The notes below the pieces were generated by a model. It had not been told where the DNA came from. It ran no database searches and was given only the letters and a program-made list of their open reading frames with translations. The translations under genes and the position numbers were made by a program. A stretch of 64,000 bases of DNA, taken from contig NZ_JAJLQY010000009.1 in assembly GCF_020991275.1 (NCBI RefSeq), positions 62,001-126,000 on the forward strand, in the 5' to 3' direction. This DNA is from Actinocorallia sp. API 0066. GTDB taxonomy: Bacteria; Actinomycetota; Actinomycetes; Streptosporangiales; Streptosporangiaceae. Below, piece after piece: positions 1 through 64,000 of this stretch (positions are counted from its first letter, which is position 1; every line of letters starts with the position of its first letter).

Positions 1-128
1 TAGATCACCGAGTAGGCGTACTCGAGGAAGCTTCCCCGCATCTCCTCCGCGACGTCGATGTCGATGATGTTCTCTTCGAAGTCATCTGGGGGAGTCTGCG
101 AGTTCGGGGCTGAACGACGTGCTGCCAT
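1..128 (-). CDS. parC: DNA topoisomerase (ATP-hydrolysing) subunit A, 5' end only
   Basis: Only the first 42 codons are inside the window; the gene continues beyond the left edge. Read on the minus strand from the ATG at 128 the peptide begins MAARRSAPNSQTPPDDFEEN and continues with a DIDVAEEM segment and GSFLEYAYSVI. That last stretch is the hallmark N-terminus of the GyrA/ParC family, just before the helix-turn-helix that carries the catalytic tyrosine. The acidic N-terminal tail and the wording of the motif match the actinobacterial second type IIA topoisomerase (ParC-like, decatenation of daughter chromosomes) better than GyrA, but this choice is inference from memory of the family. The gene is divergent from the flavoprotein gene at 180, with only about 50 bp between the two start codons. 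Confidence 0.8.
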   Translation of the reverse strand, partial: MAARRSAPNSQTPPDDFEENIIDIDVAEEMRGSFLEYAYSVI

Positions 129-179
129 GGCCGCTATTCTCGCGGGTCCCACCGACAGTTTTGAACCGGGAGGGCCGGG

Positions 180-1328
180 ATGAGCCTCGCTGACTTCCAG
201 AATGAGATCTACTTGAACGGCCTGGCGGACGTCCGTCCAGTACTTCCGACGGATTTGTCCAGGTTGGAGGCGTTGGCCGCGGCAAAACTCGGCGGCCAGG
301 CTTTCGGCTACGTCGCGGGCGCGGCGGGCACGGAAGCCACCGCACGGGCCAACCGCGCCGCCTTCGACGGGTACCGCCTGGTGCCGCGCATCCTCAACGA
401 CGCCTCCACGCCCGACCTCTCCGTGACGGTCCTGGGCACGGCGATGCCCGCGCCCGTCCTCCTCGCCCCGGTCGGCGTCCTGTCGATCGTGCACCCGGAG
501 GGCGAACTCGCCGTGGCACGCGCGGCCAAGGAACTCGACGTGCCGATGATCCTCAGCACCGCCGCCTCCCACACGATCGAGGAGGTCGCCGCGATAGGCG
601 GGCCGCGCTGGTACCAGCTGTACTGGCCGAAGGACCGGGAGCTGGCCGAGAGCCTCGTCGGCAGGGCGGAGGCCGCTGGGTACGAGGTGCTCGTCGTCAC
701 GCTCGACACGTTCAAGCTCGCCTGGCGGCCGCGCGACCTCGACACCGCCTACCTGCCGTTCCTGCGCGGCATCGGGGTGCAGAACTACTTCAGCGACCCC
801 GTGTTCCTGAAGGCGGTCGGCGGCGAGATCACCCCCGAGAACCGGATCAACGCGATCCTGCACTGGGTCGCCAACTTCGGGAACCCCTCGCTCACCTGGG
901 ACGACCTCGCCTGGCTGCGCGAGAGGTGGCGCGGCCCGATCGTGCTCAAGGGCGTCCAGCACCCCGACGACGCCCGGCGCGCCGCCGACGCGGGCATGGA
1001 CGGCGTTGTGGTGTCCAACCACGGCGGCCGCCAGGTGGACGGCGCCGTCGCCTCCCTGGACCGGCTCCCGCTCGTCGCCGACGCCGTCGGAGACGCGCTG
1101 ACCGTCCTGTTCGACAGCGGCATCCGCACCGGCGCCGACGTCGCCAAGGCGCTCGCGCTCGGCGCGGACGCCGTCCTGGTCGGCCGCCAGTACGCCTACG
1201 GGCTCGGCCTCGGCGGGGAGCCCGGCGTCCGGCACGTGCTGCGCTGCCTCCTGACCGAGCTGGAGCTGACCGTCACGCTGTGCGGCCTGAACCGGGTGGA
1301 GGAGCTGACAAGGGACGTCCTCGCCTAA
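180..1328 (+). CDS. Lactate 2-monooxygenase-like FMN-dependent alpha-hydroxy acid oxidase
   Basis: A 382-residue cytosolic TIM-barrel flavoprotein of the lactate dehydrogenase/oxidase/monooxygenase family, which oxidises L-2-hydroxy acids through FMN. The catalytic His and partner Arg are in the SNHGGRQ motif (about residues 279-285). A conserved LLAPVGVLSIVHPEGE segment near residue 98 and AWRPRDLD near residue 181 resemble mycobacterial lactate 2-monooxygenase rather than LldD. The FMN-phosphate segment (FDSGIRTGADV, then GADAVLVGRQ) is present near the C-terminus. The start at ATG 180 is fixed by a GGGAGGG ribosome site at 168-174. It is divergent from the topoisomerase gene and ends at a strong hairpin, so it is probably monocistronic. 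The substrate could be another 2-hydroxy acid; lactate is inferred. Confidence 0.85.
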   Translation: MSLADFQNEIYLNGLADVRPVLPTDLSRLEALAAAKLGGQAFGYVAGAAGTEATARANRAAFDGYRLVPRILNDASTPDLSVTVLGTAMPAPVLLAPVGVLSIVHPEGELAVARAAKELDVPMILSTAASHTIEEVAAIGGPRWYQLYWPKDRELAESLVGRAEAAGYEVLVVTLDTFKLAWRPRDLDTAYLPFLRGIGVQNYFSDPVFLKAVGGEITPENRINAILHWVANFGNPSLTWDDLAWLRERWRGPIVLKGVQHPDDARRAADAGMDGVVVSNHGGRQVDGAVASLDRLPLVADAVGDALTVLFDSGIRTGADVAKALALGADAVLVGRQYAYGLGLGGEPGVRHVLRCLLTELELTVTLCGLNRVEELTRDVLA

Positions 1329-1340
1329 CGACGCCTCCGG

Positions 1341-1366
1341 CGGCCCATGACAGATGTCATGGGCCG
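1341..1366 (+). terminator. Hairpin after the flavoprotein gene
   Basis: Perfect 12-nt inverted arms at 1341-1352 and 1355-1366, effectively a 10-11 bp stem with a tetraloop, 13 bases after the stop codon at 1328. There is no U-tract, as is usual in actinomycetes. It separates the flavoprotein from the following ABC/two-component operon. Confidence 0.7.
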
Positions 1367-1398
1367 TCCGTGCAAGTCTCAGGGGAGGTTCCTGACGC

Positions 1399-2013
1399 GT
1401 GGCACTGACCACGCGGGCCCGGCCGGGGCAGGCTGGGAACATGAGGAACCAGCCTTGCGTGATCGAGATGGCCGGGGGCCTCGCCGTCGGATCCGGCGAG
1501 GTCGTCGGGGTGTGCGGGCCGGACGCCCGCGCGACACTGGAGGCGGTCTGCGGCGAACGCGCCGGGGCGCCGGGCACGGTACTGGTCGCGGGAGCCGACC
1601 CGTACCGCGAGCGGTCCCGGGTGCTCGTCGGGACGCTCTGGGCCGACGGCGGCCTGTACGGCGAACTGAGCCTGCGCGAGGTGACGGGCGCGTGGACCCG
1701 CTGGTCGGGGCGGCCCTTCGGCCCCGCCGCGCGCACCGCCCTCGCCGCCCTCGAAGGCCGCTCCGGCGTCCCCTACGAGCGCCTCACCCAGGGCGAGCGG
1801 AAGCTGTTCGACCTGGCGCTCGCCCTGCTCGCCGAACCCGACGCCCTCGTGGTGGACGAACCCGTCACCGGCCTGGACGGCACCGAGGCCGCCGCCGTGT
1901 GGGCCGTGCTGCGGGCCCTGGACCTGCCCGTCCTGGTGGCGTCCCGGCATCCGCTGGGCGTCATGGAGGCCGACCGGATCGCCCGATCCGCGTGGTTTCC
2001 GCTGGCGGCCTGA
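1399..2013 (+). CDS. Degenerate ABC transporter ATP-binding protein
   Basis: A 204-residue ABC ATPase-like protein. The signature region (LTQGERKLFDLALALL) and Walker B (PDALVVDEPVTGLDG) are clear, and a switch His follows in SRHPLGVME. The Walker A position reads GVCGPDARATLEAV, without the GKS/GKT that binds ATP phosphates, so normal ATP hydrolysis is doubtful. GTG 1399 is preferred because AGGGGAGG lies at 1381-1388; ATG 1441 is an alternative that would remove 14 residues. No permease gene is adjacent. It lies 43 bp upstream of a histidine kinase, suggesting one operon in which this protein may serve a regulatory or sensory role. That role is inference. Confidence 0.7.
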   Translation: MALTTRARPGQAGNMRNQPCVIEMAGGLAVGSGEVVGVCGPDARATLEAVCGERAGAPGTVLVAGADPYRERSRVLVGTLWADGGLYGELSLREVTGAWTRWSGRPFGPAARTALAALEGRSGVPYERLTQGERKLFDLALALLAEPDALVVDEPVTGLDGTEAAAVWAVLRALDLPVLVASRHPLGVMEADRIARSAWFPLAA

Positions 2014-2056
2014 GGAAGCACGTACCCTGTGGACCCCCGGACCAGGGAGGTGGGCC

Positions 2057-3166
2057 GTGCGGCCACGGCTGCCCAGGGAGACGGCGATCGTCATGTTCGT
2101 CGTCGCGCTGTCCACGGCGGCGACCTGCGGGCTCTTCCTGCAGGGCGTGGCGGACGCCGTCGCCGGGCCGCCCGCCCGCGCGACCGCCGCGACGGCGGCG
2201 GCGCTGCTCGTCGTCGTGCTCCAGGCCAGGCTGATCTGGGAGTCGGCCAACCGGCGGATCAACGCGCGCAGCCGGGCCGCCCTCGCCGTCATCGCCGTCG
2301 TGTGCTTCGCGCTGCCCCTGGCGCTCGGGCCCACGTGGAACGGCGCGATGCTGGCCGTCGCCGGGATGATCGCGGTGACACTGCCGGAACGGCTGTCGGT
2401 GCCGCTCGTCGCCTGCGCCGCGCTCCTCGCCTCCGCGATCACCCTCGGCATCGGCGCACCCGGCCTCGAAGCGCTCTTTGTCGGGCTTGGCCTGCCCGTC
2501 GCCGGTCTGTCCGCCTACGCCACGGTCTGGCTGTGCCTCGCGGTGGGTGAACTGCGCGACGCCCGCGCCGAACTCGCCAGCCGGGCGGTCGGGGAGGAGC
2601 GGATCAGGTTCGCCCGCGACCTCCACGACGTGCTCGGACACAGCCTCCAGGCCGTCGCGCTGCGCGCCGAACTCGCCGAACGGCTCCTCGACCGCGACCC
2701 CGCCCGGGTGCGCCGGGAACTCGCCGAGATCCAGGCGATGGCCAGGGGCGCCGTACAGGAGATGCGCGAGGTCGTCCGCGGATACCGGATCACCTCGCTG
2801 CGCACCGAACTCGAAGGCGCGACGGCCGTGCTGCGCGCCGCCGGGATCGACTGCGCCGGGGCGCCGCTGCCCGCCGACCTGCCCCGGCACGTCCACGAGA
2901 CGCTCGGCTGGGTCGTCCGGGAGGCCGTCACCAACGTGCTGCGGCACAGCGGCGCGACCCGCTGCGCGATGGCGGTGCGCAGCGACGGGGCGCGCGCCGA
3001 ACTGGAGATCGTCAACGACGGGGCGCGCCGCTCGGCGGGCGGCGGCAGCGGCCTCGCAGGGCTGCGCGAGCGGCTCGCCGCCGTCGGCGGGGCACTGCAC
3101 GCCGGGCCCGCCGACGACGGCGCGTTCCGGCTGCTCGCGACGGTTCCGCTGGAGGAGACAGGGTGA
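2057..3166 (+). CDS. Membrane sensor histidine kinase (DesK/NarX type)
   Basis: A 369-residue two-component kinase. The N-terminal 140 or so residues contain about five hydrophobic segments with no recognisable extracellular sensor domain, resembling DesK-like intramembrane sensing kinases. A HisKA_3 dimerisation domain follows, with the phosphoacceptor His near residue 190 in FARDLHDVLGHSLQ. A C-terminal HATPase_c domain shows EAVTNVLRHSGA (N box) and GGSGLAGLRERL (G box). GTG 2057 follows a GGGAGG site at about 2045-2050. The stop codon overlaps the start of the response regulator by four bases, so the two are translationally coupled and should act as a pair. The signal is not identifiable from sequence. 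Confidence 0.9.
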   Translation: MRPRLPRETAIVMFVVALSTAATCGLFLQGVADAVAGPPARATAATAAALLVVVLQARLIWESANRRINARSRAALAVIAVVCFALPLALGPTWNGAMLAVAGMIAVTLPERLSVPLVACAALLASAITLGIGAPGLEALFVGLGLPVAGLSAYATVWLCLAVGELRDARAELASRAVGEERIRFARDLHDVLGHSLQAVALRAELAERLLDRDPARVRRELAEIQAMARGAVQEMREVVRGYRITSLRTELEGATAVLRAAGIDCAGAPLPADLPRHVHETLGWVVREAVTNVLRHSGATRCAMAVRSDGARAELEIVNDGARRSAGGGSGLAGLRERLAAVGGALHAGPADDGAFRLLATVPLEETG

Positions 3167-3768
3167 TCCGGGTACTGCTCGCCGACGACCACCACCTCGT
3201 CCGGGAGGCGCTCGCGCTGCTCCTGGGCACCGAGGACGGCATCGAGGTCGTCGCCGACGTGGGGCGCGGCGACGAGGCGGTGGACCGCGCGCTGGCCGAG
3301 CGGCCCGACGTCGCGGTGCTGGACATCGACATGCCCGGACTCGACGGGCTCTCGGCCGCCGAACGGCTCGCCCGCGACCTGCCGTCGTGCCGCGTCGTGA
3401 TCGTCACCGGGCACGGGCGGCCCGGCAACCTGCGCCGCGCGATGGCCGCCGGCGTCCGGGGCTTCCTGGGCAAGGACGCGCCCGCCTCCCGGCTCGCGGA
3501 GGTGATCAAGCAGGTGAACGCCGGGGCTCGCTACATCGACCCGCAGCTCGCCGCCGACGCCCTCGCCGCCGAGGAATGCCCCCTGACGCCGCGCGAACTC
3601 GACGCGCTGCGGGCCGCTGCCGACGGGTCGCCCGTCAGCCGGATCGCCCGCGCCCTCGGCCTCTCTGAGGGCACCGTGCGGAACTACCTCTCCGCCGCCG
3701 TCACCAAACTGGGCGTCGGCAACCGCCACGCCGCCGTCCAGTCCGCCCGCGACCGAGGCTGGCTCTGA
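3163..3768 (+). CDS. NarL/LuxR-family response regulator
   Basis: A 201-residue transcription regulator paired with the upstream kinase. The receiver domain has the acidic pocket in LLADDHH (residues 5-11) and the phosphoacceptor Asp54 in VLDIDMPGLDG, with the conserved Lys in GFLGKDAPA. The C-terminal LuxR-type helix-turn-helix spans roughly residues 138-195 (CPLTPRELDALRAAADG, then SEGTVRNYLSAAVTKLGV). GTG 3163 overlaps the kinase stop. Architecture and DesK-like partner suggest DesR-like control of membrane or transporter genes, possibly of its own operon; the target is unknown. Confidence 0.9.
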   Translation: MIRVLLADDHHLVREALALLLGTEDGIEVVADVGRGDEAVDRALAERPDVAVLDIDMPGLDGLSAAERLARDLPSCRVVIVTGHGRPGNLRRAMAAGVRGFLGKDAPASRLAEVIKQVNAGARYIDPQLAADALAAEECPLTPRELDALRAAADGSPVSRIARALGLSEGTVRNYLSAAVTKLGVGNRHAAVQSARDRGWL

Positions 3769-3795
3769 CCCCACCCGTCCCGTCCGGGGTGGGGT
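3768..3795 (+). terminator. Hairpin with short T run after the response regulator
   Basis: Nine-base arms ACCCCACCC (3768-3776) and GGGTGGGGT (3787-3795), ten-base loop, followed by TT. It starts at the stop codon of the response regulator gene and probably ends the ABC/two-component transcript. Confidence 0.55.
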
Positions 3796-3845
3796 TTGTG
3801 GGGGTTGGGGTCGACGTGGGGGGTGGGGTGCGGCAGGGTGGGCGC

Positions 3846-4460
3846 ATGGGTCTGTGGCGGGTGCTCTCGGTCGGGTTGAAACTGGCGCTGGTGGTGTTGC
3901 TGGGGCTGGCGCTGGCGTTCCCCGAGTGGGAGCGGTTCGCGGACAAGGCGATGGGGGCACGGGCCGTCGCGTACCCGCTGGCGGCGCTGCTGGTGCCCGC
4001 GATCTGGTGGACCCGCCGGGCGCTGCGCAAGGCCGGGCCCTTCCCCTGGGACGTGGACGCGCTGCTGACGGCGTCCTTTGTCATCGATGTCGCGGGCAAC
4101 GCCGCCGACCTCTACGACACGGTCGAGTGGTTCGACGACTTCTGCCACTTCTTCAACTGGGTGCTGCTCGTCGCCGCCGCAGGGGTGGCGCTGCGGCGCG
4201 CCCGAGTGGAGCTGCCGCGCTGGGTGCACGTCCTGCTCTGCGCCGGGATCGGGGCGATCGCCGCGATCGGCTGGGAGATCGCCGAATACGGCGCGTTCAT
4301 CCTCGACACCCCCGAGTCCGTCGGCATCTACCGCGACACCCTCGGCGACGAGCTACTGGGCACCCTAGGCGCCCTCACCGCGGGCCTCCTCACCTCGTTC
4401 CTCCCCCGCCGCACCCCCACCCCGGACCCAGCCACCCCCACCCCTCCCCCCGCTTCCTGA
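3846..4460 (+). CDS. DUF2238/YjdF-like integral membrane protein
   Basis: A 204-residue membrane protein with about five hydrophobic helices and a Pro/Thr-rich cytosolic tail (TPTPDPATPTPPP). Conserved acidic and aromatic motifs lie between helices: DLYDTVEWFDDFCHFFNW and, later, GWEIAEYGAFI followed by YRDTLGDELLGTLGAL. That pattern of D/E, H and W residues in helices resembles the YjdF (DUF2238) family, whose function is not established. ATG 3846 is preferred; an upstream in-frame ATG at 3789 would add a Gly/Val-rich stretch lying inside the terminator-proximal sequence. It is convergent with the MBL gene at 4697; the 236 bp between them is C-rich and shows no gene. Confidence 0.7.
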   Translation: MGLWRVLSVGLKLALVVLLGLALAFPEWERFADKAMGARAVAYPLAALLVPAIWWTRRALRKAGPFPWDVDALLTASFVIDVAGNAADLYDTVEWFDDFCHFFNWVLLVAAAGVALRRARVELPRWVHVLLCAGIGAIAAIGWEIAEYGAFILDTPESVGIYRDTLGDELLGTLGALTAGLLTSFLPRRTPTPDPATPTPPPAS

Positions 4461-4696
4461 CGACGGCCCCCTCACTCCTCACCCGCCCCGTACCCCTGAC
4501 CCGGCCACGTCTCTCACCTCTTGACCACCGGCAGGGGCCGACCCGGCTCACCGCGCGCACCGGTGCCGCGCGCGGTCGACTGCTTTCCTGATCGCAGGCC
4601 CCCTCATCCTCACCCGCCTCAGCCCTCTTCTGCGGGCCGGGATCACCGGCGGGGCAGAGTCGGGCGTGGGGACGGTGGTGGATGGCGGGGTGGGGG

Positions 4697-5506
4697 TCAG
4701 GAAAGGTGGGCGAGGGCGGTGGTGACGGCGGCGGACACCGGGCCGCGGTGGAGGGGGCCGTGGCCGGGCAGGACGGTGTCGGCGGGGAGCGGGGACAGCA
4801 GGTTCAGGGCGGTCCGGGTGGCCTGGTTGTTGTGGTTGAAGATCGGGTGCAGGAGCTGCGGGCCTGAGCGCCGTGAGGTGGGGTGCGCGGTGCACAGGGC
4901 GTCGCCGGTGACGACGGCGCCCAGGTCGGGCAGGTGGTAGCAGGTGTGGCCCGAGGTGTGGCCGGGCGTGAGGATCGGCACCGGACGGCCGGGGACGTCC
5001 AGCACCACCGGCCCCGAGGCGTTCGAGGGCTCGTCGGAGGGCTCTGCGGGGGAGGGGACGAGGTCGTCGTGGGTGTGCGGGCGGGCACCGGGGATGTGCG
5101 GGTTCTGGAGGGCGCCCGCCTTCATGATGTGCAGGGCCCAGCCCAGGAAGCCCGGACGCCACAGGTTGGCCACGACGTCCAGGGGCGTGGCCTGCTGGAG
5201 GTACTCGCGCCTGACGTGCGGCGCCTCCTCCGGCGAGGTGATCACCTCGGCCTTGGGCGCGAGCCGCAGCAGCGCCGGAATCGTCCCGATGTGATCCACG
5301 TGGGCGTGCGTGACGAGGATCGCGGTGATCTGCTCCGGCCGGTGCCCGACCGCCTCCAGGCTGTGCCGCACCGTCGCCAGATCGGCTGGATAGCCCGCGT
5401 CGATCAGCGTGACGTCGTCGCCCTCGGCGAGGATCGTCCAGTTCACCGCCGCCGCCTCGACGAAGTGGGCGCTGTCGGACAGGCGGGTGATGCGTGGGGC
5501 GCGCAT
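4697..5506 (-). CDS. MBL-fold metallo-hydrolase
   Basis: A 269-residue metallo-beta-lactamase-fold hydrolase. The first metal motif VTHAHVDHIG gives His67, His69, Asp71 and His72. Further ligands are in LTPGHTSGHTCYHL, VVTGDALCTAHPT (Asp bridging the metals) and VLPGHGPLHRGP. There is no signal peptide, so it is cytosolic. The start at 5506 is supported by a GAGGAGA site six bases upstream on the minus strand. The closest general relatives are glyoxalase II-like or lactonase-like hydrolases, but no substrate can be assigned. It stands alone, divergent from nothing and convergent with the membrane protein upstream in the window. Confidence 0.85.
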   Translation of the reverse strand: MRAPRITRLSDSAHFVEAAAVNWTILAEGDDVTLIDAGYPADLATVRHSLEAVGHRPEQITAILVTHAHVDHIGTIPALLRLAPKAEVITSPEEAPHVRREYLQQATPLDVVANLWRPGFLGWALHIMKAGALQNPHIPGARPHTHDDLVPSPAEPSDEPSNASGPVVLDVPGRPVPILTPGHTSGHTCYHLPDLGAVVTGDALCTAHPTSRRSGPQLLHPIFNHNNQATRTALNLLSPLPADTVLPGHGPLHRGPVSAAVTTALAHLS

Positions 5507-5624
5507 GGACGTCTCCTCGGGGCACGGCGGGGCGGGTCACGGTGGTGCCAAGCACGGGCAAACACCACGACCCTATCCGGAAGACCGTCCGGAAACTACA
5601 CAGCGTGACCGGGAGAACCTCCCT

Positions 5625-7679
5625 TCAGGTCGGGGTGGCCAGCACCAGCGGCAGCACCGCCGTTGCCCCCGCGCGGCGCAGCAGCCCGGCCGCGACGGTG
5701 AGGGTCCAGCCGGTGTCGGCGAGATCGTCCACGAGCAGCACGGGCCCCTGCGGCACCGGGAAGTCGAGGCTGAGGGCGGCCGAGACCGCGCGGAGCCGCT
5801 GCGCGCTGTTGTGCTGGGCGGGCGGCACCGGCCCGGTCGAGGAGAGCGCGCCCAGGTAAGGCAGCCGCCCCACCCGGGACAGGTACTCGGCCAGCGAGGC
5901 GACCAGGGCCGGACGGGTCCGGGAGGCCACCGAGGCGACCGCCACCGGCCGTTCGGCCCAGCCCCAGGCGGCCAGCACCTTGACCGTCTCGGCGAGCACC
6001 TCGTCGGGCACGGGGCCGTCCGGGCCGTCCAGCAGGGCGCGCAGGCGCGGGCCCCAGCCGACCCCGGTGAGCCTGCCGACGGCACGGCCAGGCTCGGCCT
6101 GGAGTTCGGCCGGGATCTTCCCGGAAAGGCCGAGATCGGCCTTGAGCCCGGTGGGCCACATCCGGCGCGGCGCGATCTCCACACCGGGACGGGTCAGCCG
6201 CTCCGTCGCCCTGGCCACCTCGTCGGCGGAGATCTCCACCGGCCAGGGCTCGCCCGTGCACACGTCGCAGCGGCCGCAGGGCACCGCCTCCGCGTCGTCC
6301 AGGGCGTGGCGCAGGAAGACCATCCGGCACTCCGGCGTCTCGGCGTAGGCGAGCATGGCCCGCTGCTCGGCCTCCCGCGCGGCGCGGACCCTGGTGTACC
6401 GCTCGGCGTCGTAGGACCAGGGCTCGCCGGTGGCGACCCACCCCCCGCGCACCCGGCGGACCGCGCCGTCCACGTCGAGGACCTTGAGCATCATCTCCAG
6501 CCGGGAGCGCGAGAGATCCACGGCGGGCTCCAACGCGCCGGTGGACAGCGGCCTGTCGCCCAGCGCGGCGAGCGTGGCGCGGACCAGCGGCTCGGGCGGG
6601 AAGGCGAGCGAGGCGAAGTAGGACCAGATCGCCTTGTCCTCCTCGCCCGGCAGCAGGATCACCTCGGCCCGCTCGACCCCGCGCCCGGCCCGCCCGATCT
6701 GCTGGTAGTAGGCGACGGGTGAGGGCGGCGCGCCCAGATGGACGACAAAGCCGAGATCCGGCTTGTCGAAGCCCATGCCGAGCGCGCTGGTGGCCACCAG
6801 CGCCTTCAGCCGGTTGCCCAGCAGATCCTCTTCGGCGCGCAGCCGCTCGGCCTGCTCCGTCTGGCCCGAATAGGCGGCCACCTCGTAGCCGCGCTCGCGC
6901 AGCGCGGCGGCGACCTCGTGCGCGGCGGCTACGGTGAGGGTGTAGATGATGCCCGAGCCAGGCAGTTCCGCGAGGCGCTCGGCGAGCCACGCCAGGCGCC
7001 GTTCCGGCGTGGGCAGGCGCACCACGGCCAGGCGCAGCGCGTCGCGCTCCAGGGTGCCGCGCAGCACGAGCGTGCCCTCGCCGAGCTGCTCGGCGACGTC
7101 GGTGGTGACGCGCGCGTTGGCGGTGGCGGTGGTGGCCAGCACCGGGACGTCCGGTGGCAGCTCCGCGAACAGCGTGCGCAGCCGCCGGTAGTCGGGCCGG
7201 AAGTCGTGCCCCCAGTCGGAGATGCAGTGCGCCTCGTCCACCACCACCAGGCCCGCCTCGCCCGCGAGCTTGGGCAGCATCCGGTCGCGGAAGTCGGGGT
7301 TGTTGAGCCGCTCCGGGCTGACCAGCAGCACGTCCACCGCGCCGGAGGCCACCTCCGCGTAGACGGCCTCCCAGTCGTCCACGTTGGCGGAGTTGACGGT
7401 GCGGGCGGTGATCCCCGCGCGGGCGGCGGCCTCGATCTGGTTGCGCATGAGCGCGAGCAGCGGCGAGACGATCACCGTCGGGCCCGCGCCGCGCGCCCGG
7501 AGCAGCGCGGTGGCCACGAAGTACACCGCCGACTTGCCCCAGCCGGTGCGCTGTACCACGAGCGTTCTGCGGCGCTGCTCGACCAGCGCCGAGATCGCCC
7601 GCCACTGGTCCTCCCGCAGCCGGGCGGCGGCCCCGGCCAACGCCCGCAGACACCGTTCGGCTTCCTCGCGCAGATCCAT
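5625..7679 (-). CDS. recQ: RecQ-family DNA helicase with C-terminal phosphoribosyltransferase-like domain
   Basis: A 684-residue ATP-dependent superfamily 2 helicase. Walker A is RTGWGKS (residues 44-50) and the DEAH box is [15 protein letters not shown] (about 146-160). Motif III reads [10 protein letters not shown] and motif [11 protein letters not shown] RecQ zinc-binding Cys cluster follows ([10 protein letters not shown], then PCGRCDVC). The last 40 residues carry [20 protein letters not shown], which has the acidic-pair-plus-TGWT PRPP-loop form of type I phosphoribosyltransferases such as ComF. The start was set at the ATG at 7679 ([10 protein letters not shown]); the open frame continues further upstream but that part overlaps the STM4015 gene in the opposite direction. 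The fused domain is seen in other actinobacterial RecQ-like proteins; its role is unknown. The gene is monocistronic and divergent from the STM4015 gene. Confidence 0.88.
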
Positions 7680-7835
7680 GGCCCCATGACTACCAGCTCG
7701 CGCCGACACTCGCTCCCGACCCTGTGGATAACTCGGGGAGGCCCAGCTCGGCGGCCGTTTCCCCGGATGACCTGCGATCTGTCGGTGGGGGCTGATAGAT
7801 CTTTCGCGTCCCGTCTCCAGAGAGGCAGATCGCCG

Positions 7836-8768
7836 ATGATCCACCAGTTCCACACGTCGTTCGCCGGACTTCCGGTCTTCGACCTCACCGACACCACGGC
7901 CGCCGGGGAGCTGCCCGCCGCCGACGCCGTCGCCTGGCGGATCAGGCTCGACGACTACGTCGACGAGTTCGACCCGTGGCGCGAGCTGTTCGGCACGTTC
8001 ACCGAGCGGGTCGACACCACGCGGGTCAGGGCGCTGCTCCTCGGCAACTGGGGCAACACCTACGACGTGGAGTCCACCGAGCCGCTCGCGCTGCTGACCG
8101 GCGCGGCCGAGCGGTTCCCCGCGCTGCACGCGGTGTTCGTCGCCGAGTACCTCCAGGAGGAGACGGAGATCTCGTGGATCAACCACGGCGACCTCACCCC
8201 CCTGTTCACGGCCTTCCCGAAGCTGACCGAGGTCGTCGTGCGGGGCGGCATCGGGCTGCGGTTCGACCCGCTGAAGTCCACCGTGCTGCGGGATCTGCGG
8301 TTCGAGAGCGGCGGCCTGCCCGCCCGCGTCGTGCAGGCGCTCGGCGCGTCGGAGCTGCCCGCGCTGGAGACGCTCCAGCTGTGGCTCGGCGTGGACGAGT
8401 ACGGCGGCGACAGCACGGTCGAGGATCTCGCGCCGCTGCTGAGCGGCGAGCGGCTGCCCGCGCTGCGTGACCTGGGCCTGCAGAACTCCCCGCAGGCCGA
8501 CCAGATCGCCGCCGCCGTCGCGGCCGCGCCCGTCGTGGCACGGCTGGAGCGGCTGTCGCTGGCGATGGGCTCGCTCAGCGACGAGGGCGCGGAGGCGCTC
8601 CTGTCCGGGCAGCCTCTCACCCACCTGGCGGGCCTCGACCTGCACCACCACTACCTGTCGGACGCCATGATGGAGCGGATCAAGGCGGCGCTGCCCGGCG
8701 TCCAGGTGAACGTCGACGACCAGCGCGACCTGGAGGACGACTGGCGCTACGTCGAGGTGTCGGAGTAG
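7836..8768 (+). CDS. STM4015 family leucine-rich-repeat protein
   Basis: A 310-residue soluble protein, first gene of a five-gene cassette. From about residue 80 onwards it shows irregular leucine-rich repeats, for example [49 protein letters not shown] and [11 protein letters not shown]. The end is acidic. The N-terminal FAGLPVFDL segment is typical of the family as I know it. Leucine-rich repeats usually bind proteins or peptides, so it may recognise the substrate or partner of the two radical SAM enzymes downstream; that is inference. ATG 7836 is preceded by AGAGAGGC. The next gene starts two bases after its stop codon. Confidence 0.85.
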
Positions 8769-8770
8769 CC

Positions 8771-9838
8771 GTGCGCCTCACCGTCGTCGGCACGCCGGGA
8801 GACCGCCGCGTCGCCCTGTTCGCCGCGGCCTGCCGCCGCGCCGGGCTCGCCGAACCGGCGCTCGTGCCCTGGCGGGACGTCCTGCTGGGCCGTCCCTTCA
8901 CGGTGGACGGGACGCTGCGCGTCGAGTCGCCGGGAGAGGACGCGGAGGTGAACGCGCTGCTACGCGGTCCGGGTGATCCGGCCAGGGTGGGCGGGGGAGC
9001 CCGGTGGTACCGGACGTTCCGCGCCGGGCTGGAACGGCTCCGCCCGTACCCGTCCGTCAGCGACATCGACGACATCGCCGTCATGTTCGACAAGCGCGCC
9101 GCGCACGCCAGGCTGCTGGCCGCCGGGGTGCCGGTGCCGCCCGCGCTCGGGCCCGTCGCCGGGTACGCGCGGCTGCGCGCACGGATGGCCGAGCGGGGCT
9201 GGCACCGGGTGTTCGTCAAGCCCGCGCACGGCTCGTCGGCCTCCGGGGTGATCGCGCTGCGCACCGCGCAGGGCGGCGCGGTCAGGGCGCAGACGTCGGC
9301 GGCACGTGAAGGCGACGGCTGGTACAACGCGCTGCGCGTGCGCACCCTCGACACCGAGCCTGAGATCGCCTCCCTCGTGGACGCGCTCGCACCGGACGGC
9401 CTGCACGTCGAACGCTGGTTCGCCAAGGCGGGGCTCGCGCAGGAGGGCGTTCGGGACGGCGTAGGCAGGGTGTTCGACCTGCGGGTCGTCGTGGTGGCGG
9501 GGGAGCCCACCCACGCGGTGGTCCGCACGGCCGCCGTCCCGATGACCAACCTCCACCTGGGCGGACGGCGCGGGGACCTCGCGGCGGTGCGCGCGGCTAT
9601 CCCGTGGGCGGAGGCGATGGACGTGTGCGCCCGCGCCGCCTCCTGCTTCCCCGGCAGCACCATGGTCGGGGTGGATCTGCTCGTCGGGGTCGGCATGCGG
9701 CGGTTCGCGGTGGCGGAGGTCAACGCGTTCGGCGACCTCCTGCCGGGCCTCGCCGGGCTGCCCGGCACGTCGGCCGAGGGCGGCGACACCTACGACGCGC
9801 AGGTCGCCGCCGTGCTGCGCGCGCCGGCGGGTGCCTGA
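8771..9838 (+). CDS. STM4014 family ATP-grasp-like protein
   Basis: A 355-residue protein with the order of an ATP-grasp ligase. A Rossmann-like N-terminal part starts [13 protein letters not shown]. The ATP-binding region has [14 protein letters not shown] near residue 155 (the Lys that contacts ATP and the small loop). C-terminal metal and phosphate ligands are suggested by [26 protein letters not shown] and [17 protein letters not shown]-grasp enzymes couple ATP hydrolysis to carboxylate-amine or carboxylate-thiol ligation. GTG 8771 lies two bases after the preceding stop. Within the cassette it may ligate a product of the radical SAM steps, or modify a peptide; neither is shown. Confidence 0.85.
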
Positions 9839-9893
9839 AGTGTCGGCGGCGCCTGGTAGGACTGGGGCGTCCGCCAACCCCGGGAGGTTGCCG

Positions 9894-10670
9894 ATGTGGA
9901 ACATGCGCGAGGTCGTCGGCACCCACGACATCGTGCTGGTGACGCTCGACACGCTGCGCTACGACGTCGCGGTGAGGCTGGCCGCGCAGGGCCGCACCCC
10001 CCGGATGGCCGAGAGGTTCGCCTGGCAGGAGCGGCACGCGCCGGGCAGCTTCACGTTCGCCTCGCACATGGCGATGCTCAGCGGGTTCCTGCCCACGCCC
10101 GCCGCGCCGGGCCCACATCCGCGGCTGTTCGCGGGCGCCTTCCCCGGCAGTGAGACGACGGCCGAGGGCACCTGGACGTACGAGCGGGCCGACCTTCCGG
10201 CGGGTCTGGCCGCCGCCGGGTACCACACCGTGTGCGTCGGCGGCGTCGGGTTCTTCAACGGGCTGACGCCGCTCGGCTCGGTGCTGCCCGGCATGTTCGC
10301 CGAGGCGCACTGGGCGCGCGAGTTCGGGGTGACCGACCCGCGCTGCCTCGACCACCAGATCGATCGCGTCGAGGAGGTGCTGGCGCGGGCGGACGGGCCG
10401 GTGTTCCTCCTGCTCAACGTCGCGGCCCTGCACCAGCCGAACCACTTCTACCTGCCGGGCGCCACCGGCGACAGCCTGCGCACGCACGAGGCGGCGCTGG
10501 AGTACGTGGACGCGGGGATGGGCCGCCTGTTCACGGCGCTGCGCAGGCCCAGCTTTGTGATCGTCTGCTCCGATCACGGCACCGCATACGGAGAGGACGG
10601 ATATGTCGGGCATCGCTTGGGGCACGAGGTCGTCTGGACCGTGCCGTACGGGGAGTTCGTGATCACATGA
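9894..10670 (+). CDS. STM4013/SEN3800 family sulfatase-fold protein
   Basis: A 258-residue alkaline phosphatase/sulfatase-superfamily protein. The N-terminal metal motif is VTLDTLRYD (residues 16-24) and the C-terminal one CSDHGTAYGEDGYVGHRLGHE-like, with DHG and GH ligands (about 218-238). At the nucleophile position it reads GSFTFASHMAMLSG (51-64). There is no Cys/Ser-X-Pro-X-Arg formylglycine signature, so it is unlikely to be a formylglycine sulfatase and may use Ser or Thr as in phosphotransferases. There is no signal peptide or membrane segment, unlike exported sulfatases. ATG 9894 follows GGGAGG at 9882-9887. The stop overlaps the STM4012 start by four bases. Confidence 0.85.
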   Translation: MWNMREVVGTHDIVLVTLDTLRYDVAVRLAAQGRTPRMAERFAWQERHAPGSFTFASHMAMLSGFLPTPAAPGPHPRLFAGAFPGSETTAEGTWTYERADLPAGLAAAGYHTVCVGGVGFFNGLTPLGSVLPGMFAEAHWAREFGVTDPRCLDHQIDRVEEVLARADGPVFLLLNVAALHQPNHFYLPGATGDSLRTHEAALEYVDAGMGRLFTALRRPSFVIVCSDHGTAYGEDGYVGHRLGHEVVWTVPYGEFVIT

Positions 10671-11998
10671 CCGTCACCGCCCCCCACACCCCCCTCGCCT
10701 ACGGCGACTGGTCGTACACCTCGCCTTACGAGTCGTACGTGTACGCCTACCCGCACAAGACGGCCTACCGCCCACTCGACCCCGCGCCCTCCCTCACCGA
10801 CGTGTGGGCGGGCGAGGACGTCTCCGCGCTGTTCCTCTACCTGCACGTCCCGTTCTGCGAGATCCGGTGCGGCTTCTGCAACCTGTTCACCCGCACCGGC
10901 GCGCCCGAGGACCTCACGACCGCCTATCTCGGCGCCCTCGAACGGCAGGCGTCGGCAGTCCTCGAAGCCGTGGAAGGCGCCCGGTTCGCCCTCGCGGCGT
11001 TCGGCGGCGGCACCCCCACCTACCTGACGGCCGCCGAGCTGGAGCGGCTCTGCCTGCTCACCCGGCGGCTCACCGGCGGCACGGACGGCGTCGGGGTGCC
11101 GCTCGGCGTCGAGACGTCGCCGGGCACCGCCACCCCCGACCGGCTCGCCGTGCTGCGCGCGTTCGGCGCCACCCGGGTGTCGATCGGCGTGCAGAGCTTC
11201 GCCGAGGCCGAGGCGCGCGCCGCCGTCCGGCCGCAGAAGGCGGCCGAGGTCGTCGCCGCGCTCGACGCGATCAGGGACGCCGGGTTCCCCGTGCTCAACG
11301 TCGATCTCATCTACGGGATCGAGGGGCAGACCGAGCGGTCCTGGATCGCCTCGATCGACCGCGCCCTGGAGTGGGCGCCTGAGGAGCTCTACCTGTATCC
11401 GCTGTACGTCCGGCCGAAGACGGGCCTGGACAGGCTCGCCAGGGTCTGGGACGACGAGCGGCTGCGGCTGTACCGGGCCGGGCGGGATCATCTGCTGGCG
11501 CTGGGGTACGAGCAGGTGTCGATGCGGATGTTCCGGCGGCCGGGCGGGGGCGGCGGCACCGAGTACTGCTGCCAGGAGGACGGCATGGTCGGGCTCGGCT
11601 GCGGCGCCCGCTCCTACACGTCGCGGCTGCACTACTCGTTCGAGTACGCCGTCGAGCAGTCGGCAGTCCGGGCGATCATCGACGACTACGTGCTGGCCGA
11701 GGACTTCTCCCGGGCCCGCGTCGGCTTCCGCCTGGACGAGGCGGAGCGTCGCCGTAGGCATCTCCTGCAATCCCTGCTCCAGGCGGACGGCCTTGACGTC
11801 GCCGCCTACGCCGCCCGGTTCGGCACCGAGCCCGCCGCCGACTTCGATCTGGCGCCCTTCGCCGCGCGCGGATGGCTGGAGCACGTCCCCGGAAGGCTCG
11901 TGCTGACCCCTGAGGGGCTCGCCCATTCCGACGCGCTCGGCCCCGCCCTGTTCTCCCCGGAGGTGCGTACCCTCATGGCCGCCTACACGCCGCGCTGA
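10667..11998 (+). CDS. STM4012 family radical SAM protein (HemW/HemN-like)
   Basis: A 443-residue radical SAM enzyme. The 4Fe-4S motif is in LHVPFCEIRCGFCNLFT, giving Cys64, Cys68 and Cys71 (CX3CX2C). Downstream AFGGGTPTYL and LGVETSPGTAT, then RVSIGVQSF and NVDLIYGIEGQT, follow the HemN/HemW pattern of SAM-binding strands, and a HemN-like C-terminal domain is present. HemW-like enzymes can carry haem or transfer radicals; the chemistry here is unknown. The ATG lies inside the four-base overlap with the sulfatase-fold gene. Its own stop codon overlaps the start of the second radical SAM gene by one base, indicating strict co-translation. Confidence 0.9.
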   Translation: MTVTAPHTPLAYGDWSYTSPYESYVYAYPHKTAYRPLDPAPSLTDVWAGEDVSALFLYLHVPFCEIRCGFCNLFTRTGAPEDLTTAYLGALERQASAVLEAVEGARFALAAFGGGTPTYLTAAELERLCLLTRRLTGGTDGVGVPLGVETSPGTATPDRLAVLRAFGATRVSIGVQSFAEAEARAAVRPQKAAEVVAALDAIRDAGFPVLNVDLIYGIEGQTERSWIASIDRALEWAPEELYLYPLYVRPKTGLDRLARVWDDERLRLYRAGRDHLLALGYEQVSMRMFRRPGGGGGTEYCCQEDGMVGLGCGARSYTSRLHYSFEYAVEQSAVRAIIDDYVLAEDFSRARVGFRLDEAERRRRHLLQSLLQADGLDVAAYAARFGTEPAADFDLAPFAARGWLEHVPGRLVLTPEGLAHSDALGPALFSPEVRTLMAAYTPR

Positions 11999-12837
11999 TG
12001 CTGACGATCCTCTACCGAGGCCCCCTGGCCAGCTGCGACTACGACTGCCCGTACTGCCCGTTCGCCAAGCGCCGCGACACCCCCGAGCAGCTGCGCGCCG
12101 ACCGGGCGGCGCTGGCCAGGTTCGCCGCCTGGGTCGCCGCCCGCACCGACGAGACGGCCGTGCTGTTCACGCCGTGGGGCGAGGGCCTCGTCCGGTCCTG
12201 GTACCGGGAGACGATGATCGGGTTGAGCCGCCTCCCGCACGTGCGGCGGGTCGCGATCCAGACCAACCTGAGCGGCCGCACCGCGTGGACGGCCCGCGCG
12301 GACCTCGACACGCTCGCCCTGTGGACGACGTACCACCCCGGCCAGGTCACGCACGAAAGGTTCCTGGCCAAGAGCCTCGAACTGACGGCGCTGGGCGTGC
12401 GGCACAGCGTCGGCGTCGTCGGCGAGCCCGCCCACCTGGAGGCGGCCCGCCGGATGCGCGCCGACCTCGCCACCTCCACCTACCTGTGGATCAACGCGGC
12501 CGAGGGACGCACCTACACCGACGCGGAAGCCGCCGCCTGGACGGCCCTGGACCCCCTGTTCTCCTACAGCCGCCACCCACACCCCAGCCTGGGCCTACCC
12601 TGCCGCACCGGCCACGACGTCGTCTCCGTCTCCGGCGACGGCACCGTCCGCCGCTGCCACTTCGTAAAAACCCCCCTCGGCAACCTCTACGACAACACCT
12701 TCACCCCCTCCCGAACCCCCACCCCCTGCCCCAACACCCTCTGCGACTGCCACATCGGCTACCTCCACCTCGAACCCCTCAACCTCTACGACGTCTTCAC
12801 CAACGGCCTCCTAGAACGCATCCCCACCCACCTCTGA
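11998..12837 (+). CDS. STM4011 family radical SAM protein
   Basis: A 279-residue radical SAM enzyme, last gene of the cassette. The cluster motif is at the very N-terminus (ASCDYDCPYCPF: Cys13, Cys17, Cys20). The C-terminal part has additional cysteines in LPCRTGHD, VRRCHF and NTLCDCHIGYLHLE, consistent with an auxiliary iron-sulfur cluster as in SPASM or Twitch enzymes. Such auxiliary clusters are common in peptide-modifying radical SAM proteins. The gene overlaps the preceding one by a single base. The 3' third is unusually C-rich and low-complexity at the DNA level. It is convergent with the DUF6745 gene. Confidence 0.88.
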   Translation: MLTILYRGPLASCDYDCPYCPFAKRRDTPEQLRADRAALARFAAWVAARTDETAVLFTPWGEGLVRSWYRETMIGLSRLPHVRRVAIQTNLSGRTAWTARADLDTLALWTTYHPGQVTHERFLAKSLELTALGVRHSVGVVGEPAHLEAARRMRADLATSTYLWINAAEGRTYTDAEAAAWTALDPLFSYSRHPHPSLGLPCRTGHDVVSVSGDGTVRRCHFVKTPLGNLYDNTFTPSRTPTPCPNTLCDCHIGYLHLEPLNLYDVFTNGLLERIPTHL

Positions 12838-12917
12838 CTCCGTAACGGGGGACGCGGACCCGGCCAACCATGGCGCTCCGGCCCCTGTGCGGGGCGCCAC
12901 GGCCGGGCTTGGGGCGG

Positions 12918-14024
12918 TCAGGTTTCCTTTTGGGGGTGGTACTCCTCAGCGGTCAGGCCGAAGGTCCAGGCGACGCCTTCTCGGGCGGTGCGGGTGCGTG
13001 GTGGGACGCGCAGGTAGTAGGTGCGGTGGGTGCCGTCGGGTTCCGGGGTGGAGTTGAGCACCTCGACCATGACGACCGGCTCGTCGAAGGGGAGGTCGAT
13101 CCGCCACAGGGTGCCCGTCTTGTCCTTGTGGACGGGGGCGGCGCCCGTCTCGGCGAGGTAGCGGTCGTAGCCGAAGTGCTCCAGCATGACGCGGCGCAGC
13201 TCGGCGTTCTCCTCGTGCAGGATGCGGGCCGCGGTGAGGGTCGCGAGCGAGGCGACGAAGCCGGGCTCGACGGCCATGCCGCGCCAGGCGTGCAGCCCGA
13301 ACCCGTCGGGGTAGGCGAGCGCGGGGCCCTCGCCGTTGTGGAGGCGGCCCGGCTCGTCCCGGTGCAGCTCCACCGGCCGCTCGGCGACGATCACGAGGCG
13401 TGCGCGGGGCCACCACCAGCCCGCCGACGCGGCGACCTCGGCGACGCCGGCGAGCGGCCCGAGCCTGCCCAGCTCGGCGAACAGGGAGAGCCACGGGGCG
13501 TCGTGCTGGCCGAGCACCGCGTCCAGCGTGGCCCGGCGCACCAGCGGCCCGTGCTCCTCGCCCGCCCGCTCGCCGATCGCCGCCCTGATCCGCTGGACGA
13601 GGCCCTGCACCGGGTCCCAGCGCGGCCCGCCCGTCCGCGCCCACGCTTCGGCGTACCCGCGCGCCCCCAGCTCCGCCGCGACCTCCTGCCGCTGCCGCTC
13701 CCAGGGCGCCGAGCGCACCTGTTCGCGGACCGGCGCGCCAGCCTCCAGCGACGGAAGCAGCGCGGCGGCCTCCTGCGGCGTGAGGACGCGCTCGGGCGCC
13801 CCCGTAGGCCGCAGCACGCAGGTGCCGGGCCCGAGCAGGGCGAGGAGCGCTGTGCGGGCCTCCGCCGCGAGGCCGGGATCGAGCAGCGCCGTCAGCAGCG
13901 CGCCGGTGAGGGGGGAGGGCACCCACAGCACGTGCGCGGGCTCGGTGAGGCCCGCCGCGCGGTAGGCGGCGGCGATCCCGGCCTCGGCGCGGGGACGGTC
14001 TGCGGGCAGGGCGGTGAAGGGCAT
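12918..14024 (-). CDS. DUF6745 domain protein
   Basis: A 368-residue protein without recognised catalytic motifs. It recalls the family now called DUF6745: an N-terminal helical half, then a conserved central region (PRARLVIVAERPVELHRDE, LHNGEGPALAYPDGFGLHAW, GMAVEP) and a C-terminal YYLRVPP segment near TAREGVAWTFGL. The LHNGEGPAL...YPDG pattern also occurs in WG/MORN-like repeat proteins, so it may form a beta-rich binding surface. The start at ATG 14024 leaves 43 bp to the upstream small gene, so the two are probably one transcript. Function unknown. Confidence 0.7.
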   Translation of the reverse strand: MPFTALPADRPRAEAGIAAAYRAAGLTEPAHVLWVPSPLTGALLTALLDPGLAAEARTALLALLGPGTCVLRPTGAPERVLTPQEAAALLPSLEAGAPVREQVRSAPWERQRQEVAAELGARGYAEAWARTGGPRWDPVQGLVQRIRAAIGERAGEEHGPLVRRATLDAVLGQHDAPWLSLFAELGRLGPLAGVAEVAASAGWWWPRARLVIVAERPVELHRDEPGRLHNGEGPALAYPDGFGLHAWRGMAVEPGFVASLATLTAARILHEENAELRRVMLEHFGYDRYLAETGAAPVHKDKTGTLWRIDLPFDEPVVMVEVLNSTPEPDGTHRTYYLRVPPRTRTAREGVAWTFGLTAEEYHPQKET

Positions 14025-14067
14025 CGTCGGATGGCCGCCGTTTCGTGTGGGGGGTCGGGGGAGGGGG

Positions 14068-14391
14068 TCAGTCGGCGACGGGCCGGACGGAGCCCGGCAC
14101 GTACTCGCGCTGCCTGACGATCTGGTACCAGCCCTTGGGCAGCGTGATCGGCGCGTGCTCCTCGTGGACGAGGCGGCCGCCCTCGGGCAGGTGCAGGTGA
14201 TCCGGGCCCGCGGGGCCGCCCTTGCGGAGCGTGCCGGGACCGGCGAGGGCGTGGGCGTGCCCGGTGGCCTCGCCGAGCGCGAGCACCATGCGGCCCCTGG
14301 CGTCGCGCGGGGCCGGAGGCAGTGCGCGGACGGCCTCGGGCACCACGGACTCGGCGATCGGACGGATGAGGATGTCTCCCTGTCGGAACAT
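14068..14391 (-). CDS. Small conserved protein with QGDILI and TGHAHAL motifs
   Basis: A 107-residue protein beginning MFRQGDILIRPI, with a central LALGEATGHAHALAG motif and a C-terminal PKGWYQIVRQREYVPG. The paired His residues in TGHAHAL are conserved in the small proteins of this type that I recall next to DUF6745 genes and in some phage genomes. No enzyme class is assignable; a compact beta-fold with a metal site is possible. The frame is open much further upstream, but ATG 14391 gives the conserved N-terminus and avoids overlap with metQ. It is the first gene of a two-gene unit with the DUF6745 gene. Confidence 0.6.
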   Translation of the reverse strand: MFRQGDILIRPIAESVVPEAVRALPPAPRDARGRMVLALGEATGHAHALAGPGTLRKGGPAGPDHLHLPEGGRLVHEEHAPITLPKGWYQIVRQREYVPGSVRPVAD

Positions 14392-14462
14392 GATCCGCAA
14401 GGTAGCCGCCGCCACTGACAGAATCCGCGCGCCCGCCGCACGCGGGCCCGATCCGGGACGCG

Positions 14463-14496
14463 CGAAGGCCCCGCGCGGGTGAGCGCGGGGCCTTCG
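14463..14496 (-). terminator. 14-bp perfect hairpin after metQ
   Basis: Arms at 14463-14476 and 14483-14496 pair perfectly over 14 bp with a six-base loop. On the minus strand it lies 15 bases after the metQ stop codon, and it separates the transporter operon from the DUF6745 unit. Confidence 0.8.
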
Positions 14497-14510
14497 GACG
14501 GGCGGGGCGG

Positions 14511-15320
14511 TCAGGCGGAGGGCAGGACCGAGCCCTGGTACTTCTCCTCGATGAACGCGCGGGTCTCGGGCGAGCGCAGCAGTTCGAGCAGCTTCACGAT
14601 CTGCGGGTCGGACTCCTTGCCGGCCTTGACGACGAGGCCGTTGGCGTACGGGTTGCCGTCGGCGGACTCCAGCGCGAGCGCGTCCTTGGCGGGGGTGAGC
14701 CCGGCCGCGAGCGCGTAGTTGCCGTTGATCACCGCGGCGTCCACGTCCTGGAGGGAGCGGGGCAGCTGGGCCGCCTCCAGCGCCTTGAACTTGAGGTTCT
14801 TGGGGTTGGCGGTGATGTCGCGCTCGGTGGCGGTGACGCCGGCGCCGTCCTTCAGCGTGATGACGTCCTGCTGGGCGAGCAGGGCGAGGGCGCGGGCGCC
14901 GTTGGTGGCGTCGTTGGGGATGGCGACGGTGGCGCCGTCCTTCAGGGCGGCGAGCGTGTTGGCCTTCTCGGAGTAGACGCCGAGTGGCTCCAGGTGCACG
15001 TCGCCGACCCAGGCGAGCTTGAGGCCCTTCTCGGAGGAGAAGTCCTGGAGGTAGGGCTTGTGCTGGAAGAAGTTGGCGTCCAGCTGCCCGTCGTTCAGCG
15101 CGAGGTTCGGCTGGACGTAGTCGGAGAACTCCTGGATCTTCAGGTCGATCCCGGCCTTTTCGGCGAGGTTGTCCTTGACGAAGGTGAGGATCTCCCCGTG
15201 CGGGGCGGGGCTGGCGCCGACGACGAGCGTGTCGGAGTCCTCGGAGGCGGTGCCGCCGCCGCACGCCGCGGTGAGGGCGAGGGCCGCGGCGGACAGGGCG
15301 ACGGTGATCTTCTTGAGCAC
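14511..15320 (-). CDS. metQ: MetQ/NlpA-type substrate-binding lipoprotein
   Basis: A 269-residue extracytoplasmic binding protein of a methionine-uptake-type ABC transporter. The signal peptide ends in a lipobox LTAAC with Cys20 as the lipid-modified residue, followed by GGGTASEDSD. The NlpA lipoprotein fold is shown by VVGASPAPHGEIL, an IQEFSDYVQPNLAL segment, QLDANFFQHKPYL and IPNDATNGARALALL. It is last in a metN-metI-metQ operon, 22 bp after metI. Family members bind D/L-methionine or, in some cases, cystine. The polycysteine leader at 17048 makes a sulfur amino acid other than methionine a real possibility. Confidence 0.92.
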   Translation of the reverse strand: MLKKITVALSAAALALTAACGGGTASEDSDTLVVGASPAPHGEILTFVKDNLAEKAGIDLKIQEFSDYVQPNLALNDGQLDANFFQHKPYLQDFSSEKGLKLAWVGDVHLEPLGVYSEKANTLAALKDGATVAIPNDATNGARALALLAQQDVITLKDGAGVTATERDITANPKNLKFKALEAAQLPRSLQDVDAAVINGNYALAAGLTPAKDALALESADGNPYANGLVVKAGKESDPQIVKLLELLRSPETRAFIEEKYQGSVLPSA

Positions 15321-15342
15321 GGGGGTGCTGCCTTTCGGTGCG

Positions 15343-15984
15343 TTATTTGTGGGACAGGCGCCGGACGACGAGGTCGCCGAGCATCTGGATGACCTGGACC
15401 AGCACGATCAGGACCGCCACGCAGGCGATCATGGTGCCGGTCTCGAAGCGGAGGTAGCCGTAGCGGATGGCGAGGTCGCCGAGTCCGCCGCCGCCGATCG
15501 CCCCGGCCATGGCCGAGTAGCCGACGAGGGTGATCACGGTGACCGTCATCCCGGCGACGAGGCCGGGCCGCGCCTCGCGCAGCAGGACCTTCCCGACGAT
15601 CTGCCGCCGGGAGGCGCCCATGGCCCGCGCGGCGGCCACGACGCCCGGGTCCACCTCGCGCAGGGCGGTCTCGGCGAGCCGCGCGTAGAACGGGATGGCG
15701 CCGATCGTCAGCGGGACGATCGCGGCGGCGGTGCCGATGGTGGTGCCCACGAGCGCGCGGGTGAGCGGGATCACGGCGATCATGAGGATGATGAACGGGA
15801 GCGACCTGCCGATGTTCACCACAAGGCCGAGCACCCGGTTGACGGGCGCGGACGGGGCGAGGCCGCCGCGGTCGGTGAGCACGAGCAGGACGCCGAGGGC
15901 GAGCCCGCCGAGCGCGGTGAGGACGGCTGAGACCCACACCATCTGGAGGGTCTCCTGGAGGGCGACGGTCAGGTGGTCGCGCAC
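15343..15984 (-). CDS. metI: MetI-type ABC transporter permease
   Basis: A 213-residue inner-membrane permease with five or six transmembrane helices. The EAA-type coupling loop is visible around VDPGVVAAARAMGASRRQIV. The preceding segment VNIGRSLPFIILM matches the MetI family. The start is GTG 15984, giving a 16-base overlap with the end of metN, so the genes are translationally coupled. It pairs with MetN and receives substrate from MetQ. Confidence 0.92.
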   Translation of the reverse strand: MRDHLTVALQETLQMVWVSAVLTALGGLALGVLLVLTDRGGLAPSAPVNRVLGLVVNIGRSLPFIILMIAVIPLTRALVGTTIGTAAAIVPLTIGAIPFYARLAETALREVDPGVVAAARAMGASRRQIVGKVLLREARPGLVAGMTVTVITLVGYSAMAGAIGGGGLGDLAIRYGYLRFETGTMIACVAVLIVLVQVIQMLGDLVVRRLSHK

Positions 15985-16964
15985 GCGGCGATCTCCAGGG
16001 TGAGGCCGCTCTCGCGCAGGTGCGCGATCTGCGGGGCGTTCAGCTCGGGGGTGCCGGGCAGCTCGATCCTGAGCCGTCCGACGCGGGTGTCGCCGACCTC
16101 CTCGATGGAACCGCCGAGCACGTTGACGTCGATCGAGTACGTGCGGGCGAGCGAGGAGATGAACGGTGTGGCGGCGTCGGCGCCGACGAAGGTGACGTCG
16201 AGGAGCGTCGTGCCGGGCCGCACGGTCGGCGGGGGCAGTGGGAACAGGCCGCGGGCCAGTTCGGAGCCGGGCGCGGCGAGCAGGTCGAGGACCTTGCCGG
16301 ACTCGGTGATCCTGCCGTCGCGCATGAGGGACGTGCTGTCGCAGATCCGCTTGACGACGTTCATCTCGTGCGTGATCAGCAGGATGGTGAGGCCGAGTTC
16401 GCGGTTGAGCCGGCGCAGCAGGTCGAGGACCGAGTCGGTGGTCTCGGGGTCGAGCGCGCTGGTGGCCTCGTCGGAGAGCAGCACCTTGGGTTCGGCGGCC
16501 AGCGCGCGCGCTATCCCGACGCGCTGCTTCTGTCCGCCGGACAGCTGCGCGGGCCTGGCGTGGGCGTGCTCGCTGAGGCCGACGAGTTCGAGGAGCTCGG
16601 CGGCGCGGCGCAGCCGGTCGCGCCGGGGCACCCCGATGACCTCCAGCGGGAACGCGACGTTCCCGGTGACGTCGCGGGAGCCGAGCAGCCCGAAGTGCTG
16701 GTGGATCATGCCGATGCGGCGGCGCGCGGCGCGCAGCGCGTCCCTGGACAGCGTGAGCAGGTCGGCGCCGTCGATGCGGACGCTGCCGCCGTCGGGGCGC
16801 TCCAGCACGTTGACGCTGCGCAGGAGGGTGCTCTTGCCCGCGCCGCTGCGGCCGATCACGCCGTGGATCTCGCCTTCGGCGACGGTGAGGCTGACGCCGT
16901 CCAGGGCGGTGACGGCGCGGCCGCGGGCGCGGTACACCTTGGTGAGGTCATGGAGCTCGATCAC
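15969..16964 (-). CDS. metN: MetN-type ABC transporter ATPase with NIL domain
   Basis: A 331-residue ATPase. Walker A is GRSGAGKST (about residues 38-46), the signature LSGGQKQRVGIARAL, Walker B LLSDEATSALDP, and the switch His is in LLITHEMNVVK. The C-terminal 80 residues form a NIL (ferredoxin-like) domain, which in E. coli MetN binds methionine and inhibits transport. The start is GTG 16964; upstream on the mRNA is an 83-nt spacer with two small hairpins, then the polycysteine leader ORF, so expression is probably controlled by attenuation. Confidence 0.93.
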   Translation of the reverse strand: MIELHDLTKVYRARGRAVTALDGVSLTVAEGEIHGVIGRSGAGKSTLLRSVNVLERPDGGSVRIDGADLLTLSRDALRAARRRIGMIHQHFGLLGSRDVTGNVAFPLEVIGVPRRDRLRRAAELLELVGLSEHAHARPAQLSGGQKQRVGIARALAAEPKVLLSDEATSALDPETTDSVLDLLRRLNRELGLTILLITHEMNVVKRICDSTSLMRDGRITESGKVLDLLAAPGSELARGLFPLPPPTVRPGTTLLDVTFVGADAATPFISSLARTYSIDVNVLGGSIEEVGDTRVGRLRIELPGTPELNAPQIAHLRESGLTLEIAACATT

Positions 16965-16981
16965 AGGAGTCTTTCCCGGGG

Positions 16982-17038
16982 CGCCGCGCGAGGCGGCGGG
17001 TGAATGGAGGGCTGGAGTGCGCGGCTCGCGAGGCGAGC
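16982..17038 (-). promoter_or_regulatory. Leader-metN spacer with two small hairpins
   Basis: Between the leader stop (17048) and the metN start (16964) are a 6-bp stem with a triloop (17024-17038) and a 6-bp stem with a five-base loop (16982-16998), the latter about 17 bases before the metN start codon. They could be the switchable structures of an attenuator that hides the metN ribosome site. Alternative pairings were not computed. Confidence 0.4.
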
Positions 17039-17047
17039 GTCAGGGCC

Positions 17048-17122
17048 TCAACAGCAACACGTGCGCCGACATGCGAAACGCATCGCCCGGTGGGGGCGGC
17101 GGCGCATGAGGTCGGCGGTCAT
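17048..17122 (-). CDS. Polycysteine leader peptide upstream of metNIQ
   Basis: A 24-codon ORF running toward metN and ending CRRTCCC immediately before TGA; the peptide from ATG 17122 begins MTADLMRRRPHRAMRFAC. An in-frame ATG at 17128 would add two residues. A promoter-like pair upstream would place transcription start at the ATG, that is, a leaderless mRNA. Short leaderless ORFs with terminal cysteine runs are known in mycobacteria as cysteine-responsive attenuators: when charged tRNA-Cys is low, ribosomes stall on the Cys codons and downstream expression rises. The three final codons are TGT, TGC, TGT, plus two more Cys codons near the end. The ORF is 83 bp upstream of metN. Assignment rests on sequence pattern and position. 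Confidence 0.72.
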   Translation of the reverse strand: MTADLMRRRPHRAMRFACRRTCCC

Positions 17123-17129
17123 GGACATG

Positions 17130-17159
17130 AGCTAATCACATGACGGACATGTCTGCCAA
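17130..17159 (-). promoter_or_regulatory. Putative leaderless promoter of the metNIQ transcript
   Basis: On the minus strand TTGGCA (17159-17154) is followed after 18 bases by TTAGCT (17135-17130), then 7 bases to ATG 17122. The -35 element is one base off consensus. The -10 is weaker. The spacing to ATG is the normal distance to a transcription start. Confidence 0.5.
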
Positions 17160-17224
17160 ACCAAAAAGGTAGGAATCGTCGCGCTGCGTGACCTAAGTCA
17201 CTCGTATGACGTCCCGGGAAAACG

Positions 17225-17259
17225 CCGAAGGCGGGGCCGGAACGCGGCCCCGCCTTCGG
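17225..17259 (-). terminator. 15-bp perfect hairpin after the PfkB kinase gene
   Basis: Arms at 17225-17239 and 17245-17259 are perfect complements over 15 bp with a five-base loop. It lies about 20 bases after the stop codon of the minus-strand kinase gene and insulates the metNIQ promoter. Confidence 0.85.
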
Positions 17260-17279
17260 GCGGAGGTGTGACGAACCCG

Positions 17280-18173
17280 TCAGAGCGTCGGACGGGCGCC
17301 CAGGTGGGTGATCGCGCGGGCGGCCAGCCGGTTGCCCGCGGCGAGCGCCTCGGCCGGGGGCTTGCCGTCCAGCCACGCGGGCAGGAAGCCGGCGATGAAG
17401 GCGTCGCCCGCGCCGGTGCCGTCGACGACCTTCTCGACCGGGTCGGCGGGCGCCACGATCGGCTCGGGACGGCCGTTGGTGTACCAGAGGGCGCCCTCGT
17501 CGCCCATCTTGATGACGACCTGCGGGTACCAGGCGGTGAGGACCTTGGCGGCCAGCTCAGGCTCGTCCCGGCCGGTCAGCGCCTCGGCCTCGGACGTGCT
17601 GACGATCAGCAGCTTGGTGCCGTGCGTCCACTCGAAGAACGGCTCGGCGCCCGCGCGCTTGAGCGGCGAGGAGGACGCGCCGTCCACGGAGACCGACATG
17701 CCCGCCTTGCCCGCCATCCGCAGCGCGTGCAGCGCGGCGTTGCGCGAACCCTCGTTGAGCAGCGAGTACCCCGAGACGTGCAGGTGCGCGCCGGGCGTGA
17801 AGAGGTCGGCCGGGATGTCGTCGGGCAGCAGCGCGCCGTTGGCGCCCGGGTCGGACATCATGGTCCTGTCGCCCTTGTGGGTGATCAGCACGACGCAGGT
17901 GCCGGTGGGGCGCTCGGGGTCCATGACCAGCCGGGCGTCCACCCCGTAACCCATGAGCTCCATGTCGCGGTTGCGGCCGTTGATGTCGGAGCCGCGGCGG
18001 CCGACAAAAGCCACCTCGACGCCCTCGACGGCGAGCCACGCCGACACGTTGGCGCCGGAGCCGCCGCCGTGCATGGTCACGCTGGCCGGGGTGTCGCTCC
18101 CCTTGGCCAGGGGGTAGGCGGCACGGGCCACGGCGTCGGTCATCAGATCGCCGACCACGACCACGCGTGTCAT
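17280..18173 (-). CDS. PfkB-family carbohydrate or nucleoside kinase
   Basis: A 297-residue ribokinase-fold kinase that phosphorylates a sugar or nucleoside hydroxyl with ATP. The N-terminal substrate-binding pair of glycines is in MHGGGSGANVSAWLA. PfkB signature 2, with the catalytic base and anion hole, is DGTGAGDAFIAGFLPAW near residue 245. The start at ATG 18173 is preceded on the minus strand by GAGGTGA eight bases away. It is divergent from the GNAT/acyl-CoA synthetase gene and has its own terminator. The exact substrate (ribose, fructose, adenosine or other) cannot be assigned. Confidence 0.85.
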   Translation of the reverse strand: MTRVVVVGDLMTDAVARAAYPLAKGSDTPASVTMHGGGSGANVSAWLAVEGVEVAFVGRRGSDINGRNRDMELMGYGVDARLVMDPERPTGTCVVLITHKGDRTMMSDPGANGALLPDDIPADLFTPGAHLHVSGYSLLNEGSRNAALHALRMAGKAGMSVSVDGASSSPLKRAGAEPFFEWTHGTKLLIVSTSEAEALTGRDEPELAAKVLTAWYPQVVIKMGDEGALWYTNGRPEPIVAPADPVEKVVDGTGAGDAFIAGFLPAWLDGKPPAEALAAGNRLAARAITHLGARPTL

Positions 18174-18398
18174 GACGTTGTCACCTCGCTCTTACGACGG
18201 CCCTGCCTGGGAACAGACCCGAACCATTGTGCCTGGGCGTGCCGACGACCGTAACAGCTTCGACCCTCGGATTTGGTCTCGAACGCGCAGCGAAACGGGT
18301 AACAGCGGGGACCCGTCGGGCGGCCGGTTCACGTGCCCACTCCAGTAAACACCGGAACGGACGGCGCCGAACCGGACCGGTCCGGCCGTGACCCTCAC

Positions 18399-18427
18399 GT
18401 GACCGATATTCGTCCGTCGCCTACGCT
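18399..18427 (+). promoter_or_regulatory. Putative leaderless promoter of the GNAT/acyl-CoA synthetase gene
   Basis: GTGACC (18399-18404), a 17-base spacer, then TACGCT (18422-18427), six bases before GTG 18434. The -10 has the TAnnnT form common in actinomycetes and the distance predicts a transcript that starts at or near the start codon; no ribosome site precedes it. Confidence 0.5.
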
Positions 18428-18433
18428 CGAACC

Positions 18434-20884
18434 GTGACCGATCATCCGTATCCCGATCACTGGGAAGCCGACGTCGTCCTGTCCGACGGCGGGACCGCCC
18501 ACCTGCGCCCGATCCGTGCCGGAGACGCGGAGCTGCTGCGGGCTTTCTACTCGCGGGTCTCTGCGGAGTCGATCTACTACAGGTTCTTCTCGCCGCGGCC
18601 CCACCTGAGCGACAAGGAGATTCGGCATTTCACCACCGTGGACTATTCCGACCGTGTGGCGTTGATCGCCACGATTGGTCAGCAAATGGTGGGTGTGGTG
18701 CGTTATGACCGGACAAAGGATCCCGGACAGGCGGAGGTCGCCTTCCTCGTCGAGGACGCCCATCAGGGCCGCGGCATCGGCTCGGTGCTCCTGGAACACC
18801 TCGCCGCCGCCGCGCGCGAGCGGGGCGTCGCCCGGTTCGAGGCCAACGTGCTCCCCGACAACCGGAAGATGAGCAAGGTCTTCAAGGAGGCCGGGTACGC
18901 CGCCGTCCAGAGGTTCGAGGACGGGATCATCCAGCTCACCCTGGACCTCTCGCCTACGGAGACGTCCCGCGAGGTCATGGCCGCGCGGGAGCACCGCGCC
19001 GAGTCCCGGTCCATCGAACGGCTGCTGCACCCGTCGTCGGTGGCCGTCATCGGCGCCAGCCGGGTTTCCCACAGTGTGGGACAGACGGTCCTGCGCAACC
19101 TCCTCGGGGCCGACTTCACCGGGCCGGTCTATCCGGTGCATCCGGAGGCGCACGCCGTCGCGGGAGTGCGCGCCTACAAGGAGATCGCCGAGATCCCCGA
19201 CAAGGTGGATCTCGCCGTCGTCGCCGTCCCGGCCTCGGCCGTCCAGGACGTGCTCACCCAGTGCGCGGCACAGGGCGTGCACGGCCTCATCGTCGTCTCC
19301 TCCGGCTTCGCCGAGACGGGCCAGGAGGGCCGTGCGGCGCAGCAGGAGCTCGTCAGGGTGGCCCGCGCCAATGGCATGCGTGTCGTCGGCCCCAACTGCC
19401 TCGGGATCTCCAACACCGACCCCTCGGTCCGCCTGAACGCCACGCTCGCGCCCGTCACCCCCGCGCGCGGCCCCGTCGGCTTCTTCTCGCAGTCCGGCGC
19501 GCTCGGCATCGCGATCCTCCAGCGGACGGCGGAGCGCGGCCTCGGCCTGTCCACGTTCGTCTCGGCGGGCAACCGCGCCGACGTCTCCGGCAACGACCTC
19601 CTCCAGTACTGGGAAGCCGACCCCTCGACCAACGCGGTGATGCTCCATCTGGAGTCCATCGGCAACCCGCGCAAGTTCACCCGCCTGGCGCGGCGCGTCT
19701 CCCGTAGCAAGCCCATCGTGGCGGTGAAGACAGGGCGCTCCCTCCAGGGCGTCCCGCTCGGCCACGCGGTGCGCCGCATCGACCTGCCCGACCACGCGGT
19801 GAGCGCGCTGTTCGAGCAGGCGGGCGTGCTGCGGGTGGAGGACCTCGGCGAGATGTTCGACGTGGCCCAGCTGCTCGCCTACCAGCCGCTGCCCGCCGGA
19901 CGCCGGGTCGCGATCATCGACAACGCCGACTCGCTCGGCCTGCTCGCCCGCGACGCCGCGGCCGTGCACGGGCTCGTCGCCGGGCCGCTCGCCTCCCTGG
20001 GGCCGCGCGCGGACGCCGACGACTACGCGCGGGCGCTCACCGCCGCGCTGGAAGACCCGGCCGTCGACGCGGTCGTGGTCCTGTACACGCCGCCCGTCCT
20101 GGGCGGGGCGCAGCTCATGCTGTCGGGACGCCGCAGGGCGGAACCCGTCGCGGAGACCATCGCCCGGCTGGCGCGCGGCTCGGACAAGCCGGTCGTGGCG
20201 ACGTACCTGGGCCAGAAGGGCATGCCGCGCGCCCTGCGGGCGCCCACGCCCGGTGGGGAACCGGGGCCCGGCTCGGTGCCCTCCTACCCGGCCCCGGACG
20301 ACGCCGTCCGGGCGCTCTCCTACGCCTACCGTTACGCGGCTTGGAGGAGACGCCCTCAGGGCCGCATCCCCGACCTTGACGGGATCGACAAGGAGCGGGC
20401 GCGCGGGCTCGTCGAAGGCTGGCTGGCCGAGGGGGAGCGGGGCGACGCCGCAGAGCTGCTGGCCTGCTACGGCGTGCGCGTGGGCGGCGGTCGCGGCGGG
20501 ATCGCCGTGCACATCGCCACCCAGGAGGACGCGTCCTTCGGCGCCGTCGTGTCGTTCCGCCTCGCCGACGTGGCTGCCGCCCTCCTGGACGACCGCGCCT
20601 ACCGGCTCGCGCCTCTGACCGAGTTGGAGGCCGCCGACATGGTCCGCGCCATCCGGATGGCGCCGCTTCTGTTCGGCCACCAGGGCTCGGAGAAGGTCGC
20701 CGTGGAGGCGCTGGAAGAGCTGTTGATCAGGGTCGCGCTGCTCGCCAACGACCTGCCTGAGGTGGCCCGCCTCGAACTGGAGCCCGTCATGGCAGACGCC
20801 GACGGCGTGACCGTCACCGCTGCCCGGATCTCGCTCGCCCCGCCCCCGGGACCCCGCCAGGCCCTGGAGCCCCGCCGGATGTGA
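18434..20884 (+). CDS. GNAT acetyltransferase fused to NDP-forming acyl-CoA synthetase-like domains (PatA type)
   Basis: An 816-residue fusion. Residues about 15-175 are a GNAT acetyltransferase domain (acetyl-CoA loop EDAHQGRGIGSVLLEHL). A CoA-binding domain follows (HPSSVAVIGASRVSHSVG, about 195-320), then succinyl-CoA ligase-like domains with the phospho-His region GPVGFFSQSGALGIAIL. Streptomyces PatA and related proteins acetylate lysines, for example in acyl-CoA synthetases. The C-terminal ATP-grasp domain appears collapsed: LLACYGVRVGGG runs directly into GIAVHIATQED and FGAVVSFRLADV, so the segment normally carrying the ATP-binding Lys (roughly 70-80 residues) is missing in frame. ATP-dependent ligase activity is therefore unlikely. 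GTG 18434 matches a leaderless promoter. Confidence 0.85.
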   Translation: MTDHPYPDHWEADVVLSDGGTAHLRPIRAGDAELLRAFYSRVSAESIYYRFFSPRPHLSDKEIRHFTTVDYSDRVALIATIGQQMVGVVRYDRTKDPGQAEVAFLVEDAHQGRGIGSVLLEHLAAAARERGVARFEANVLPDNRKMSKVFKEAGYAAVQRFEDGIIQLTLDLSPTETSREVMAAREHRAESRSIERLLHPSSVAVIGASRVSHSVGQTVLRNLLGADFTGPVYPVHPEAHAVAGVRAYKEIAEIPDKVDLAVVAVPASAVQDVLTQCAAQGVHGLIVVSSGFAETGQEGRAAQQELVRVARANGMRVVGPNCLGISNTDPSVRLNATLAPVTPARGPVGFFSQSGALGIAILQRTAERGLGLSTFVSAGNRADVSGNDLLQYWEADPSTNAVMLHLESIGNPRKFTRLARRVSRSKPIVAVKTGRSLQGVPLGHAVRRIDLPDHAVSALFEQAGVLRVEDLGEMFDVAQLLAYQPLPAGRRVAIIDNADSLGLLARDAAAVHGLVAGPLASLGPRADADDYARALTAALEDPAVDAVVVLYTPPVLGGAQLMLSGRRRAEPVAETIARLARGSDKPVVATYLGQKGMPRALRAPTPGGEPGPGSVPSYPAPDDAVRALSYAYRYAAWRRRPQGRIPDLDGIDKERARGLVEGWLAEGERGDAAELLACYGVRVGGGRGGIAVHIATQEDASFGAVVSFRLADVAAALLDDRAYRLAPLTELEAADMVRAIRMAPLLFGHQGSEKVAVEALEELLIRVALLANDLPEVARLELEPVMADADGVTVTAARISLAPPPGPRQALEPRRM

Positions 20885-20961
20885 CGGTCTCCGCGCCCCC
20901 CGGCCGGGCTTCCGCGCGGCGCCGGGATGCGCTGAGGGCTCGGTGGGGGCAGGATGGGAGG

Positions 20962-21558
20962 ATGAGGGAAACCCGAGCGAGGGACGACCAGTCGGGGACG
21001 GCGGGGTTGCGCGGCGCCATCGAGCGCAGCGGCTACTATCCGGAGCTCGTCGCCGGCGCGGTGGAGTCCGCACTGGGCAAGGAAGACGTTCTGGCCTATG
21101 TGGTCCACCACGAGGCGGCGTTCGATCCCGGGATGGAAGTCCGCAGGCACGTCACCGTGCTTGTCCTTACCGCCAACCGGCTGCTGTTCTGCCACACCGA
21201 CGAGCACCCGCCGAGCGACCTCGTGCCGCAACCGCACTGCTCGACCACCACCGAGGCCGTCAGGCTCGACCGGATCTCCTCCGTCGCCGTCACCCGCGTG
21301 GTGCCGCGGCCGGAGCGGTACGTGCCGGGCGTCCCGCCGACGGAGGTCGTGCTCACCCTGAACTGGGGCGTGAACTCCCGCATCGACCTGGAGCCCGCGG
21401 GCTGCGGCGACGAGAACTGCGACGCCGACCACGGCTACACCGGCGCCGTCACGTCCGACGACCTGTCCCTGCGGGTGAGCGAGGCGGCCGACGGCGCGGA
21501 GGCCGTCACCCAGGTCCTGGCGTTCGCCGAGGCCCTGACGGCGGTGACGACGGCATGA
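20962..21558 (+). CDS. DUF5998 family protein
   Basis: A 198-residue cytosolic protein of a conserved actinobacterial family without known activity. Recognisable segments are LRGAIERSGYYPELVAGAVE, the VVHHEAAFD motif, RHVTVLVLTANRLLFCHTDE and a late cluster CGDENCDADHGYTG with cysteines, His and acidic residues that could bind metal. ATG 20962 was chosen because the family begins shortly before LRGAIERSGYYP; the open frame extends to 20881 without a plausible start. The stop overlaps the ATG of the phosphodiesterase gene by four bases, and this gene order (DUF5998, phosphodiesterase, sulfurtransferase) is familiar from other actinomycetes. Confidence 0.8.
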   Translation: MRETRARDDQSGTAGLRGAIERSGYYPELVAGAVESALGKEDVLAYVVHHEAAFDPGMEVRRHVTVLVLTANRLLFCHTDEHPPSDLVPQPHCSTTTEAVRLDRISSVAVTRVVPRPERYVPGVPPTEVVLTLNWGVNSRIDLEPAGCGDENCDADHGYTGAVTSDDLSLRVSEAADGAEAVTQVLAFAEALTAVTTA

Positions 21559-22670
21559 CGGGCGGGCCCGAGGCGCCGCCCGTCCCCGGCTACGGCCAGA
21601 CCGCCCTGGCCGACCTGTCCACCTCGGTGCTCGGCGCGCTCGGCGTGCCGGGCGCCGCCAACGTGCTCGACCTGCCAGAGCTGCCGCGCGCCTGCGTGCT
21701 CGTCATCGACGGCATGGGCTGGGAGCTGCTGAAGGCGCATCCGGAGGACGCGCCCTTCCTCAGTTCCCTTCCGGGCCGCCCCCTGACGGCGGGCTTCCCG
21801 GCCACCACGGTGACGAGCCTCAGCTCGCTGGCCACGGGCCTGCCTCCGGGCGAGCACGGCATGGTCGGCCTGCAGGTCGCCGTCCCCGGTGAGGGAAGGC
21901 TCCTCAACTGCCTGCGCTGGGACAACGGCCAGACCGATCCCGAGTCCTTCCAGCCGCGCCGCACCGTCTACGCGCGCGCCGCCGACGCGGGCGTCGCCTC
22001 CAGCTACATCGCGGCGGGCGCCTACAACGGCACCGGGTTCAACAGCGCCATCACCCGTGGCGTGAACTACGTGCCCGCCGACAGCCTGGGCCAGCTCGTC
22101 GCGCGCGCGGAGGAGGCGTTGGAGGGCAAGCGCGCCCACGTCACCGTGTACCACTCCGATCTGGACACCTCCGGCCACATGTACGGCGCGGGCTCCAAGA
22201 CGTGGCGTTACCAGCTCCGGTTCGTCGACCTGCTGGCCGAGCGGATCGCCGAGATCCTGCCCGCGGGCACCGGCCTGTACGTCACGGCCGACCACGGCAT
22301 GACCAACCCGACCGACCGGGTGAACGTCGCCGAGCACCCCTCGCTCGGCCAGGGCGTCGCCCTGCTCGGCGGGGAGGCGCGGGCCCGGCACGTCTACACC
22401 GAGGAGGGCGCCGCCGCCGACGTGCTCGCCGCCTGGACCGAGGTGCTGGGCGACCGCGCCTGGGTGATGTCCCGCGAGCACGCGATCGCGACGGGCTGCT
22501 TCGGGCGCGTCGCTCCGGAGATGCTGCCGCGCATCGGAGACGTCGTCGCCGTCGCGCGCGGCGATCTGGCGATCCTGGGCACCGACCCCTTCGAGGGCCT
22601 CCTCGTCGGCATGCACGGCTCGCTCGTGCCCGAGGAACAGCTGGTGCCGCTGCTGTGGACGACGCGATGA
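21555..22670 (+). CDS. Alkaline phosphatase-superfamily nucleotide pyrophosphatase/phosphodiesterase
   Basis: A 371-residue enzyme of the NPP/AP superfamily. Metal motif 1 is VLVIDGMGWELL (about residues 49-60). The nucleophile Thr lies in AGFPATTVTSLSSLATG, as in nucleotide pyrophosphatases. Later ligands are YHSDLDTSGHMYG, TADHGM and GMHGSLV. No signal peptide is seen, so it probably acts in the cytosol, hydrolysing phosphodiesters of nucleotides or related molecules. It overlaps its neighbours on both sides by four bases (ATGA), indicating a tightly coupled three-gene operon. Confidence 0.87.
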   Translation: MTGGPEAPPVPGYGQTALADLSTSVLGALGVPGAANVLDLPELPRACVLVIDGMGWELLKAHPEDAPFLSSLPGRPLTAGFPATTVTSLSSLATGLPPGEHGMVGLQVAVPGEGRLLNCLRWDNGQTDPESFQPRRTVYARAADAGVASSYIAAGAYNGTGFNSAITRGVNYVPADSLGQLVARAEEALEGKRAHVTVYHSDLDTSGHMYGAGSKTWRYQLRFVDLLAERIAEILPAGTGLYVTADHGMTNPTDRVNVAEHPSLGQGVALLGGEARARHVYTEEGAAADVLAAWTEVLGDRAWVMSREHAIATGCFGRVAPEMLPRIGDVVAVARGDLAILGTDPFEGLLVGMHGSLVPEEQLVPLLWTTR

Positions 22671-23542
22671 GCTCGGGACATACGCCCCTCCCCGAAAGGG
22701 ACGGCAGGGGTCACACTGACGATGTGCGGCCCCTCATCGACGCGCGGAGCCTCGCCCGTGTCCGCGCAGACGCAGTCATCCTCGACGTCCGCTGGCGGCT
22801 GGCCGGGCCGCCGGGCCGGGAGTCCTACCGTGCCGGGCACGTGCCGGGCGCGGTGTTCGTCGACCTGGACACCGAGCTGGCGGGCCCGCCCGGCCGGGGC
22901 GGCAGACACCCGCTGCCCGCGCCCGAGGCGTTCCAGGAGGCGATGCGGCGCGCCGGGGTGTCCCGGGGGTCCCTCGTGGTCGTCTACGACGACGCGGACG
23001 CCACCAGCGCCGCCCGCGCCTGGTGGTGCCTGCGCTACTTCGGGCACGAGCGCGTCCGCGTCCTGGACGGCGGCCTGAACGCCTGGACGCGGGCGGGCCT
23101 GCCGGTCGAGACCGACGAGCGGCACCCGGCGCCCGGCGACTTCACCGCGCGGCCGGGCTGCCTGCCCGTCGTGGACGCGGACGGCGCCGCGGTGCTGGCC
23201 AAGGCCGGGGTGCTGCTGGACGCCAGGGCGGCCGAGCGGTTCCGCGGCGAGGTCGAGCCGGTGGACCCGGTGGCGGGCCACATCCCGGGCGCGGTGAACG
23301 CGCCTACCTGGGCGAACGTGGGCGGCGACGGCAGGTTCCTGGCGCCGGGGGTGCTGCGCGAGCGGTTCGCGGCGCTGGGCGCGACGGACGCCGCCGACAT
23401 CGCCGTCTACTGCGGTTCGGGCGTGACGGCGGCGCACGAGGTCCTCGCGCTGACGCTCGCGGGGGTGCCCGCCGCCCTGTATCCGGGCTCGTGGTCGGAC
23501 TGGGTGCGCGATCCGGCCCACCCCGTGGCCACCGGCGGCTAG
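22667..23542 (+). CDS. Two-domain sulfurtransferase (rhodanese or mercaptopyruvate type)
   Basis: A 291-residue protein with two rhodanese domains. The first, inactive, begins LIDARSLARVRADAVILDVRW. The second carries the catalytic Cys (about residue 249) in VYCGSGVTAAHE. The CGSGVTA loop resembles 3-mercaptopyruvate sulfurtransferases more than classical rhodanese (CRKGVT), but donor preference is not settled by this. ATG 22667 overlaps the preceding stop; GTG 22724 is an alternative, because homologs commonly begin just before the PLID segment. It is convergent with the CHAT gene, 32 bp apart. Confidence 0.85.
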   Translation: MSSGHTPLPERDGRGHTDDVRPLIDARSLARVRADAVILDVRWRLAGPPGRESYRAGHVPGAVFVDLDTELAGPPGRGGRHPLPAPEAFQEAMRRAGVSRGSLVVVYDDADATSAARAWWCLRYFGHERVRVLDGGLNAWTRAGLPVETDERHPAPGDFTARPGCLPVVDADGAAVLAKAGVLLDARAAERFRGEVEPVDPVAGHIPGAVNAPTWANVGGDGRFLAPGVLRERFAALGATDAADIAVYCGSGVTAAHEVLALTLAGVPAALYPGSWSDWVRDPAHPVATGG

Positions 23543-23574
23543 GACGGACGCCCCTCCCCGCGCGGGAGCGGGTC

Positions 23575-25788
23575 TCAGGACCCGGCGCCGAAGGACTGGA
23601 GCCCCGGCCGCCCCGGGCGGTCGGGCAGCGCCGCCAGCGCCGCGGCGGGGGAGGCGCCCGAGGCGAGCCGGGCGTGCAGGTCGCGCATGAGCGGCGGCCC
23701 CGAGGCGTCCGGAAGCGGGGTGACCGAGGCGACGACGGTCCGCACCCCCGCCGACAGCAGGACGCCGGGCAGCCCTAGGACGTCCTCGCCCTGTCCCGCG
23801 TCGCAGGCCGACAGCACGACGAGGTCCGGGGGCGGCGCGAGCGCGTGCAGGTCGTAGCCGGTGAGCGGCCCTCCGGCGACGTCCACATGGGATGCCAGCG
23901 GGTCGTCCGGTTGGTGCGTCCCGTGCGCGCAGAGGTGGGCGATCCGCGCGCCCGCCAGGACGGACGCGTCCGCGCCGGTCCTGACGCCGTCGTGGCAGGC
24001 CGCGACAGCCGCCAGTTCGGTTTCCGCGTGCGTCAGCCCCGGCCCGGACAGCAGCGCGACGTGCCCCGGTGAAGGACGCCGCCGCTGGGCGAGCAGCCAG
24101 GCCGTCGCCGAAGGCACGACGGTGAAGGGCGCGTCGGTGACGACCCGCCAAGGCAGCCCGTAGAGCAGCCCCGTAGGCGCGACGACCAGCTCACAGCCGT
24201 CCAGGAACGCCAGCGCGGGCGCGAACCGCGCGCGCAGGGACGCCACCGCCGCGTCCGGCGAGGAGCCGCCGACCATCGCCCGGGTCAGGGCGAACCGGAT
24301 AAGGCGGGTCTCCCTGACGGCGGCGTCATAGGAGCCGAGGGCGGTACGCCGCACCCGCCCGTCCCGGACGGCCAGCGCGACGAGGTGGTCGCCGCCGCGC
24401 ACGAGTTCCAGCAGCCCCACCCCGTGCAGTCCCGCCAGGAGGTCGGAGGGCGCCACGACCGGGCGCGGCGGAGGCGGGCCCATCGCCCGCGCCCTGTCCC
24501 GCGCGCTGGCGACGTCGGAGGGCGGCCCCTCGGGAAGCGACGGGAACAGGATGCTCCGCCGCAGTTCCTCCAGGGCCAGCAGCTCACGATCGGTCCGGGC
24601 CAGCCGTAGGGCGAGCGGCGACAGGTCCGCGCAGGCGGCGCCGAGATAGGCGCGCAGCTCCACCGAGCCGCCCGCGCCCGCGAGGTCGGCCGCCGTACGA
24701 AGCGCCTCCCTGACGTTCCTGAGCGCCGCCGCCTCCTCGCCGCGCGCGGTGTGCACGTGCGCGGCGTTCTGGTGCGTGCGCAGGCGCAGCGCGGCCGACG
24801 CGGCCGGTGAGGCGCGGCGGGGGAGCAGGTCGCCCGCCTCCGCCGGGAAGGCGCGGGCCGCCTCCACCCGGGCGCGCAGGGCGGGCCCCGCCCAGCCGTA
24901 GGCGTCGAGCCGGGCGGCGGTGCTGCGGACCGAGCACAGCAGCGCGGCCGAGCGCTCGCCGCGCGCCGCGAGCGCGCGCAGCAGCACCCCGTGCGCCTGC
25001 GCCTCCCAGCCCGGCCGCCCCTGCGCGGCGAAGGCGGTCTCGGCCTCCCGCGCCGAGTCGGCGGCCCGTCCCGCGTCGCCGCACGCCAGTTCGGCCTCGG
25101 CGCGCAGGTGGAGGGCGTTGGCGGCGTCGGCGGCGAACCCGGACAGGGCGGCCGTAGAAGCAGCCTCGTCGAGCAGCTCCCGCGCCTCCCCGCACAGCCC
25201 TGCGTCCAGCAGCGCGGCGGCGTGGTCGAGCAGGTGCTGGGCGCGCCGCTCGCCGGTGAACTCCGGCGCCAGCTCGGCGAACAGGCCGAGCGCCCGCGCG
25301 AACCGGCCGCGCAGCGCCGCCAGGTGCGCCTGGTTGTGCCGGACCATCAGCTCCAGCCTGCGCGGCCCGTGCCGGGCGGCGAGCGCCTCGGCGGTCAGCA
25401 GGGCGCTGTCCGCCGCGGTGAACCTGCCCGCCTGGGCCAGCGCGATCCCGTTGGCCATGAGGCGTCCCGCGCGGGCCACCGGGTCGCTGCCGCCGGGCCG
25501 CGCCGGACGGTCGAGCCGGCCCAGGCTGGCCCGCGCGTAGCTGCGGTTGAGGAGCAGCCGCTCCCGGTCGGCGCCCGAAAGGTGCGGCTCGGCGGTGGCG
25601 GCGAGGGCGAGCGCGTCGGCGGTGCGCCCGCCCGCCGTCAGCAGCGCGACCATGACGGCCTGGACACGCGCCACGCCGAGCGGATCCCCGGCCGTCCTGG
25701 CGAGGGCCTCCTGGGACAGCGCCAGGCCCTCCGCAAGCCGTCCGGTCTCCTTGGCCTCCACCGCGCGGGCGAGGAGGCCGTCGATCAC
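23575..25788 (-). CDS. TPR-CHAT caspase-like protease
   Basis: A 737-residue protein. The N-terminal two thirds are Ala/Leu/Arg-rich helical hairpins typical of TPR repeats (for example AEGLALSQEALARTAGDP and RFTAADSALLTAEALAARHG). The C-terminal CHAT domain has the His/Cys dyad of clan CD peptidases: His622 in IAHLCAHGTH and Cys662 in LVVLSACDAGQGED. CHAT is related to separase and caspases; TPR-CHAT proteins include the type III-E CRISPR effector Csx29. GTG 25788 is chosen because it overlaps the preceding stop as GTGA; ATG 25824 is an alternative adding 12 residues. It is the last gene of an operon with a subtilisin, a sigma factor and a small protein, which suggests a proteolytic switch. 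Substrate unknown. Confidence 0.9.
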   Translation of the reverse strand: MIDGLLARAVEAKETGRLAEGLALSQEALARTAGDPLGVARVQAVMVALLTAGGRTADALALAATAEPHLSGADRERLLLNRSYARASLGRLDRPARPGGSDPVARAGRLMANGIALAQAGRFTAADSALLTAEALAARHGPRRLELMVRHNQAHLAALRGRFARALGLFAELAPEFTGERRAQHLLDHAAALLDAGLCGEARELLDEAASTAALSGFAADAANALHLRAEAELACGDAGRAADSAREAETAFAAQGRPGWEAQAHGVLLRALAARGERSAALLCSVRSTAARLDAYGWAGPALRARVEAARAFPAEAGDLLPRRASPAASAALRLRTHQNAAHVHTARGEEAAALRNVREALRTAADLAGAGGSVELRAYLGAACADLSPLALRLARTDRELLALEELRRSILFPSLPEGPPSDVASARDRARAMGPPPPRPVVAPSDLLAGLHGVGLLELVRGGDHLVALAVRDGRVRRTALGSYDAAVRETRLIRFALTRAMVGGSSPDAAVASLRARFAPALAFLDGCELVVAPTGLLYGLPWRVVTDAPFTVVPSATAWLLAQRRRPSPGHVALLSGPGLTHAETELAAVAACHDGVRTGADASVLAGARIAHLCAHGTHQPDDPLASHVDVAGGPLTGYDLHALAPPPDLVVLSACDAGQGEDVLGLPGVLLSAGVRTVVASVTPLPDASGPPLMRDLHARLASGASPAAALAALPDRPGRPGLQSFGAGS

Positions 25789-26213
25789 AGGGTGGTCCAG
25801 CTGGTGACGATCGAGGCGCCGCACGGCAGGGCGAAGTGCAGCATGACGGGCCCGGCCGGGATCCCGTCCACGAGGAAGAAGCCGGAGCCGTCCACGGCGG
25901 CCTCGGTCTCGCCGAGCCGGTGCCGGACGGTCAGCCGCGCCTCGCGCGCGGGCGTGAGCCGTCCGGTGAGGCTCATCCTGCGTGTCCCGGTGACCGCCTC
26001 CAGCTCCACCCGCAGGTCGGGCGCGGCGAACGTGAGGAGCCTGGCGGCCCCGCGCAGCCCGGCCGCCGCAGGCGTCAGCGACGTGACGAGCTCGGCGAGC
26101 GCCGCGTCCGGGTCGCGGAACGCGAAGGCGGCGCGGGCGGCCTCGGCCGACCGCTCCGACGGCGGGTCGAGCAGCGCCAGCGCGCGCTGGATCTCCTGCA
26201 GAAGCTCATGCAT
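25785..26213 (-). CDS. Small linker protein of the CHAT operon
   Basis: A 142-residue protein of unknown function. The first 60 residues are helical (LLQEIQRALALLDP, AAFAFRDPDAALAELVTSL). The remainder alternates short hydrophobic strands (LRVELEAVTGTRRMSLTGRL, ARLTVRHRL, GFFLVDGIPAGPVMLHF), suggesting a beta-sandwich ending in IVTSWTTL. The N-terminal region could contact the sigma factor encoded 15 bp upstream, and the beta part could be the recognition or cleavage target of the CHAT protease; this is inference by analogy with Csx30. The ATG at 26213 has AGAAGGGAG upstream. Its stop overlaps the CHAT GTG. Confidence 0.75.
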   Translation of the reverse strand: MHELLQEIQRALALLDPPSERSAEAARAAFAFRDPDAALAELVTSLTPAAAGLRGAARLLTFAAPDLRVELEAVTGTRRMSLTGRLTPAREARLTVRHRLGETEAAVDGSGFFLVDGIPAGPVMLHFALPCGASIVTSWTTL

Positions 26214-26228
26214 CGGAAGACTCCCTTC

Positions 26229-26750
26229 TCATTCGCCCAGGGCCGCCTTCAGCTTCCCGAGGCAGCGGGCGCGGGCGGGGCCCACGCTCCCGGGCGCAAG
26301 GCCGAGCGCGGCAGCGACCTCCGCGTAGGAGGCGGTCGCCGCGAGCAGCCGCAGGATGCGCCCGCAGGGTTCGGGCAGAGACTCCAGCGCCGCCGCCACC
26401 CTTGACAGCCGGTCGCGCTCCACGCACAGCGCCTCGGGTCCCGGCCCCGGGTCGGCGTCGTCGGCCGGGTCGCGCGGCGCGGGGACACGGGCGAGCGGCG
26501 CGCACTCGCGGCGGCAGGTCGTGGCCAGCCACGCGCCCACCGCGTCGGGCGAGCGCAGGTCCCCGAGGTGCTGGACGAGCCGCAGCCACGTCGTCTGGAC
26601 GGCGTCCTCGGCCGCCGCCTTCGGCAGCCCGTACGCCCTGGCGATCGACCACAGCATCGGGTGGTAGCGGGCCACGAGGGCCTCCCAGGCGCGCGCGTCG
26701 CCGTCCCTGGCCCGCGCCACCAGGGCCCCCGGCGCGACGAGATCGCTCAC
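26229..26750 (-). CDS. ECF-like sigma-70 family RNA polymerase sigma factor
   Basis: A 173-residue sigma factor. Region 2 is residues about 14-80 (ARAWEALVARYHPMLWSIAR, then AEDAVQTTWLRLVQHLGDL). Region 4 is about 118-170 (ALESLPEPCGRILRLLAAT, then YAEVAAALGLAPGSVGPARARCLGKL). There is no region 3, as in ECF sigmas, and no transmembrane anti-sigma gene is adjacent. GTG 26750 overlaps the subtilisin stop by four bases, so the two are translated together. It presumably redirects RNA polymerase to a stress or defence regulon, perhaps released by proteolysis; the promoter it recognises is unknown. Confidence 0.88.
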   Translation of the reverse strand: MSDLVAPGALVARARDGDARAWEALVARYHPMLWSIARAYGLPKAAAEDAVQTTWLRLVQHLGDLRSPDAVGAWLATTCRRECAPLARVPAPRDPADDADPGPGPEALCVERDRLSRVAAALESLPEPCGRILRLLAATASYAEVAAALGLAPGSVGPARARCLGKLKAALGE

Positions 26751-27832
26751 CCGGCCTCGACGAGCGTCCCGAGCCCCGGCCTGACCGGACCGGAGGCGAG
26801 CACCGCGTCGGCCGCCTCAGCGGGCGCCAGACCCTCCGCGACGCGCGCCGCGACCATCCCCGCGACGACCGGCGCCGCGAACGAGGTGCCCGACCACGTC
26901 GCGTACCCGGCGAACTCGCCGAACCGGACAAAACTGCTGCGCACCGCGGTGCCCTGCGCCGCCGCGTCCACCCACCAGCCGTGATTGGAGAACCAGGCGC
27001 GGTCGGCGCCGTCCAGCGCGGCGACGGCGACGACCTGCTTGAGCGCGGCGGGCCAGAACGGCCGGTCGCACGCGGTGTTGCCCGCGCAGGCCACCACGAC
27101 GGTGGCCCGGCCGAGCGCGGCGATCGCCTGCTGGAGCAGCGGCGAGGGCCGGTCGTCGAAGGTGTGGCAGCCGAGCGACAGATTGACCACGTCGGCCTTC
27201 AGCCCGTGCAGCGCGTTGATCACCTGGAGTTCGTCGCCCACGCCGTCGCCGCCGATGACGCGCCGCGCGACGATCCGCGCCGTGGGCGCCCGCTGCAGCA
27301 CCACGCCCGCGACGAACGTGCCGTGCCCGGCCTGGGCGTCGAGCTCGTAGTCGAGGTCGGCGTCGGGCACCTCGCGGTGCTCCTCCTCGTGCTCGGCGAA
27401 CCAGTCGGCGCCCGAGTACCACGGGTGCGGGTCGAGGCCGGTGTCCAGCACGGCGACGGTCACGTCGCGGCGGGACGGCCCCGGCTCGGGCACCGGGAAC
27501 GGGTCGGCGGGTCTGGGCCGGTCGGCGGGGCCGGTCCACCACATGGGCTGGCCGTAGACCAGATGGTTGGGCGAGACGTTGATGCCGCGCTCGCGGGCGA
27601 GGAGGCTGAGCTCGCAGACATCGACGCGGGCCGTGCGGTTGAGCCGGAGCCTGGTGAGGCCGGGGCCGCGCTCGCGGCCCGCGGTCCAGCGTCGCAGGAG
27701 GTCCTCGGCGCGGGCCAGGTCCGGTTCCGCGACGAGCACCTCGTCCCTGCGCAGGAGCGCGCCGGTCTGCACGACCTGCACGTCCCGATGGCGGGCGAGC
27801 AGTCGCTCCACCCGTGCACCCTGATCGAACAT
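26747..27832 (-). CDS. Cytoplasmic S8 subtilisin-like protease
   Basis: A 361-residue serine protease, first gene of the operon. The catalytic triad is Asp130 (VAVLDTGLDP), His170 (AQAGHGTFVAG) and Ser317 (TWSGTSFAAPVVAGM), with the oxyanion Asn252 in CAGNTACD. No signal peptide, propeptide or transmembrane anchor is apparent, so it should act in the cytosol, unlike mycosins. The first 120 residues form an additional domain ending in a Pro-rich linker (PADPFPVPEPGP) before the protease. ATG 27832 follows a 13-bp palindrome. It overlaps the sigma gene. Its obvious candidate substrates are the operon partners. Confidence 0.9.
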   Translation of the reverse strand: MFDQGARVERLLARHRDVQVVQTGALLRRDEVLVAEPDLARAEDLLRRWTAGRERGPGLTRLRLNRTARVDVCELSLLARERGINVSPNHLVYGQPMWWTGPADRPRPADPFPVPEPGPSRRDVTVAVLDTGLDPHPWYSGADWFAEHEEEHREVPDADLDYELDAQAGHGTFVAGVVLQRAPTARIVARRVIGGDGVGDELQVINALHGLKADVVNLSLGCHTFDDRPSPLLQQAIAALGRATVVVACAGNTACDRPFWPAALKQVVAVAALDGADRAWFSNHGWWVDAAAQGTAVRSSFVRFGEFAGYATWSGTSFAAPVVAGMVAARVAEGLAPAEAADAVLASGPVRPGLGTLVEAG

Positions 27833-27834
27833 GC

Positions 27835-27847
27835 GGCACAGTGTGCC
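27835..27847 (-). repeat. Palindrome at the start of the protease-sigma-CHAT operon
   Basis: Perfect 6-bp inverted arms GGCACA and TGTGCC around one central base, ending three bases upstream of the ATG of the subtilisin gene. It could be an operator or a small hairpin in the 5' end of the mRNA. No clear -10 or -35 pair was found in the 89-bp gap to ohr. Confidence 0.35.
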
Positions 27848-27921
27848 GTCCCGCCCGGCCCCGGCCGACGGACCTGACCCGACCTTTCCCGGGCGTCGTC
27901 CGGGGGTTTACCCCTGAGGCG

Positions 27922-28335
<414 letters not shown>

Positions 28336-28345
28336 CTGGGCTCCT

Positions 28346-28359
28346 AGACAGACCTGTCT
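28346..28359. promoter_or_regulatory. TetR operator copy 1
   Basis: Inverted repeat AGACAG-AC-CTGTCT within tAGACAGACCTGTCTg, located 10 bases upstream of the ohr start codon, so a bound repressor would block the ohr transcript. Confidence 0.8.
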
Positions 28360-28379
28360 GTTCGGACGAGACCCAATGT

Positions 28380-28393
28380 AGACAGACCTGTCT
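28380..28393. promoter_or_regulatory. TetR operator copy 2
   Basis: Second exact copy of AGACAG-AC-CTGTCT, 34 bp from the first centre to centre, immediately upstream of the putative -10 of the tetR gene. This placement predicts autorepression. Confidence 0.8.
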
Positions 28394-28395
28394 GG

Positions 28396-28401
28396 TAATG
28401 T
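28396..28401 (+). promoter_or_regulatory. Putative -10 of the tetR gene, leaderless
   Basis: TAATGT, seven bases upstream of ATG 28409 and three bases after the second operator. No ribosome site lies before the ATG, consistent with a leaderless mRNA. Confidence 0.45.
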
Positions 28402-28408
28402 CAATCGC

Positions 28409-28951
28409 ATGGCACGCGACGCGCGGAGGCGGATCCTCGACACCGCAGCCCGGCTCTTCTACGGCGAGGGCGTCCACACGGTCGGGATCGACCGGATCAT
28501 CGCCGAGGCCGGAGTGGCGAAGGCCACGTTCTACCACCATTTCAAGTCCAAGGACGCCCTGGTCTGCGCCTACCTCACCGCGCACTTCGACGGGCAGCGG
28601 GCCGAGTTCGCGACGCTGCCCGGCACCGGCCGCGCCAAGCTGGAGGCGGTCTTCGCGCGGATCGCCGAGGTGTGCGCGTCACCCGGCTTCCGCGGCTGCG
28701 CCTTCCTCAACGCGGCCGCCGAGTTCGCCGACCCCGCCCATCCGGCCCGCGGCGTCGTCGCCGAGTACCGCGCCTGGTTCCGGTCGCTCATGCGCCGTCT
28801 CCTGGCCGAGGAGGGGCATCCCGACCCCGAGGCCGGCTCCCGGCTGCTCCTGCTGCTGCGCGACGCGACGGCCGTCAGCGGCGCCCTCGACCCACCGGAC
28901 CAGGCGAGGGAAACCACCGAAGCCGCACTCGACCGGCTGCTGACCGCATAG
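28409..28951 (+). CDS. TetR-family repressor, likely of ohr
   Basis: A 180-residue dimeric repressor. The N-terminal helix-turn-helix spans about residues 5-55 (ARRRILDTAARLFYGEGVHT, then EAGVAKATFYHHFKSKDAL). The C-terminal ligand domain contains a Cys-bearing stretch (CASPGFRGCAFLNAAAEF) that might sense oxidants through thiols; that is inference. It is divergent from ohr, and two identical palindromes in the shared region are the probable binding sites, so it should repress both ohr and itself. Confidence 0.88.
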   Translation: MARDARRRILDTAARLFYGEGVHTVGIDRIIAEAGVAKATFYHHFKSKDALVCAYLTAHFDGQRAEFATLPGTGRAKLEAVFARIAEVCASPGFRGCAFLNAAAEFADPAHPARGVVAEYRAWFRSLMRRLLAEEGHPDPEAGSRLLLLLRDATAVSGALDPPDQARETTEAALDRLLTA

Positions 28952-28990
28952 GATCTTTCCGACGTAGGGGAGCATTCCGAGGGGTCGGCC

Positions 28991-30019
28991 ATGTCACTGA
29001 GCGCGTTCATCGCGGGGATGCCGAAGGCGGAGCTGCACGTCCACCACGTGGGCTCGGCCTCGCCGGAGGTCGTCGCGCGGCTCGCCGCCAAGTACGAGGG
29101 CGACACGCGCGTCCCCGCCGACCCCGCGCTGCTCAAGGAGTTCTTCACCTTCCGCGACTTCGCGCACTTCATCGAGGTGTACGTGGCGACGGTCGACCTC
29201 CTGCGCGACGCGGAGGACATCAGGGAGCTCACCCTGGGCGTCGCGCGGGACATGGCAGGGCAGCACATCCGCTACGCGGAGCTGACCGTCACCCCCTACC
29301 TGACGCTGATCAAGGGCATCCCCGAGGAGGCGTTCGTCGAGGCGATCGAGGACGCCCGCGTCACCGCCGAACGCGATCTCGGCGTCCGGCTGCGCTGGTG
29401 CTTCGACATCCCCGGCGAGGAGGGCCTGCCAGCGGGCGAGCGCACCGTCGAGTTCGCGCTCAGGCACGCCCCCCAAGGGCTGGTGAGCTTCGGCCTCGGC
29501 GGCCCCGAGCAGGGTTGGCCCCGGCCGCGGTTCAAGCCGTTCTTCGACCGTGCGCGCGCGGCGGGCCTGCACAGCGTGCCGCACGCGGGCGAGACCACCG
29601 GGCCCGGCACCATCTGGGACGCGCTGGAGCACCTGGGCGCGGAGCGGATCGGGCACGGCATCGCCGCCGCTGCCGATCCCCGGCTGCTCGACCACCTCGC
29701 CGAGCACGCCATCGCGCTGGAGGTCTGCCCGACCTCCAACATCGCCACCCGCGCCGTCGCCAGCCTGGCGGAGCACCCGCTGCGCACCCTCTTCGACGCG
29801 GGCGTGCGGGTCACCGTCAACAGCGACGACCCCCCGATGTTCGGCACCGACCTGAACACCGAGTACCTCGTCGCCGCCCGGCTGCTCGACCTCGACGCGG
29901 CGGGCGTCACCCGGCTGGCGCTCAACGCCGTCGAGGCGTCCTTCCTGGACGACGAGGGCAAGGCCCGCCTCTCCGTCGAGATACAAGAACACCTCCGCAA
30001 GGAGACTGCGTTTCCGTAA
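28991..30019 (+). CDS. Adenosine deaminase family; possibly aminodeoxyfutalosine deaminase
   Basis: A 342-residue metal-dependent amidohydrolase-fold deaminase. Metal ligands H16 and H18 lie in KAELHVHHVGSAS; the catalytic region is HAGETTG near residue 198, then RIGHG, and the final metal and base motif VTVNSDDPPMFGTDLNTEY. The HHVGSAS variant in place of the usual HLDG differs from true adenosine deaminase, and I recall it in actinobacterial proteins assigned to 6-aminodeoxyfutalosine deamination in the futalosine menaquinone route. That substrate is inference, since no other futalosine gene lies in the window. ATG 28991 is preceded by GAGGGG. The following 201 bp to DUF3145 shows no gene. 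Confidence 0.75.
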   Translation: MSLSAFIAGMPKAELHVHHVGSASPEVVARLAAKYEGDTRVPADPALLKEFFTFRDFAHFIEVYVATVDLLRDAEDIRELTLGVARDMAGQHIRYAELTVTPYLTLIKGIPEEAFVEAIEDARVTAERDLGVRLRWCFDIPGEEGLPAGERTVEFALRHAPQGLVSFGLGGPEQGWPRPRFKPFFDRARAAGLHSVPHAGETTGPGTIWDALEHLGAERIGHGIAAAADPRLLDHLAEHAIALEVCPTSNIATRAVASLAEHPLRTLFDAGVRVTVNSDDPPMFGTDLNTEYLVAARLLDLDAAGVTRLALNAVEASFLDDEGKARLSVEIQEHLRKETAFP

Positions 30020-30220
30020 GGCACGTCCGGAAGGCGGAGACGTCGCGGATTGTTGCCAGGAGGTTTCGTTTTGTCAATGGCGCTGGTGCGGAGGGGGTCC
30101 ATCGGGCACAATGAGGACGCACGGTTCATCTTGGCCGCCCCATCTCCGGATGGAACACGCGGACGCACTGCTCCAGGCCGTAGGGGAAGACGCGCCTAGA
30201 AGCACCACCAGGAGGACCGA

Positions 30221-30715
30221 GTGACCGTACGCGGTGTGTTTCACGTCCACTCCGCGCCACCTGCGCTGTGCCCGCACATCGAGTGGGCGACCGCGGGTGT
30301 GCTTGGCGTTCCCGTCAAGCTGCTGTGGACCGACCAGCCCGCTGCCCCCGGCAGCCAGCGGGCCGAGCTGTGCTGGGAGGGCAAGCCCGGTATCGCCGCC
30401 GCCATCACCTCCTCGTTGCGCGCCTGGAAGCTCGCGCGGTTCGAGGTGACCGAGGAGGCGTCCCCGGGCGCCGACGGCATGCGGTACTGCTTCACGCCCA
30501 CCCTCGGCGTCTTCTCCGCGACGATCGGCGCCAACGGCGACATCATGGTCCCCGAGGACCGGCTCCGCCGGGTGATGGCCGACGCCGCGAGCAACCGGAC
30601 CACCCTGGAGTACGAGCTCGACAGGCTGCTCGGCACCCCGTGGGACCACGAGCTGGAACCGTTCCGCCGCGCCGGCGACGGCGCCCCCGTGCGCTGGCTG
30701 CACGCCGCGGGCTGA
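30221..30715 (+). CDS. DUF3145 family protein
   Basis: A 164-residue cytosolic protein conserved in actinobacteria and often found near fatty acid synthase and aceE genes, as it is here. Characteristic segments are VFHVHSAPPALCPHIEWA, a WKLARFEVTEEA strand and MRYCFTPTLGVFSA, ending with NRTTLEYELDRLLGTPWDHE. Biochemical function is not known. The start is GTG 30221 with AGGAGGA upstream. Its stop codon lies inside a bidirectional terminator. Confidence 0.88.
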   Translation: MTVRGVFHVHSAPPALCPHIEWATAGVLGVPVKLLWTDQPAAPGSQRAELCWEGKPGIAAAITSSLRAWKLARFEVTEEASPGADGMRYCFTPTLGVFSATIGANGDIMVPEDRLRRVMADAASNRTTLEYELDRLLGTPWDHELEPFRRAGDGAPVRWLHAAG

Positions 30716-30747
30716 CCCTCCCCCCGCACCGGCGGGGCGGAGGGTCA
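30713..30747. terminator. Bidirectional hairpin between DUF3145 and the VWA lipoprotein
   Basis: Fifteen bases (30713-30727) pair with 30732-30747 with one bulged C, loop of four. It begins at the DUF3145 stop codon and ends 27 bases from the stop of the convergent lipoprotein gene, so it can serve both. Confidence 0.75.
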
Positions 30748-30773
30748 GGCGCGTCCCGCCCGCACCGCACGGC

Positions 30774-32318
30774 TCACTGGTAGCCGCGGATCTCCCGGAA
30801 CACCGTCTCCAGCGGCTGCTTCCTGGCGTCGAACGACCTGCCTCCGGTGAGCGCGGCGAGGTCACGCATCTCGGTCTCCTTGGCTTCGCCGAACAGCACC
30901 GGGAACACCGGGACGTCGAGCGCGGCGTACCCGGCGAACCCGCCGCGGAAGTCCCCGAAGTCACGCCCCTGGGTGTTCTCGCCGTCGGTCATCAGCACGA
31001 TCGAGGTGAACCGGTCGGGGTCGGCCGCGACCTTCTTCTTCACGATCTCGTAGGCGGAGGTGAGGCTGTCGTAGATCGCGGTGCCGCCGCCCACCCGCAG
31101 CGCCTCGGCGAACCTGCGGATGCGCTGCAGTTCGGCCTGCGGCCCCGACGCCGGGACGGTGAACTCCTGCGGCGTCTGCGGCTTGGTGCTGAACGGCACG
31201 ACGGTCACCTCCTCCCGGTTGTAGAACCTGTCCACGCCGCTGCCGCCGTCGCCGGTGAGGGTGACGAACGCGCGCTTGAGCTGCGCGATCCGCTCGCCGG
31301 TCATCGAGCCGGACACGTCGATCACGTAGACCGTCCGCGACGGCCGCCGCAGCCTGTCGTAGAACGCGGCGATCAGCCGGTCCACGGTCTCCAGCGCGCC
31401 GGGGAACGGCAGCTCGCGCAGGTCGGCGGGGCCGGTGAACGGGACGGACGGCACGACCGGGCGGCGGTGCGTCAGCTCGCTGATCTTGCGCTGGGTTTCC
31501 GGCCGTAGCAGGTAGTCGGTCAGCGCGCGGTACGCCTTCTCCTGCTCGGGCGTGGCGCCGGGCAGTAGCGACAGGGGGTAGTCCGCGGTGACGACGCCGT
31601 CCGACGGGTACACGACGGTGAGCGGCTCGGTGAGTCGGCCCGAGGCGTTCAGCGACGTGATCACCGACTCGTAGTTGACCAGGCCGTCCACCTCGACGCC
31701 CTTGCGCACGAACACCTCCGACAGCCAGCCCGACGACCCCGACGTCAGGGTCTGCGCGGAGAAGAAGTCCTTGAGGCCGGGCGAGACCTTCTCGATGCTC
31801 GCCGGGTCGAGGTCGCTGCCGGAGTTCAGCGCCGTCGCCAGGCCCACCAGCGCGGAGAAGCCCGAGTTCGACGCGGCGGGGCTCGTCATGCCGTAGGTGA
31901 AGTCGCGGTTCACCGCTGCCCGCGCGATCTGCGCCCAGGTGGGCGCCTTGGCGTCCCAGCCGAGCCGGCGCGCCGCCTCGGGCCGCACCCCCACCACGAC
32001 CGGCGAGGACATGATCGGCGTCGCCGTCGTGACCCGGCCGCCGCCGTGCAGGTCGAGGTACCGGTTGGAGGAGAACCAGATCGCCTGGTGGTCCTGGGCG
32101 GCCTGGCCGGACACGACCTGGCGGACGCCGTCGAGCGTGCCGGCGTAGGTGAAGTCGACGGTGACGCCGGTGGCCTTGGCCGCGTCGTCGAGCACGGGAG
32201 CGAGGTCGGAGAGTTCGCTGCCCGCGAGGATGGTGAGGGTGGCGTCGTCCTCGGCGGGTCCGGACGAGCAGCCCGCAAGCAGGGCGGCCGCCATGACGGC
32301 CGCGATGATCCTTCTCAT
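30774..32318 (-). CDS. Substrate-binding and VWA-domain lipoprotein
   Basis: A 514-residue exported lipoprotein. The signal peptide ends in LLAGC (Cys17). Residues about 28-300 form a type 2 periplasmic-binding-protein fold (LTILAGSELSDLAPVLDDAA, later VVYPSDGVVTADYPLSLLPG). The C-terminal 190 residues are a von Willebrand factor A domain with the MIDAS motif VIDVSGSMTG near residue 335, a later conserved Thr and VLMTDGENTQG. The fusion suggests a surface protein that binds a ligand and uses a metal-dependent adhesion site. No permease or ATPase is adjacent. The start at ATG 32318 gives a well-formed signal peptide. Confidence 0.88.
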   Translation of the reverse strand: MRRIIAAVMAAALLAGCSSGPAEDDATLTILAGSELSDLAPVLDDAAKATGVTVDFTYAGTLDGVRQVVSGQAAQDHQAIWFSSNRYLDLHGGGRVTTATPIMSSPVVVGVRPEAARRLGWDAKAPTWAQIARAAVNRDFTYGMTSPAASNSGFSALVGLATALNSGSDLDPASIEKVSPGLKDFFSAQTLTSGSSGWLSEVFVRKGVEVDGLVNYESVITSLNASGRLTEPLTVVYPSDGVVTADYPLSLLPGATPEQEKAYRALTDYLLRPETQRKISELTHRRPVVPSVPFTGPADLRELPFPGALETVDRLIAAFYDRLRRPSRTVYVIDVSGSMTGERIAQLKRAFVTLTGDGGSGVDRFYNREEVTVVPFSTKPQTPQEFTVPASGPQAELQRIRRFAEALRVGGGTAIYDSLTSAYEIVKKKVAADPDRFTSIVLMTDGENTQGRDFGDFRGGFAGYAALDVPVFPVLFGEAKETEMRDLAALTGGRSFDARKQPLETVFREIRGYQ

Positions 32319-32380
32319 GACCCGTCAGACGCCCGGCGGGCGCGCGGCGGAGGCGAACGCCGGATGAGCATCCGATGAAC

Positions 32381-32417
32381 GCGGCGGGGCCGGACCCGTG
32401 CCGTCCGGCCCCGCCGC
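32381..32417 (-). terminator. 15-bp perfect hairpin after the peroxiredoxin gene
   Basis: Arms at 32381-32395 and 32403-32417 are perfectly complementary over 15 bp with a seven-base loop, 23 bases downstream of the minus-strand peroxiredoxin stop. It separates that gene from the lipoprotein promoter. Confidence 0.85.
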
Positions 32418-32439
32418 GTCCGTGCTCCCTAGGGCAGTC

Positions 32440-32901
32440 CTAGGAGAGCTCGGCCAGCGCCTTGCGGTAGGTGTCGAGGTCGCGCGCGTTCGGAATGTCG
32501 TTGTCGACCTTCCAGCGCACCACACCTGACCTGTCGATGATGAAGGTGCCGCGCCGCGCCAGCCCCTTCTCCTCGTCGAAGACGCCGTAGGCGGCGGCGA
32601 CGCCGCCGTGCGGCCAGAAGTCCGACAGGAGCGGGAACTGGTAGCCCTCCTGGTCGGCCCACGCGCGGTGCGCGAAGACCGAGTCGACCGAGACGGCGAG
32701 GACCTGTACGTCCTCGCCGCCCAGGCTGGGCAGCTCGTCCCGGATGGCGCACAGCTCACCGGTGCAGATGCCGCTGAAGGCCAGCGGGTAGAAGACCAGG
32801 ACGACGTCCTTCTTGCCCGCGAAGTCGGACAGTTTGACGGGAGTGCCGTGCTGGTCCTTCAGTTCGAAGTCAGGTGCCTTGTCTCCGACCTCTACGGCCA
32901 T
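32440..32901 (-). CDS. ahpE: AhpE-type peroxiredoxin
   Basis: A 153-residue thioredoxin-fold peroxidase that reduces hydrogen peroxide and organic peroxides. The peroxidatic Cys46 is in PLAFSGICTGELCAIRDE with a second Cys51 five residues on, exactly as in mycobacterial AhpE. The N-terminal VGDKAPDFELKDQHG is standard. ATG 32901 has AAGGGA upstream; an open frame extends further but contains no better site. It sits 80 bp from DUF3052 on the same strand, and AhpE, DUF3052 and AceE are neighbours in other actinomycetes. Confidence 0.93.
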   Translation of the reverse strand: MAVEVGDKAPDFELKDQHGTPVKLSDFAGKKDVVLVFYPLAFSGICTGELCAIRDELPSLGGEDVQVLAVSVDSVFAHRAWADQEGYQFPLLSDFWPHGGVAAAYGVFDEEKGLARRGTFIIDRSGVVRWKVDNDIPNARDLDTYRKALAELS

Positions 32902-32981
32902 GTGGAATCCCTTCGAGGAGACGGGTGTGACCCGGGCAGGCCCAGGTCTGCCCCAGTCTGCCATCAGGGGCCCGGCCGCGC

Positions 32982-33410
32982 TTACATGCGCCCCTTGGGC
33001 GCCACGAGCCGGGTTCCCGACCAGTCGTCGGCGGCGCTGACGCTCTTGGTCGCCGTCAGACCCGCGGTCTGCGACGCCTCGGCGATGTCGCTGGGCTCGA
33101 TGTGCCCCTCGCGGCCCGTCTTGGGGGTGAGGAGCCAGATGTGCCCGCCTCCCGTGACGTTGCTGAGCGCGTCGACGAGGCCGTCTGTCAGATCGCCGTC
33201 CTCGTCGCGCCACCACAGCACGACCACTTCCACGACGTCCTCGTAGTCCTCATCGACCATCTCGGTGCCGGTGACGGCCTCGATGGAGGTGCGGAGATCC
33301 TCGGAGACGTCCTCGTCCCAGCCGATCTCCTGCACCACCTGACCCGGCTTGAATCCGAGCCGTTCGGCCAGGCCGCGCTCCGTCTGCGCCTGACCCGCGG
33401 TCGCGCTCAC
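32982..33410 (-). CDS. DUF3052 family protein
   Basis: A 142-residue acidic cytosolic protein conserved in actinobacteria. Recognisable segments are LAERLGFKPGQVVQEIGWDE, a VVEVVVLWWRDEDGDL strand, HIWLLTPKTGREGHIEPSDI and a C-terminal GTRLVAPKG. Function is unknown. Upstream of its start lies about 170 bp shared with the convergent YjbQ gene end, without another gene; several short ORFs there are shadows. Confidence 0.9.
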   Translation of the reverse strand: MSATAGQAQTERGLAERLGFKPGQVVQEIGWDEDVSEDLRTSIEAVTGTEMVDEDYEDVVEVVVLWWRDEDGDLTDGLVDALSNVTGGGHIWLLTPKTGREGHIEPSDIAEASQTAGLTATKSVSAADDWSGTRLVAPKGRM

Positions 33411-33578
33411 TGACGTCCTCCCTGTGTCGTGTTCATGGGATGCACCGTACTGTCTCGCCGTAGGAGCACCTCAAGGTATTGCGGGACAGTCCACACAAAG
33501 GATGGCCCCCTGCGCAAGTGCCCATACCCCATAAGCATGATCCACACGTGTCCCACATGCGGTTTCGCCTTCCCTTCT

Positions 33579-33983
33579 TCAGGCGGGGAGAAACGACAGG
33601 CGTACGTTCCGTTCGGGATTGTCCACATTGATATCGACGAGGGCGACCGACTGCCAGGTGCCCAGCGCGAGCCGTCCGCCGAGCACGGGCACGCTCGCGT
33701 ACGGCGGGACGAGGCCGGGCAGCACGTGGGACCTGCCGTGGCCCCGGCTTCCGTGCGCGTGCCTCCACCTGTCGTCGGACGGGAGCAGGTCGGCCAGCGC
33801 GGCGAGGAGGTCGTCGTCGCTGCCCGCGCCGAGTTCGATGATCGCGATTCCCGCGGTGGCGTGCGGGACGAAGACGTGCAGGAGGCCGTCGCCCTCGCCG
33901 CTGACGAATTCCGCGCATTCGCCGGTGATGTCGTGAACGGTGTCGCGGCGGCCGGTGGTCACCGAAAGGAGGGTGCTCTTCAT
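33579..33983 (-). CDS. YjbQ/UPF0047 family (secondary thiamine-phosphate synthase-type) protein
   Basis: A 134-residue protein of the YjbQ family, which shows weak thiamine-phosphate synthase activity in some bacteria, although its main role is unclear. The conserved VFVPHATAGIAIIELGAG and GRSHVLPGLVPPYASVPVLGG segments carry the His residues of the family's active site. TWQSVALVDIN near the C-terminus is also typical. ATG 33983 is preferred over ATG 34010. It is divergent from aceE across a 239-bp region containing the aceE promoter. Confidence 0.85.
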   Translation of the reverse strand: MKSTLLSVTTGRRDTVHDITGECAEFVSGEGDGLLHVFVPHATAGIAIIELGAGSDDDLLAALADLLPSDDRWRHAHGSRGHGRSHVLPGLVPPYASVPVLGGRLALGTWQSVALVDINVDNPERNVRLSFLPA

Positions 33984-34098
33984 GAGAGGATCATCACAGG
34001 TGTAGACCAATGCGCGTCGGGGAAGGCCGCCCCCCTTGACCGTCGCTGACCCGAGAGGGCGAGTGTTTACCCTTCTCCTGACGCGTCTGACAACCGCC

Positions 34099-34128
34099 TT
34101 GACAGCGCCGTGACCTGCGTCTTGTTAC
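34099..34128 (+). promoter_or_regulatory. Putative aceE promoter
   Basis: A perfect TTGACA (34099-34104) is followed after 18 bases by TGTTAC (34123-34128). The -10 is weak but placed well. It lies about 95 bases before the preferred aceE start, giving a short untranslated leader. Confidence 0.45.
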
Positions 34129-34222
34129 CGGGCAGTAGAGATGCGAGAGCCTCCGGTCGGCGGCAGGATGGGCAGTGAACGTCGACAAACAGCCGATGTA
34201 CCCGCGTGACAAGGGGACACCA

Positions 34223-36994
34223 GTGCCTTCCGGACGCCAGCGCTTCTCGATCATTAGCGACGGCCTGCCGAGCCAGCTCCCGGACATCAACCCGGATGAG
34301 ACCAGGGAGTGGCTCGAATCACTGGACACGGTCATCAAGACCGAGGGCCGGACAAGGGCCCGCTACGTGATGCTCAAACTCCTTGAGCGAGCCAGGGAAC
34401 AGCAGGTCGGGGTGCCCGGCCTGCGCAGTACCGACTACATCAACACGATCCCCCCGGAGAAGGAGCCCTGGTTCCCCGGCGACGAGCACATCGAGCGCCG
34501 CATCCGGGCCTACATCCGGTGGAACGCCGCGATCATGGTCTCCCGGGCCAACCGGCCCGAACTGAGCGTCGGCGGGCACATCGCCACCTACGCGTCGGCG
34601 GCCTCCCTGTACGAGGTGGGCTTCAACCACTTCTTCCGGGGCAAGGACCACGGCGAGTCCGGCGACCAGGTGTTCATCCAGGGCCACGCGGCCCCCGGCG
34701 TCTACGCGCGCGCGTTCCTCGAAGGACGCCTGTCCGAGCAGCAGCTCGACGGGTTCCGGCAGGAGGTCTCGCACCCCGGAGGCGGCCTGTCGTCCTACCC
34801 GCACCCGCGGCTCATGCCCGACTTCTGGGAGTTCCCGACCGTCTCGATGGGCCTCGCCGCCATCGACTCGATCTACCAGGCGCGGTTCAACCGGTACCTG
34901 CTGTCGCGTGAGCTCAAGGACACCTCGCGCTCGCACGTGTGGGCGTTCCTCGGCGACGGCGAGATGGACGAGCCCGAGTCGCTCGGCGCGATCGGCCTGG
35001 CCGCCCGTGAGGAACTGGACAACCTCACCTTCGTGATCAACTGCAACCTGCAGCGGCTCGACGGCCCGGTGCGCGGCAACGGCAAGATCATCCAGGAGCT
35101 GGAGTCCTACTTCCGCGGCGCGGGCTGGAACGTCATCAAGGTCATCTGGGGCCGCGACTGGGACCCGCTGCTGGCCAAGGACGTCGACGGCGTGCTCGTC
35201 AACAAGATGAACAACACGCCCGACGGCCAGATGCAGACCTTCACCGTCGAGCCCGGCTCCTACACCCGCGAGCAGTTCTTCGGCGACGACCCCCGGCTGC
35301 GCAAGATCGTCGAGCACCTCAGCGACGACGACCTGACCAAGCTGTCGCGCGGCGGCCACGACTACCGCAAGCTGTTCGCGGCGTTCAAGGCGGCGCGCGA
35401 GCACGTCGGCCAGCCCACGGTGATCCTCACCCACACCATCAAGGGCTGGACCCTCGGGCCGGACTTCGAGGCCCGCATGTCCAGCCACCAGATGAAGAAG
35501 CTCACCAAGAACGAGCTCAAGGAGTTCCGGGACAGGCTGTACCTGGAGATCCCGGACTCGGCCCTGGAGGCCGACCTCCCGCCCTACTACCACCCGGGCG
35601 AGGACTCCGAGGAGATCCAGTACATGAAGGAGCGCCGCGCGGCGCTCGGCGGCTTCCTGCCCAAGCGCGTCAACCGCGCCAAGCCGCTCACCCTGCCCGG
35701 CGACGCCCCCTACGACGAGCTGCGCAAGGGTTCGGGCAAGCAGTCGGTGGCCACCACGATGGCCTTCGTCCGGCTGCTCAAGGAGCTCATGAAGGACAAG
35801 AACATCGGGCACCGCTTCGTCCCGATCATCCCGGACGAGGCGCGCACGTTCGGGATGGACGCGATGTTCCCGACGGCGAAGATCTACTCGCCGCACGGGC
35901 AGACCTACGAGTCGGCCGACCGCAAGCTGATGCTGTCCTACAAGGAGTCCGAGCAGGGCCAGATCCTGCACGAGGGCATCTCCGAGGCCGGTTCGATGGC
36001 GTCGCTCATCGCCTCCGGCACCGCCTACGCCACGCACGGCGAGCACATGATCCCGATCTACATCTTCTACTCGATGTTCGGGTGGCAGCGGACGGGCGAC
36101 CAGATGTGGGCGCTGGCCGACCAGATGGGCCGCGGGTTCATGCTGGGCGCCACCGCGGGCCGCACCACGCTGACGGGCGAGGGCCTCCAGCACGCCGACG
36201 GGCACTCGCACCTGCTGGCGTCCACCAACCCCGCGACGGTCTCCTACGACCCGTCCTGGGCGTTCGAGCTGGCGCACATCATGAAGGACGCGCTGCGCCG
36301 CATGTACGGCTCCTCGCCGGAGCACCCCAAGGGCGAGGACATCAACTACTACCTGACGGTCTACAACGAGCCGTACCCGCAGCCCGTCGAGCCCGCCGGC
36401 CTCGACGTCAAGGACCTGCTGCGCGGCCTGTACAAGTTCGCCGACGGCCCGGAGCTGGGCGCCGACGCGCCCAAGGCGCAGATCATCTCCTCCGGCGTGG
36501 GCGGCCGCTGGGCGCTGGACGCGCAGCGCATCCTGGCCGAGGAGTGGGGCGTCTCGGCGGACCTCTGGTCGGCGACGTCCTGGACGGAGCTGCGCCGCGA
36601 GGCGATGAACTGCGACAGCTTCAACCTGCTCAACCCCGAGCGGGAGCAGCTCGTCCCGTTCGTCACCCGGCGCCTGGCCGACGTGCCGGGCCCGATCGTG
36701 GCGGTCAGCGACTTCATGCGCGCCGTCCAGGACCAGATCGCCCCCTGGGTGCCGGGCGACTACACGTCGCTGGGCACCGACGGCTTCGGGTTCTCCGACA
36801 CCCGCGCCGCCGCCCGCCGCTTCTTCCACGTCGACGCCCAGTCGATCGTGCTGGCGGTGCTGACCAGGCTGGTCAAGCGCGGCGAGCTCAAGCACGAGGT
36901 GCTCCAGCAGGCGATCAGCCGCTACGGGCTGGACCGGGGCGTCGCCGCCGTCTCGGGCGTCAACGCGCCCGCCGAGTCCGGGGGCGCCGCCTGA
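34223..36994 (+). CDS. aceE: Pyruvate dehydrogenase E1 component, homodimeric type
   Basis: A 923-residue thiamine-diphosphate enzyme that decarboxylates pyruvate and transfers the acetyl group to lipoylated E2, feeding acetyl-CoA. The ThDP motif starts at [12 protein letters not shown] and ends [11 protein letters not shown] conserved His region is [20 protein letters not shown], and the transketolase-like middle domain includes [15 protein letters not shown]. The length matches the E. coli-type homodimer of about 890-930 residues. GTG 34223 is chosen because AAGGGG lies at 34211-34216; an in-frame GTG at 34175 would add 16 unconserved residues. It is monocistronic, ending at a bidirectional terminator. 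Confidence 0.95.
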
Positions 36995-37033
36995 GGCCCC
37001 GCGCGGCCTGAGCCGCGCTGACGCGATCCTGTG

Positions 37034-37071
37034 GCGGAGGGGGTCGGACGAGGTGTCCGGCCCCCTTCCGC
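37034..37071. terminator. Bidirectional hairpin between aceE and the sulfotransferase
   Basis: Left arm 37034-37049 and right arm 37054-37071 pair over about 16 bp with one bulge and one G-T pair, four-base loop. It lies between the convergent stops at 36994 and 37089. Confidence 0.75.
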
Positions 37072-37088
37072 GTGTCTGTGCGGGCCGC

Positions 37089-38078
37089 TCAGCCCGCTGT
37101 GGCGACCTTGTCGAGGCGGCAGGCCAGCTCGCCGTGCTCGCGCAGCCGCCGCACCGCGTCCCTGGTGTCCTTGGCGGCCCGGCTGCGGCGCATCGCGGCG
37201 ACCGTCGCCAGGTAGTGCGTCGCCGCCCTGGCCGTGGGGCGCGGCGCGCCGCTCAGCTCGTAGCCGTAGCGGGCCAGCCGCTCGCCGAGGAAGTACTCGG
37301 CGAGGCTGATCTCCCAGTCCTCCAGGCGGGACTGCCAGGCGTGCACGGCGCTCGCGTCCACCGCCTCGTGGGTGCGCCGGTGGTGCTTCTTGCGCCTGGG
37401 CGTCACCGAGGCGACGGAACTGGGCTCCAGCATCGCCGGGTCGAAGTCCTCGCGCAGGAACCCGCACAGCCGCCTCAGCTCCGACTCCGGATCGGTGACG
37501 AGGCGCTCGTACTGGAGCTCGTGGTAGGAGTTCGGCGGAAGCATCCGGCGCGCCCTGTCGCCCGCGTCGATCGCGGCGGCCCACGTCGTCATCGCGAAGG
37601 TGCTGTCGTGCTCCCACCACCGCATGCCCTTGAGCGAGCCGACGCAGTCCCGGCCGTCGCGGATCAGGTGGACGACCTGGGCGTTGGGGAACAGCCGGAA
37701 GATCTCGGGCAGGAAGCGGATGTAGCCGGGCCGCTTGTCGCCCCAGCGCGCCTTGTCGTGCCCGCGCGCGTAGGCGCGGAACACGGTGCCGAGCGCCGAC
37801 CCGAGCGTCGGCGGGCCCGCCTCGATCTCGGCGACGACCCGGGCGGCGTCCAGGCCGAGGTCGCGGAACTTGTGGCCCTCGGTGCCGGTGATCCAGACGC
37901 CCAGCGCCCTGCGGTTGCCGCGGTCGGTGAGGTCGCCGAACATCTCCCGGCCGAAGTAGGCGGGCAGCAGGAACCTCGTCTCGGGCGGAAGGGCGATCCG
38001 CGGATGGGCGTGCAGCATGAGCTGGAGCAGTGTGGTTCCCGACCGGGGACAGCCGACGACGAAGATGGGGCGTTCCAT
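37089..38078 (-). CDS. PAPS-dependent sulfotransferase family protein
   Basis: A 329-residue sulfotransferase. The 5'-phosphosulfate loop is VVGCPRSGTTLLQ at residues 7-19, and the 3'-phosphate site is LIRDGRDCVGS near residue 155. The Arg-rich stretch PRRKKHHRRTHEAV near residue 240 is characteristic of bacterial Sulfotransfer_3 proteins. The probable acceptor (lipid, sugar or protein) is unknown. ATG 38078 gives the canonical start just before the PAPS loop; the frame stays open to ATG 38147. It is divergent from fasR. Confidence 0.85.
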   Translation of the reverse strand: MERPIFVVGCPRSGTTLLQLMLHAHPRIALPPETRFLLPAYFGREMFGDLTDRGNRRALGVWITGTEGHKFRDLGLDAARVVAEIEAGPPTLGSALGTVFRAYARGHDKARWGDKRPGYIRFLPEIFRLFPNAQVVHLIRDGRDCVGSLKGMRWWEHDSTFAMTTWAAAIDAGDRARRMLPPNSYHELQYERLVTDPESELRRLCGFLREDFDPAMLEPSSVASVTPRRKKHHRRTHEAVDASAVHAWQSRLEDWEISLAEYFLGERLARYGYELSGAPRPTARAATHYLATVAAMRRSRAAKDTRDAVRRLREHGELACRLDKVATAG

Positions 38079-38275
38079 ACCGGGGCCTTTCCGTACCGCG
38101 AGCGTGCGTGACCTCTGGAGATTACGGATAGTGTTAATTGAAGGCACGGACGGTAGTGGCCCATGGGTGAGAATTGACGCCCCGCTTACCCGGAGGGGAG
38201 ATCAACAGTGGATCGTCGCGACCACACGAGGACGCGGTTTCAAGGCCGCTTCGGGGTGATGGCACCCTTGTCACC

Positions 38276-39460
38276 GTGACGAACGACAGCGCCGCCGACC
38301 GCGCACTCCGGGAGGCCACCACCCGCCGCCTGGAGACCGCGCTGAGCACGTTCGGCGTCGCGGCGCTCGCCCGGATGGAGGAGCGGCTCCCGTGGTTCCG
38401 GCGGATGCCCGCCGAACAGCGCTCCTGGATCGGACTCGTCGCGCAGACGTCGATCGCCGCGTTCGTCGACTGGTTCCGCGGCGGCGAACGCACCAGGGTG
38501 GCGCTCGGCGGCGAGGTGTTCGCCACCGCGCCGCGCGAGATGATGCGCACGATCCGGCTCCAGCACACCGTGGACATGATCCGGGTGATCAGCGAGGTCG
38601 TGGAGACCCGCCTGCACGACCTCGCCGAGCCCGGCGGCGAGGCCCAGCTGCGCGAGGCGATACTGCGCTACACGCGCGAGGTGGCCTTCAGCGCCGCCCA
38701 GGTCTACGCCCGCGCCGCCGAGACCAGGGGCGCCTGGGACGCGCGCCTGGAGGCCCTCGTCGTGGACTCGCTGCTGCGCGGCGACGGCGACGACGGCCTG
38801 CATTCCTGGGCCGCCGCGCTCGGCTGGACGACCAAGCCCGTCGTGGTGATCGCAGGGCACGCCCCCGAGGAGAGCTCGGAGGCCATCGCCGACCAGATCA
38901 AGCTCTCCGCCCGGCGGCTGCGCGTTGACGTGCTGTCCGGCGTGCAGGGCAGCCGCCTCATCGTCATCGTGGGCGGCGCGGAGGACCCGCTGGCGGCGGC
39001 GCGGCTGCTGTCCGCCAAGTTCGGTCAGGGCCCCGTCGTCGTCGGGCCCGAGGCGCCCGACCTGTACGGCGCGACGGCCTCCGCCCGCGCCGCGCTCGCG
39101 GGCCTGCGCGCCGCCGTCGGCTGGCCGGACGCGCCGCGCCCCGTCGCCGCCGCCGAACTGCTGCCCGAGCGGGCCCTGGACGGCGACGACGCGGCCCGCA
39201 AGTACCTTGTCGAACAGGTGTTCGCACCCATTCAGGCGGCGGGCGCGCCCTTGCTGGACACGCTGACGACGTACCTGGAGCAGGGTTCCTCCCTGGAGGC
39301 CACCGCACGGCTGCTCTACGTGCACCCGAACACCGTCAGGTACCGGCTGCGCAGGGTGAGCGAGCTGACCGGCCTGACGCCTACGGACGGCAGGGGCGCG
39401 TTCACTCTCCGGATCTCCCTCGTCCTCGGTAGGTTCACCGATCGGGGCGGCTCCTTTTAA
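38276..39460 (+). CDS. fasR: PucR-family regulator of fatty acid synthesis (FasR-like)
   Basis: A 394-residue regulator. The C-terminal helix-turn-helix of the PucR/CdaR type is LEQGSSLEATARLLYVHPNT followed by VRYRLRRVSELTGL. A GGDEF-like middle domain precedes it. Its position directly upstream of fabD-fabH-acpP-fabF matches Streptomyces FasR, an activator that binds the fab promoter and is needed for membrane lipid synthesis. GTG 38276 (TNDSAAD after the start) was preferred over upstream in-frame starts from 38174, which read into non-conserved sequence. Confidence 0.88.
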   Translation: MTNDSAADRALREATTRRLETALSTFGVAALARMEERLPWFRRMPAEQRSWIGLVAQTSIAAFVDWFRGGERTRVALGGEVFATAPREMMRTIRLQHTVDMIRVISEVVETRLHDLAEPGGEAQLREAILRYTREVAFSAAQVYARAAETRGAWDARLEALVVDSLLRGDGDDGLHSWAAALGWTTKPVVVIAGHAPEESSEAIADQIKLSARRLRVDVLSGVQGSRLIVIVGGAEDPLAAARLLSAKFGQGPVVVGPEAPDLYGATASARAALAGLRAAVGWPDAPRPVAAAELLPERALDGDDAARKYLVEQVFAPIQAAGAPLLDTLTTYLEQGSSLEATARLLYVHPNTVRYRLRRVSELTGLTPTDGRGAFTLRISLVLGRFTDRGGSF

Positions 39461-39543
39461 GGAGATCTCCAAGACGATGCACTTGCGGAGTACGTCACCG
39501 TTGTCAGGGTCCTACAAAGACCGGCGATCAAACTTCGTCCCTG

Positions 39544-39572
39544 TCGGCATGACCCCGAACCCCTGCTAGACG
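39544..39572 (+). promoter_or_regulatory. Putative promoter of the fab operon
   Basis: TCGGCA (39544-39549), 17 bases, then TAGACG (39567-39572). Transcription would begin near 39580, which supports GTG 39587 rather than ATG 39575 as the fabD start. The 126-bp gap also contains the palindrome GGAGATCTCC (39461-39470), a possible regulator site. Confidence 0.5.
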
Positions 39573-39586
39573 GCATGGTTGGTCCC

Positions 39587-40480
39587 GTGCTTCTCATCAC
39601 AGCTCCCGGCCAAGGCGCCCAGACCCCCGGATTCCTCTCCCCGTGGCTGGAGGTTCCCGGCGTCGGCGACCGGCTCGGTGCGTGGTCCGATCTCATCGGC
39701 CTCGACCTGATCCGGTACGGCACCACCGCGGACGCCGACGAGATCAAGGACACCGCCGTCGCCCAGCCCCTGCTGGTCGCCGCGGCGCTCGTCACCCAGC
39801 AGGCGCTCGGCCTGACGCCTGACGCCGTCGCCGGGCACAGCGTCGGCGAGCTCGGCGCGGCCGCCATCGCCGGAGTGCTCACCCCCGAGGACGCGATGCG
39901 GCTCGTCGCCGTCCGCGGCAGGGGCATGGCCGAAGCCGCCACCGTCACCAGCACCGGCATGACCGCGGTGCTCGGCGGCGACACCGACGAGGTGCTCACC
40001 GCCATCGCCAAGCACGGGCTCACCCCCGCCAACATCAACGGCGCGGGCCAGATCGTCGCGGCGGGCACGCTGGAGCAGCTCGAGGCGTTCGCCGCCGAGC
40101 CGCCCGCCAAGGCCCGGCTGCGGTCCCTCGCCGTCGCCGGGGCCTTCCACACCGAGCACATGGCGCCCGCCGTCGCCGCGCTGGACGCCGCGGCCGCGTC
40201 GGTCACCCCCAAGGACCCCGAGATCAAGCTGATCTCCAACAGGGACGGCGCCGTCGTCGACTCCGGCGCGGAGTTCCTCGCCCGGCTCGTCGGCCAGGTC
40301 AGCTCCCCGGTCCGCTGGGACCTGTGCATGAGCACGTTCGCCGACCTGGGCGTCACCGGGATCATCGAGCTGGCGCCGTCCGGGACGCTGGTGGGCCTGG
40401 CCCGCCGCGAGCTCAAGGGCGTCCAGCTGGTCGGCCTGAAGACGCCCGAGGACCTCGACAAGGCGCGGGAGCTCACATGA
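39587..40480 (+). CDS. fabD: Malonyl-CoA:ACP malonyltransferase
   Basis: A 297-residue enzyme that moves malonyl groups from CoA to acyl carrier protein. The catalytic Ser85 is in VAGHSVGELGAAAIAG, with the GQGAQ oxyanion motif at the N-terminus (LLITAPGQGAQTPGF) and the active-site His in VAGAFHTEHMAPA. GTG 39587 is chosen because homologs begin just before the GQGAQ segment and the promoter predicts transcription just upstream; ATG 39575 adds four residues. The stop overlaps the fabH ATG by four bases. Confidence 0.95.
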   Translation: MLLITAPGQGAQTPGFLSPWLEVPGVGDRLGAWSDLIGLDLIRYGTTADADEIKDTAVAQPLLVAAALVTQQALGLTPDAVAGHSVGELGAAAIAGVLTPEDAMRLVAVRGRGMAEAATVTSTGMTAVLGGDTDEVLTAIAKHGLTPANINGAGQIVAAGTLEQLEAFAAEPPAKARLRSLAVAGAFHTEHMAPAVAALDAAAASVTPKDPEIKLISNRDGAVVDSGAEFLARLVGQVSSPVRWDLCMSTFADLGVTGIIELAPSGTLVGLARRELKGVQLVGLKTPEDLDKARELT

Positions 40481-41439
40481 TCCAGCTCGCCCAGGGGCGC
40501 ACCGGCGCCCGCATCCTGGCCTTCGGCCACTACCAGCCCGACAACGTCGTCACCAACGACGACCTCGCCGCCCGCGGCGTGGACACCAACGACGCGTGGA
40601 TCCGCTCCCGGGTCGGCATCGCCGAGCGGCGGATCGCCCTGGACAACGAGTCGGTGCTCGACCTCGCGGTCGCCGCCGGCGGCAAGGCGCTCGCCGCGAG
40701 CGGCCTGACCCCCGGCGACATCGACCTCGTCATCGTCGCGACCTGCACCGCCGAGACCCAGGTGCCCAACGCGTCGGCGACCGTCGCCTTCCGGCTCGGC
40801 ATCTCCGCGCCCGGCGCCTTCGACGTCAACGCGGCCTGCGCCGGCTTCGCCTACGCGCTGTCCACCGCGAGCGACGCGATCCGCGCCGGCTCGGCGCAGA
40901 ACGTGCTGGTGATCGGCGCGGAGAAGTTCTCCCCCTGGATCGACTGGAACGACCGCACGACCTGCATCATCTTCGCCGACGGCGCGGGCGCCGCGGTGGT
41001 GACGGGCTCCGACGTGCCGCAGATCGGGCCCGTGGTGTGGGGGAGCGACGGCGAGAACGCCGACAAGATCATGGTGCAGGACCGCAACTCGTTCCTGTCC
41101 CAGGACGGCCAGGCCGTCTTCCGGTGGGCGACCACCGCGCTGCACCCGGTGGCACTGGAGGCGTGCAGGCGGGCGGGCATCGCCCCGTCCGAACTGGGCG
41201 CCTTCGTGCCCCACCAGGCGAACCTCAGGATCATCCACGGCATCGCGAGGAAGCTCAACGCGCCCAACGCGGTGATCGCCGAGGACATCGTCAACGCCGG
41301 GAACACCTCGGCCGCGTCCATCCCGATGGCACTGTCGCGCATGATCGAGCGCGGCGACGTCAGGTCGGGGGAACCGGCTCTCATTATCGGGTTCGGCGCA
41401 GGTTTGACCTACGCTGCCCAGGTCATCCAGATCCCCTAA
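40477..41439 (+). CDS. fabH: 3-oxoacyl-ACP synthase III
   Basis: A 320-residue condensing enzyme that starts each chain from an acyl-CoA and malonyl-ACP. The triad is Cys121 (VNAACAGFAYAL), His in VPHQANLRI and Asn in NAGNTSAASIP. The C-terminal GFGAGLTYAAQVI is standard. In branched-chain-making actinomycetes FabH accepts isobutyryl and anteiso starters; primer choice here is not visible. ATG 40477 overlaps the fabD stop, so the two are coupled. Confidence 0.96.
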   Translation: MIQLAQGRTGARILAFGHYQPDNVVTNDDLAARGVDTNDAWIRSRVGIAERRIALDNESVLDLAVAAGGKALAASGLTPGDIDLVIVATCTAETQVPNASATVAFRLGISAPGAFDVNAACAGFAYALSTASDAIRAGSAQNVLVIGAEKFSPWIDWNDRTTCIIFADGAGAAVVTGSDVPQIGPVVWGSDGENADKIMVQDRNSFLSQDGQAVFRWATTALHPVALEACRRAGIAPSELGAFVPHQANLRIIHGIARKLNAPNAVIAEDIVNAGNTSAASIPMALSRMIERGDVRSGEPALIIGFGAGLTYAAQVIQIP

Positions 41440-41483
41440 GGTCTGGGCGAAACATCCCTATCGGAACCAAGGAGCACCCAGCA

Positions 41484-41741
41484 ATGGCTGAAGTCAGCAC
41501 CCAGACGATTCTCGACGGCCTCGGCGAGATCGTCGAGGAGATCGTCGGGATTCCGGCGGCGGACGTCACCCCCGAGAAGAACTTCATCGACGACCTCGAC
41601 ATCGACTCCCTGTCGATGGTCGAGATCGCGGTGGCCGCCCAGGACAAGTTCGGCGTCGAGATCCCCGACGACGAGCTGAAGAACCTGCGCACCGTCCAGG
41701 ACGTCGTGGACTACGTCCAGGGACTGGCCGCCAAGGCCTGA
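41484..41741 (+). CDS. acpP: Acyl carrier protein
   Basis: An 85-residue acidic four-helix carrier. The phosphopantetheine attachment Ser42 is in IDDLDIDSLSMVEI. The N-terminal helix is TQTILDGLGEIVEEIVGI and the end NLRTVQDVVDYVQG. ATG 41484 has AAGGAG at 41469-41474. It lies between fabH and fabF in the operon and serves the growing fatty acid chain. Confidence 0.96.
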   Translation: MAEVSTQTILDGLGEIVEEIVGIPAADVTPEKNFIDDLDIDSLSMVEIAVAAQDKFGVEIPDDELKNLRTVQDVVDYVQGLAAKA

Positions 41742-41842
41742 CCTCACCCGCTCCGGAGTCCGGATCCGGAGCGTGGGTGCGCGGGCCGCTGCAGAGGCCC
41801 GCGCACCCCGAGCCACCCCCCAGGTACATAGGAGTAAGCGCA

Positions 41843-43108
41843 ATGGGCAAGACCCGTGTTGTTGTGACCGGTTTGGGAGCGTCAACCCCGATCGGTGGAG
41901 ACGTCGCGTCCACATGGGACGGCCTACTGGCCGGCAAGTCCGGCTCGCGCACCCTGCCCTGGGACAATCTCGACGCCCTGCCCGTCCAGTTCGCGGCGCA
42001 GGCAGCCGTCGAACCCGCCGACACCGGGGTCATCCCCAAGCCCCGGATGCGGCGGATGGACCGCTGCCAGCAGTTCGCCCTGATCGCCGCCATCGAGGCG
42101 ATGAAGGACGCGGGCTACGCGCACGGCGACACCGAGGGCCTCACCATCGACTCCGACCGGCTCGGCGTCGTGCTCTCCTCCGGCATCGGCGGCCTGCACT
42201 CCGCCCTCGACAGCTACGACGTCTTCAAGGAGAAGGGCTGGAGGCGCGTCTCCCCCTTCACCGTGCCCATGCTCATGCCCAACGGCTCCGCCGCGCACGT
42301 CGGCCTCGAGTTCAACGCCACCGCGGGCATCCACGCGCTCGTGTCGGCCTGCTCCTCCAGCGCCGAGGCCATCGGCTACGGCATCGACATGATCCGCGCG
42401 GGCCGCGCCGACACCGTCATCGCGGGCGGCACCGAAGCGTGCATCCACCCGCTCCAGATGGCCTCCTTCGGCGCGATGCGCGCCATGTCCACCCGCAACG
42501 ACGCCCCCGAGCTCGCCTCCCGCCCCTACGACAAGGCGCGGGACGGCTTCGTCCTCGGCGAGGGCGCCGCCGTGCTCATCCTGGAGTCCGAGGAGCACGC
42601 GCGCGCCCGCGGCGCCAAGATCTACGCCTACGCCTCCGGCGTCGGCTACTCCGCCGACGGCCACGACATGGTCCAGCCGCCCGAGGACGGGCGCGGCGCC
42701 GCCAAGGCGATGCAGCGCTGCCTGGCCGACGCGGGCCTGGAGCCCGAGCAGATCATCCACATCAACGCGCACGGCACGTCCACCCCGCAGGGCGACGTCG
42801 CCGAACTCGCGGGCATCAAGAAGGCGTTCGGCGACCACGCCTACCGCCTGAACATCACCGCCACCAAGTCCATGACCGGTCACCTCCTCGGCGGCGCGGG
42901 CGCGCTCGAAGCGCTCGTCACCGTCCTGACCCTTCGCGACGGGCTGGTTCCCCCCACGGTGAACCTGGAGAACCTGGACGACGCCGTCGACCTCGACATC
43001 GTCCACGGCGAGCCGCGCAAGCTCGCCGACGGCCCCGCCGCCGCTCTCAACAACTCGTTCGGCTTCGGCGGTCACAACGTGACCCTGGCGTTCGAGCGGG
43101 CACTCTGA
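41843..43108 (+). CDS. fabF: 3-oxoacyl-ACP synthase II
   Basis: A 421-residue chain-extending condensing enzyme. Cys170 lies in VSACSSSAEAIGYG; the two active-site His residues lie in INAHGTSTPQGD and NSFGFGGHN. The start at ATG 41843 follows TAGGAG and matches MGKTRVVVTG of the family; an upstream open frame is ignored. It shares the layout of KasA/FabF with accD6 directly behind it. Confidence 0.96.
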   Translation: MGKTRVVVTGLGASTPIGGDVASTWDGLLAGKSGSRTLPWDNLDALPVQFAAQAAVEPADTGVIPKPRMRRMDRCQQFALIAAIEAMKDAGYAHGDTEGLTIDSDRLGVVLSSGIGGLHSALDSYDVFKEKGWRRVSPFTVPMLMPNGSAAHVGLEFNATAGIHALVSACSSSAEAIGYGIDMIRAGRADTVIAGGTEACIHPLQMASFGAMRAMSTRNDAPELASRPYDKARDGFVLGEGAAVLILESEEHARARGAKIYAYASGVGYSADGHDMVQPPEDGRGAAKAMQRCLADAGLEPEQIIHINAHGTSTPQGDVAELAGIKKAFGDHAYRLNITATKSMTGHLLGGAGALEALVTVLTLRDGLVPPTVNLENLDDAVDLDIVHGEPRKLADGPAAALNNSFGFGGHNVTLAFERAL

Positions 43109-43126
43109 GCTCTTGAAGGAGTCCCT

Positions 43127-44548
43127 GTGACCGTCCTCGACACCACCGGCGCACCGGCCCCACCGGTCGCCGAGGCGGACCCGCGCGACCCGCGGGTCCG
43201 CCTTGAAGCGCTTTTCGACGAGGGGACCTTCCGCCCCCTCGCGGGCGGCGACGGCAGTGGAAAGCTCGCGGGACGGGGCAGGATAGAGGGCCTTCCGGTC
43301 GTCGCCTTCGCCAGCGACCCGCGCGTCATGGGCGGGGCCATGGGCACCGAAGGCTGCGCTGCCGTCATCGCCGCCTACGACCTGGCGTTGCGGGAGCGGC
43401 TCCCGATCATCGGCCTGTGGCACTCCGGCGGGGCCCGTCTCGCCGAGGGCGTCGAGTCGCTCCACGCGGTCGGGCAGGTCTTCGCCGCGCAGACCAGGGC
43501 GTCCGGGATCGTCCCGCAGATCTCGGTGGTGCTCGGGCCCGCAGCCGGTGGTGCCGCTTACGGGCCCGCGCTTACCGACGTCGTCATCCTCTCCGAGAGC
43601 GGCAAGATCTTCGTCACCGGGCCCGACGTGGTGAAGTCGGTGACCGGCGAGGAGATCGACATGGCCGGGCTCGGCGGAACCGAGGCACACGGCCGCAAGT
43701 CGGGCGTCGCGCACATCACGACGCCCGACGACGCCTCCGCCGTCGGCACCGCACGGCGGCTCGCGGTGCTGCTCGGACACCAGGGACGGATCCGACATGA
43801 CGCGGTGGAGGAACGCGACCTCTCCGGCATCCTGCCCGAGAACGTGCGGCGTGCCTACAGCGTCCACCCCCTGGTCAGGGGGATCGTGGACGACGAGGTC
43901 GTGGAACTCCAGGCGCGGTTCGCGCCCAACATCGTCACCGCGTTCGGCCGGCTCGGCGGGCGGACCGTCGGGGTCGTCGCCAACAACCCGCTGCGGCTCG
44001 GCGGCTGCCTCGACAGCAACTCGGCCGAGAAGTCCGCCCGGTTCGTCCGGCTCTGTGATGCCTTCGGGGTGCCGCTCGTGGTGCTCGTGGACGTCCCCGG
44101 ATACCTGCCGGGCGTCGGGCAGGAGCACGGCGGTGTCGTCCGGCGCGGGGCGAAGCTGCTGCACGCGTTCGCCGAGGCGACCGTCCCGCGCGTCACCCTT
44201 GTGACCCGCAAAGCCTACGGCGGCGCTTACATCGCCATGAACTCACGCTCGCTCGGCGCGACGAAGGTCTTCGCCTGGCCGACGGCCGAGGTCGCCGTCA
44301 TGGGCGCGCTGGCCGCCGTCCGCGTGCTGCACCGCAAGAGGATCGCCGCCGTGCCCGAGGCCGAGCGGCCCGCCTTCGAGCAGGAACTCGCCGACGAGCA
44401 CGCCCGCATCGCGGGCGGCCTCGACCGGGCCATGGACCTGGGCGTCGTCGACGAACTCGTCTCCCCGTCGGCCACCCGCGCGGCCTTGGCCCGCGCGATC
44501 GCCGAAGCCACCCCGGCTCGCGGCACCCACAACAACATCCCGCTCTGA
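43127..44548 (+). CDS. accD6: Acyl-CoA carboxylase carboxyltransferase subunit
   Basis: A 473-residue beta subunit that carboxylates acetyl-CoA or propionyl-CoA from biotin, making malonyl-CoA for the preceding enzymes. N- and C-half crotonase folds are visible: GLWHSGGARLAEGVE and VLGPAAGGAAYGPAL in the first, LVDVPGYLPGVGQEHGGVV and TRKAYGGAYIAMNSR in the second. Placement directly after fabF (18 bp) mirrors mycobacterial kasA-kasB-accD6. GTG 43127 has GAAGGAG upstream. The biotin-carrying alpha subunit must be elsewhere. Confidence 0.93.
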   Translation: MTVLDTTGAPAPPVAEADPRDPRVRLEALFDEGTFRPLAGGDGSGKLAGRGRIEGLPVVAFASDPRVMGGAMGTEGCAAVIAAYDLALRERLPIIGLWHSGGARLAEGVESLHAVGQVFAAQTRASGIVPQISVVLGPAAGGAAYGPALTDVVILSESGKIFVTGPDVVKSVTGEEIDMAGLGGTEAHGRKSGVAHITTPDDASAVGTARRLAVLLGHQGRIRHDAVEERDLSGILPENVRRAYSVHPLVRGIVDDEVVELQARFAPNIVTAFGRLGGRTVGVVANNPLRLGGCLDSNSAEKSARFVRLCDAFGVPLVVLVDVPGYLPGVGQEHGGVVRRGAKLLHAFAEATVPRVTLVTRKAYGGAYIAMNSRSLGATKVFAWPTAEVAVMGALAAVRVLHRKRIAAVPEAERPAFEQELADEHARIAGGLDRAMDLGVVDELVSPSATRAALARAIAEATPARGTHNNIPL

Positions 44549-44556
44549 CCGGTTCT

Positions 44557-45267
44557 TCAGGTCGGGCGGGCGGGGTCGGGGGCGCGGCGGTCGCGGCGGA
44601 AGCTCGCGACGGCGAGGGCGGCGGCGACGAGGGCGGCGACGCCGACGACGGTCTGGCCGATCGTCGTGACCACCGCGTTCCGGCCCGGCGGGAGCACGAC
44701 CATCTGGAGGGCGGCGCCCACGGGCACCGTCAGCCGGGCGAGAAGGCCGATGACGCCGCCGTCGCGGGCGCGGGCGCCGACCGCGCCGAGAGGCCCGCCG
44801 AGGACGACGGCGGCGATCCACCACAGCGGCGCTTCCGACTCGTACCAGGACGAGGTGATCCCGCCGTCGCGGAGGGCGTCGGCGAGGGAGTAGGCGGCGA
44901 CCGCCACCAGCAGCGAGATCGCCCCGGCCGCGCAGCCCAGGGTGAGCGGCCGGGCGGTGCCCGTTCGGCCCGGGGGTGTGCCCGCGCCGCGCGTCACGAG
45001 GAACCCGGTGAACACGGCGAGGCCCGCCCACGCCCAGCCGGAGTCCAGCACGATCGCGAGCACCTCGGCGGGCGACCACCCGCTCGTCGTGTACTCCGCG
45101 CTCTCCAGATCCGCCGACCGGTGCGACAACTCGTTGGCCCCCGACGTCCCGGCCCCGAACACCGCACCCACCAGCACGGCCAAGGCGAGCCCCGCCCCCA
45201 GCCCCCGCGTCCGCCCCTGCTCGACGCCCTCACTCCGGCCGTGCCCGCCACCCGTCACGTGCGCCAC
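44557..45267 (-). CDS. Uncharacterised integral membrane protein
   Basis: A 236-residue membrane protein with about five hydrophobic segments (GLGAGLALAVLVGAVFGAG, VLDSGWAWAGLAVFTGFLV, AISLLVAVAAYSLADAL, LWWIAAVVLGGPLGAVG, VVGVAALVAAALAVASF). A short Gly/His-rich N-terminus precedes them. The first loop contains ANELSHRSADLESAEYT. No family could be assigned. It ends only nine bases from the accD6 stop on the opposite strand. GTG 45267 is the furthest plausible start. Confidence 0.6.
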   Translation of the reverse strand: MAHVTGGGHGRSEGVEQGRTRGLGAGLALAVLVGAVFGAGTSGANELSHRSADLESAEYTTSGWSPAEVLAIVLDSGWAWAGLAVFTGFLVTRGAGTPPGRTGTARPLTLGCAAGAISLLVAVAAYSLADALRDGGITSSWYESEAPLWWIAAVVLGGPLGAVGARARDGGVIGLLARLTVPVGAALQMVVLPPGRNAVVTTIGQTVVGVAALVAAALAVASFRRDRRAPDPARPT

Positions 45268-45436
45268 CTGCCTTATCCCGGTTCCGCTCCGATGCCCAGC
45301 AATGTGGGAATTCCACCGACCTTACCGATCAACGACGCGCTCCGGCGCGTCCGATCTGTGGCGTTTGGTTGCGTTTTGTTGCTGCACGGCGACTCTGGGT
45401 CGCAATAATGTCAGTGGCCTCTGCTTGAATCCGACG

Positions 45437-45636
45437 CGATGTCTCCGAACGGCGGAGACGTGCGGAGGGGGTGTGTGATGGCGCGAGGCTTGCGCTCGGT
45501 TCCGGCGGGCGTGATGTGTGCGGCCGATGGTGGCGTGCGGGGGAGGCGCGTGATGGCGCGGCTGGGGCTCGGGCGCTCGTGCTCGGTCCGGACGGATGTG
45601 ATGTCTCGGTGCGATGGCTCCGGTGTGCGGGGCGGG
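45437..45636 (+). repeat. Three diverged tandem units upstream of pnuC
   Basis: Units begin near 45437, 45511 and 45598 with GYGATGTSTS-like sequence (gcgatgtctcc, gtgatgtgtgc, gtgatgtctcg) and each runs into a GTGCGG-GGGG-like block about 30 bases later. The first two are followed by GTGATGGCGCG at 45475 and 45550. Spacing is 74 and 87 bp. The first unit contains a hairpin GTCTCCG-N5-CGGAGAC (45441-45459). Function unknown. Confidence 0.55.
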
Positions 45637-45719
45637 TGCCGGGTGGTGTGGCGGGCGGTGTGGGGCTGGTGGGTGGGAGGAAGGGGGCGAAGGGGATTTA
45701 CCGGGGTGCTCGCGGCTGT

Positions 45720-45738
45720 TATCGTCCTTCTGACGATA
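45720..45738. promoter_or_regulatory. Palindrome upstream of pnuC, candidate NAD-responsive operator
   Basis: TATCGTC-N5-GACGATA, perfect 7-bp arms, ending 10 bases before GTG 45749. The position, overlapping the expected promoter and ribosome site of an NAD-salvage operon, is what an NrtR- or NdnR-like repressor site would occupy. I do not recognise the exact consensus. Confidence 0.5.
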
Positions 45739-45748
45739 TGGAGGGGTC

Positions 45749-46393
45749 GTGCTGCACGAGCTGGTGAGACCGCTGTTGGAGCCCGCGTTCACGGTGGGTG
45801 GGACGCCTACGTCGTGGGGGGAGGTCCTGGGGTTCGGCACCGGGGTGCTCACGGTCTGGCTCGTGGTGCGCCAGCACATCGCGAACTGGGGCGTCGGGAT
45901 CGTCAACGTGGTGATCCTCGGGCTGATCTTCCTGGACAGCGGGCTGTACGCGGACGCGTCACTGCAGATCGTGTACGTGGTGCTCGGCCTGTACGGCTGG
46001 TGGACGTGGCTGTACGGCGGCGAGGGGCGCACGGTCCGGCTCGTCCAGCGCACGGCGGCCGCCGAATGGGCGGGCATCGCGGTGGGCGTCGTGGCGGCCA
46101 CCGCGCTCATGACCTGGGTGCTCGTGGAGTTCACCGAGTCCACCGTGCCGTTCTGGGACGCGCTCACCACGGCGCTCTCGCTCGCCGCGACCTACGGGCA
46201 GTGCCGCAAGCTCGTCGAGTCCTGGATCCTGTGGATCACCGTCGACCTCATCTACGTGCCGCTCTACGCCTACAAGGGGCTCTACCTCACCGGCGCGCTT
46301 TACGTGATCTTCCTGGCGCTGTGCGTCGCGGGGCTGCGGGCCTGGCGGCGTGACCTCACGGTGCGCGCGGCGGCGCTCCCGGCGGCGGCATGA
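45749..46393 (+). CDS. pnuC: Nicotinamide riboside transporter PnuC
   Basis: A 214-residue membrane protein with about seven helices. Family motifs are VVRQHIANWGVGIVNVVILG and LQIVYVVLGLYGWWTWLYGG near residues 75-90, and the C-terminal WILWITVDLIYVPLYAYKGL with the W/N/Y-type residues that bind nicotinamide riboside in PnuC. It moves nicotinamide riboside by facilitated diffusion, trapped by phosphorylation. GTG 45749 follows GGAGGGG closely. It overlaps nadR by four bases, and the pair forms a salvage unit. Confidence 0.92.
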   Translation: MLHELVRPLLEPAFTVGGTPTSWGEVLGFGTGVLTVWLVVRQHIANWGVGIVNVVILGLIFLDSGLYADASLQIVYVVLGLYGWWTWLYGGEGRTVRLVQRTAAAEWAGIAVGVVAATALMTWVLVEFTESTVPFWDALTTALSLAATYGQCRKLVESWILWITVDLIYVPLYAYKGLYLTGALYVIFLALCVAGLRAWRRDLTVRAAALPAAA

Positions 46394-47484
46394 CGTACCG
46401 GCACGGCCTTGTGATCGGCAAGTTCTATCCGCCGCACGCGGGCCACCACCTGCTCATCGACGCGGCGGCCGAACGGTGCGCCCGGGTCACCGTCGTCGTC
46501 GCTGCCGCGAGTGTGGAGAGCGTGCCGCTCGCCGACCGGACGGCGTGGCTGCGCGAGGCCCATCCGCAGCCGCACGTGCACTTCGCGCCCGTCATCGACG
46601 ACGTCGAGATCGACTACGGCTCGGCCGAGGTGTGGGCGCGGCACATCGAGGTGTTCCGGCACGGGCTGTGCCAGTGCTGGGGCGCCGAGCCGGAGATCGA
46701 CGCGGTCTTCAGCTCCGAGCCGTACGGGGCGGAGCTGGCGCGGCGCTTCGGCGCGGCCGCCGTCGCCGTCGACCCGGCGCGCGTCCGGGTGCCGGTGAGC
46801 GGCACCGCGGTGCGGGCGGATCCTGTCGCGCACTGGGATCTGCTGTCGGCGCCGGTGCGGGCCGCGCTGGTGAAGCGGGTCGTCGTGGTGGGCGCCGAGT
46901 CCTCGGGCACCACAACGCTCGCCCGCGACCTCGCCGCCGCGTACGCCGCGCGCGGCGGCGTCTGGGCGCGGACGCGCTGGGTGCCCGAGTACGGCCGCAC
47001 CTACTGCGAGGAGAAGCTCGCCGCCGCCCAGCGCGCGGACCCTTCGGCGCGCCTGGAGGATCTCGCCTGGACGTCCGAGGAGTTCGCGCTCATCACCGAC
47101 CGCCAGCTCGCCTGGGAGGAGGCCGCCGCCCGCGTCTCGTCACCGCTGCTCGTCTGCGACACCGACGCGTTCGCCACCGCGCTGTGGCACGAGCGCTACC
47201 TCGGCGGTGTCCCGCCCGTCCCGGCCCGCGCCCGGCACGACCTGTGGATCCTCACCGACGCGCACGACATCCCCTTCGAGCAGGACGGCTGGCGCGACGG
47301 CGAGGCCGTCCGGCACGCCATGCACGCCCGCTTCGCCGCCGAACTCACCACCCGAGCGCTCCCGCACCTCGTCGTCCAGGGCCCGCCCGCCCACCGCCTC
47401 ACCCGAGCACTCGCCGAAGTGGACGCCCTTTTCTCCCAGGGCTGGCACTTCACCGAACCCCTCACCGCCCCCACCCCGACCTGA
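46390..47484 (+). CDS. nadR: NadR-type NMN adenylyltransferase / ribosylnicotinamide kinase
   Basis: A 364-residue bifunctional enzyme. The N-terminal nucleotidyltransferase domain has GKFYPPHAGHHLLID (the HxGH-type motif) and PVSGTAVRADP (ISSTxxR-like). The C-terminal kinase domain has VVVGAESSGTTTLARDL as its phosphate loop, with Thr where classical P-loops have Lys, as I recall in actinobacterial NadR. It phosphorylates imported nicotinamide riboside and adenylates NMN, giving NAD. There is no N-terminal DNA-binding domain, so it lacks the repressor activity of enterobacterial NadR; an unknown regulator may use the upstream palindrome. Confidence 0.9.
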   Translation: MTYRHGLVIGKFYPPHAGHHLLIDAAAERCARVTVVVAAASVESVPLADRTAWLREAHPQPHVHFAPVIDDVEIDYGSAEVWARHIEVFRHGLCQCWGAEPEIDAVFSSEPYGAELARRFGAAAVAVDPARVRVPVSGTAVRADPVAHWDLLSAPVRAALVKRVVVVGAESSGTTTLARDLAAAYAARGGVWARTRWVPEYGRTYCEEKLAAAQRADPSARLEDLAWTSEEFALITDRQLAWEEAAARVSSPLLVCDTDAFATALWHERYLGGVPPVPARARHDLWILTDAHDIPFEQDGWRDGEAVRHAMHARFAAELTTRALPHLVVQGPPAHRLTRALAEVDALFSQGWHFTEPLTAPTPT

Positions 47485-47595
47485 CCCGGCCCCGACCTCG
47501 TCGAGCCGGCTGCCGATCCCCGCCTTCGGCCGTCGGACGGGCCGGACGTCAGACAGCCTGGGACGAGGGGACCGCGGTGGTCGTCCTGGGGCCGG

Positions 47596-48201
47596 TCAGG
47601 GGACGGACCAGAAGGCGAGTTCGTGGCGCATGCCCTCGAGGAAGAGGGCGCGGGCGCGGGACGGGTCGGGCGCCGCCTCGTCGATCATCTCGGCGATCCG
47701 GTCGCCGAGGGCGGCGAAGCCGGGGTCGGCGTAGGAGTCGACCCAGCGGCGGTAGCGCGGGTCGGCGGGCGGCTTCTCGGCGAGCGCCTTGCCGATCTGG
47801 GCGTACCCCCACATACAGGGGTAGAGGGCGGCGAGGCCCTCGGCGTAGTCGGCGGCCGACTCCAGCAGGAACGCCGTGTAGGCGGCGCAGGGGCCGCCCT
47901 TGACGGCGCCGTCGAGGTCCGCGCCGAACTCGGCGGACAGGCCGCGGTGCAGGCTCAGCTCCTCGTGGAACGTCGCGTGCGCGAGGTCGACGAGGTCGCC
48001 GAGGTGGGCGGCGGGCGCCTGCCACGCGAGCCGGGAGAAGACCCGCACGTAGTCGAGCAGGAACAGGTAGTCCTGCTCCAGCCACGAGCGGAACACGCGC
48101 TCGTCCAGGGTGCCTTCGGCGATGCCCCGGACCGTCGGGTGCGCCAGCTGCTCGGCCAGGAGGCCGGTGCCGAGTTCTTCGAGTTCCCGTGCGATACCCA
48201 C
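47596..48201 (-). CDS. tenA: TenA family (thiaminase II / aminopyrimidine aminohydrolase)
   Basis: A 201-residue all-helical enzyme that salvages thiamine pyrimidine by hydrolysing aminopyrimidines or thiamine. Key positions are Asp44 (WLEQDYLFLLDYV), a Tyr-rich segment there, Cys129 in LYPCMWGYAQIG and the C-terminal Glu in GMRHELAFWS. The start is GTG 48201. No other thiamine gene is adjacent and no TPP riboswitch consensus was seen upstream; a 10-bp inverted repeat lies there instead. Confidence 0.88.
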   Translation of the reverse strand: MGIARELEELGTGLLAEQLAHPTVRGIAEGTLDERVFRSWLEQDYLFLLDYVRVFSRLAWQAPAAHLGDLVDLAHATFHEELSLHRGLSAEFGADLDGAVKGGPCAAYTAFLLESAADYAEGLAALYPCMWGYAQIGKALAEKPPADPRYRRWVDSYADPGFAALGDRIAEMIDEAAPDPSRARALFLEGMRHELAFWSVP

Positions 48202-48226
48202 CGGGCCATCCTGCCATGGCGCGAGA

Positions 48227-48272
48227 ACAGGCGAGATCTCCGCTCTGTCGGGTCAGCGGGGGTCTCGCCTGT
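48227..48272. repeat. Long inverted repeat upstream of tenA
   Basis: Arms ACAGGCGAGA (48227-48236) and TCTCGCCTGT (48263-48272) are perfect; five more bases on each inner side pair with two wobbles in plus-strand RNA. The loop is about 16 bases. It lies between the end of the DUF6069-like gene (48325) and tenA (48201), so it may terminate the first or control the second. Confidence 0.6.
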
Positions 48273-48324
48273 CATCGCGTTCGGGAACGCCGCTCCCTCC
48301 GGGCCCGTCGGGCGGGCCCGTCCA

Positions 48325-48702
48325 TCACGCGGCGGCCTCGGCGGCGACCGGCTTGGTCGTGCGCAGGAACAGCGGGATGAGGACGGCCGCGACGACGACG
48401 TGCGCGAGGCCGAGCACGACCTTTGAGCCGGTGGTCGCCTCGACGTTGAGGAACGGCACGTAGGACAGCAGGAGGACGATCAGGGCGAGCGCCGTCCAGG
48501 TCACGCGGGCGTACCGCGGGAGCAGCTTCTCCAGGACGGCGAGGGCGGCCCAGCCCAGGAGGGACGAGGCGACGGTGATGAAGAGGATCTCCGCCGCGCC
48601 GAGGTCCTGCGGGTCCTGGTTCGGGGCGGTGACGACGAGATCATGGCCGAGGACCGGGTCGCCGACGACCCAGGTGAGGACCGCGGCGACGGCGGTGGCC
48701 AC
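48325..48702 (-). CDS. DUF6069-like four-helix membrane protein
   Basis: A 125-residue membrane protein with four hydrophobic segments (MATAVAAVLTWVVG, EILFITVASSLLGWAALAVL, VTWTALALIVLLLSYVPF, VVLGLAHVVVAAVLIPLFLR). The short second loop contains HDLVVTAPNQDPQDLG, which resembles DUF6069 proteins. No enzyme motif. GTG 48702 is the only start after an in-frame stop, with no clear ribosome site; the true N-terminus may be slightly different. It is upstream of tenA on the same strand. Confidence 0.6.
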   Translation of the reverse strand: MATAVAAVLTWVVGDPVLGHDLVVTAPNQDPQDLGAAEILFITVASSLLGWAALAVLEKLLPRYARVTWTALALIVLLLSYVPFLNVEATTGSKVVLGLAHVVVAAVLIPLFLRTTKPVAAEAAA

Positions 48703-48807
48703 GACGGCGAGCGCGCGGTCGCGCCGCCGGACGGCGGGCCCTCCACGGCCTCCTCACCCGCATCAGTCAGCCCGCGCAGCCCTGAGGCCCGCCGTAAGGC
48801 GACGCGG

Positions 48808-50091
48808 TCAGGGGTCGGGGTCGTCGTGGTCCCTGGGAGAGGGGATCGGGGTCGGGGAGGGGAGCGGCGGGTCGGGAGGCTGGGTCCAGCCCTTGAGCGT
48901 CAGAGCGCGCAGGAACGCCTCGACCATCACGGGGTCGAACTCGGTGCCGGAGCAGCGGCGTAGCTCGGCGATGCCCTCCTCGATCGTCCGGGCGCGCCGG
49001 TAGGAGCGGGTGCTGGTGATGGCGTCGAAGGTGTCGGCCACGCCTATGATGCGGGCGAACTCGGGGATCTCCGCGCCGACGAGGCCGAGGGGGTAGCCCT
49101 GGCCGTCGAGCTTCTCGTGGTGGTGCATGATGCCGCCGAGCGCCTCGTCGAGGAAGTCGATGTGGCCGACGATCTCCAGGCCGCGCATCGGGTGCAGCTG
49201 GATCTCGGCGAACTCCCGGTCGGTGGGCCTGCCGTCCTTCTGCAGGAGTTTGGTGGAGACACCGAGTTTGCCCACGTCGTGCAGCATGCCGGCGAAACGG
49301 ATCGCCTCGGTCCGCGCGGGGCTGAGGCCGAGCTCCTCGGCGATCATCACCGAGCCGCGCGAGACCCGCTCGCTGTGGCCGCGGGTGTACGGGTCCTTGG
49401 TCTCGACGGCCTGGCACAGCACGTTGAGGGTGGCCTCCTGCGCCGCCTTCTGCTCGGCGACCTGCGCCATCGCCCACGTCGCGACGAACAGCGGCAGCAG
49501 CACCAGGACGGGCGCCGCGAGCCCGATGACGTACCAGGCGGCCGCGATGAGCAGGCCGAACCAGCCGAAGCCCAGACATCCGGCGCAGAGCGTGCCGATC
49601 TCCCGGAGCAGGTCGCGCACCGCGGAGGGCTCGGTGAGCAGCAGGACGCCCGTGATGAGCGCCAGGTTCACCACGACGAAGACGCCCAGCGAGGCCGCGA
49701 ACGGCGCGATGAGGCCCGCGTCGAGCCCTCCGGCGGGCCGCAGCCCCTGGAACACCAGCCCGGCCGCCCAGCCGCACACGGCGAACTGCGCGGCGTTGAA
49801 CAGCCGCTTGACGGGCGGCAGCGGCTGCGGCGTGAGCAGCGCGCTCGCCGCGACCATCGCCGCGCCGCCGGGACCGAGCAGGACGACGGCGGCGAGCGTC
49901 GCCGCGTAGCTCATCGACACCTTCGCGCGGTCCACGCCGAGCCGCGCGGGCATCGCGTCGCAGACGAGGAACAGCAGCGCGAGCATCGTGTAGACGCCCC
50001 AGTCGACCGGCCCGGCGGCGGCGATCACCGCGCAGGCGAGGACGACGGTTCCGGCGACGTAGATCCGGGCCTCGATCGGGAGCTTGGCCAT
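48808..50091 (-). CDS. Membrane HD-GYP domain protein (cyclic di-GMP phosphodiesterase-like)
   Basis: A 427-residue protein with about seven N-terminal transmembrane helices (residues 8-210), then an HD-GYP domain. Metal ligands are seen in TRGHSERVSRGSVMIA, MLHDVGKLGV (HD pair) and GGIMHHHEKLDGQGYPLGL, with the HHE and GYP signatures intact. HD-GYP enzymes linearise cyclic di-GMP. The tail is Pro/Asp-rich. ATG 50091 gives the first helix a proper start; further upstream in-frame codons lie in Pro-rich sequence. The next gene, cbbX, ends 74 bp upstream. Confidence 0.88.
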   Translation of the reverse strand: MAKLPIEARIYVAGTVVLACAVIAAAGPVDWGVYTMLALLFLVCDAMPARLGVDRAKVSMSYAATLAAVVLLGPGGAAMVAASALLTPQPLPPVKRLFNAAQFAVCGWAAGLVFQGLRPAGGLDAGLIAPFAASLGVFVVVNLALITGVLLLTEPSAVRDLLREIGTLCAGCLGFGWFGLLIAAAWYVIGLAAPVLVLLPLFVATWAMAQVAEQKAAQEATLNVLCQAVETKDPYTRGHSERVSRGSVMIAEELGLSPARTEAIRFAGMLHDVGKLGVSTKLLQKDGRPTDREFAEIQLHPMRGLEIVGHIDFLDEALGGIMHHHEKLDGQGYPLGLVGAEIPEFARIIGVADTFDAITSTRSYRRARTIEEGIAELRRCSGTEFDPVMVEAFLRALTLKGWTQPPDPPLPSPTPIPSPRDHDDPDP

Positions 50092-50164
50092 GATCCGAAG
50101 GTAGACGGGCGCCGTCAGCGGCGGGGGCAGCCATGCCCAAAGGGTCACCCCGGGGGCGTCCGGT

Positions 50165-51103
50165 TCAGGTGGCTCCGCCATGGAATACGCGCGATGCCCG
50201 GAAATCTTCGGGCAGGAGCGTTGTCAGCGCGACGAGGTCGACAGGCTCCGAGCCCGCCACGAGCCGTCCCGCGTGACGCAGCCTGGCGCGTTCGATCGCG
50301 TTGCGGACCGACCGCGCGTTCGCGAAGCGCGGCTGCTCCCGGCGCAGCCCGATGTACTCGCGGAAGACCTCCTCGGTCTCCGGCGCGAGGGTGTAGCCCT
50401 CGCCTTGCAGCATCAGCCTTCCGATCTCCTCCAACTCGGCGGTGCTGTAGTCGGGGAAGGCGATGTGGTGGGCGATACGGGAGCCCATGCCGGGATTGGA
50501 GGAGAAGAAGGCGTCCATCCTGTCGCGGTACCCGGCGAGGATCACCACGAGGTCCTCCCTCTGGTTCTCCATCACCTGCAGAAGGATCTCGATCGCCTCG
50601 ACTCCGTAGTCGCGCTCGTTCTCCGCCCGGTAGAGGGAGTAAGCCTCGTCGATGAACAGGACGCCGCCCATCGCGCGCTTCAGCACCTCGCGCGTCTTGG
50701 GCGCGGTGTGGCCGACGTACTGGCCTACGAGGTCGTCGCGCGTCACCGAGACGAGGTGGCCCTTGCGGACGTGCCCGAGCCGGTGCAGCAGCTCGGCCAT
50801 CCTCGTCGCGACCGTCGTCTTGCCCGTGCCGGGGCCGCCGGTGAAGCACATGTGCAGGTTGGGGCGGCCGGTCTCCACCCCGAACCGGGCGCGGACCCGG
50901 TCGACGAGCAGGAGCGCGGCGATCTCGCGGATCCGCGTCTTCACCGGGGCGAGGCCGACGAGGTCGGCGTCCAGCGCGCCCAGCACGTCCTCGATGCCCG
51001 CTTCCGCGCGCTCCCTGCCCAGGTCCACGACCGCGTCGTGGGGGAGGAGCTCCCGCGTCACTTCCTGCTCCAGGGTGGGAGGGCGCATGCCGAAGGTCGT
51101 CAC
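50165..51103 (-). CDS. cbbX: Red-type RuBisCO activase CbbX (AAA+)
   Basis: A 312-residue AAA+ ATPase that remodels inhibited RuBisCO by pulling on the C-terminus of the large subunit. Walker A is [12 protein letters not shown] near residue 91; Walker B is [14 protein letters not shown] near residue 150, and sensor and Arg-finger regions are in [17 protein letters not shown]. The pore-loop segment is [13 protein letters not shown]. It is directly downstream of cbbS (17 bp) in a cbbL-cbbS-cbbX operon, which identifies the RuBisCO as red-type. Confidence 0.94.
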
Positions 51104-51120
51104 AGCGGGAGCTCCCGTCT

Positions 51121-51537
51121 CTAGTACCGCTCGCCCTCAGGGCGGTCGGCGGCGTAGGCGTGCAGCGTGTAGCGGACCTGCCTGTCGGCCGACTCCTCAC
51201 GGGTCAGCCTGAAGCCCGGCTCCTTGGCCGGCCGCTGGACGATGAAGGACAGCGCCGTCGTCTGACGGCCGTAACGCGCGTCGTAGGCGGTGAGCCTGAT
51301 GTAGTGCGACGGGAACGTCTTGCGGCACTCGTTCAGCTCCAGCAGGACGCCCGCCGGGTCCTTCAGGTCGAACATCGGCAGCCCCCACATCTCCCAGTAG
51401 TCGTTCCTGGGGTGCGGGTCGTCGGTGTACTCGATCGAACAGGGCCAGTCGTTCTCCAGCGCGTACGCGATCTGAAGGGTGATCTCCGCGTCGGAGAGGT
51501 CGGGCAGGTACGAGAAGGTGCCTTGGGTGATCCTCAT
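51121..51537 (-). CDS. cbbS: RuBisCO small subunit, red type
   Basis: A 138-residue small subunit. It begins [19 protein letters not shown], the red-type form, with [14 protein letters not shown] at about residues 45-58 and [20 protein letters not shown]. The C-terminal extension ([14 protein letters not shown]) forms the beta-hairpin that replaces the longer loop of green-type small subunits. ATG 51537 has AAGGAG upstream. It sits 18 bp after cbbL. Confidence 0.95.
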
Positions 51538-51555
51538 GTCGCCGCTGCTCCTTCC

Positions 51556-53004
<1,449 letters not shown>

Positions 53005-53011
53005 TCATGTG

Positions 53012-53052
53012 GGCACGACACTTGTGCCGTCTATCAAGTGTTTCGGGGTGAT
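53012..53052. promoter_or_regulatory. Candidate CbbR-binding region
   Basis: The 84-bp cbbL-cbbR gap has GGCAC-N7-GTGCC (53012-53028) and ATCA-N12-TGAT (53033-53052). LysR-type regulators bind paired dyads of this size between divergent genes. Which is the recognition and which the activation site cannot be told from sequence. Confidence 0.5.
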
Positions 53053-53061
53053 TCTTAAGCG

Positions 53062-53922
53062 ATGACTGAATCGAGACTGCGCACGTTCGTCGCGCTCGCC
53101 GAGACGGGCTCGGTCCGGGCCGCCGCGGAACGGCTCTTCGTCACCGAGTCGGCGGTGTCGGCGTCCGTCACGGCGCTGGCCCGCGAGCTGGGCGTGCCGC
53201 TGCTCGCGCGGGCCGGGCGCGGCGTCGCGCTCACCCCCGCCGGGCGCGTCTACGCCGAGTACGCGCGGCGGCTGCTCGGGCTGCACGCCGAGGCGCGGGC
53301 GGCGGCGCGCGGCGAGCACGACCCGGCCACGGGACGGCTCAGGCTCGCCGCCGTCACCACCGCCGCCGACCAGGTCCTCCCGGCCCTCCTCGCCGGTTTC
53401 CGGCGCGCGTGGCCGCACGTGGACCTCGCGCTCAAGGTCGGCCCCAGCCGGCGCGTCTGGGCCAGCCTGGCGGCGCACGAGGCCGACCTGGTGCTCGCCG
53501 GCCGCCCCCCGAGCGGCGCCGAGACGAAGGTGCTGGCCACCCGCGCGAACGACCTCATCGTCGTCATCGCCCCGGACGTCCCCTTCGACCTTTTCGCCAC
53601 CCCCTGGGTGCTGCGCGAGCCGGGATCCGGCACCCGCGCGACCGCGGACGCCTACCTCGCCGAGCACGACGCGACACCGCCGACCCTCGTCCTGGGCTCC
53701 AACGGCGCCGTCATCGCGGGCGCCGCCGCAGGGCTGGGCGCCGCCCTCGTCCACCGCGAAGCCGTCCAGAGGGAACTCACCGAAGGCGCCCTCGTCATAG
53801 CCGACGCCCCGGGCACCCCCCTGCACCGCCCATGGCACGCCGTCTCAGGCCCCCACCCCTCCGCCCCCACCCGCCTCTTCGTCGAACACCTCACCACCTC
53901 CCACTGGACCCCGGCCCCCTGA
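53062..53922 (+). CDS. cbbR: LysR-family RuBisCO operon regulator CbbR
   Basis: A 286-residue LysR-type activator. The N-terminal helix-turn-helix is residues about 4-62 (SRLRTFVALAETGSVRAAAE, then LFVTESAVSASVTALARELG). The C-terminal effector domain has LRLAAVTTAADQVLPALLAGF and LREPGSGTRATADAYLAEHD. CbbR proteins respond to Calvin-cycle metabolites such as RuBP or NADPH. Divergent placement immediately upstream of cbbL is diagnostic of CbbR, though the family alone would not be. Confidence 0.88.
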   Translation: MTESRLRTFVALAETGSVRAAAERLFVTESAVSASVTALARELGVPLLARAGRGVALTPAGRVYAEYARRLLGLHAEARAAARGEHDPATGRLRLAAVTTAADQVLPALLAGFRRAWPHVDLALKVGPSRRVWASLAAHEADLVLAGRPPSGAETKVLATRANDLIVVIAPDVPFDLFATPWVLREPGSGTRATADAYLAEHDATPPTLVLGSNGAVIAGAAAGLGAALVHREAVQRELTEGALVIADAPGTPLHRPWHAVSGPHPSAPTRLFVEHLTTSHWTPAP

Positions 53923-54024
53923 CGGCCCGTGCAAGCCACCCCGGCAAGACCACCCCACCCGAACGGCCCCCTAAGCGCGCCTCTCCAGGGGAGATCCAAA
54001 ACAAGCAAGAGCCGACCAGCAGGG

Positions 54025-54675
54025 TCACGGAAGAGGCAGCACCACCCGGATCGTCGTGCCGTCGTCCGGCCGGGACCGGATGGTCAGCCGCCCCCTGAGG
54101 AGTTCGGCGCGCTCCGTCATGCCGTGCAGCCCCCACGAGTCCGGGGGGACGTGGCGGGGATCGAACCCTTGTCCGTCGTCCACGACGATGAGCCTTACGC
54201 GATCGCGTTCGTATTCGAGGAGGAGCGCGGCCGAGAGGGCGCCCGCGTGACGCAGGACGTTGGCGACCGCCTCCTGGGCGATCCGGTACAGCGCCGTCTG
54301 CAGGTGGTCGGGGAGGGGGGCCTCCAGCTCGCCGGAGACGGTCACCGTGACGTCCAGGGAAGGCTCGCGGGCGCTGGCCTCCCGCGCGAGCCCGGCCAAG
54401 GCGGCGGGCAGCCCCAGATCGTCGAGGACGGGCGGACGCAGGCCCCCGATCGCGGCGCGCGTCTCGGCGAACGCCAGGTCGGCGAGTCCACGCGCGATCT
54501 CGATCTGCCGCCGCGCCTCCGAGGGGGTGTAGGGCAGGGCGCGGAGGGCCGCCGACAGATGGAAGCCGACACTGGCCAGGCGCTGCGCTATCCCGTCATG
54601 GATCTCCCGGGCCAGGCGGGCGCGCTCGGCCTCCTGGGCCTCGATGGCGCGTTCGGCGAACTCCTCGGCCGTCAC
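54025..54675 (-). CDS. Soluble sensor histidine kinase without sensor domain
   Basis: A 216-residue NarX-type kinase. It has a HisKA_3 domain with phosphoacceptor His26 in RARLAREIHDGIAQRLASVG and a HATPase_c domain (N box EAVANVLRHAGALSAAL; G boxes VVDDGQGFDP and WGLHGMTERAELLRGRL). There is no transmembrane segment or recognisable N-terminal sensor, so it probably receives its input from a partner. GTG 54675 overlaps the response regulator stop as GTGA; the frame stays open further upstream but inside the regulator gene. It may tune RuBisCO and phosphoribulokinase genes around it. Confidence 0.85.
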   Translation of the reverse strand: MTAEEFAERAIEAQEAERARLAREIHDGIAQRLASVGFHLSAALRALPYTPSEARRQIEIARGLADLAFAETRAAIGGLRPPVLDDLGLPAALAGLAREASAREPSLDVTVTVSGELEAPLPDHLQTALYRIAQEAVANVLRHAGALSAALLLEYERDRVRLIVVDDGQGFDPRHVPPDSWGLHGMTERAELLRGRLTIRSRPDDGTTIRVVLPLP

Positions 54676-55328
54676 CGGAACAGGCCCTCGCGAAGGGCGA
54701 TCGCTATCGCGGCCGACCTGTCGGCCACCTCCAGCTTCCGGTACAGGGTGCGCAGATGGCTCTTGACCGTCTCCTCCGACAGGTGAAGGCGGCCCGCGAT
54801 AGCACGATTGGACAGGCCGCCCACAAGGAGCGACAGCACCTCGCTCTCCCGTTGGGTGAGCCCTCGATTGGCGCCCGGCCAGAACTCGCCACGGTTGAGC
54901 CGAGCCACGCTCGCCGCCATACGTCCCGCGAGCGTCGGGTCCACCACGGTCTCCCCGCTTGCGACCTCCTCCAGGCGACGGACCAGCTCCACCCCGTCCA
55001 CCCGTTTCAGGAGGTAGCCCGCCGCCCCCGCGCGCAGCGCCTCGAACACGTACTGCTCGTCGTCGTACACCGAAAGGAACACGACGCGGGAGGCGGGCGC
55101 CGTCGACGTCAGCGCCCTGCACAGGTCCAGGCCGCTGTGCGCGCCCAGCCTGACGTCGAGGAGCACGACGTCGGGGCGCAGCGTGGTGACGAGCCGGGTC
55201 GCCGCGTCGGGGTCGGCCGCCTGGCCGATCACCCGGACCCGGCCGCTGAACCCGGACAGCATCGCCTGGAGTCCGGCGAGGATCATCGCATGGTCGTCAA
55301 CGAGCACGACACGTACTGGGGCGGCCAT
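54672..55328 (-). CDS. NarL-family response regulator next to phosphoribulokinase
   Basis: A 218-residue regulator. Receiver residues are Asp11 and Asp12 (VVLVDDHA), phosphoacceptor Asp58 (VVLLDVRLGAHSG) and the conserved Lys in GYLLKRVDG. The LuxR helix-turn-helix spans about 152-212 (LTQRESEVLSLLVGGLSNRA, then HLSEETVKSHLRTLYRKLEV). It is divergent from phosphoribulokinase with about 140 bp between, and overlaps the kinase gene behind it. Its location between the RuBisCO and phosphoribulokinase genes suggests a second level of Calvin-cycle control. Confidence 0.9.
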   Translation of the reverse strand: MAAPVRVVLVDDHAMILAGLQAMLSGFSGRVRVIGQAADPDAATRLVTTLRPDVVLLDVRLGAHSGLDLCRALTSTAPASRVVFLSVYDDEQYVFEALRAGAAGYLLKRVDGVELVRRLEEVASGETVVDPTLAGRMAASVARLNRGEFWPGANRGLTQRESEVLSLLVGGLSNRAIAGRLHLSEETVKSHLRTLYRKLEVADRSAAIAIALREGLFR

Positions 55329-55469
55329 CCCCGCAACATAACAAGCTTCATTACCGGCCAGTAGTGAGCGGGGGTGGCCCCTTCACCCCCCGGTTCCCTC
55401 CCGAGGGTGTAGGTGCCCTCTCACGGCCGCCCTACCCTTCGCGGTGAGGCCAGACGTCGAGGAGGATGT

Positions 55470-56417
55470 ATGCCCCACCGCATCGTGCACATGCTGCGCG
55501 CCCGCGGCGCTGGACGCCGCCCGGTGATGCTCGCGATCGCCGGTGACAGCGCCGCCGGGAAGACCACCCTGACCAGGGGGCTCGTGGAGTGCCTCGGCGA
55601 GGACAGGATGACCGCCGTCTGCGTCGACGACTACCACCGCTACGACCGGGAGGAGCGCAGGAACAAGCCGTTCACGGCGCTGCACCCCGACTGCAACCAC
55701 ATCGAGATCATGGAGCAGCACCTCCAGCTGCTCGCCATGGGCGAACCGATCCTCAAGCCCGTCTACGACCACGGCACCGGACGGCTCGTGCGGCCGGAAC
55801 TGGTCGAGCCGAAGGACTTCGTCATCGTCGAAGGGCTGCTGCCCCTCTACAGCAAGATGGCTCGCGCCTGCTTCGACATCACCGTCTACCTCGACCCGCC
55901 TGAGGAACAGCGCTTCGCGTGGAAGGTACAGCGCGACACAACCAAGCGCGGATACACGCCCGACCAGGTGGCCGAGGAGATGCGCCGCCGGGAGGTGGAG
56001 AGCGCCGCGTTCATCCGCCCCCAGCGCCGCAACGCCGACATCGTGGTCAGGTTCGGGCCCATCGCCGGCCGTCCGGAGGCCCCGGGCGCGCCGCTACCGG
56101 CCGAACTGCTCCTGCGCCCCACCATCGACCACCCGCCCCTCACCGACGTCGTCGCCGACGCCGACGCGCTGCACCTCAAGCTGCTGCGCGACACCGACGG
56201 CAGGCCCGTCGACTCCCTGCACGTCCACGGCGACGTCCCGCACGCCGAGGCCGAGATCGTCAAGAAGGCGATCTGGGAGCGCCTGGAGGTGGACGTCCCC
56301 CTCCCGGACCGCCTGGGCACCCTCGCCGACGGGACCGTGAGCGACCCCGTCGCCATCACCCAACTCCTGCTGCTCTACCACCTCATCAACGCCGACCGAC
56401 TCCGGCCGCGGACGTGA
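55470..56417 (+). CDS. prk: Phosphoribulokinase
   Basis: A 315-residue P-loop kinase that makes ribulose 1,5-bisphosphate for RuBisCO. The P-loop is IAGDSAAGKTTLTRGL near residue 20; the catalytic region VCVDDYHRYDREERR, the ADP/Ru5P segment KPVYDHGTGRLVRPE, the Walker B-like VIVEGLLPLYS and WKVQRDTTKRGYT agree with the plant/cyanobacterial-type family rather than uridine kinase. ATG 55470 follows GAGGAGG. A hairpin follows the stop. With RuBisCO and CbbX nearby it gives the two reactions diagnostic of a Calvin cycle. Confidence 0.93.
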   Translation: MPHRIVHMLRARGAGRRPVMLAIAGDSAAGKTTLTRGLVECLGEDRMTAVCVDDYHRYDREERRNKPFTALHPDCNHIEIMEQHLQLLAMGEPILKPVYDHGTGRLVRPELVEPKDFVIVEGLLPLYSKMARACFDITVYLDPPEEQRFAWKVQRDTTKRGYTPDQVAEEMRRREVESAAFIRPQRRNADIVVRFGPIAGRPEAPGAPLPAELLLRPTIDHPPLTDVVADADALHLKLLRDTDGRPVDSLHVHGDVPHAEAEIVKKAIWERLEVDVPLPDRLGTLADGTVSDPVAITQLLLLYHLINADRLRPRT

Positions 56418-56423
56418 ACATCC

Positions 56424-56443
56424 GGCCCCGCGCGCGCGGGGCC
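56424..56443 (+). terminator. Hairpin after prk
   Basis: A 20-base perfect palindrome, stem of 8 bp plus a four-base loop, seven bases after the prk stop. It separates prk from the PAC2 gene. Confidence 0.6.
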
Positions 56444-56533
56444 ATCCCAGAGGGTGGATTTATCCGGCGGGATGAAAAGCTCCCTGCACTATGTTGGTGC
56501 TAGACAGGCCCCGACATCAGGCGATTATGGGAG

Positions 56534-57442
56534 GTGGGTCCGCTGCGCCCCGAAGATCTGTACCGGCTGGACGCGGAACTGCCCGAGCTGGACGGCCCGG
56601 TGCTGCTGCACTCGCTGGACGGCTTCATGGACGCCGGATCCGCGGGACGGCTCGTGCGCGACCACATCCTGGAGACGCTCGAACACCGGGTGATCGCCAC
56701 GTTCGACCTGGACGAGCTGATCGACTACCGGGCGCGCCGCCCCATGATGACGTTCGACGGCGACCACTGGGAAAGCTACGACAAGCCCGTCCTCGAGCTC
56801 TACCTCGTGCACGACAGCGTCGGCCAGAGGTTCCTGCTGCTGGCCGGGCCCGAGCCCGACCGCGCCTGGGACACCTTCGTGGCCGCCGTCCAGTCACTGG
56901 TGGAGAAGCTGGGCGTGCGGCTGTCGTTGACGGTGCACGGGATCCCCATGGGGGTGCCGCACACCCGCCCGATCGGGCTCACGGCGCACGGCACCCGTCC
57001 CGAACTGCTCACCTGGCCGAAGTCACCCTTCGGCCGGGTGCAGGTGCCCGCCAGCGCGGCGGCCCTCCTGGAACTGCGGCTCGGGCAGGCGGGGCACGAC
57101 GCCATGGGGTTCGCCATCCACGTGCCGCACTACCTCGCCCAGTCGTCCTATCCGGGGGCGGCCGTGACGGCCCTGGAGACGCTGGTGAACGCCACCGGCC
57201 TCGCCATCCCCGGCGAGGGGCTGCGGGAGGCGGCCGCCGAGACCGACCGGGAGATCGCCTCGCAGGTCGAGGGCTCGGACGAGGTCAAGAAGGTCGTGCA
57301 GGCGCTGGAGCAGCAGTACGACGCCTTCTCGGGCTCGCTGGACCGTGAGTCCCTCCTCGCGGAGGAGACCCCGATGCCCACGGCCGACGAACTCGCCGCC
57401 CAGTTCGAGCGCTTCCTCGCCGAACAGGACGGCGACTCCTGA
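56534..57442 (+). CDS. PAC2 family protein (proteasome assembly chaperone-like)
   Basis: A 302-residue actinobacterial PAC2 protein. Its fold resembles proteasome assembly chaperone 2, but it is not tied to proteasome genes here. Typical segments are LLHSLDGFMDAGSAGRLVRD, RFLLLAGPEPDRAWDTFV, LTVHGIPMGVPHTRPIGLTA and GFAIHVPHYLAQSSYPGAAV. The start is GTG 56534. Upstream TAGACA, 16 bases and GATTAT would place transcription at the start codon, and the GGGAGG there overlaps the codon, so a leaderless mRNA is plausible. Confidence 0.9.
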   Translation: MGPLRPEDLYRLDAELPELDGPVLLHSLDGFMDAGSAGRLVRDHILETLEHRVIATFDLDELIDYRARRPMMTFDGDHWESYDKPVLELYLVHDSVGQRFLLLAGPEPDRAWDTFVAAVQSLVEKLGVRLSLTVHGIPMGVPHTRPIGLTAHGTRPELLTWPKSPFGRVQVPASAAALLELRLGQAGHDAMGFAIHVPHYLAQSSYPGAAVTALETLVNATGLAIPGEGLREAAAETDREIASQVEGSDEVKKVVQALEQQYDAFSGSLDRESLLAEETPMPTADELAAQFERFLAEQDGDS

Positions 57443-57451
57443 TCCACACGT

Positions 57452-57486
57452 GAAGGCCGGGCCCCCGCTCTGGGGGCCCGGCCTTC
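57452..57486. terminator. 15-bp perfect hairpin after the PAC2 gene
   Basis: Arms at 57452-57466 and 57472-57486 pair perfectly over 15 bp with a five-base loop, nine bases after the PAC2 stop and in front of a convergent gene end. Confidence 0.85.
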
Positions 57487-57610
57487 GTGTTCCCGCGCGC
57501 TCGCCCGGCCGCTGTGTCGGCGTCGCCGATCGGGCCGTGGTGACGGCCGGTCGGGTCTCCGGCGTCCCGGCCTTCGGAGCCCGACGGCGCGCGCCTCTCG
57601 GACCGTGCCG

Positions 57611-58072
57611 TCAGTCGCCGCCGCCCCCGCCGCCGGAGTCCGAGGACCCGCCGCCCGAGTCGGACGAACTTCCGGAGTCGAACGAACCGCCCGAGTCGGA
57701 CGAGCCGCCGAAGCCCCAGCCCCCGTCATGCCCGCGGCCGCCGTCGTAGCCGCGGCCGCCGTCGTGGCCGAAGCCCGCGGGCGCGTCCCAGCCGTGTCCG
57801 TGGTGTCCCCGGTGTCCGCCGTGTCCCTGGTGCGGGTGGCCCGACACGCCCGCGTCCGCGAAGAACGCGTCGAACGGCCTGCCGTCCGAGCCGAACGGCC
57901 CGCCCCTGCCGGGACCGTGCCCCCCGCCGCCGTACCCGGCGCGGCCGCCCGAGGGCACCGCCCCGTACATGGCGCGCCGCGACTTCCGCATCAGATGCGT
58001 CACCACCAGCGCCACCACGATGATCTCCACCGGGATCAGCGCCACCAGGACAACCAGCACTACCGTATTCAC
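57611..58072 (-). CDS. Single-pass membrane protein with Gly/His/Ser/Asp-rich tail
   Basis: A 153-residue protein: one N-terminal hydrophobic helix (VVLVVLVALIPVEIIVVALV), basic residues (MRKSRRAMYG) and then about 110 residues of low-complexity sequence. This has a His-rich stretch (SGHPHQGHGGHRGHHGHGW) and Gly-Tyr-Asp repeats (GYDGGRGHDGGWGFGGSS), ending in SGGGSSDSGGGGGGD. The tail is presumably outside or disordered; His runs could bind metal. The bias in the reverse frame produces an apparent plus-strand ORF, which I reject. Function unknown. Confidence 0.65.
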   Translation of the reverse strand: MNTVVLVVLVALIPVEIIVVALVVTHLMRKSRRAMYGAVPSGGRAGYGGGGHGPGRGGPFGSDGRPFDAFFADAGVSGHPHQGHGGHRGHHGHGWDAPAGFGHDGGRGYDGGRGHDGGWGFGGSSDSGGSFDSGSSSDSGGGSSDSGGGGGGD

Positions 58073-58447
58073 CGAACCGCCTCCGCTCAGGGGGTCATAC
58101 GTGTGATGTGACGCCGCCGCGCCACCCCGGGTTCGGCCGTTCCTGCGCTTTTCCTCCGCCGGGGGCGTGGTGTCGCCCCGGTCGCCAGGGGCTCGGGGTC
58201 GTCTCGGCGCACGTCGGGATATGCATCCATTTGGTGCCGAGTGGCACGCGGAGAATCGCAGGAATTCAGGTTATCGGCAGTTCTTGCGAAGCTTGTCCAA
58301 GTTGCCTTATTGGCGGTATTTGATGGAATTCAAAAAGATGAGATTCGCCCCTGGCAAATTTCGCCAAGCTCTGGTTATAGTTGCGGCGGATCGTGATGGT
58401 GATTTCCACCGTGGGTCAAGCGGTGGTCAGGAAAAGGGGTGGTGTTC
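58073..58447. other. 375-bp gene-free region with AT-rich core
   Basis: Upstream of the EF-hand gene and divergent from the Gly-rich protein. The part from about 58251 to 58390 is conspicuously poorer in GC than the rest of the window, with runs such as caaaaagatg, a repeated GAATTC (58263 and 58326) and several ttat/ttga tracts. No credible ORF was found. It holds the promoter below. Confidence 0.75.
58352..58381 (+). promoter_or_regulatory. Putative promoter of the EF-hand operon
   Basis: TGGCAA (58352-58357), 18 bases, then TATAGT (58376-58381), a good -10. It lies about 66 bases before ATG 58448 at the edge of the AT-rich core. Confidence 0.5.
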
Positions 58448-58978
58448 ATGGAGCAGGCGGCCATCGAGCGGGTAAGGCTCATCTTCGGCCTGTTCGACGC
58501 GGACGGCAGCGGCAGCCTCGAACCCGAGGACTTCGATCTCATGGCGACGCGGGTGGCGGCCGCCGCCCCGGAGTCCAGCGAGGCCGCACGGGCGGCCATG
58601 CTGGCCGCCTTCCGGAGGTACTGGACGACGCTCGCGGCCGAGCTCGACGTCAACCGCGACGGCCGGATCACGTTCGAGGAGTTCAGCGCCCTCGTGCTGT
58701 CGCCGGAGCGCTTCAGCGCCGCGCTCGCCGACTTCGCGGAGTCCCTCGCCGCGCTGGGCGACCCGGACAGCGACGGCCTCGTCGAGCGGGAGGGGTTCGT
58801 CGCCCTCATGACGGCCATCGGCTTCGCGCGGCCGAACATCGACGCGCTGTTCGACGCGTTCCAGCCGTCGGCCGCCGACAGGATCGCGGCACCGGTCTGG
58901 GTCGCCGGAATCAAGGACTACTACAGCCCGGACAAGGCGGGAATAGCGGGCGATCACCTGGTCGTGGCGCCGGGTTGA
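58448..58978 (+). CDS. EF-hand calcium-binding protein (calerythrin-like)
   Basis: A 176-residue soluble protein with three clear EF loops: residues 17-28 (DADGSGSLEPED), 67-78 (DVNRDGRITFEE) and 105-116 (DPDSDGLVEREG), plus a degenerate fourth near LFDAFQPSAADR. The layout matches bacterial calerythrin-type sarcoplasmic calcium-binding proteins. It ends with DKAGIAGDHLVVAPG. ATG 58448 has AGGGG eight bases upstream; two in-frame GTG codons lie just before it. It is first in a likely operon with three enzymes, which raises calcium control or scaffolding as a possibility. Confidence 0.88.
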   Translation: MEQAAIERVRLIFGLFDADGSGSLEPEDFDLMATRVAAAAPESSEAARAAMLAAFRRYWTTLAAELDVNRDGRITFEEFSALVLSPERFSAALADFAESLAALGDPDSDGLVEREGFVALMTAIGFARPNIDALFDAFQPSAADRIAAPVWVAGIKDYYSPDKAGIAGDHLVVAPG

Positions 58979-59035
58979 AGCCCTTCCCTTAACGGCTCGG
59001 CCCCGCACGAGCAGGTCTTCGACAAAGGAGCACAG

Positions 59036-60103
59036 GTGGAGCCAGCCATAGGACTCGCCGTCGGCCGGGGAACGGGCCCCGAACTCGCGGCGGCCTTCGA
59101 ACGGGTACTGACGGAAATCACCGGCATCTACTCGACCGGCGTCCAGATCGTCAGGTCGGAAAGGACCTACCACTCGTACAACTCGCTGAACACCGGCGTC
59201 GGGATCGAGCGGATCCGCGAGATCACCCGCGACGACGCCGACCACTACCGGGAGTTCTGCCGCGCCCGCGCCGCCCTCGGCACCACGGCCGTCTTCCGCA
59301 CCGCGATCAACGCCCAGTCGCTCTACCTCGTGCGGCAGGCCCTCCAGGCGGTGAAAGTGGACGTCATCTCCGGCCGGGGCGTGTCGCTGCTGCTGGTCCG
59401 CGACGCGGCACAGGGGTTCTACACCGGGGAGAACCTCCACGTCCCGGACGCGCTCGTCCGCACGATGACGTTCAGCCGGCAGATCACCGAGAAGGTCATC
59501 GCCTTCGCGGTGGAACGCGCCCGCCGGGAGTGGCCGGACGGCATCGACGAGATCCTCATGGCCTACAAGTTCCACCTGCTCGACGGCGCGCTGGACGCGT
59601 GGGTCGCCGAGAGCGCGGAACGGCACGGCGTCGCCATCGCCCTGTGCCAGCCGGACACGGTGAACCGGAACCTGATCGAACGCGGGCCACGGCCGCGCAC
59701 CGTCGTCATCGCGGGCAACGAATGGGCCGACATCATGCACGTCATGCTGCTCGACCGGTTCGGCTCCGAGCGCCAGGAGAACCGCTGCACCGAGAACGTC
59801 TACCTGCATCCCGACGTCGCCGGGCTCGCCGAGTACCAGACGGTGCACGGCTCGGCCGACGACCTGGAGGGCAGGGACACGGTCAACCCGGTCGCGACCA
59901 TCCGCGCCGCGGCGATGATCGCCGAACGGCACGCGGGCTGCGCGGGCGCCGTCCAAATGGTGGAGCGGGGCCTCGGCGCGCTGGGGCGGCACGGTATCGG
60001 CACGCCGGATCTCGGCGGGCGGCACTCGACCACGGCGGTCGTCGACGCGCTGATCGACGCCCTGGAGCCGGAGGACGCACCGGTCCTGGCGGGGGAGCCC
60101 TGA
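59036..60103 (+). CDS. Isocitrate/isopropylmalate dehydrogenase-family protein, divergent
   Basis: A 355-residue beta-decarboxylating dehydrogenase homologue. The N-terminal GLAVGRGTGPELAAAF replaces the usual GDGIGPE. The metal-binding part has YKFHLLDGALDAWVAE and GNEWADIMHVMLLD, and the cofactor loop is TVHGSADDLEGRDTVNPVAT (usual HGSAPDIAG). Family members oxidise a 2-hydroxy acid at C2 and decarboxylate C3. The substrate here is unknown; the unusual N-terminus and context suggest a specialised pathway rather than the TCA cycle or leucine synthesis. GTG 59036 has AAAGGAG upstream. Confidence 0.85.
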   Translation: MEPAIGLAVGRGTGPELAAAFERVLTEITGIYSTGVQIVRSERTYHSYNSLNTGVGIERIREITRDDADHYREFCRARAALGTTAVFRTAINAQSLYLVRQALQAVKVDVISGRGVSLLLVRDAAQGFYTGENLHVPDALVRTMTFSRQITEKVIAFAVERARREWPDGIDEILMAYKFHLLDGALDAWVAESAERHGVAIALCQPDTVNRNLIERGPRPRTVVIAGNEWADIMHVMLLDRFGSERQENRCTENVYLHPDVAGLAEYQTVHGSADDLEGRDTVNPVATIRAAAMIAERHAGCAGAVQMVERGLGALGRHGIGTPDLGGRHSTTAVVDALIDALEPEDAPVLAGEP

Positions 60104-60107
60104 AGCG

Positions 60108-60764
60108 GTGGAGACCATGGCGCTCGTTGTCATCGACCTGCAGAACGACTTCTGTGCGGGGCCGACCGCCGCGGCCCGGTACCCCGGATCCCCGGAGCGG
60201 CTGCGGCGGGTCGTCGCCAACACCGCCCGCGCGGTGGCGGGGGCCAGGGCCCGCGGCGTCGAGGTGGTCTTCGTCCGGTTCACCGGCGACCCCGAGCACC
60301 AGGGGGCGAGCTGGCGGCAGCGGGACCACCTGCTGGGCAAACGGCCCAAGTGCCGGGAGGGCTCGTGGGGAGCCGAGTTCTGCGAGGTCGTGCCGCTGCC
60401 GGGGGAGGCGGTCTTCACCAAACGGGCGTGCTTCGACGCCTTCCTCAGCCCGGGGTTCGCCGAACACCTCGCCCGTACCGGTGCCGCACGGCTGGTGTTC
60501 GCCGGCCTCTTCACCGACGTCTGCGTCGACTCCACCGCCCGTACCGCCTTCCAGAGAGGCTTCCACATCACCGTCCTGACCGACTGCACCGCCGCCCTGC
60601 ACCTCGCGGACGCCGACATCCTGCGCTTGATGACCACCGTCTACGGGGCCCGCACCACAACCCACGACAACCCCGACCACTGGGCGCCCACGGCCCCGTC
60701 CACCGAGTCGGGCCACGGTGCGCCGCCCACGGCTGTGCCGTTCCGCCCGGGGGAGGGGAGATGA
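60108..60764 (+). CDS. Isochorismatase-family cysteine hydrolase
   Basis: A 218-residue enzyme of the isochorismatase superfamily. The catalytic triad is Asp10 (LVVIDLQNDF), the Lys in VFTKRACFDAF and the Cys in LFTDVCVDSTARTAF. Members hydrolyse isochorismate, nicotinamide or other amides and carbamates. It starts four bases after the dehydrogenase gene stop (GTG 60108; ATG 60117 is an alternative with GGTGGAG upstream). Its stop overlaps the methyltransferase ATG. Substrate unknown; the context suggests a biosynthetic intermediate. Confidence 0.87.
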   Translation: METMALVVIDLQNDFCAGPTAAARYPGSPERLRRVVANTARAVAGARARGVEVVFVRFTGDPEHQGASWRQRDHLLGKRPKCREGSWGAEFCEVVPLPGEAVFTKRACFDAFLSPGFAEHLARTGAARLVFAGLFTDVCVDSTARTAFQRGFHITVLTDCTAALHLADADILRLMTTVYGARTTTHDNPDHWAPTAPSTESGHGAPPTAVPFRPGEGR

Positions 60765-61648
60765 CGACAGCGGAGTCAGGCGCCGGGGTCGAGGAAGGCG
60801 TCGGCCTGACGGCGCTCATGGTCGCGGCGGCGCGGGCCATCGAGACCCACCGCGCCGACTCCCTCGCCGGCGACCCCTACGCCGAGCACTTCGTCCGCGC
60901 CGCGGCGGCGTCCGCGGCCTGGCCGACCCGTCCCGCGGACGTGCCGGACGGCGACGAGAACCCCCTGTGGGGCAGGCTGGGCCGCTATTTCGGCCTGCGC
61001 ACCAGGGTCTTCGACGACTTCCTCCTCCGCTCCGCCCGATCGGGGGTCCGGCAGGTCGTGCTGCTCGGCGCGGGCCTGGACACCCGGGCCCTGCGGCTCG
61101 ACTGGCCGCCCGGCCAGACGGTCTACGAACTGGATCGGGAAGGCGTCCTGGCGTTCAAACACGAGGTGCTCGACCACGTCGCCGCCACCCCGAGGGCCGC
61201 CCGCCGTCCGGTCCCGGTGGATCTGTGCGACGACTGGTCCGGGCCGCTGCTCAGCGCGGGTTTCGATCCGTCCCTGCCCACCGCCTGGCTCGCCGAAGGA
61301 CTGCTGCTGTACCTCCCACCCGAAGCCGAACGCCGCCTGATCGACACCGTCGCTGACCTGAGCGCCCCCGGCAGCACCTTCGCCTACGAGGTCAAACAAG
61401 GCATGGAGTCCCCACAGATCCGCGCCCACCCGATCTACACCGCCACCCACCACCAGACCGGCATCGACCTCCTGGCCCTCTTCAACACCTCCCCCCGCCC
61501 CGACCCCGCCACCACCCTCACCACCCGAGGCTGGTCCACCACCCACACCACCCCTTTCACCTTCACCCACCACCACGGCCGAGGCCCCACCCCCCACCCC
61601 CACGACCCCCTCTCCACCAACCACTGGATCTTCACCACCACCCCCTAA
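60761..61648 (+). CDS. SAM-dependent methyltransferase (TIGR00027/LCMT-like)
   Basis: A 295-residue class I methyltransferase of the leucine carboxyl methyltransferase-like type common in actinobacteria. The SAM site is VVLLGAGLDTRALRLDWP near residue 100, with YELDREGVLAFK binding the ribose hydroxyls. The N-terminal GVGLTALMVAAARAIETHRA is characteristic. The C-terminal 60 residues become Thr/His/Pro-rich. It probably O-methylates a carboxyl group. ATG 60761 follows GGGAGGGGAG. Last gene of the four-gene operon, followed by hairpin repeats. Confidence 0.85.
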   Translation: MTTAESGAGVEEGVGLTALMVAAARAIETHRADSLAGDPYAEHFVRAAAASAAWPTRPADVPDGDENPLWGRLGRYFGLRTRVFDDFLLRSARSGVRQVVLLGAGLDTRALRLDWPPGQTVYELDREGVLAFKHEVLDHVAATPRAARRPVPVDLCDDWSGPLLSAGFDPSLPTAWLAEGLLLYLPPEAERRLIDTVADLSAPGSTFAYEVKQGMESPQIRAHPIYTATHHQTGIDLLALFNTSPRPDPATTLTTRGWSTTHTTPFTFTHHHGRGPTPHPHDPLSTNHWIFTTTP

Positions 61649-61710
61649 CAGACTGCATGCCGCCGCAAACACCACCCACAACGCACCGAAAGGAAAAATC
61701 CGGAGGCCGC

Positions 61711-61936
61711 CGGGTCCGGATCACACGGGTGGGGCGGAGCCCCACACCGGGGGGTGCGGGGGGCGCCCCCGCACGATAGGGCGGGCCAAGCCGAAGGCGC
61801 CCGGAAGGGAGAACGCGGAAGGGCGACGGGTCCGGATCACACGGGTGGGGCGAAGCCCCACATCGGGGAGTGCGGGGGGTCGTCCCCCCGCCCGATAGGA
61901 CGGGCAGGGGCGAAGGTGTCCCGAAGGGGCGACGAG
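61711..61936. repeat. Two tandem copies of a double-hairpin unit
   Basis: Copy A starts at 61711 and copy B at 61827 (period 116 bp), both with cgggtccggatcacacgggt. Each has a GTGGGGC/GCCCCAC stem with a triloop (61729-61745; 61845-61861) and a G-rich second stem (61754-61774, 9 bp; 61872-61891, 8 bp). They lie between the methyltransferase stop and the 3' end of tRNA-Val and could act as terminators for both. Confidence 0.85.
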
Positions 61937-61951
61937 CAGGCGACGCTGGTT

Positions 61952-62027
61952 TGGTGGGGCTGGCCGGACTCGAACCGACGACCTACGAGGTGTAAGCTCG
62001 CCGCGCTACCAACTGCGCCACAGCCCC
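61952..62027 (-). tRNA. tRNA-Val (anticodon UAC)
   Basis: A 76-nt cloverleaf on the minus strand. Acceptor GGGGCTG pairs with CAGCCCC, discriminator A and encoded CCA. D arm GCGC/GCGC around AGTTGGTA; anticodon stem GCGAG/CTCGT with loop CTTACAC, so anticodon TAC, reading valine GTA and GTG codons; T arm with GGTTCGAGTCC. The 3' end faces the hairpin repeats and the 58-61 kb operon. Confidence 0.95.
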
Positions 62028-62093
62028 TTGACCGTAGAGACAATACCGTCTTCGGCGGGGTTCCCGTACTCGCGTGGGCGGTGGGTGGGTGCG

Positions 62094-62099
62094 TACGGT
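62094..62099 (+). promoter_or_regulatory. Putative -10 of the AraC gene, leaderless
   Basis: TACGGT six bases before GTG 62106. It supports GTG 62106 as a leaderless start. A -35 was not identified. Confidence 0.4.
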
Positions 62100-62105
62100 G
62101 GACGG

Positions 62106-62957
62106 GTGGAGATGGTCTCGTGGCGTCCGGGGCCGGGGCTGCGGCCCTACCTCGGGCCGGTGTACGGGTACCGACAGGACGGCGGGGCGCCCGGCGTCCA
62201 TCGGGGGGTGGCCTCGCCCTGGCTGACGGTCATCCTCACCTGGGACGAGCCGCTGCGGCTGGCGGAGGGCGCGGGGACGCAGGGTTACGGCGACCTTGTC
62301 GGCGGGCTGCACCTGGCGCCGGAGACGATCGTGCACGACGGCAGGCAGTGCGGGATCCAGGTCGCGCTCCACCCGCGGGGCGCGCTGGCGCTGCTGGGAG
62401 TGCCCGCGGGGGAGCTGGCGTTCCGGAACGTCGCCGGCGGGGACGTCCTGCCGGGCCTCGGAGAGCTGCGAGAGCGGCTGGGCGGGGCGACGGGCTGGGC
62501 TGAGCGGTTCACGCTGCTCGAACGGTTCCTGCTGGCCCGGCTGGACGGACGGCCGCGCGGGCGGCCCGTCCTGCGGGACGAGATCGCCCAGGGCTGGCGG
62601 CGCGTCCTGGAGACCGGCGGGGCGGTCGGCGTCGCGGAGCTGGCGGCCGAGACGGGGTGGAGCGAGCGGTACCTGCGGCGCGGGTTCGTCGAGCAGGTGG
62701 GGATGCCTCCGGGCACGCTCGGCCGGGTCGTCAGGTTCGACACGGCACGGAGCGCCCTGCGCGCGCGGGCGGTGCGCGGAGAGCCGCTGCGCCTGGCCGA
62801 ACTCGCACACGCGACGGGATACACCGATCAGGCGCACCTCAGCCGCGAGTTCCGCGCCTTCACCGGCCTGCCGCCCCTGCGTTACGTCAGGGCCGAGTTC
62901 TTGGACGAGGCGTTCCGATTCGTACAAGACGACGACGGCGCGGCGGGGGAAGAGTGA
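62106..62957 (+). CDS. AraC-family transcription regulator
   Basis: A 283-residue regulator. The N-terminal ligand domain covers about 150 residues and includes LTVILTWDEPLRLAEG and GGLHLAPETIVHDGRQCGIQ. The C-terminal AraC helix-turn-helix pair is about residues 185-275 (VAELAAETGWSERYLRRGFV, then LAELAHATGYTDQAHLSREF, RAFTGLPPLRY). It probably controls the VOC gene behind it, four bases away, and itself. The start is placed at GTG 62106; the frame stays open to 62028, inside the tRNA. Confidence 0.85.
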   Translation: MEMVSWRPGPGLRPYLGPVYGYRQDGGAPGVHRGVASPWLTVILTWDEPLRLAEGAGTQGYGDLVGGLHLAPETIVHDGRQCGIQVALHPRGALALLGVPAGELAFRNVAGGDVLPGLGELRERLGGATGWAERFTLLERFLLARLDGRPRGRPVLRDEIAQGWRRVLETGGAVGVAELAAETGWSERYLRRGFVEQVGMPPGTLGRVVRFDTARSALRARAVRGEPLRLAELAHATGYTDQAHLSREFRAFTGLPPLRYVRAEFLDEAFRFVQDDDGAAGEE

Positions 62958-62961
62958 AGGC

Positions 62962-63378
62962 ATGACCGACACAGCGAACACCAACGCGCCGGCGCCACAG
63001 GTCTGGCCGTCGCTCCGGGCCACCGACGCGCGCGGGCTCATCGCCTTCCTGGTCGAGGCCTTCGGCTTCGAGGAGGTCGTCTCCTACGGGGAGGGCGACG
63101 TCGTGCACCACGCCGAGCTCGCCTGGCCGCCCGGAGGCGGCATCATGCTCGGCTCCGACAGGAGGGACCCGGACGACAAGTTCGCGCTGCCTCCAGGCAC
63201 GTTCGGCGCCTACGTCGTCACCGACGAGCCCGACGCGCTGTGCGAGCGCGCACTGAAGGCGGGGGCCACCCTTGTGTCCGCGCTACAGGACACCGACTAC
63301 GGGTCCCGCGACTTCTCCGTCCGCGACCCCGAGGGCAACCTCTGGAACTTCGGCACCTATCGAGGCCATCCGCGCTGA
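62962..63378 (+). CDS. VOC (glyoxalase/bleomycin resistance-like) family protein
   Basis: A 138-residue protein of the vicinal-oxygen-chelate fold. It has the paired strand-helix motifs: LRATDARGLIAFLVEAFGFE at residues 18-37, GGIMLGSDRRD near 65, and the second half from YVVTDEPDALCERALKAGA to FSVRDPEGNLWNFGTY. The final DPEGNLWNFG is diagnostic. Conserved metal ligands are partly absent, so it may bind a ligand without catalysis. ATG 62962 lies four bases after the AraC stop, so the two are probably one operon. Confidence 0.87.
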   Translation: MTDTANTNAPAPQVWPSLRATDARGLIAFLVEAFGFEEVVSYGEGDVVHHAELAWPPGGGIMLGSDRRDPDDKFALPPGTFGAYVVTDEPDALCERALKAGATLVSALQDTDYGSRDFSVRDPEGNLWNFGTYRGHPR

Positions 63379-63505
63379 TCCGAGGCCGTTCGGCGCCCTT
63401 CCGGCGCGCGGATTCACGCGGGGGCCGTCCGCGCGTCGCCGGGGAGTCGGACGGCGGCCGTCGCGAGGGCGTTAACGGGAAGTCTCCCGGGCGCGATGTA
63501 CGGGT

Positions 63506-64000
63506 ATGAGTGTGACGAACATGGCACAGGTCGCGGTGGCGACCGAAGCGGTCAAAGCGGAAACCGACGGCCGCACCCGGCTCTCTCCGGAATACACCAA
63601 GGACACCGCGCTGAACAGGGTCGCGGCGTTCATCCCCTCCGAGGCGGTCGCCGTCTATCTGGCGTTGTGGGCGTTCATCGACCCGCGCGCCGCCGTCGCC
63701 AAGTGGACGGTGTTCGGCGTCGGACTCGTCCTTGTCATCGCCTTCTATCTGCTGGCCTACCTACAGCGGCGCAGGGCCGTCACCTCCGGGGGCGGAGATA
63801 GCCCCGCGCGCAGCCTGCGCGTCACGCTGCTCCTGCTGCTGTTCGCGATGGTCGCGTTCACGGCGTGGGCGGCGGCGATGCCGGGCAACCCGTTCACCCA
63901 GTTCGGCGACGGGGCGATGAAGGTGGGCGGCGGCGCCATCATCGTGCTGGGCGTCCTCCTGCCGCGCGTCGCCGACGTGCTGGGGCTCAGCGAGGTCTGA
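63506..64000 (+). CDS. Uncharacterised membrane protein
   Basis: A complete 164-residue protein whose stop codon is the last three bases of the window. The first 45 residues are polar (including a KDTALNRVAAFIPSEAVAVY segment), followed by about four hydrophobic helices (VYLALWAFI, WTVFGVGLVLVIAFYLLAYL, VTLLLLLFAMVAFTAWAAAM, GGGAIIVLGVLLPRVADVLG). ATG 63506 and ATG 63521 are both possible. No family was recognised. Confidence 0.6.
   Translation: MSVTNMAQVAVATEAVKAETDGRTRLSPEYTKDTALNRVAAFIPSEAVAVYLALWAFIDPRAAVAKWTVFGVGLVLVIAFYLLAYLQRRRAVTSGGGDSPARSLRVTLLLLLFAMVAFTAWAAAMPGNPFTQFGDGAMKVGGGAIIVLGVLLPRVADVLGLSEV

Follow-up and report, generated by a model that had tools for sequence, protein, structure and literature searches.

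A co-inherited subtilase, ECF sigma factor, small protein and TPR-CHAT gene module in Actinomycetota: a candidate proteolysis-gated switch

Gene organisation of the locus

The window (the whole 64,000-nucleotide stretch analysed, from Actinocorallia sp. API 0066) contains an operon of four overlapping or closely spaced open reading frames, encoding an S8 subtilase, an ECF sigma factor, a small protein (SM) and a TPR-CHAT protein; all four, and every feature given below, lie on the minus strand. GTGA overlaps join the S8 and sigma genes (26747..26750) and the SM and CHAT genes (25785..25788), and 15 bp separate the sigma stop from the SM start, so that the strand, overlaps and gap reported in an earlier note made from the sequence are all confirmed, as are the catalytic residues and the 142-residue orf listed there. 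Seven bp 5′ of the S8 ATG, a −10-like hexamer, CACACT (27840..27845), was picked out by eye; it is weak, and could possibly be a leaderless housekeeping promoter.

The S8 subtilase (26747..27832; 361 aa) matches Peptidase_S8 in Pfam over residues 122-329 (8.8e-28), with the catalytic triad at Asp130 (27443..27445), His170 (27323..27325) and Ser317 (26882..26884); it carries an N-terminal extension of about 120 aa, and its N-terminus is not hydrophobic and has no signal peptide. The sigma factor (26229..26750; 173 aa; sigma70-ECF 6.5e-16) has both regions that mark the ECF class, region 2 (Sigma70_r2, 1.2e-12) and region 4, the latter a weak Pfam match (0.0039).

The TPR-CHAT protein (23575..25788) is 737 aa long, counted from the GTG in the overlap. 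Residues 1-415 (24544..25788) are predicted by TPR matches and AlphaFold2 to form a TPR-like alpha-solenoid, and residues 457-737 (23578..24420) form a CHAT caspase-like domain, recognised by Pfam (1.7e-20), matches to solved chains, AlphaFold2 and Foldseek, with a His/Cys dyad, as in type III-E Craspase, at His622 (23923..23925) and Cys662 (23803..23805). Foldseek matches the model first with Craspase TPR-CHATs and Csx29 (~1e-12) and then with the anti-sigma factor DdvA; the fold alignments with Craspase-type chains are at about 12% identity.

SM (25785..26213; 142 aa), the proposed anti-sigma factor, is modelled from a homologue at locus L124 as N-terminal helices followed by an Ig-like/CarboxypepD_reg-like beta domain, and the same model places a variable loop at residues 46-57 (26043..26078). 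The window SM has no Pfam match, nothing over the cut-off was obtained against known families, and an SM profile found no solved chain at E values up to 10, DdvA and 8eey (by its title a Csx30-containing structure) included.

CRISPR genes are not close by, as the earlier note had said. The 18-36 kb region of the window holds no array, only two-copy repeats of 72-81% identity, and the six matches to RAMP family PF03787 in this genome are on contigs C12 and C23, with none on C44, where the window lies.

Distribution and conservation of the four genes

The four genes constitute one co-inherited module that is conserved far outside the window. Among 394 genomes of the bacterial class, SM is found in 117, CHAT in 120 and S8 in 107; SM and CHAT occur together in 109, SM only in 8, CHAT only in 11 and neither in 266, and the corresponding numbers for CHAT and S8 are 103 with both, 17 with CHAT only and 4 with S8 only. 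SM and CHAT are present without S8 in 17 genomes. All four genes are found in 37 of 60 loci seeded with SM, and 58 of the 60 pair sigma with SM, an association beyond chance that ties the small protein to the sigma factor as the earlier note had supposed; sigma adjoins SM in 42 of 46 loci in a separate count, and a start creating a −4 overlap is possible in 55 of 115 pairs. Fifteen loci have sigma and SM only; 14 of these genomes carry CHAT far off or on another contig, and the exception (G651) is a genome that is 75% complete. In the ten split genomes that were inspected more closely, CHAT adjoins S8 every time. The partial distance correlation is highest for sigma-SM (0.49); S8-CHAT gives 0.43, SM-S8 0.20 and sigma-S8 −0.02. 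Many loci share one common chromosomal neighbourhood, and a Phosphodiest-family gene lies within 3.5 kb in 61 of 127 loci (sets that partly overlap); no constant partner was seen beyond the four genes and such housekeeping neighbours.

The catalytic residues of both proteases are invariant at every aligned residue. The S8 Asp/His/Ser triad and the oxyanion Asn are present in 132 of 132 aligned S8 sequences, His622 in 148 of 153 CHAT rows (the other five are gaps) and Cys662 in 147 of 153 (the other six are gaps). Arg54 of SM (26052..26054) is invariant in 173 of 173 sequences although the loop around it is variable; an invariant arginine could instead be structural.

One reading of the SM-CHAT pairing is that SM stays uncut and, together with CHAT, sequesters sigma in a complex comparable to the CHAT-bearing anti-sigma factor DdvA, which opens when the TPR region receives a signal. 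Their joint presence in those 109 genomes agrees with it, as does the best sequence match of the CHAT domain among solved chains, 8rot (2.5e-12), whose title names the transmembrane anti-sigma factor DdvA. A pure scaffold, however, would need no dyad, and His622 and Cys662 never vary where aligned; neither SM nor CHAT of the window has a clear membrane segment (hydropathy maxima over 19 residues of 1.47 and 1.59). We consider this arrangement unlikely, and prefer a reading in which CHAT cuts SM.

The earlier note also invoked a stress or phage signal; for a phage role no support was found. A tblastn search of 50,697 phage records with the window SM (E 0.01) gave no match, and PADLOC returned generic models only: ‘subtilase’ (8e-12, over the catalytic domain) and IetS (2.3e-5) for S8, BovA (0.022) for CHAT, and nothing for sigma or SM. 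Comparison of CHAT with plasmid records (E limit 1e-20) gave one match, to a ‘plasmid’ record 11.85 Mb long. Given these results and the shared chromosomal neighbourhood, the phage-defence reading was set aside as unsupported.

A promoter-like element upstream of the S8 gene

Upstream searches revealed an ECF-like promoter element, TGTATCA-N16/17-CTC; a first dyad screen for it was swamped by related sequences and discarded. The two spacings predominate (N16 27, N17 18, other spacings 0-6; for loci L252-L311, N16 32, N17 6, others 0-3). Exact sites within 700 bp upstream are concentrated at S8 both in L252-L311 (S8 20/39, sigma 5/60, SM 0/60, CHAT 0/45) and in L037-L162 (S8 22/100, sigma 4/118, SM 3/118, CHAT 0/117), and sites found with a weight matrix are similarly placed (27/101, 7/118, 5/119 and 1/124, respectively). 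Where S8 lies apart from sigma the site stays with S8 (at L059, and as CGTATCA at L053 and L151), and it likewise accompanies S8 in a case in trans (L321). The element also precedes a LuxR/AAA regulator in 8 of 12 loci of one genus (g54, which may be Streptomyces). Loci with the layout of the window have it upstream of S8 in 7 of 56 cases (5 of 12 in a second set), and other layouts in 16 of 38 (17 of 26). It is absent upstream of S8 in Micromonospora-type loci and was not found in the window or its close relatives L037 and L038, no TGTATCA-type site being scored upstream of the window genes; the window's own genome has one exact match, away from the locus, and one in the control.

Genome-wide, exact sites are few and their totals do not exceed those of a reversed-pattern control (31 versus 26 in 10 genomes, 37 versus 36 in 12 genomes), and a broad regulon was rejected; only the placement is special, 20 of the 37 sites in the 12 genomes being at the system locus. 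The sigma factor presumably reads the element.

Because the element sits upstream of S8 and not of CHAT, S8 is more likely the output of the switch than its gate, which does not favour the proposal in the earlier note that one protease activates or restrains the other. The related scheme in which S8 destroys SM and CHAT controls S8 would account for the presence of CHAT in 103 of the 107 S8 genomes, for their adjacency in 10 of 10 split genomes and for their correlation of 0.43. Against it stand not only the element but also the 17 genomes with SM and CHAT that have no S8, and the low correlations of S8 with SM and with sigma (0.20 and −0.02). Furthermore, 9 of 140 S8 N-termini are flagged as Tat-like, and since this export signal occurs in one lineage, the Micromonospora-type loci, S8 there could hardly cut a cytoplasmic inhibitor. 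We regard this scheme as quite improbable.

A possible switch and its relation to known systems

The SM gene adjoins its sigma gene, as anti-sigma genes do, and we infer that SM binds and inhibits sigma. Covariation is suggestive at most: the coupling of sigma E23 with SM R27 (z 7.7) tops the maxima of all 25 shuffles, and sigma2-by-SM-N pairs make up 9 of the top 25 versus 2-10 in shuffles, but the null is leaky, since each of the five protein pairs tested rises above its own shuffled top-20 mean. An AlphaFold2 model of the L124 sigma-SM read-through chain has good domains (pLDDT 88) and a complex that is not confident (pTM 0.49). SM could alternatively be a sigma adaptor or co-activator, which the merely proposed status of its inhibitory role and its lack of a match to known families over the cut-off would allow, but its pairing with a protease gene resembles, by analogy, the protease-cut anti-sigmas Csx30 and CalpT, and we think this alternative quite improbable.

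The best explanation, to which we give about an even chance, is a stand-alone cytoplasmic sigma switch gated by proteolysis. TPR-CHAT would be the input, its solenoid sensing a signal and unleashing the Cys/His protease, and SM the anti-sigma factor, its N-terminal helices holding the ECF sigma. CHAT would cut the SM loop at Arg54, the candidate site by its conservation, and sigma would therefore be freed to use TGTATCA-N16/17-CTC, in the relatives that carry it, and transcribe S8, an induced executor protease acting on its own substrates. Where the operon is shared, the sigma and SM genes would also be transcribed, and in g54 the LuxR/AAA regulator would be a further target; newly made SM would reset the switch. 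More tentatively, and with rather less than even confidence, we propose an old CRISPR-independent, caspase/separase-like switch of the Actinomycetota, in which CHAT cuts SM after Arg54 and the released sigma acts chiefly on its own locus (S8, plus LuxR/AAA in g54); in some lineages an antisense promoter read by sigma at the 3′ end of the CHAT gene would dampen the input.

The four-gene system is absent among the literature matches listed, and appears to be uncharacterised so far, though an earlier description may exist, for instance in work on ECF classification. CHAT-linked switches with a protease-cut anti-sigma factor are described from CRISPR loci in those parts of the literature that were covered, and a similar outline is present at conserved chromosomal places in about 30% of the 394 sampled genomes (SM in 117). 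The system has two proteases and a promoter element specified closely enough for testing, and it offers a route to the role of CHAT proteases beyond CRISPR and to an unstudied actinobacterial regulatory pathway. The SAVED-CHAT cascade of type III-B, attributed to Steens et al. 2024, reportedly combines a CHAT protease, a second and caspase-like protease and a sigma partner; it shares CHAT, a second protease and sigma with the window, but is said to be activated by CRISPR.

Caspase-like proteases also lie beside an ECF sigma and a TPR protein in EACC2-caspase neighbourhoods (PMC8195603), whose partners differ from those in the window, the available part of that source describing neither SM nor S8. 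DdvS of Myxococcus xanthus becomes active once DdvA is inactivated, by a signal given as unknown in the portion of the account used (PMC4374960). This pair likewise links a CHAT domain to an ECF sigma, but DdvA (named in the titles of 8rot and 8rw5) is itself a membrane anti-sigma factor, and the SM profile does not find its chain. CalpL-CalpT-CalpS of type III CRISPR has, in the excerpt available, a signal-activated protease that cuts an anti-sigma holding an ECF sigma (PMC11417357); CalpL differs in being a Lon-SAVED protease fired by cA4. Craspase comprises, in the part of its description used, a TPR-CHAT protease, an ECF sigma and a multi-domain sigma-binding protein, Csx30, that blocks CASP-sigma and whose cleavage site lies in the C-terminal domain, within a small flexible loop (PMC10028731). 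The window likewise has a TPR-CHAT protein, an ECF sigma and a small partner, but no RAMP gene on its contig and no array near, and S8 is extra; Csx30 has 565 aa versus the 142 aa of the Ig-like SM, which shows no homology to it by sequence (SM profile against solved chains, E up to 10). The stand-alone logic like that of Csx29-Csx30-CASP-sigma, proposed in the earlier note, is supported as an analogy, and if a CRISPR-independent switch of this kind does operate in the Actinomycetota, Craspase would be one RNA-guided version of a far commoner type.

Operon structure and conservation

The four minus-strand genes proposed for 23575-27832 are borne out by gene calls; they encode a subtilase (S8), an ECF sigma factor, a small protein (SM) and a TPR-CHAT protein (CHAT), and the GTGA overlaps (26747-26750 and 25785-25788) and the 15-bp gap between the sigma and SM genes are present in the sequence. 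The residues that the earlier note listed—S8 Asp130, His170 and Ser317 and CHAT His622 and Cys662—were found in place, together with S8 Asn252, and no hydrophobic N-terminus was seen on S8. Inactive residues in most homologs had been named as grounds for refuting the proposal; they are invariant where aligned, with the S8 Asp, His, Asn and Ser conserved in 132/132 aligned sequences and the CHAT His and Cys in 148/153 and 147/153 alignment rows, the remainder being gaps. A Pfam scan of the window proteins assigns S8, sigma region 2, CHAT and, weakly, sigma region 4, and places SM in no family.

The window genome (7.0 Mb) has a single SM and a single full CHAT of this kind. Genes like its neighbours, DUF5998 (20881-21558), Phosphodiest (21555-22670), rhodanese (22724-23542) and DUF3145 (30221-30715), flank the system in many relatives, which argues for an old chromosomal site. 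SM is present in 39/60 relatives, 117/394 genomes of the class and 42/396 of the phylum.

Conserved synteny, a check suggested by the earlier note, was examined in three partly overlapping locus sets (at least five records of L252-L311 are also in L083-L162), whose counts apply per set and are not summable. The four genes stand together in 27 of the 46 SM-seeded loci L037-L082 (CHAT, sigma and SM in 10, sigma and SM in 4, other in 5), in 65 of the 80 CHAT-seeded loci L083-L162, which are the best among at least 479, and in 37 of the 60 SM-seeded loci L252-L311 (sigma and SM in 15, CHAT, sigma and SM in 6, others 2). A contig end cuts 11 of the 15 incomplete CHAT-seeded loci; L107, L109, L127 and L134 are without S8. 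The two main layouts are S8>sigma>SM>CHAT, that of the window, and CHAT< S8>sigma>SM.

The same 394 genomes of the class were searched for SM (1e-10), CHAT (1e-60) and S8 (1e-40). All three occur in 92, SM and CHAT in 17, CHAT and S8 in 11, SM and S8 in 1, SM alone in 7, S8 alone in 3, and none in 263; the SM-CHAT association has a Fisher value of 1.6e-73, uncorrected for relatedness. S8 without CHAT is rare (4/107 S8 genomes), and CHAT without S8 less so (17/120 CHAT genomes). For the 15 loci with sigma and SM only, CHAT is distant or on another contig in 14 genomes, and none was found elsewhere in genome G651 (75% complete). Ten split genomes—seven from these loci, G058 from the first set, and G559 and G577 chosen by position—each have a full CHAT with S8 adjoining it, so the parts are kept even if unlinked. 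In L312-L321, from families f21 and f101, the system lies in two loci, sigma-SM versus CHAT/S8.

A candidate ECF-like promoter element

The regions preceding the operons contain TGTATCAG more often than chance predicts (10/62 non-redundant regions against 0.0 expected), with strict spacing to CTC (N16 27, N17 18, other spacings 0-6) that recurs in L252-L311, mostly new loci (N16 32, N17 6, others 0-3). From its form and position, we infer that this sigma factor reads the element. Exact sites within 700 bp upstream precede S8, sigma and CHAT in 20/39, 5/60 and 0/45 cases in L252-L311, and in 22/100, 4/118 and 0/117 in L037-L162; weight matrix sites precede S8 in 27/101 and CHAT in 1/124. The CTC is often 35-43 bp ahead of the called S8 start. 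S8 lies apart from sigma yet has a site in L059 and, as a CGTATCA variant, in L053 and L151; in L321 the element is in trans. By layout, the element is found in 7/56 and 5/12 loci of the window type and in 16/38 and 17/26 of other types. Scans upstream of the genes found none in the window, L037, L038 or the Micromonospora-type loci.

Sites also occur at other genes. A second site precedes a regulator in 8/12 loci of genus g54 (L277, L278, L280, L288, L289, L294, L295 and L297), in six of them 8 bp ahead of its called start; the two regulators scanned, of L277 and L295, have LuxR and AAA domains, as do those of L055 and L078, whose genes likewise have a site at the start. In Actinomadura rubrisoli (L140), a patatin-like phospholipase gene (15672-16658, minus strand; patatin 1.2e-30) begins 46 bp after a site and adjoins two tail-to-tail copies of the system. 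Sites 129-190 bp past the CHAT 3' end, directed back into CHAT, accompany 6/121 CHAT genes with 300 bp downstream (L059:6658, L065:15999, L140:10402, L142:10579, L157:10558 and L162:10558; three of these loci are from Salinispora), and antisense control of CHAT is possible. A short basic ORF lies between site and S8 from L112:4573 and L143:4846 onwards.

Roles of the components

Because sites are found at S8 and not at CHAT, CHAT is best read as the input and S8 as the output. Given a Tat-like signal on 9/140 S8 N-termini, one lineage probably has an S8 that works extracellularly; these twin-arginine proteins, unlike the window S8, are from Micromonospora-type loci (L116, L130, L133, L136, L150, L152, L153, L158 and L159). 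Partial distance correlations across 105 non-redundant systems are 0.49 for sigma-SM, 0.43 for S8-CHAT, 0.38 for sigma-CHAT, 0.32 for SM-CHAT, 0.20 for SM-S8 and -0.02 for sigma-S8; sigma-SM coupling analysis is suggestive at most.

An AlphaFold2 model of the L124 sigma-SM chain (pTM 0.49) gives SM two helices and nine strands. Foldseek matches this model to ECF sigma chains and, more weakly, to bacterial adhesin and other beta-sandwich chains, the latter taken to reflect the modelled SM part; CarboxypepD_reg is matched weakly by 14/33 SM members (best 4.3e-5). SM Arg54, conserved in 173/173 aligned sequences, lies in the modelled loop joining the first two strands and is a candidate CHAT cut site; Csx30 is also cleaved within a flexible loop, in its C-terminal domain (PMC10028731).

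Relation to known systems

The window CHAT model (pLDDT 89.5, pTM 0.87) has Craspase TPR-CHAT/Csx29 chains as first fold neighbours, then DdvA and separases; by sequence, DdvA (8rot, 2.5e-12) precedes Craspase (about 1e-5). As to the earlier note's remark that no CRISPR genes are nearby, a RAMP-family search of the genome found none on the window's contig and genes only on C12 (94-99 kb) and C23 (351-355 kb), together loci L365-L367 and probably a type III CRISPR system, and the CHAT profile has no match on either contig at 1e-5. Among solved chains, the SM profile finds no Csx30 homologue by sequence up to E 10. Without a RAMP gene on its contig or a recognizable Csx30, and with S8 as an extra component, the system is not a member of Craspase or CalpL/T/S; in outline, its predicted working would be like theirs.
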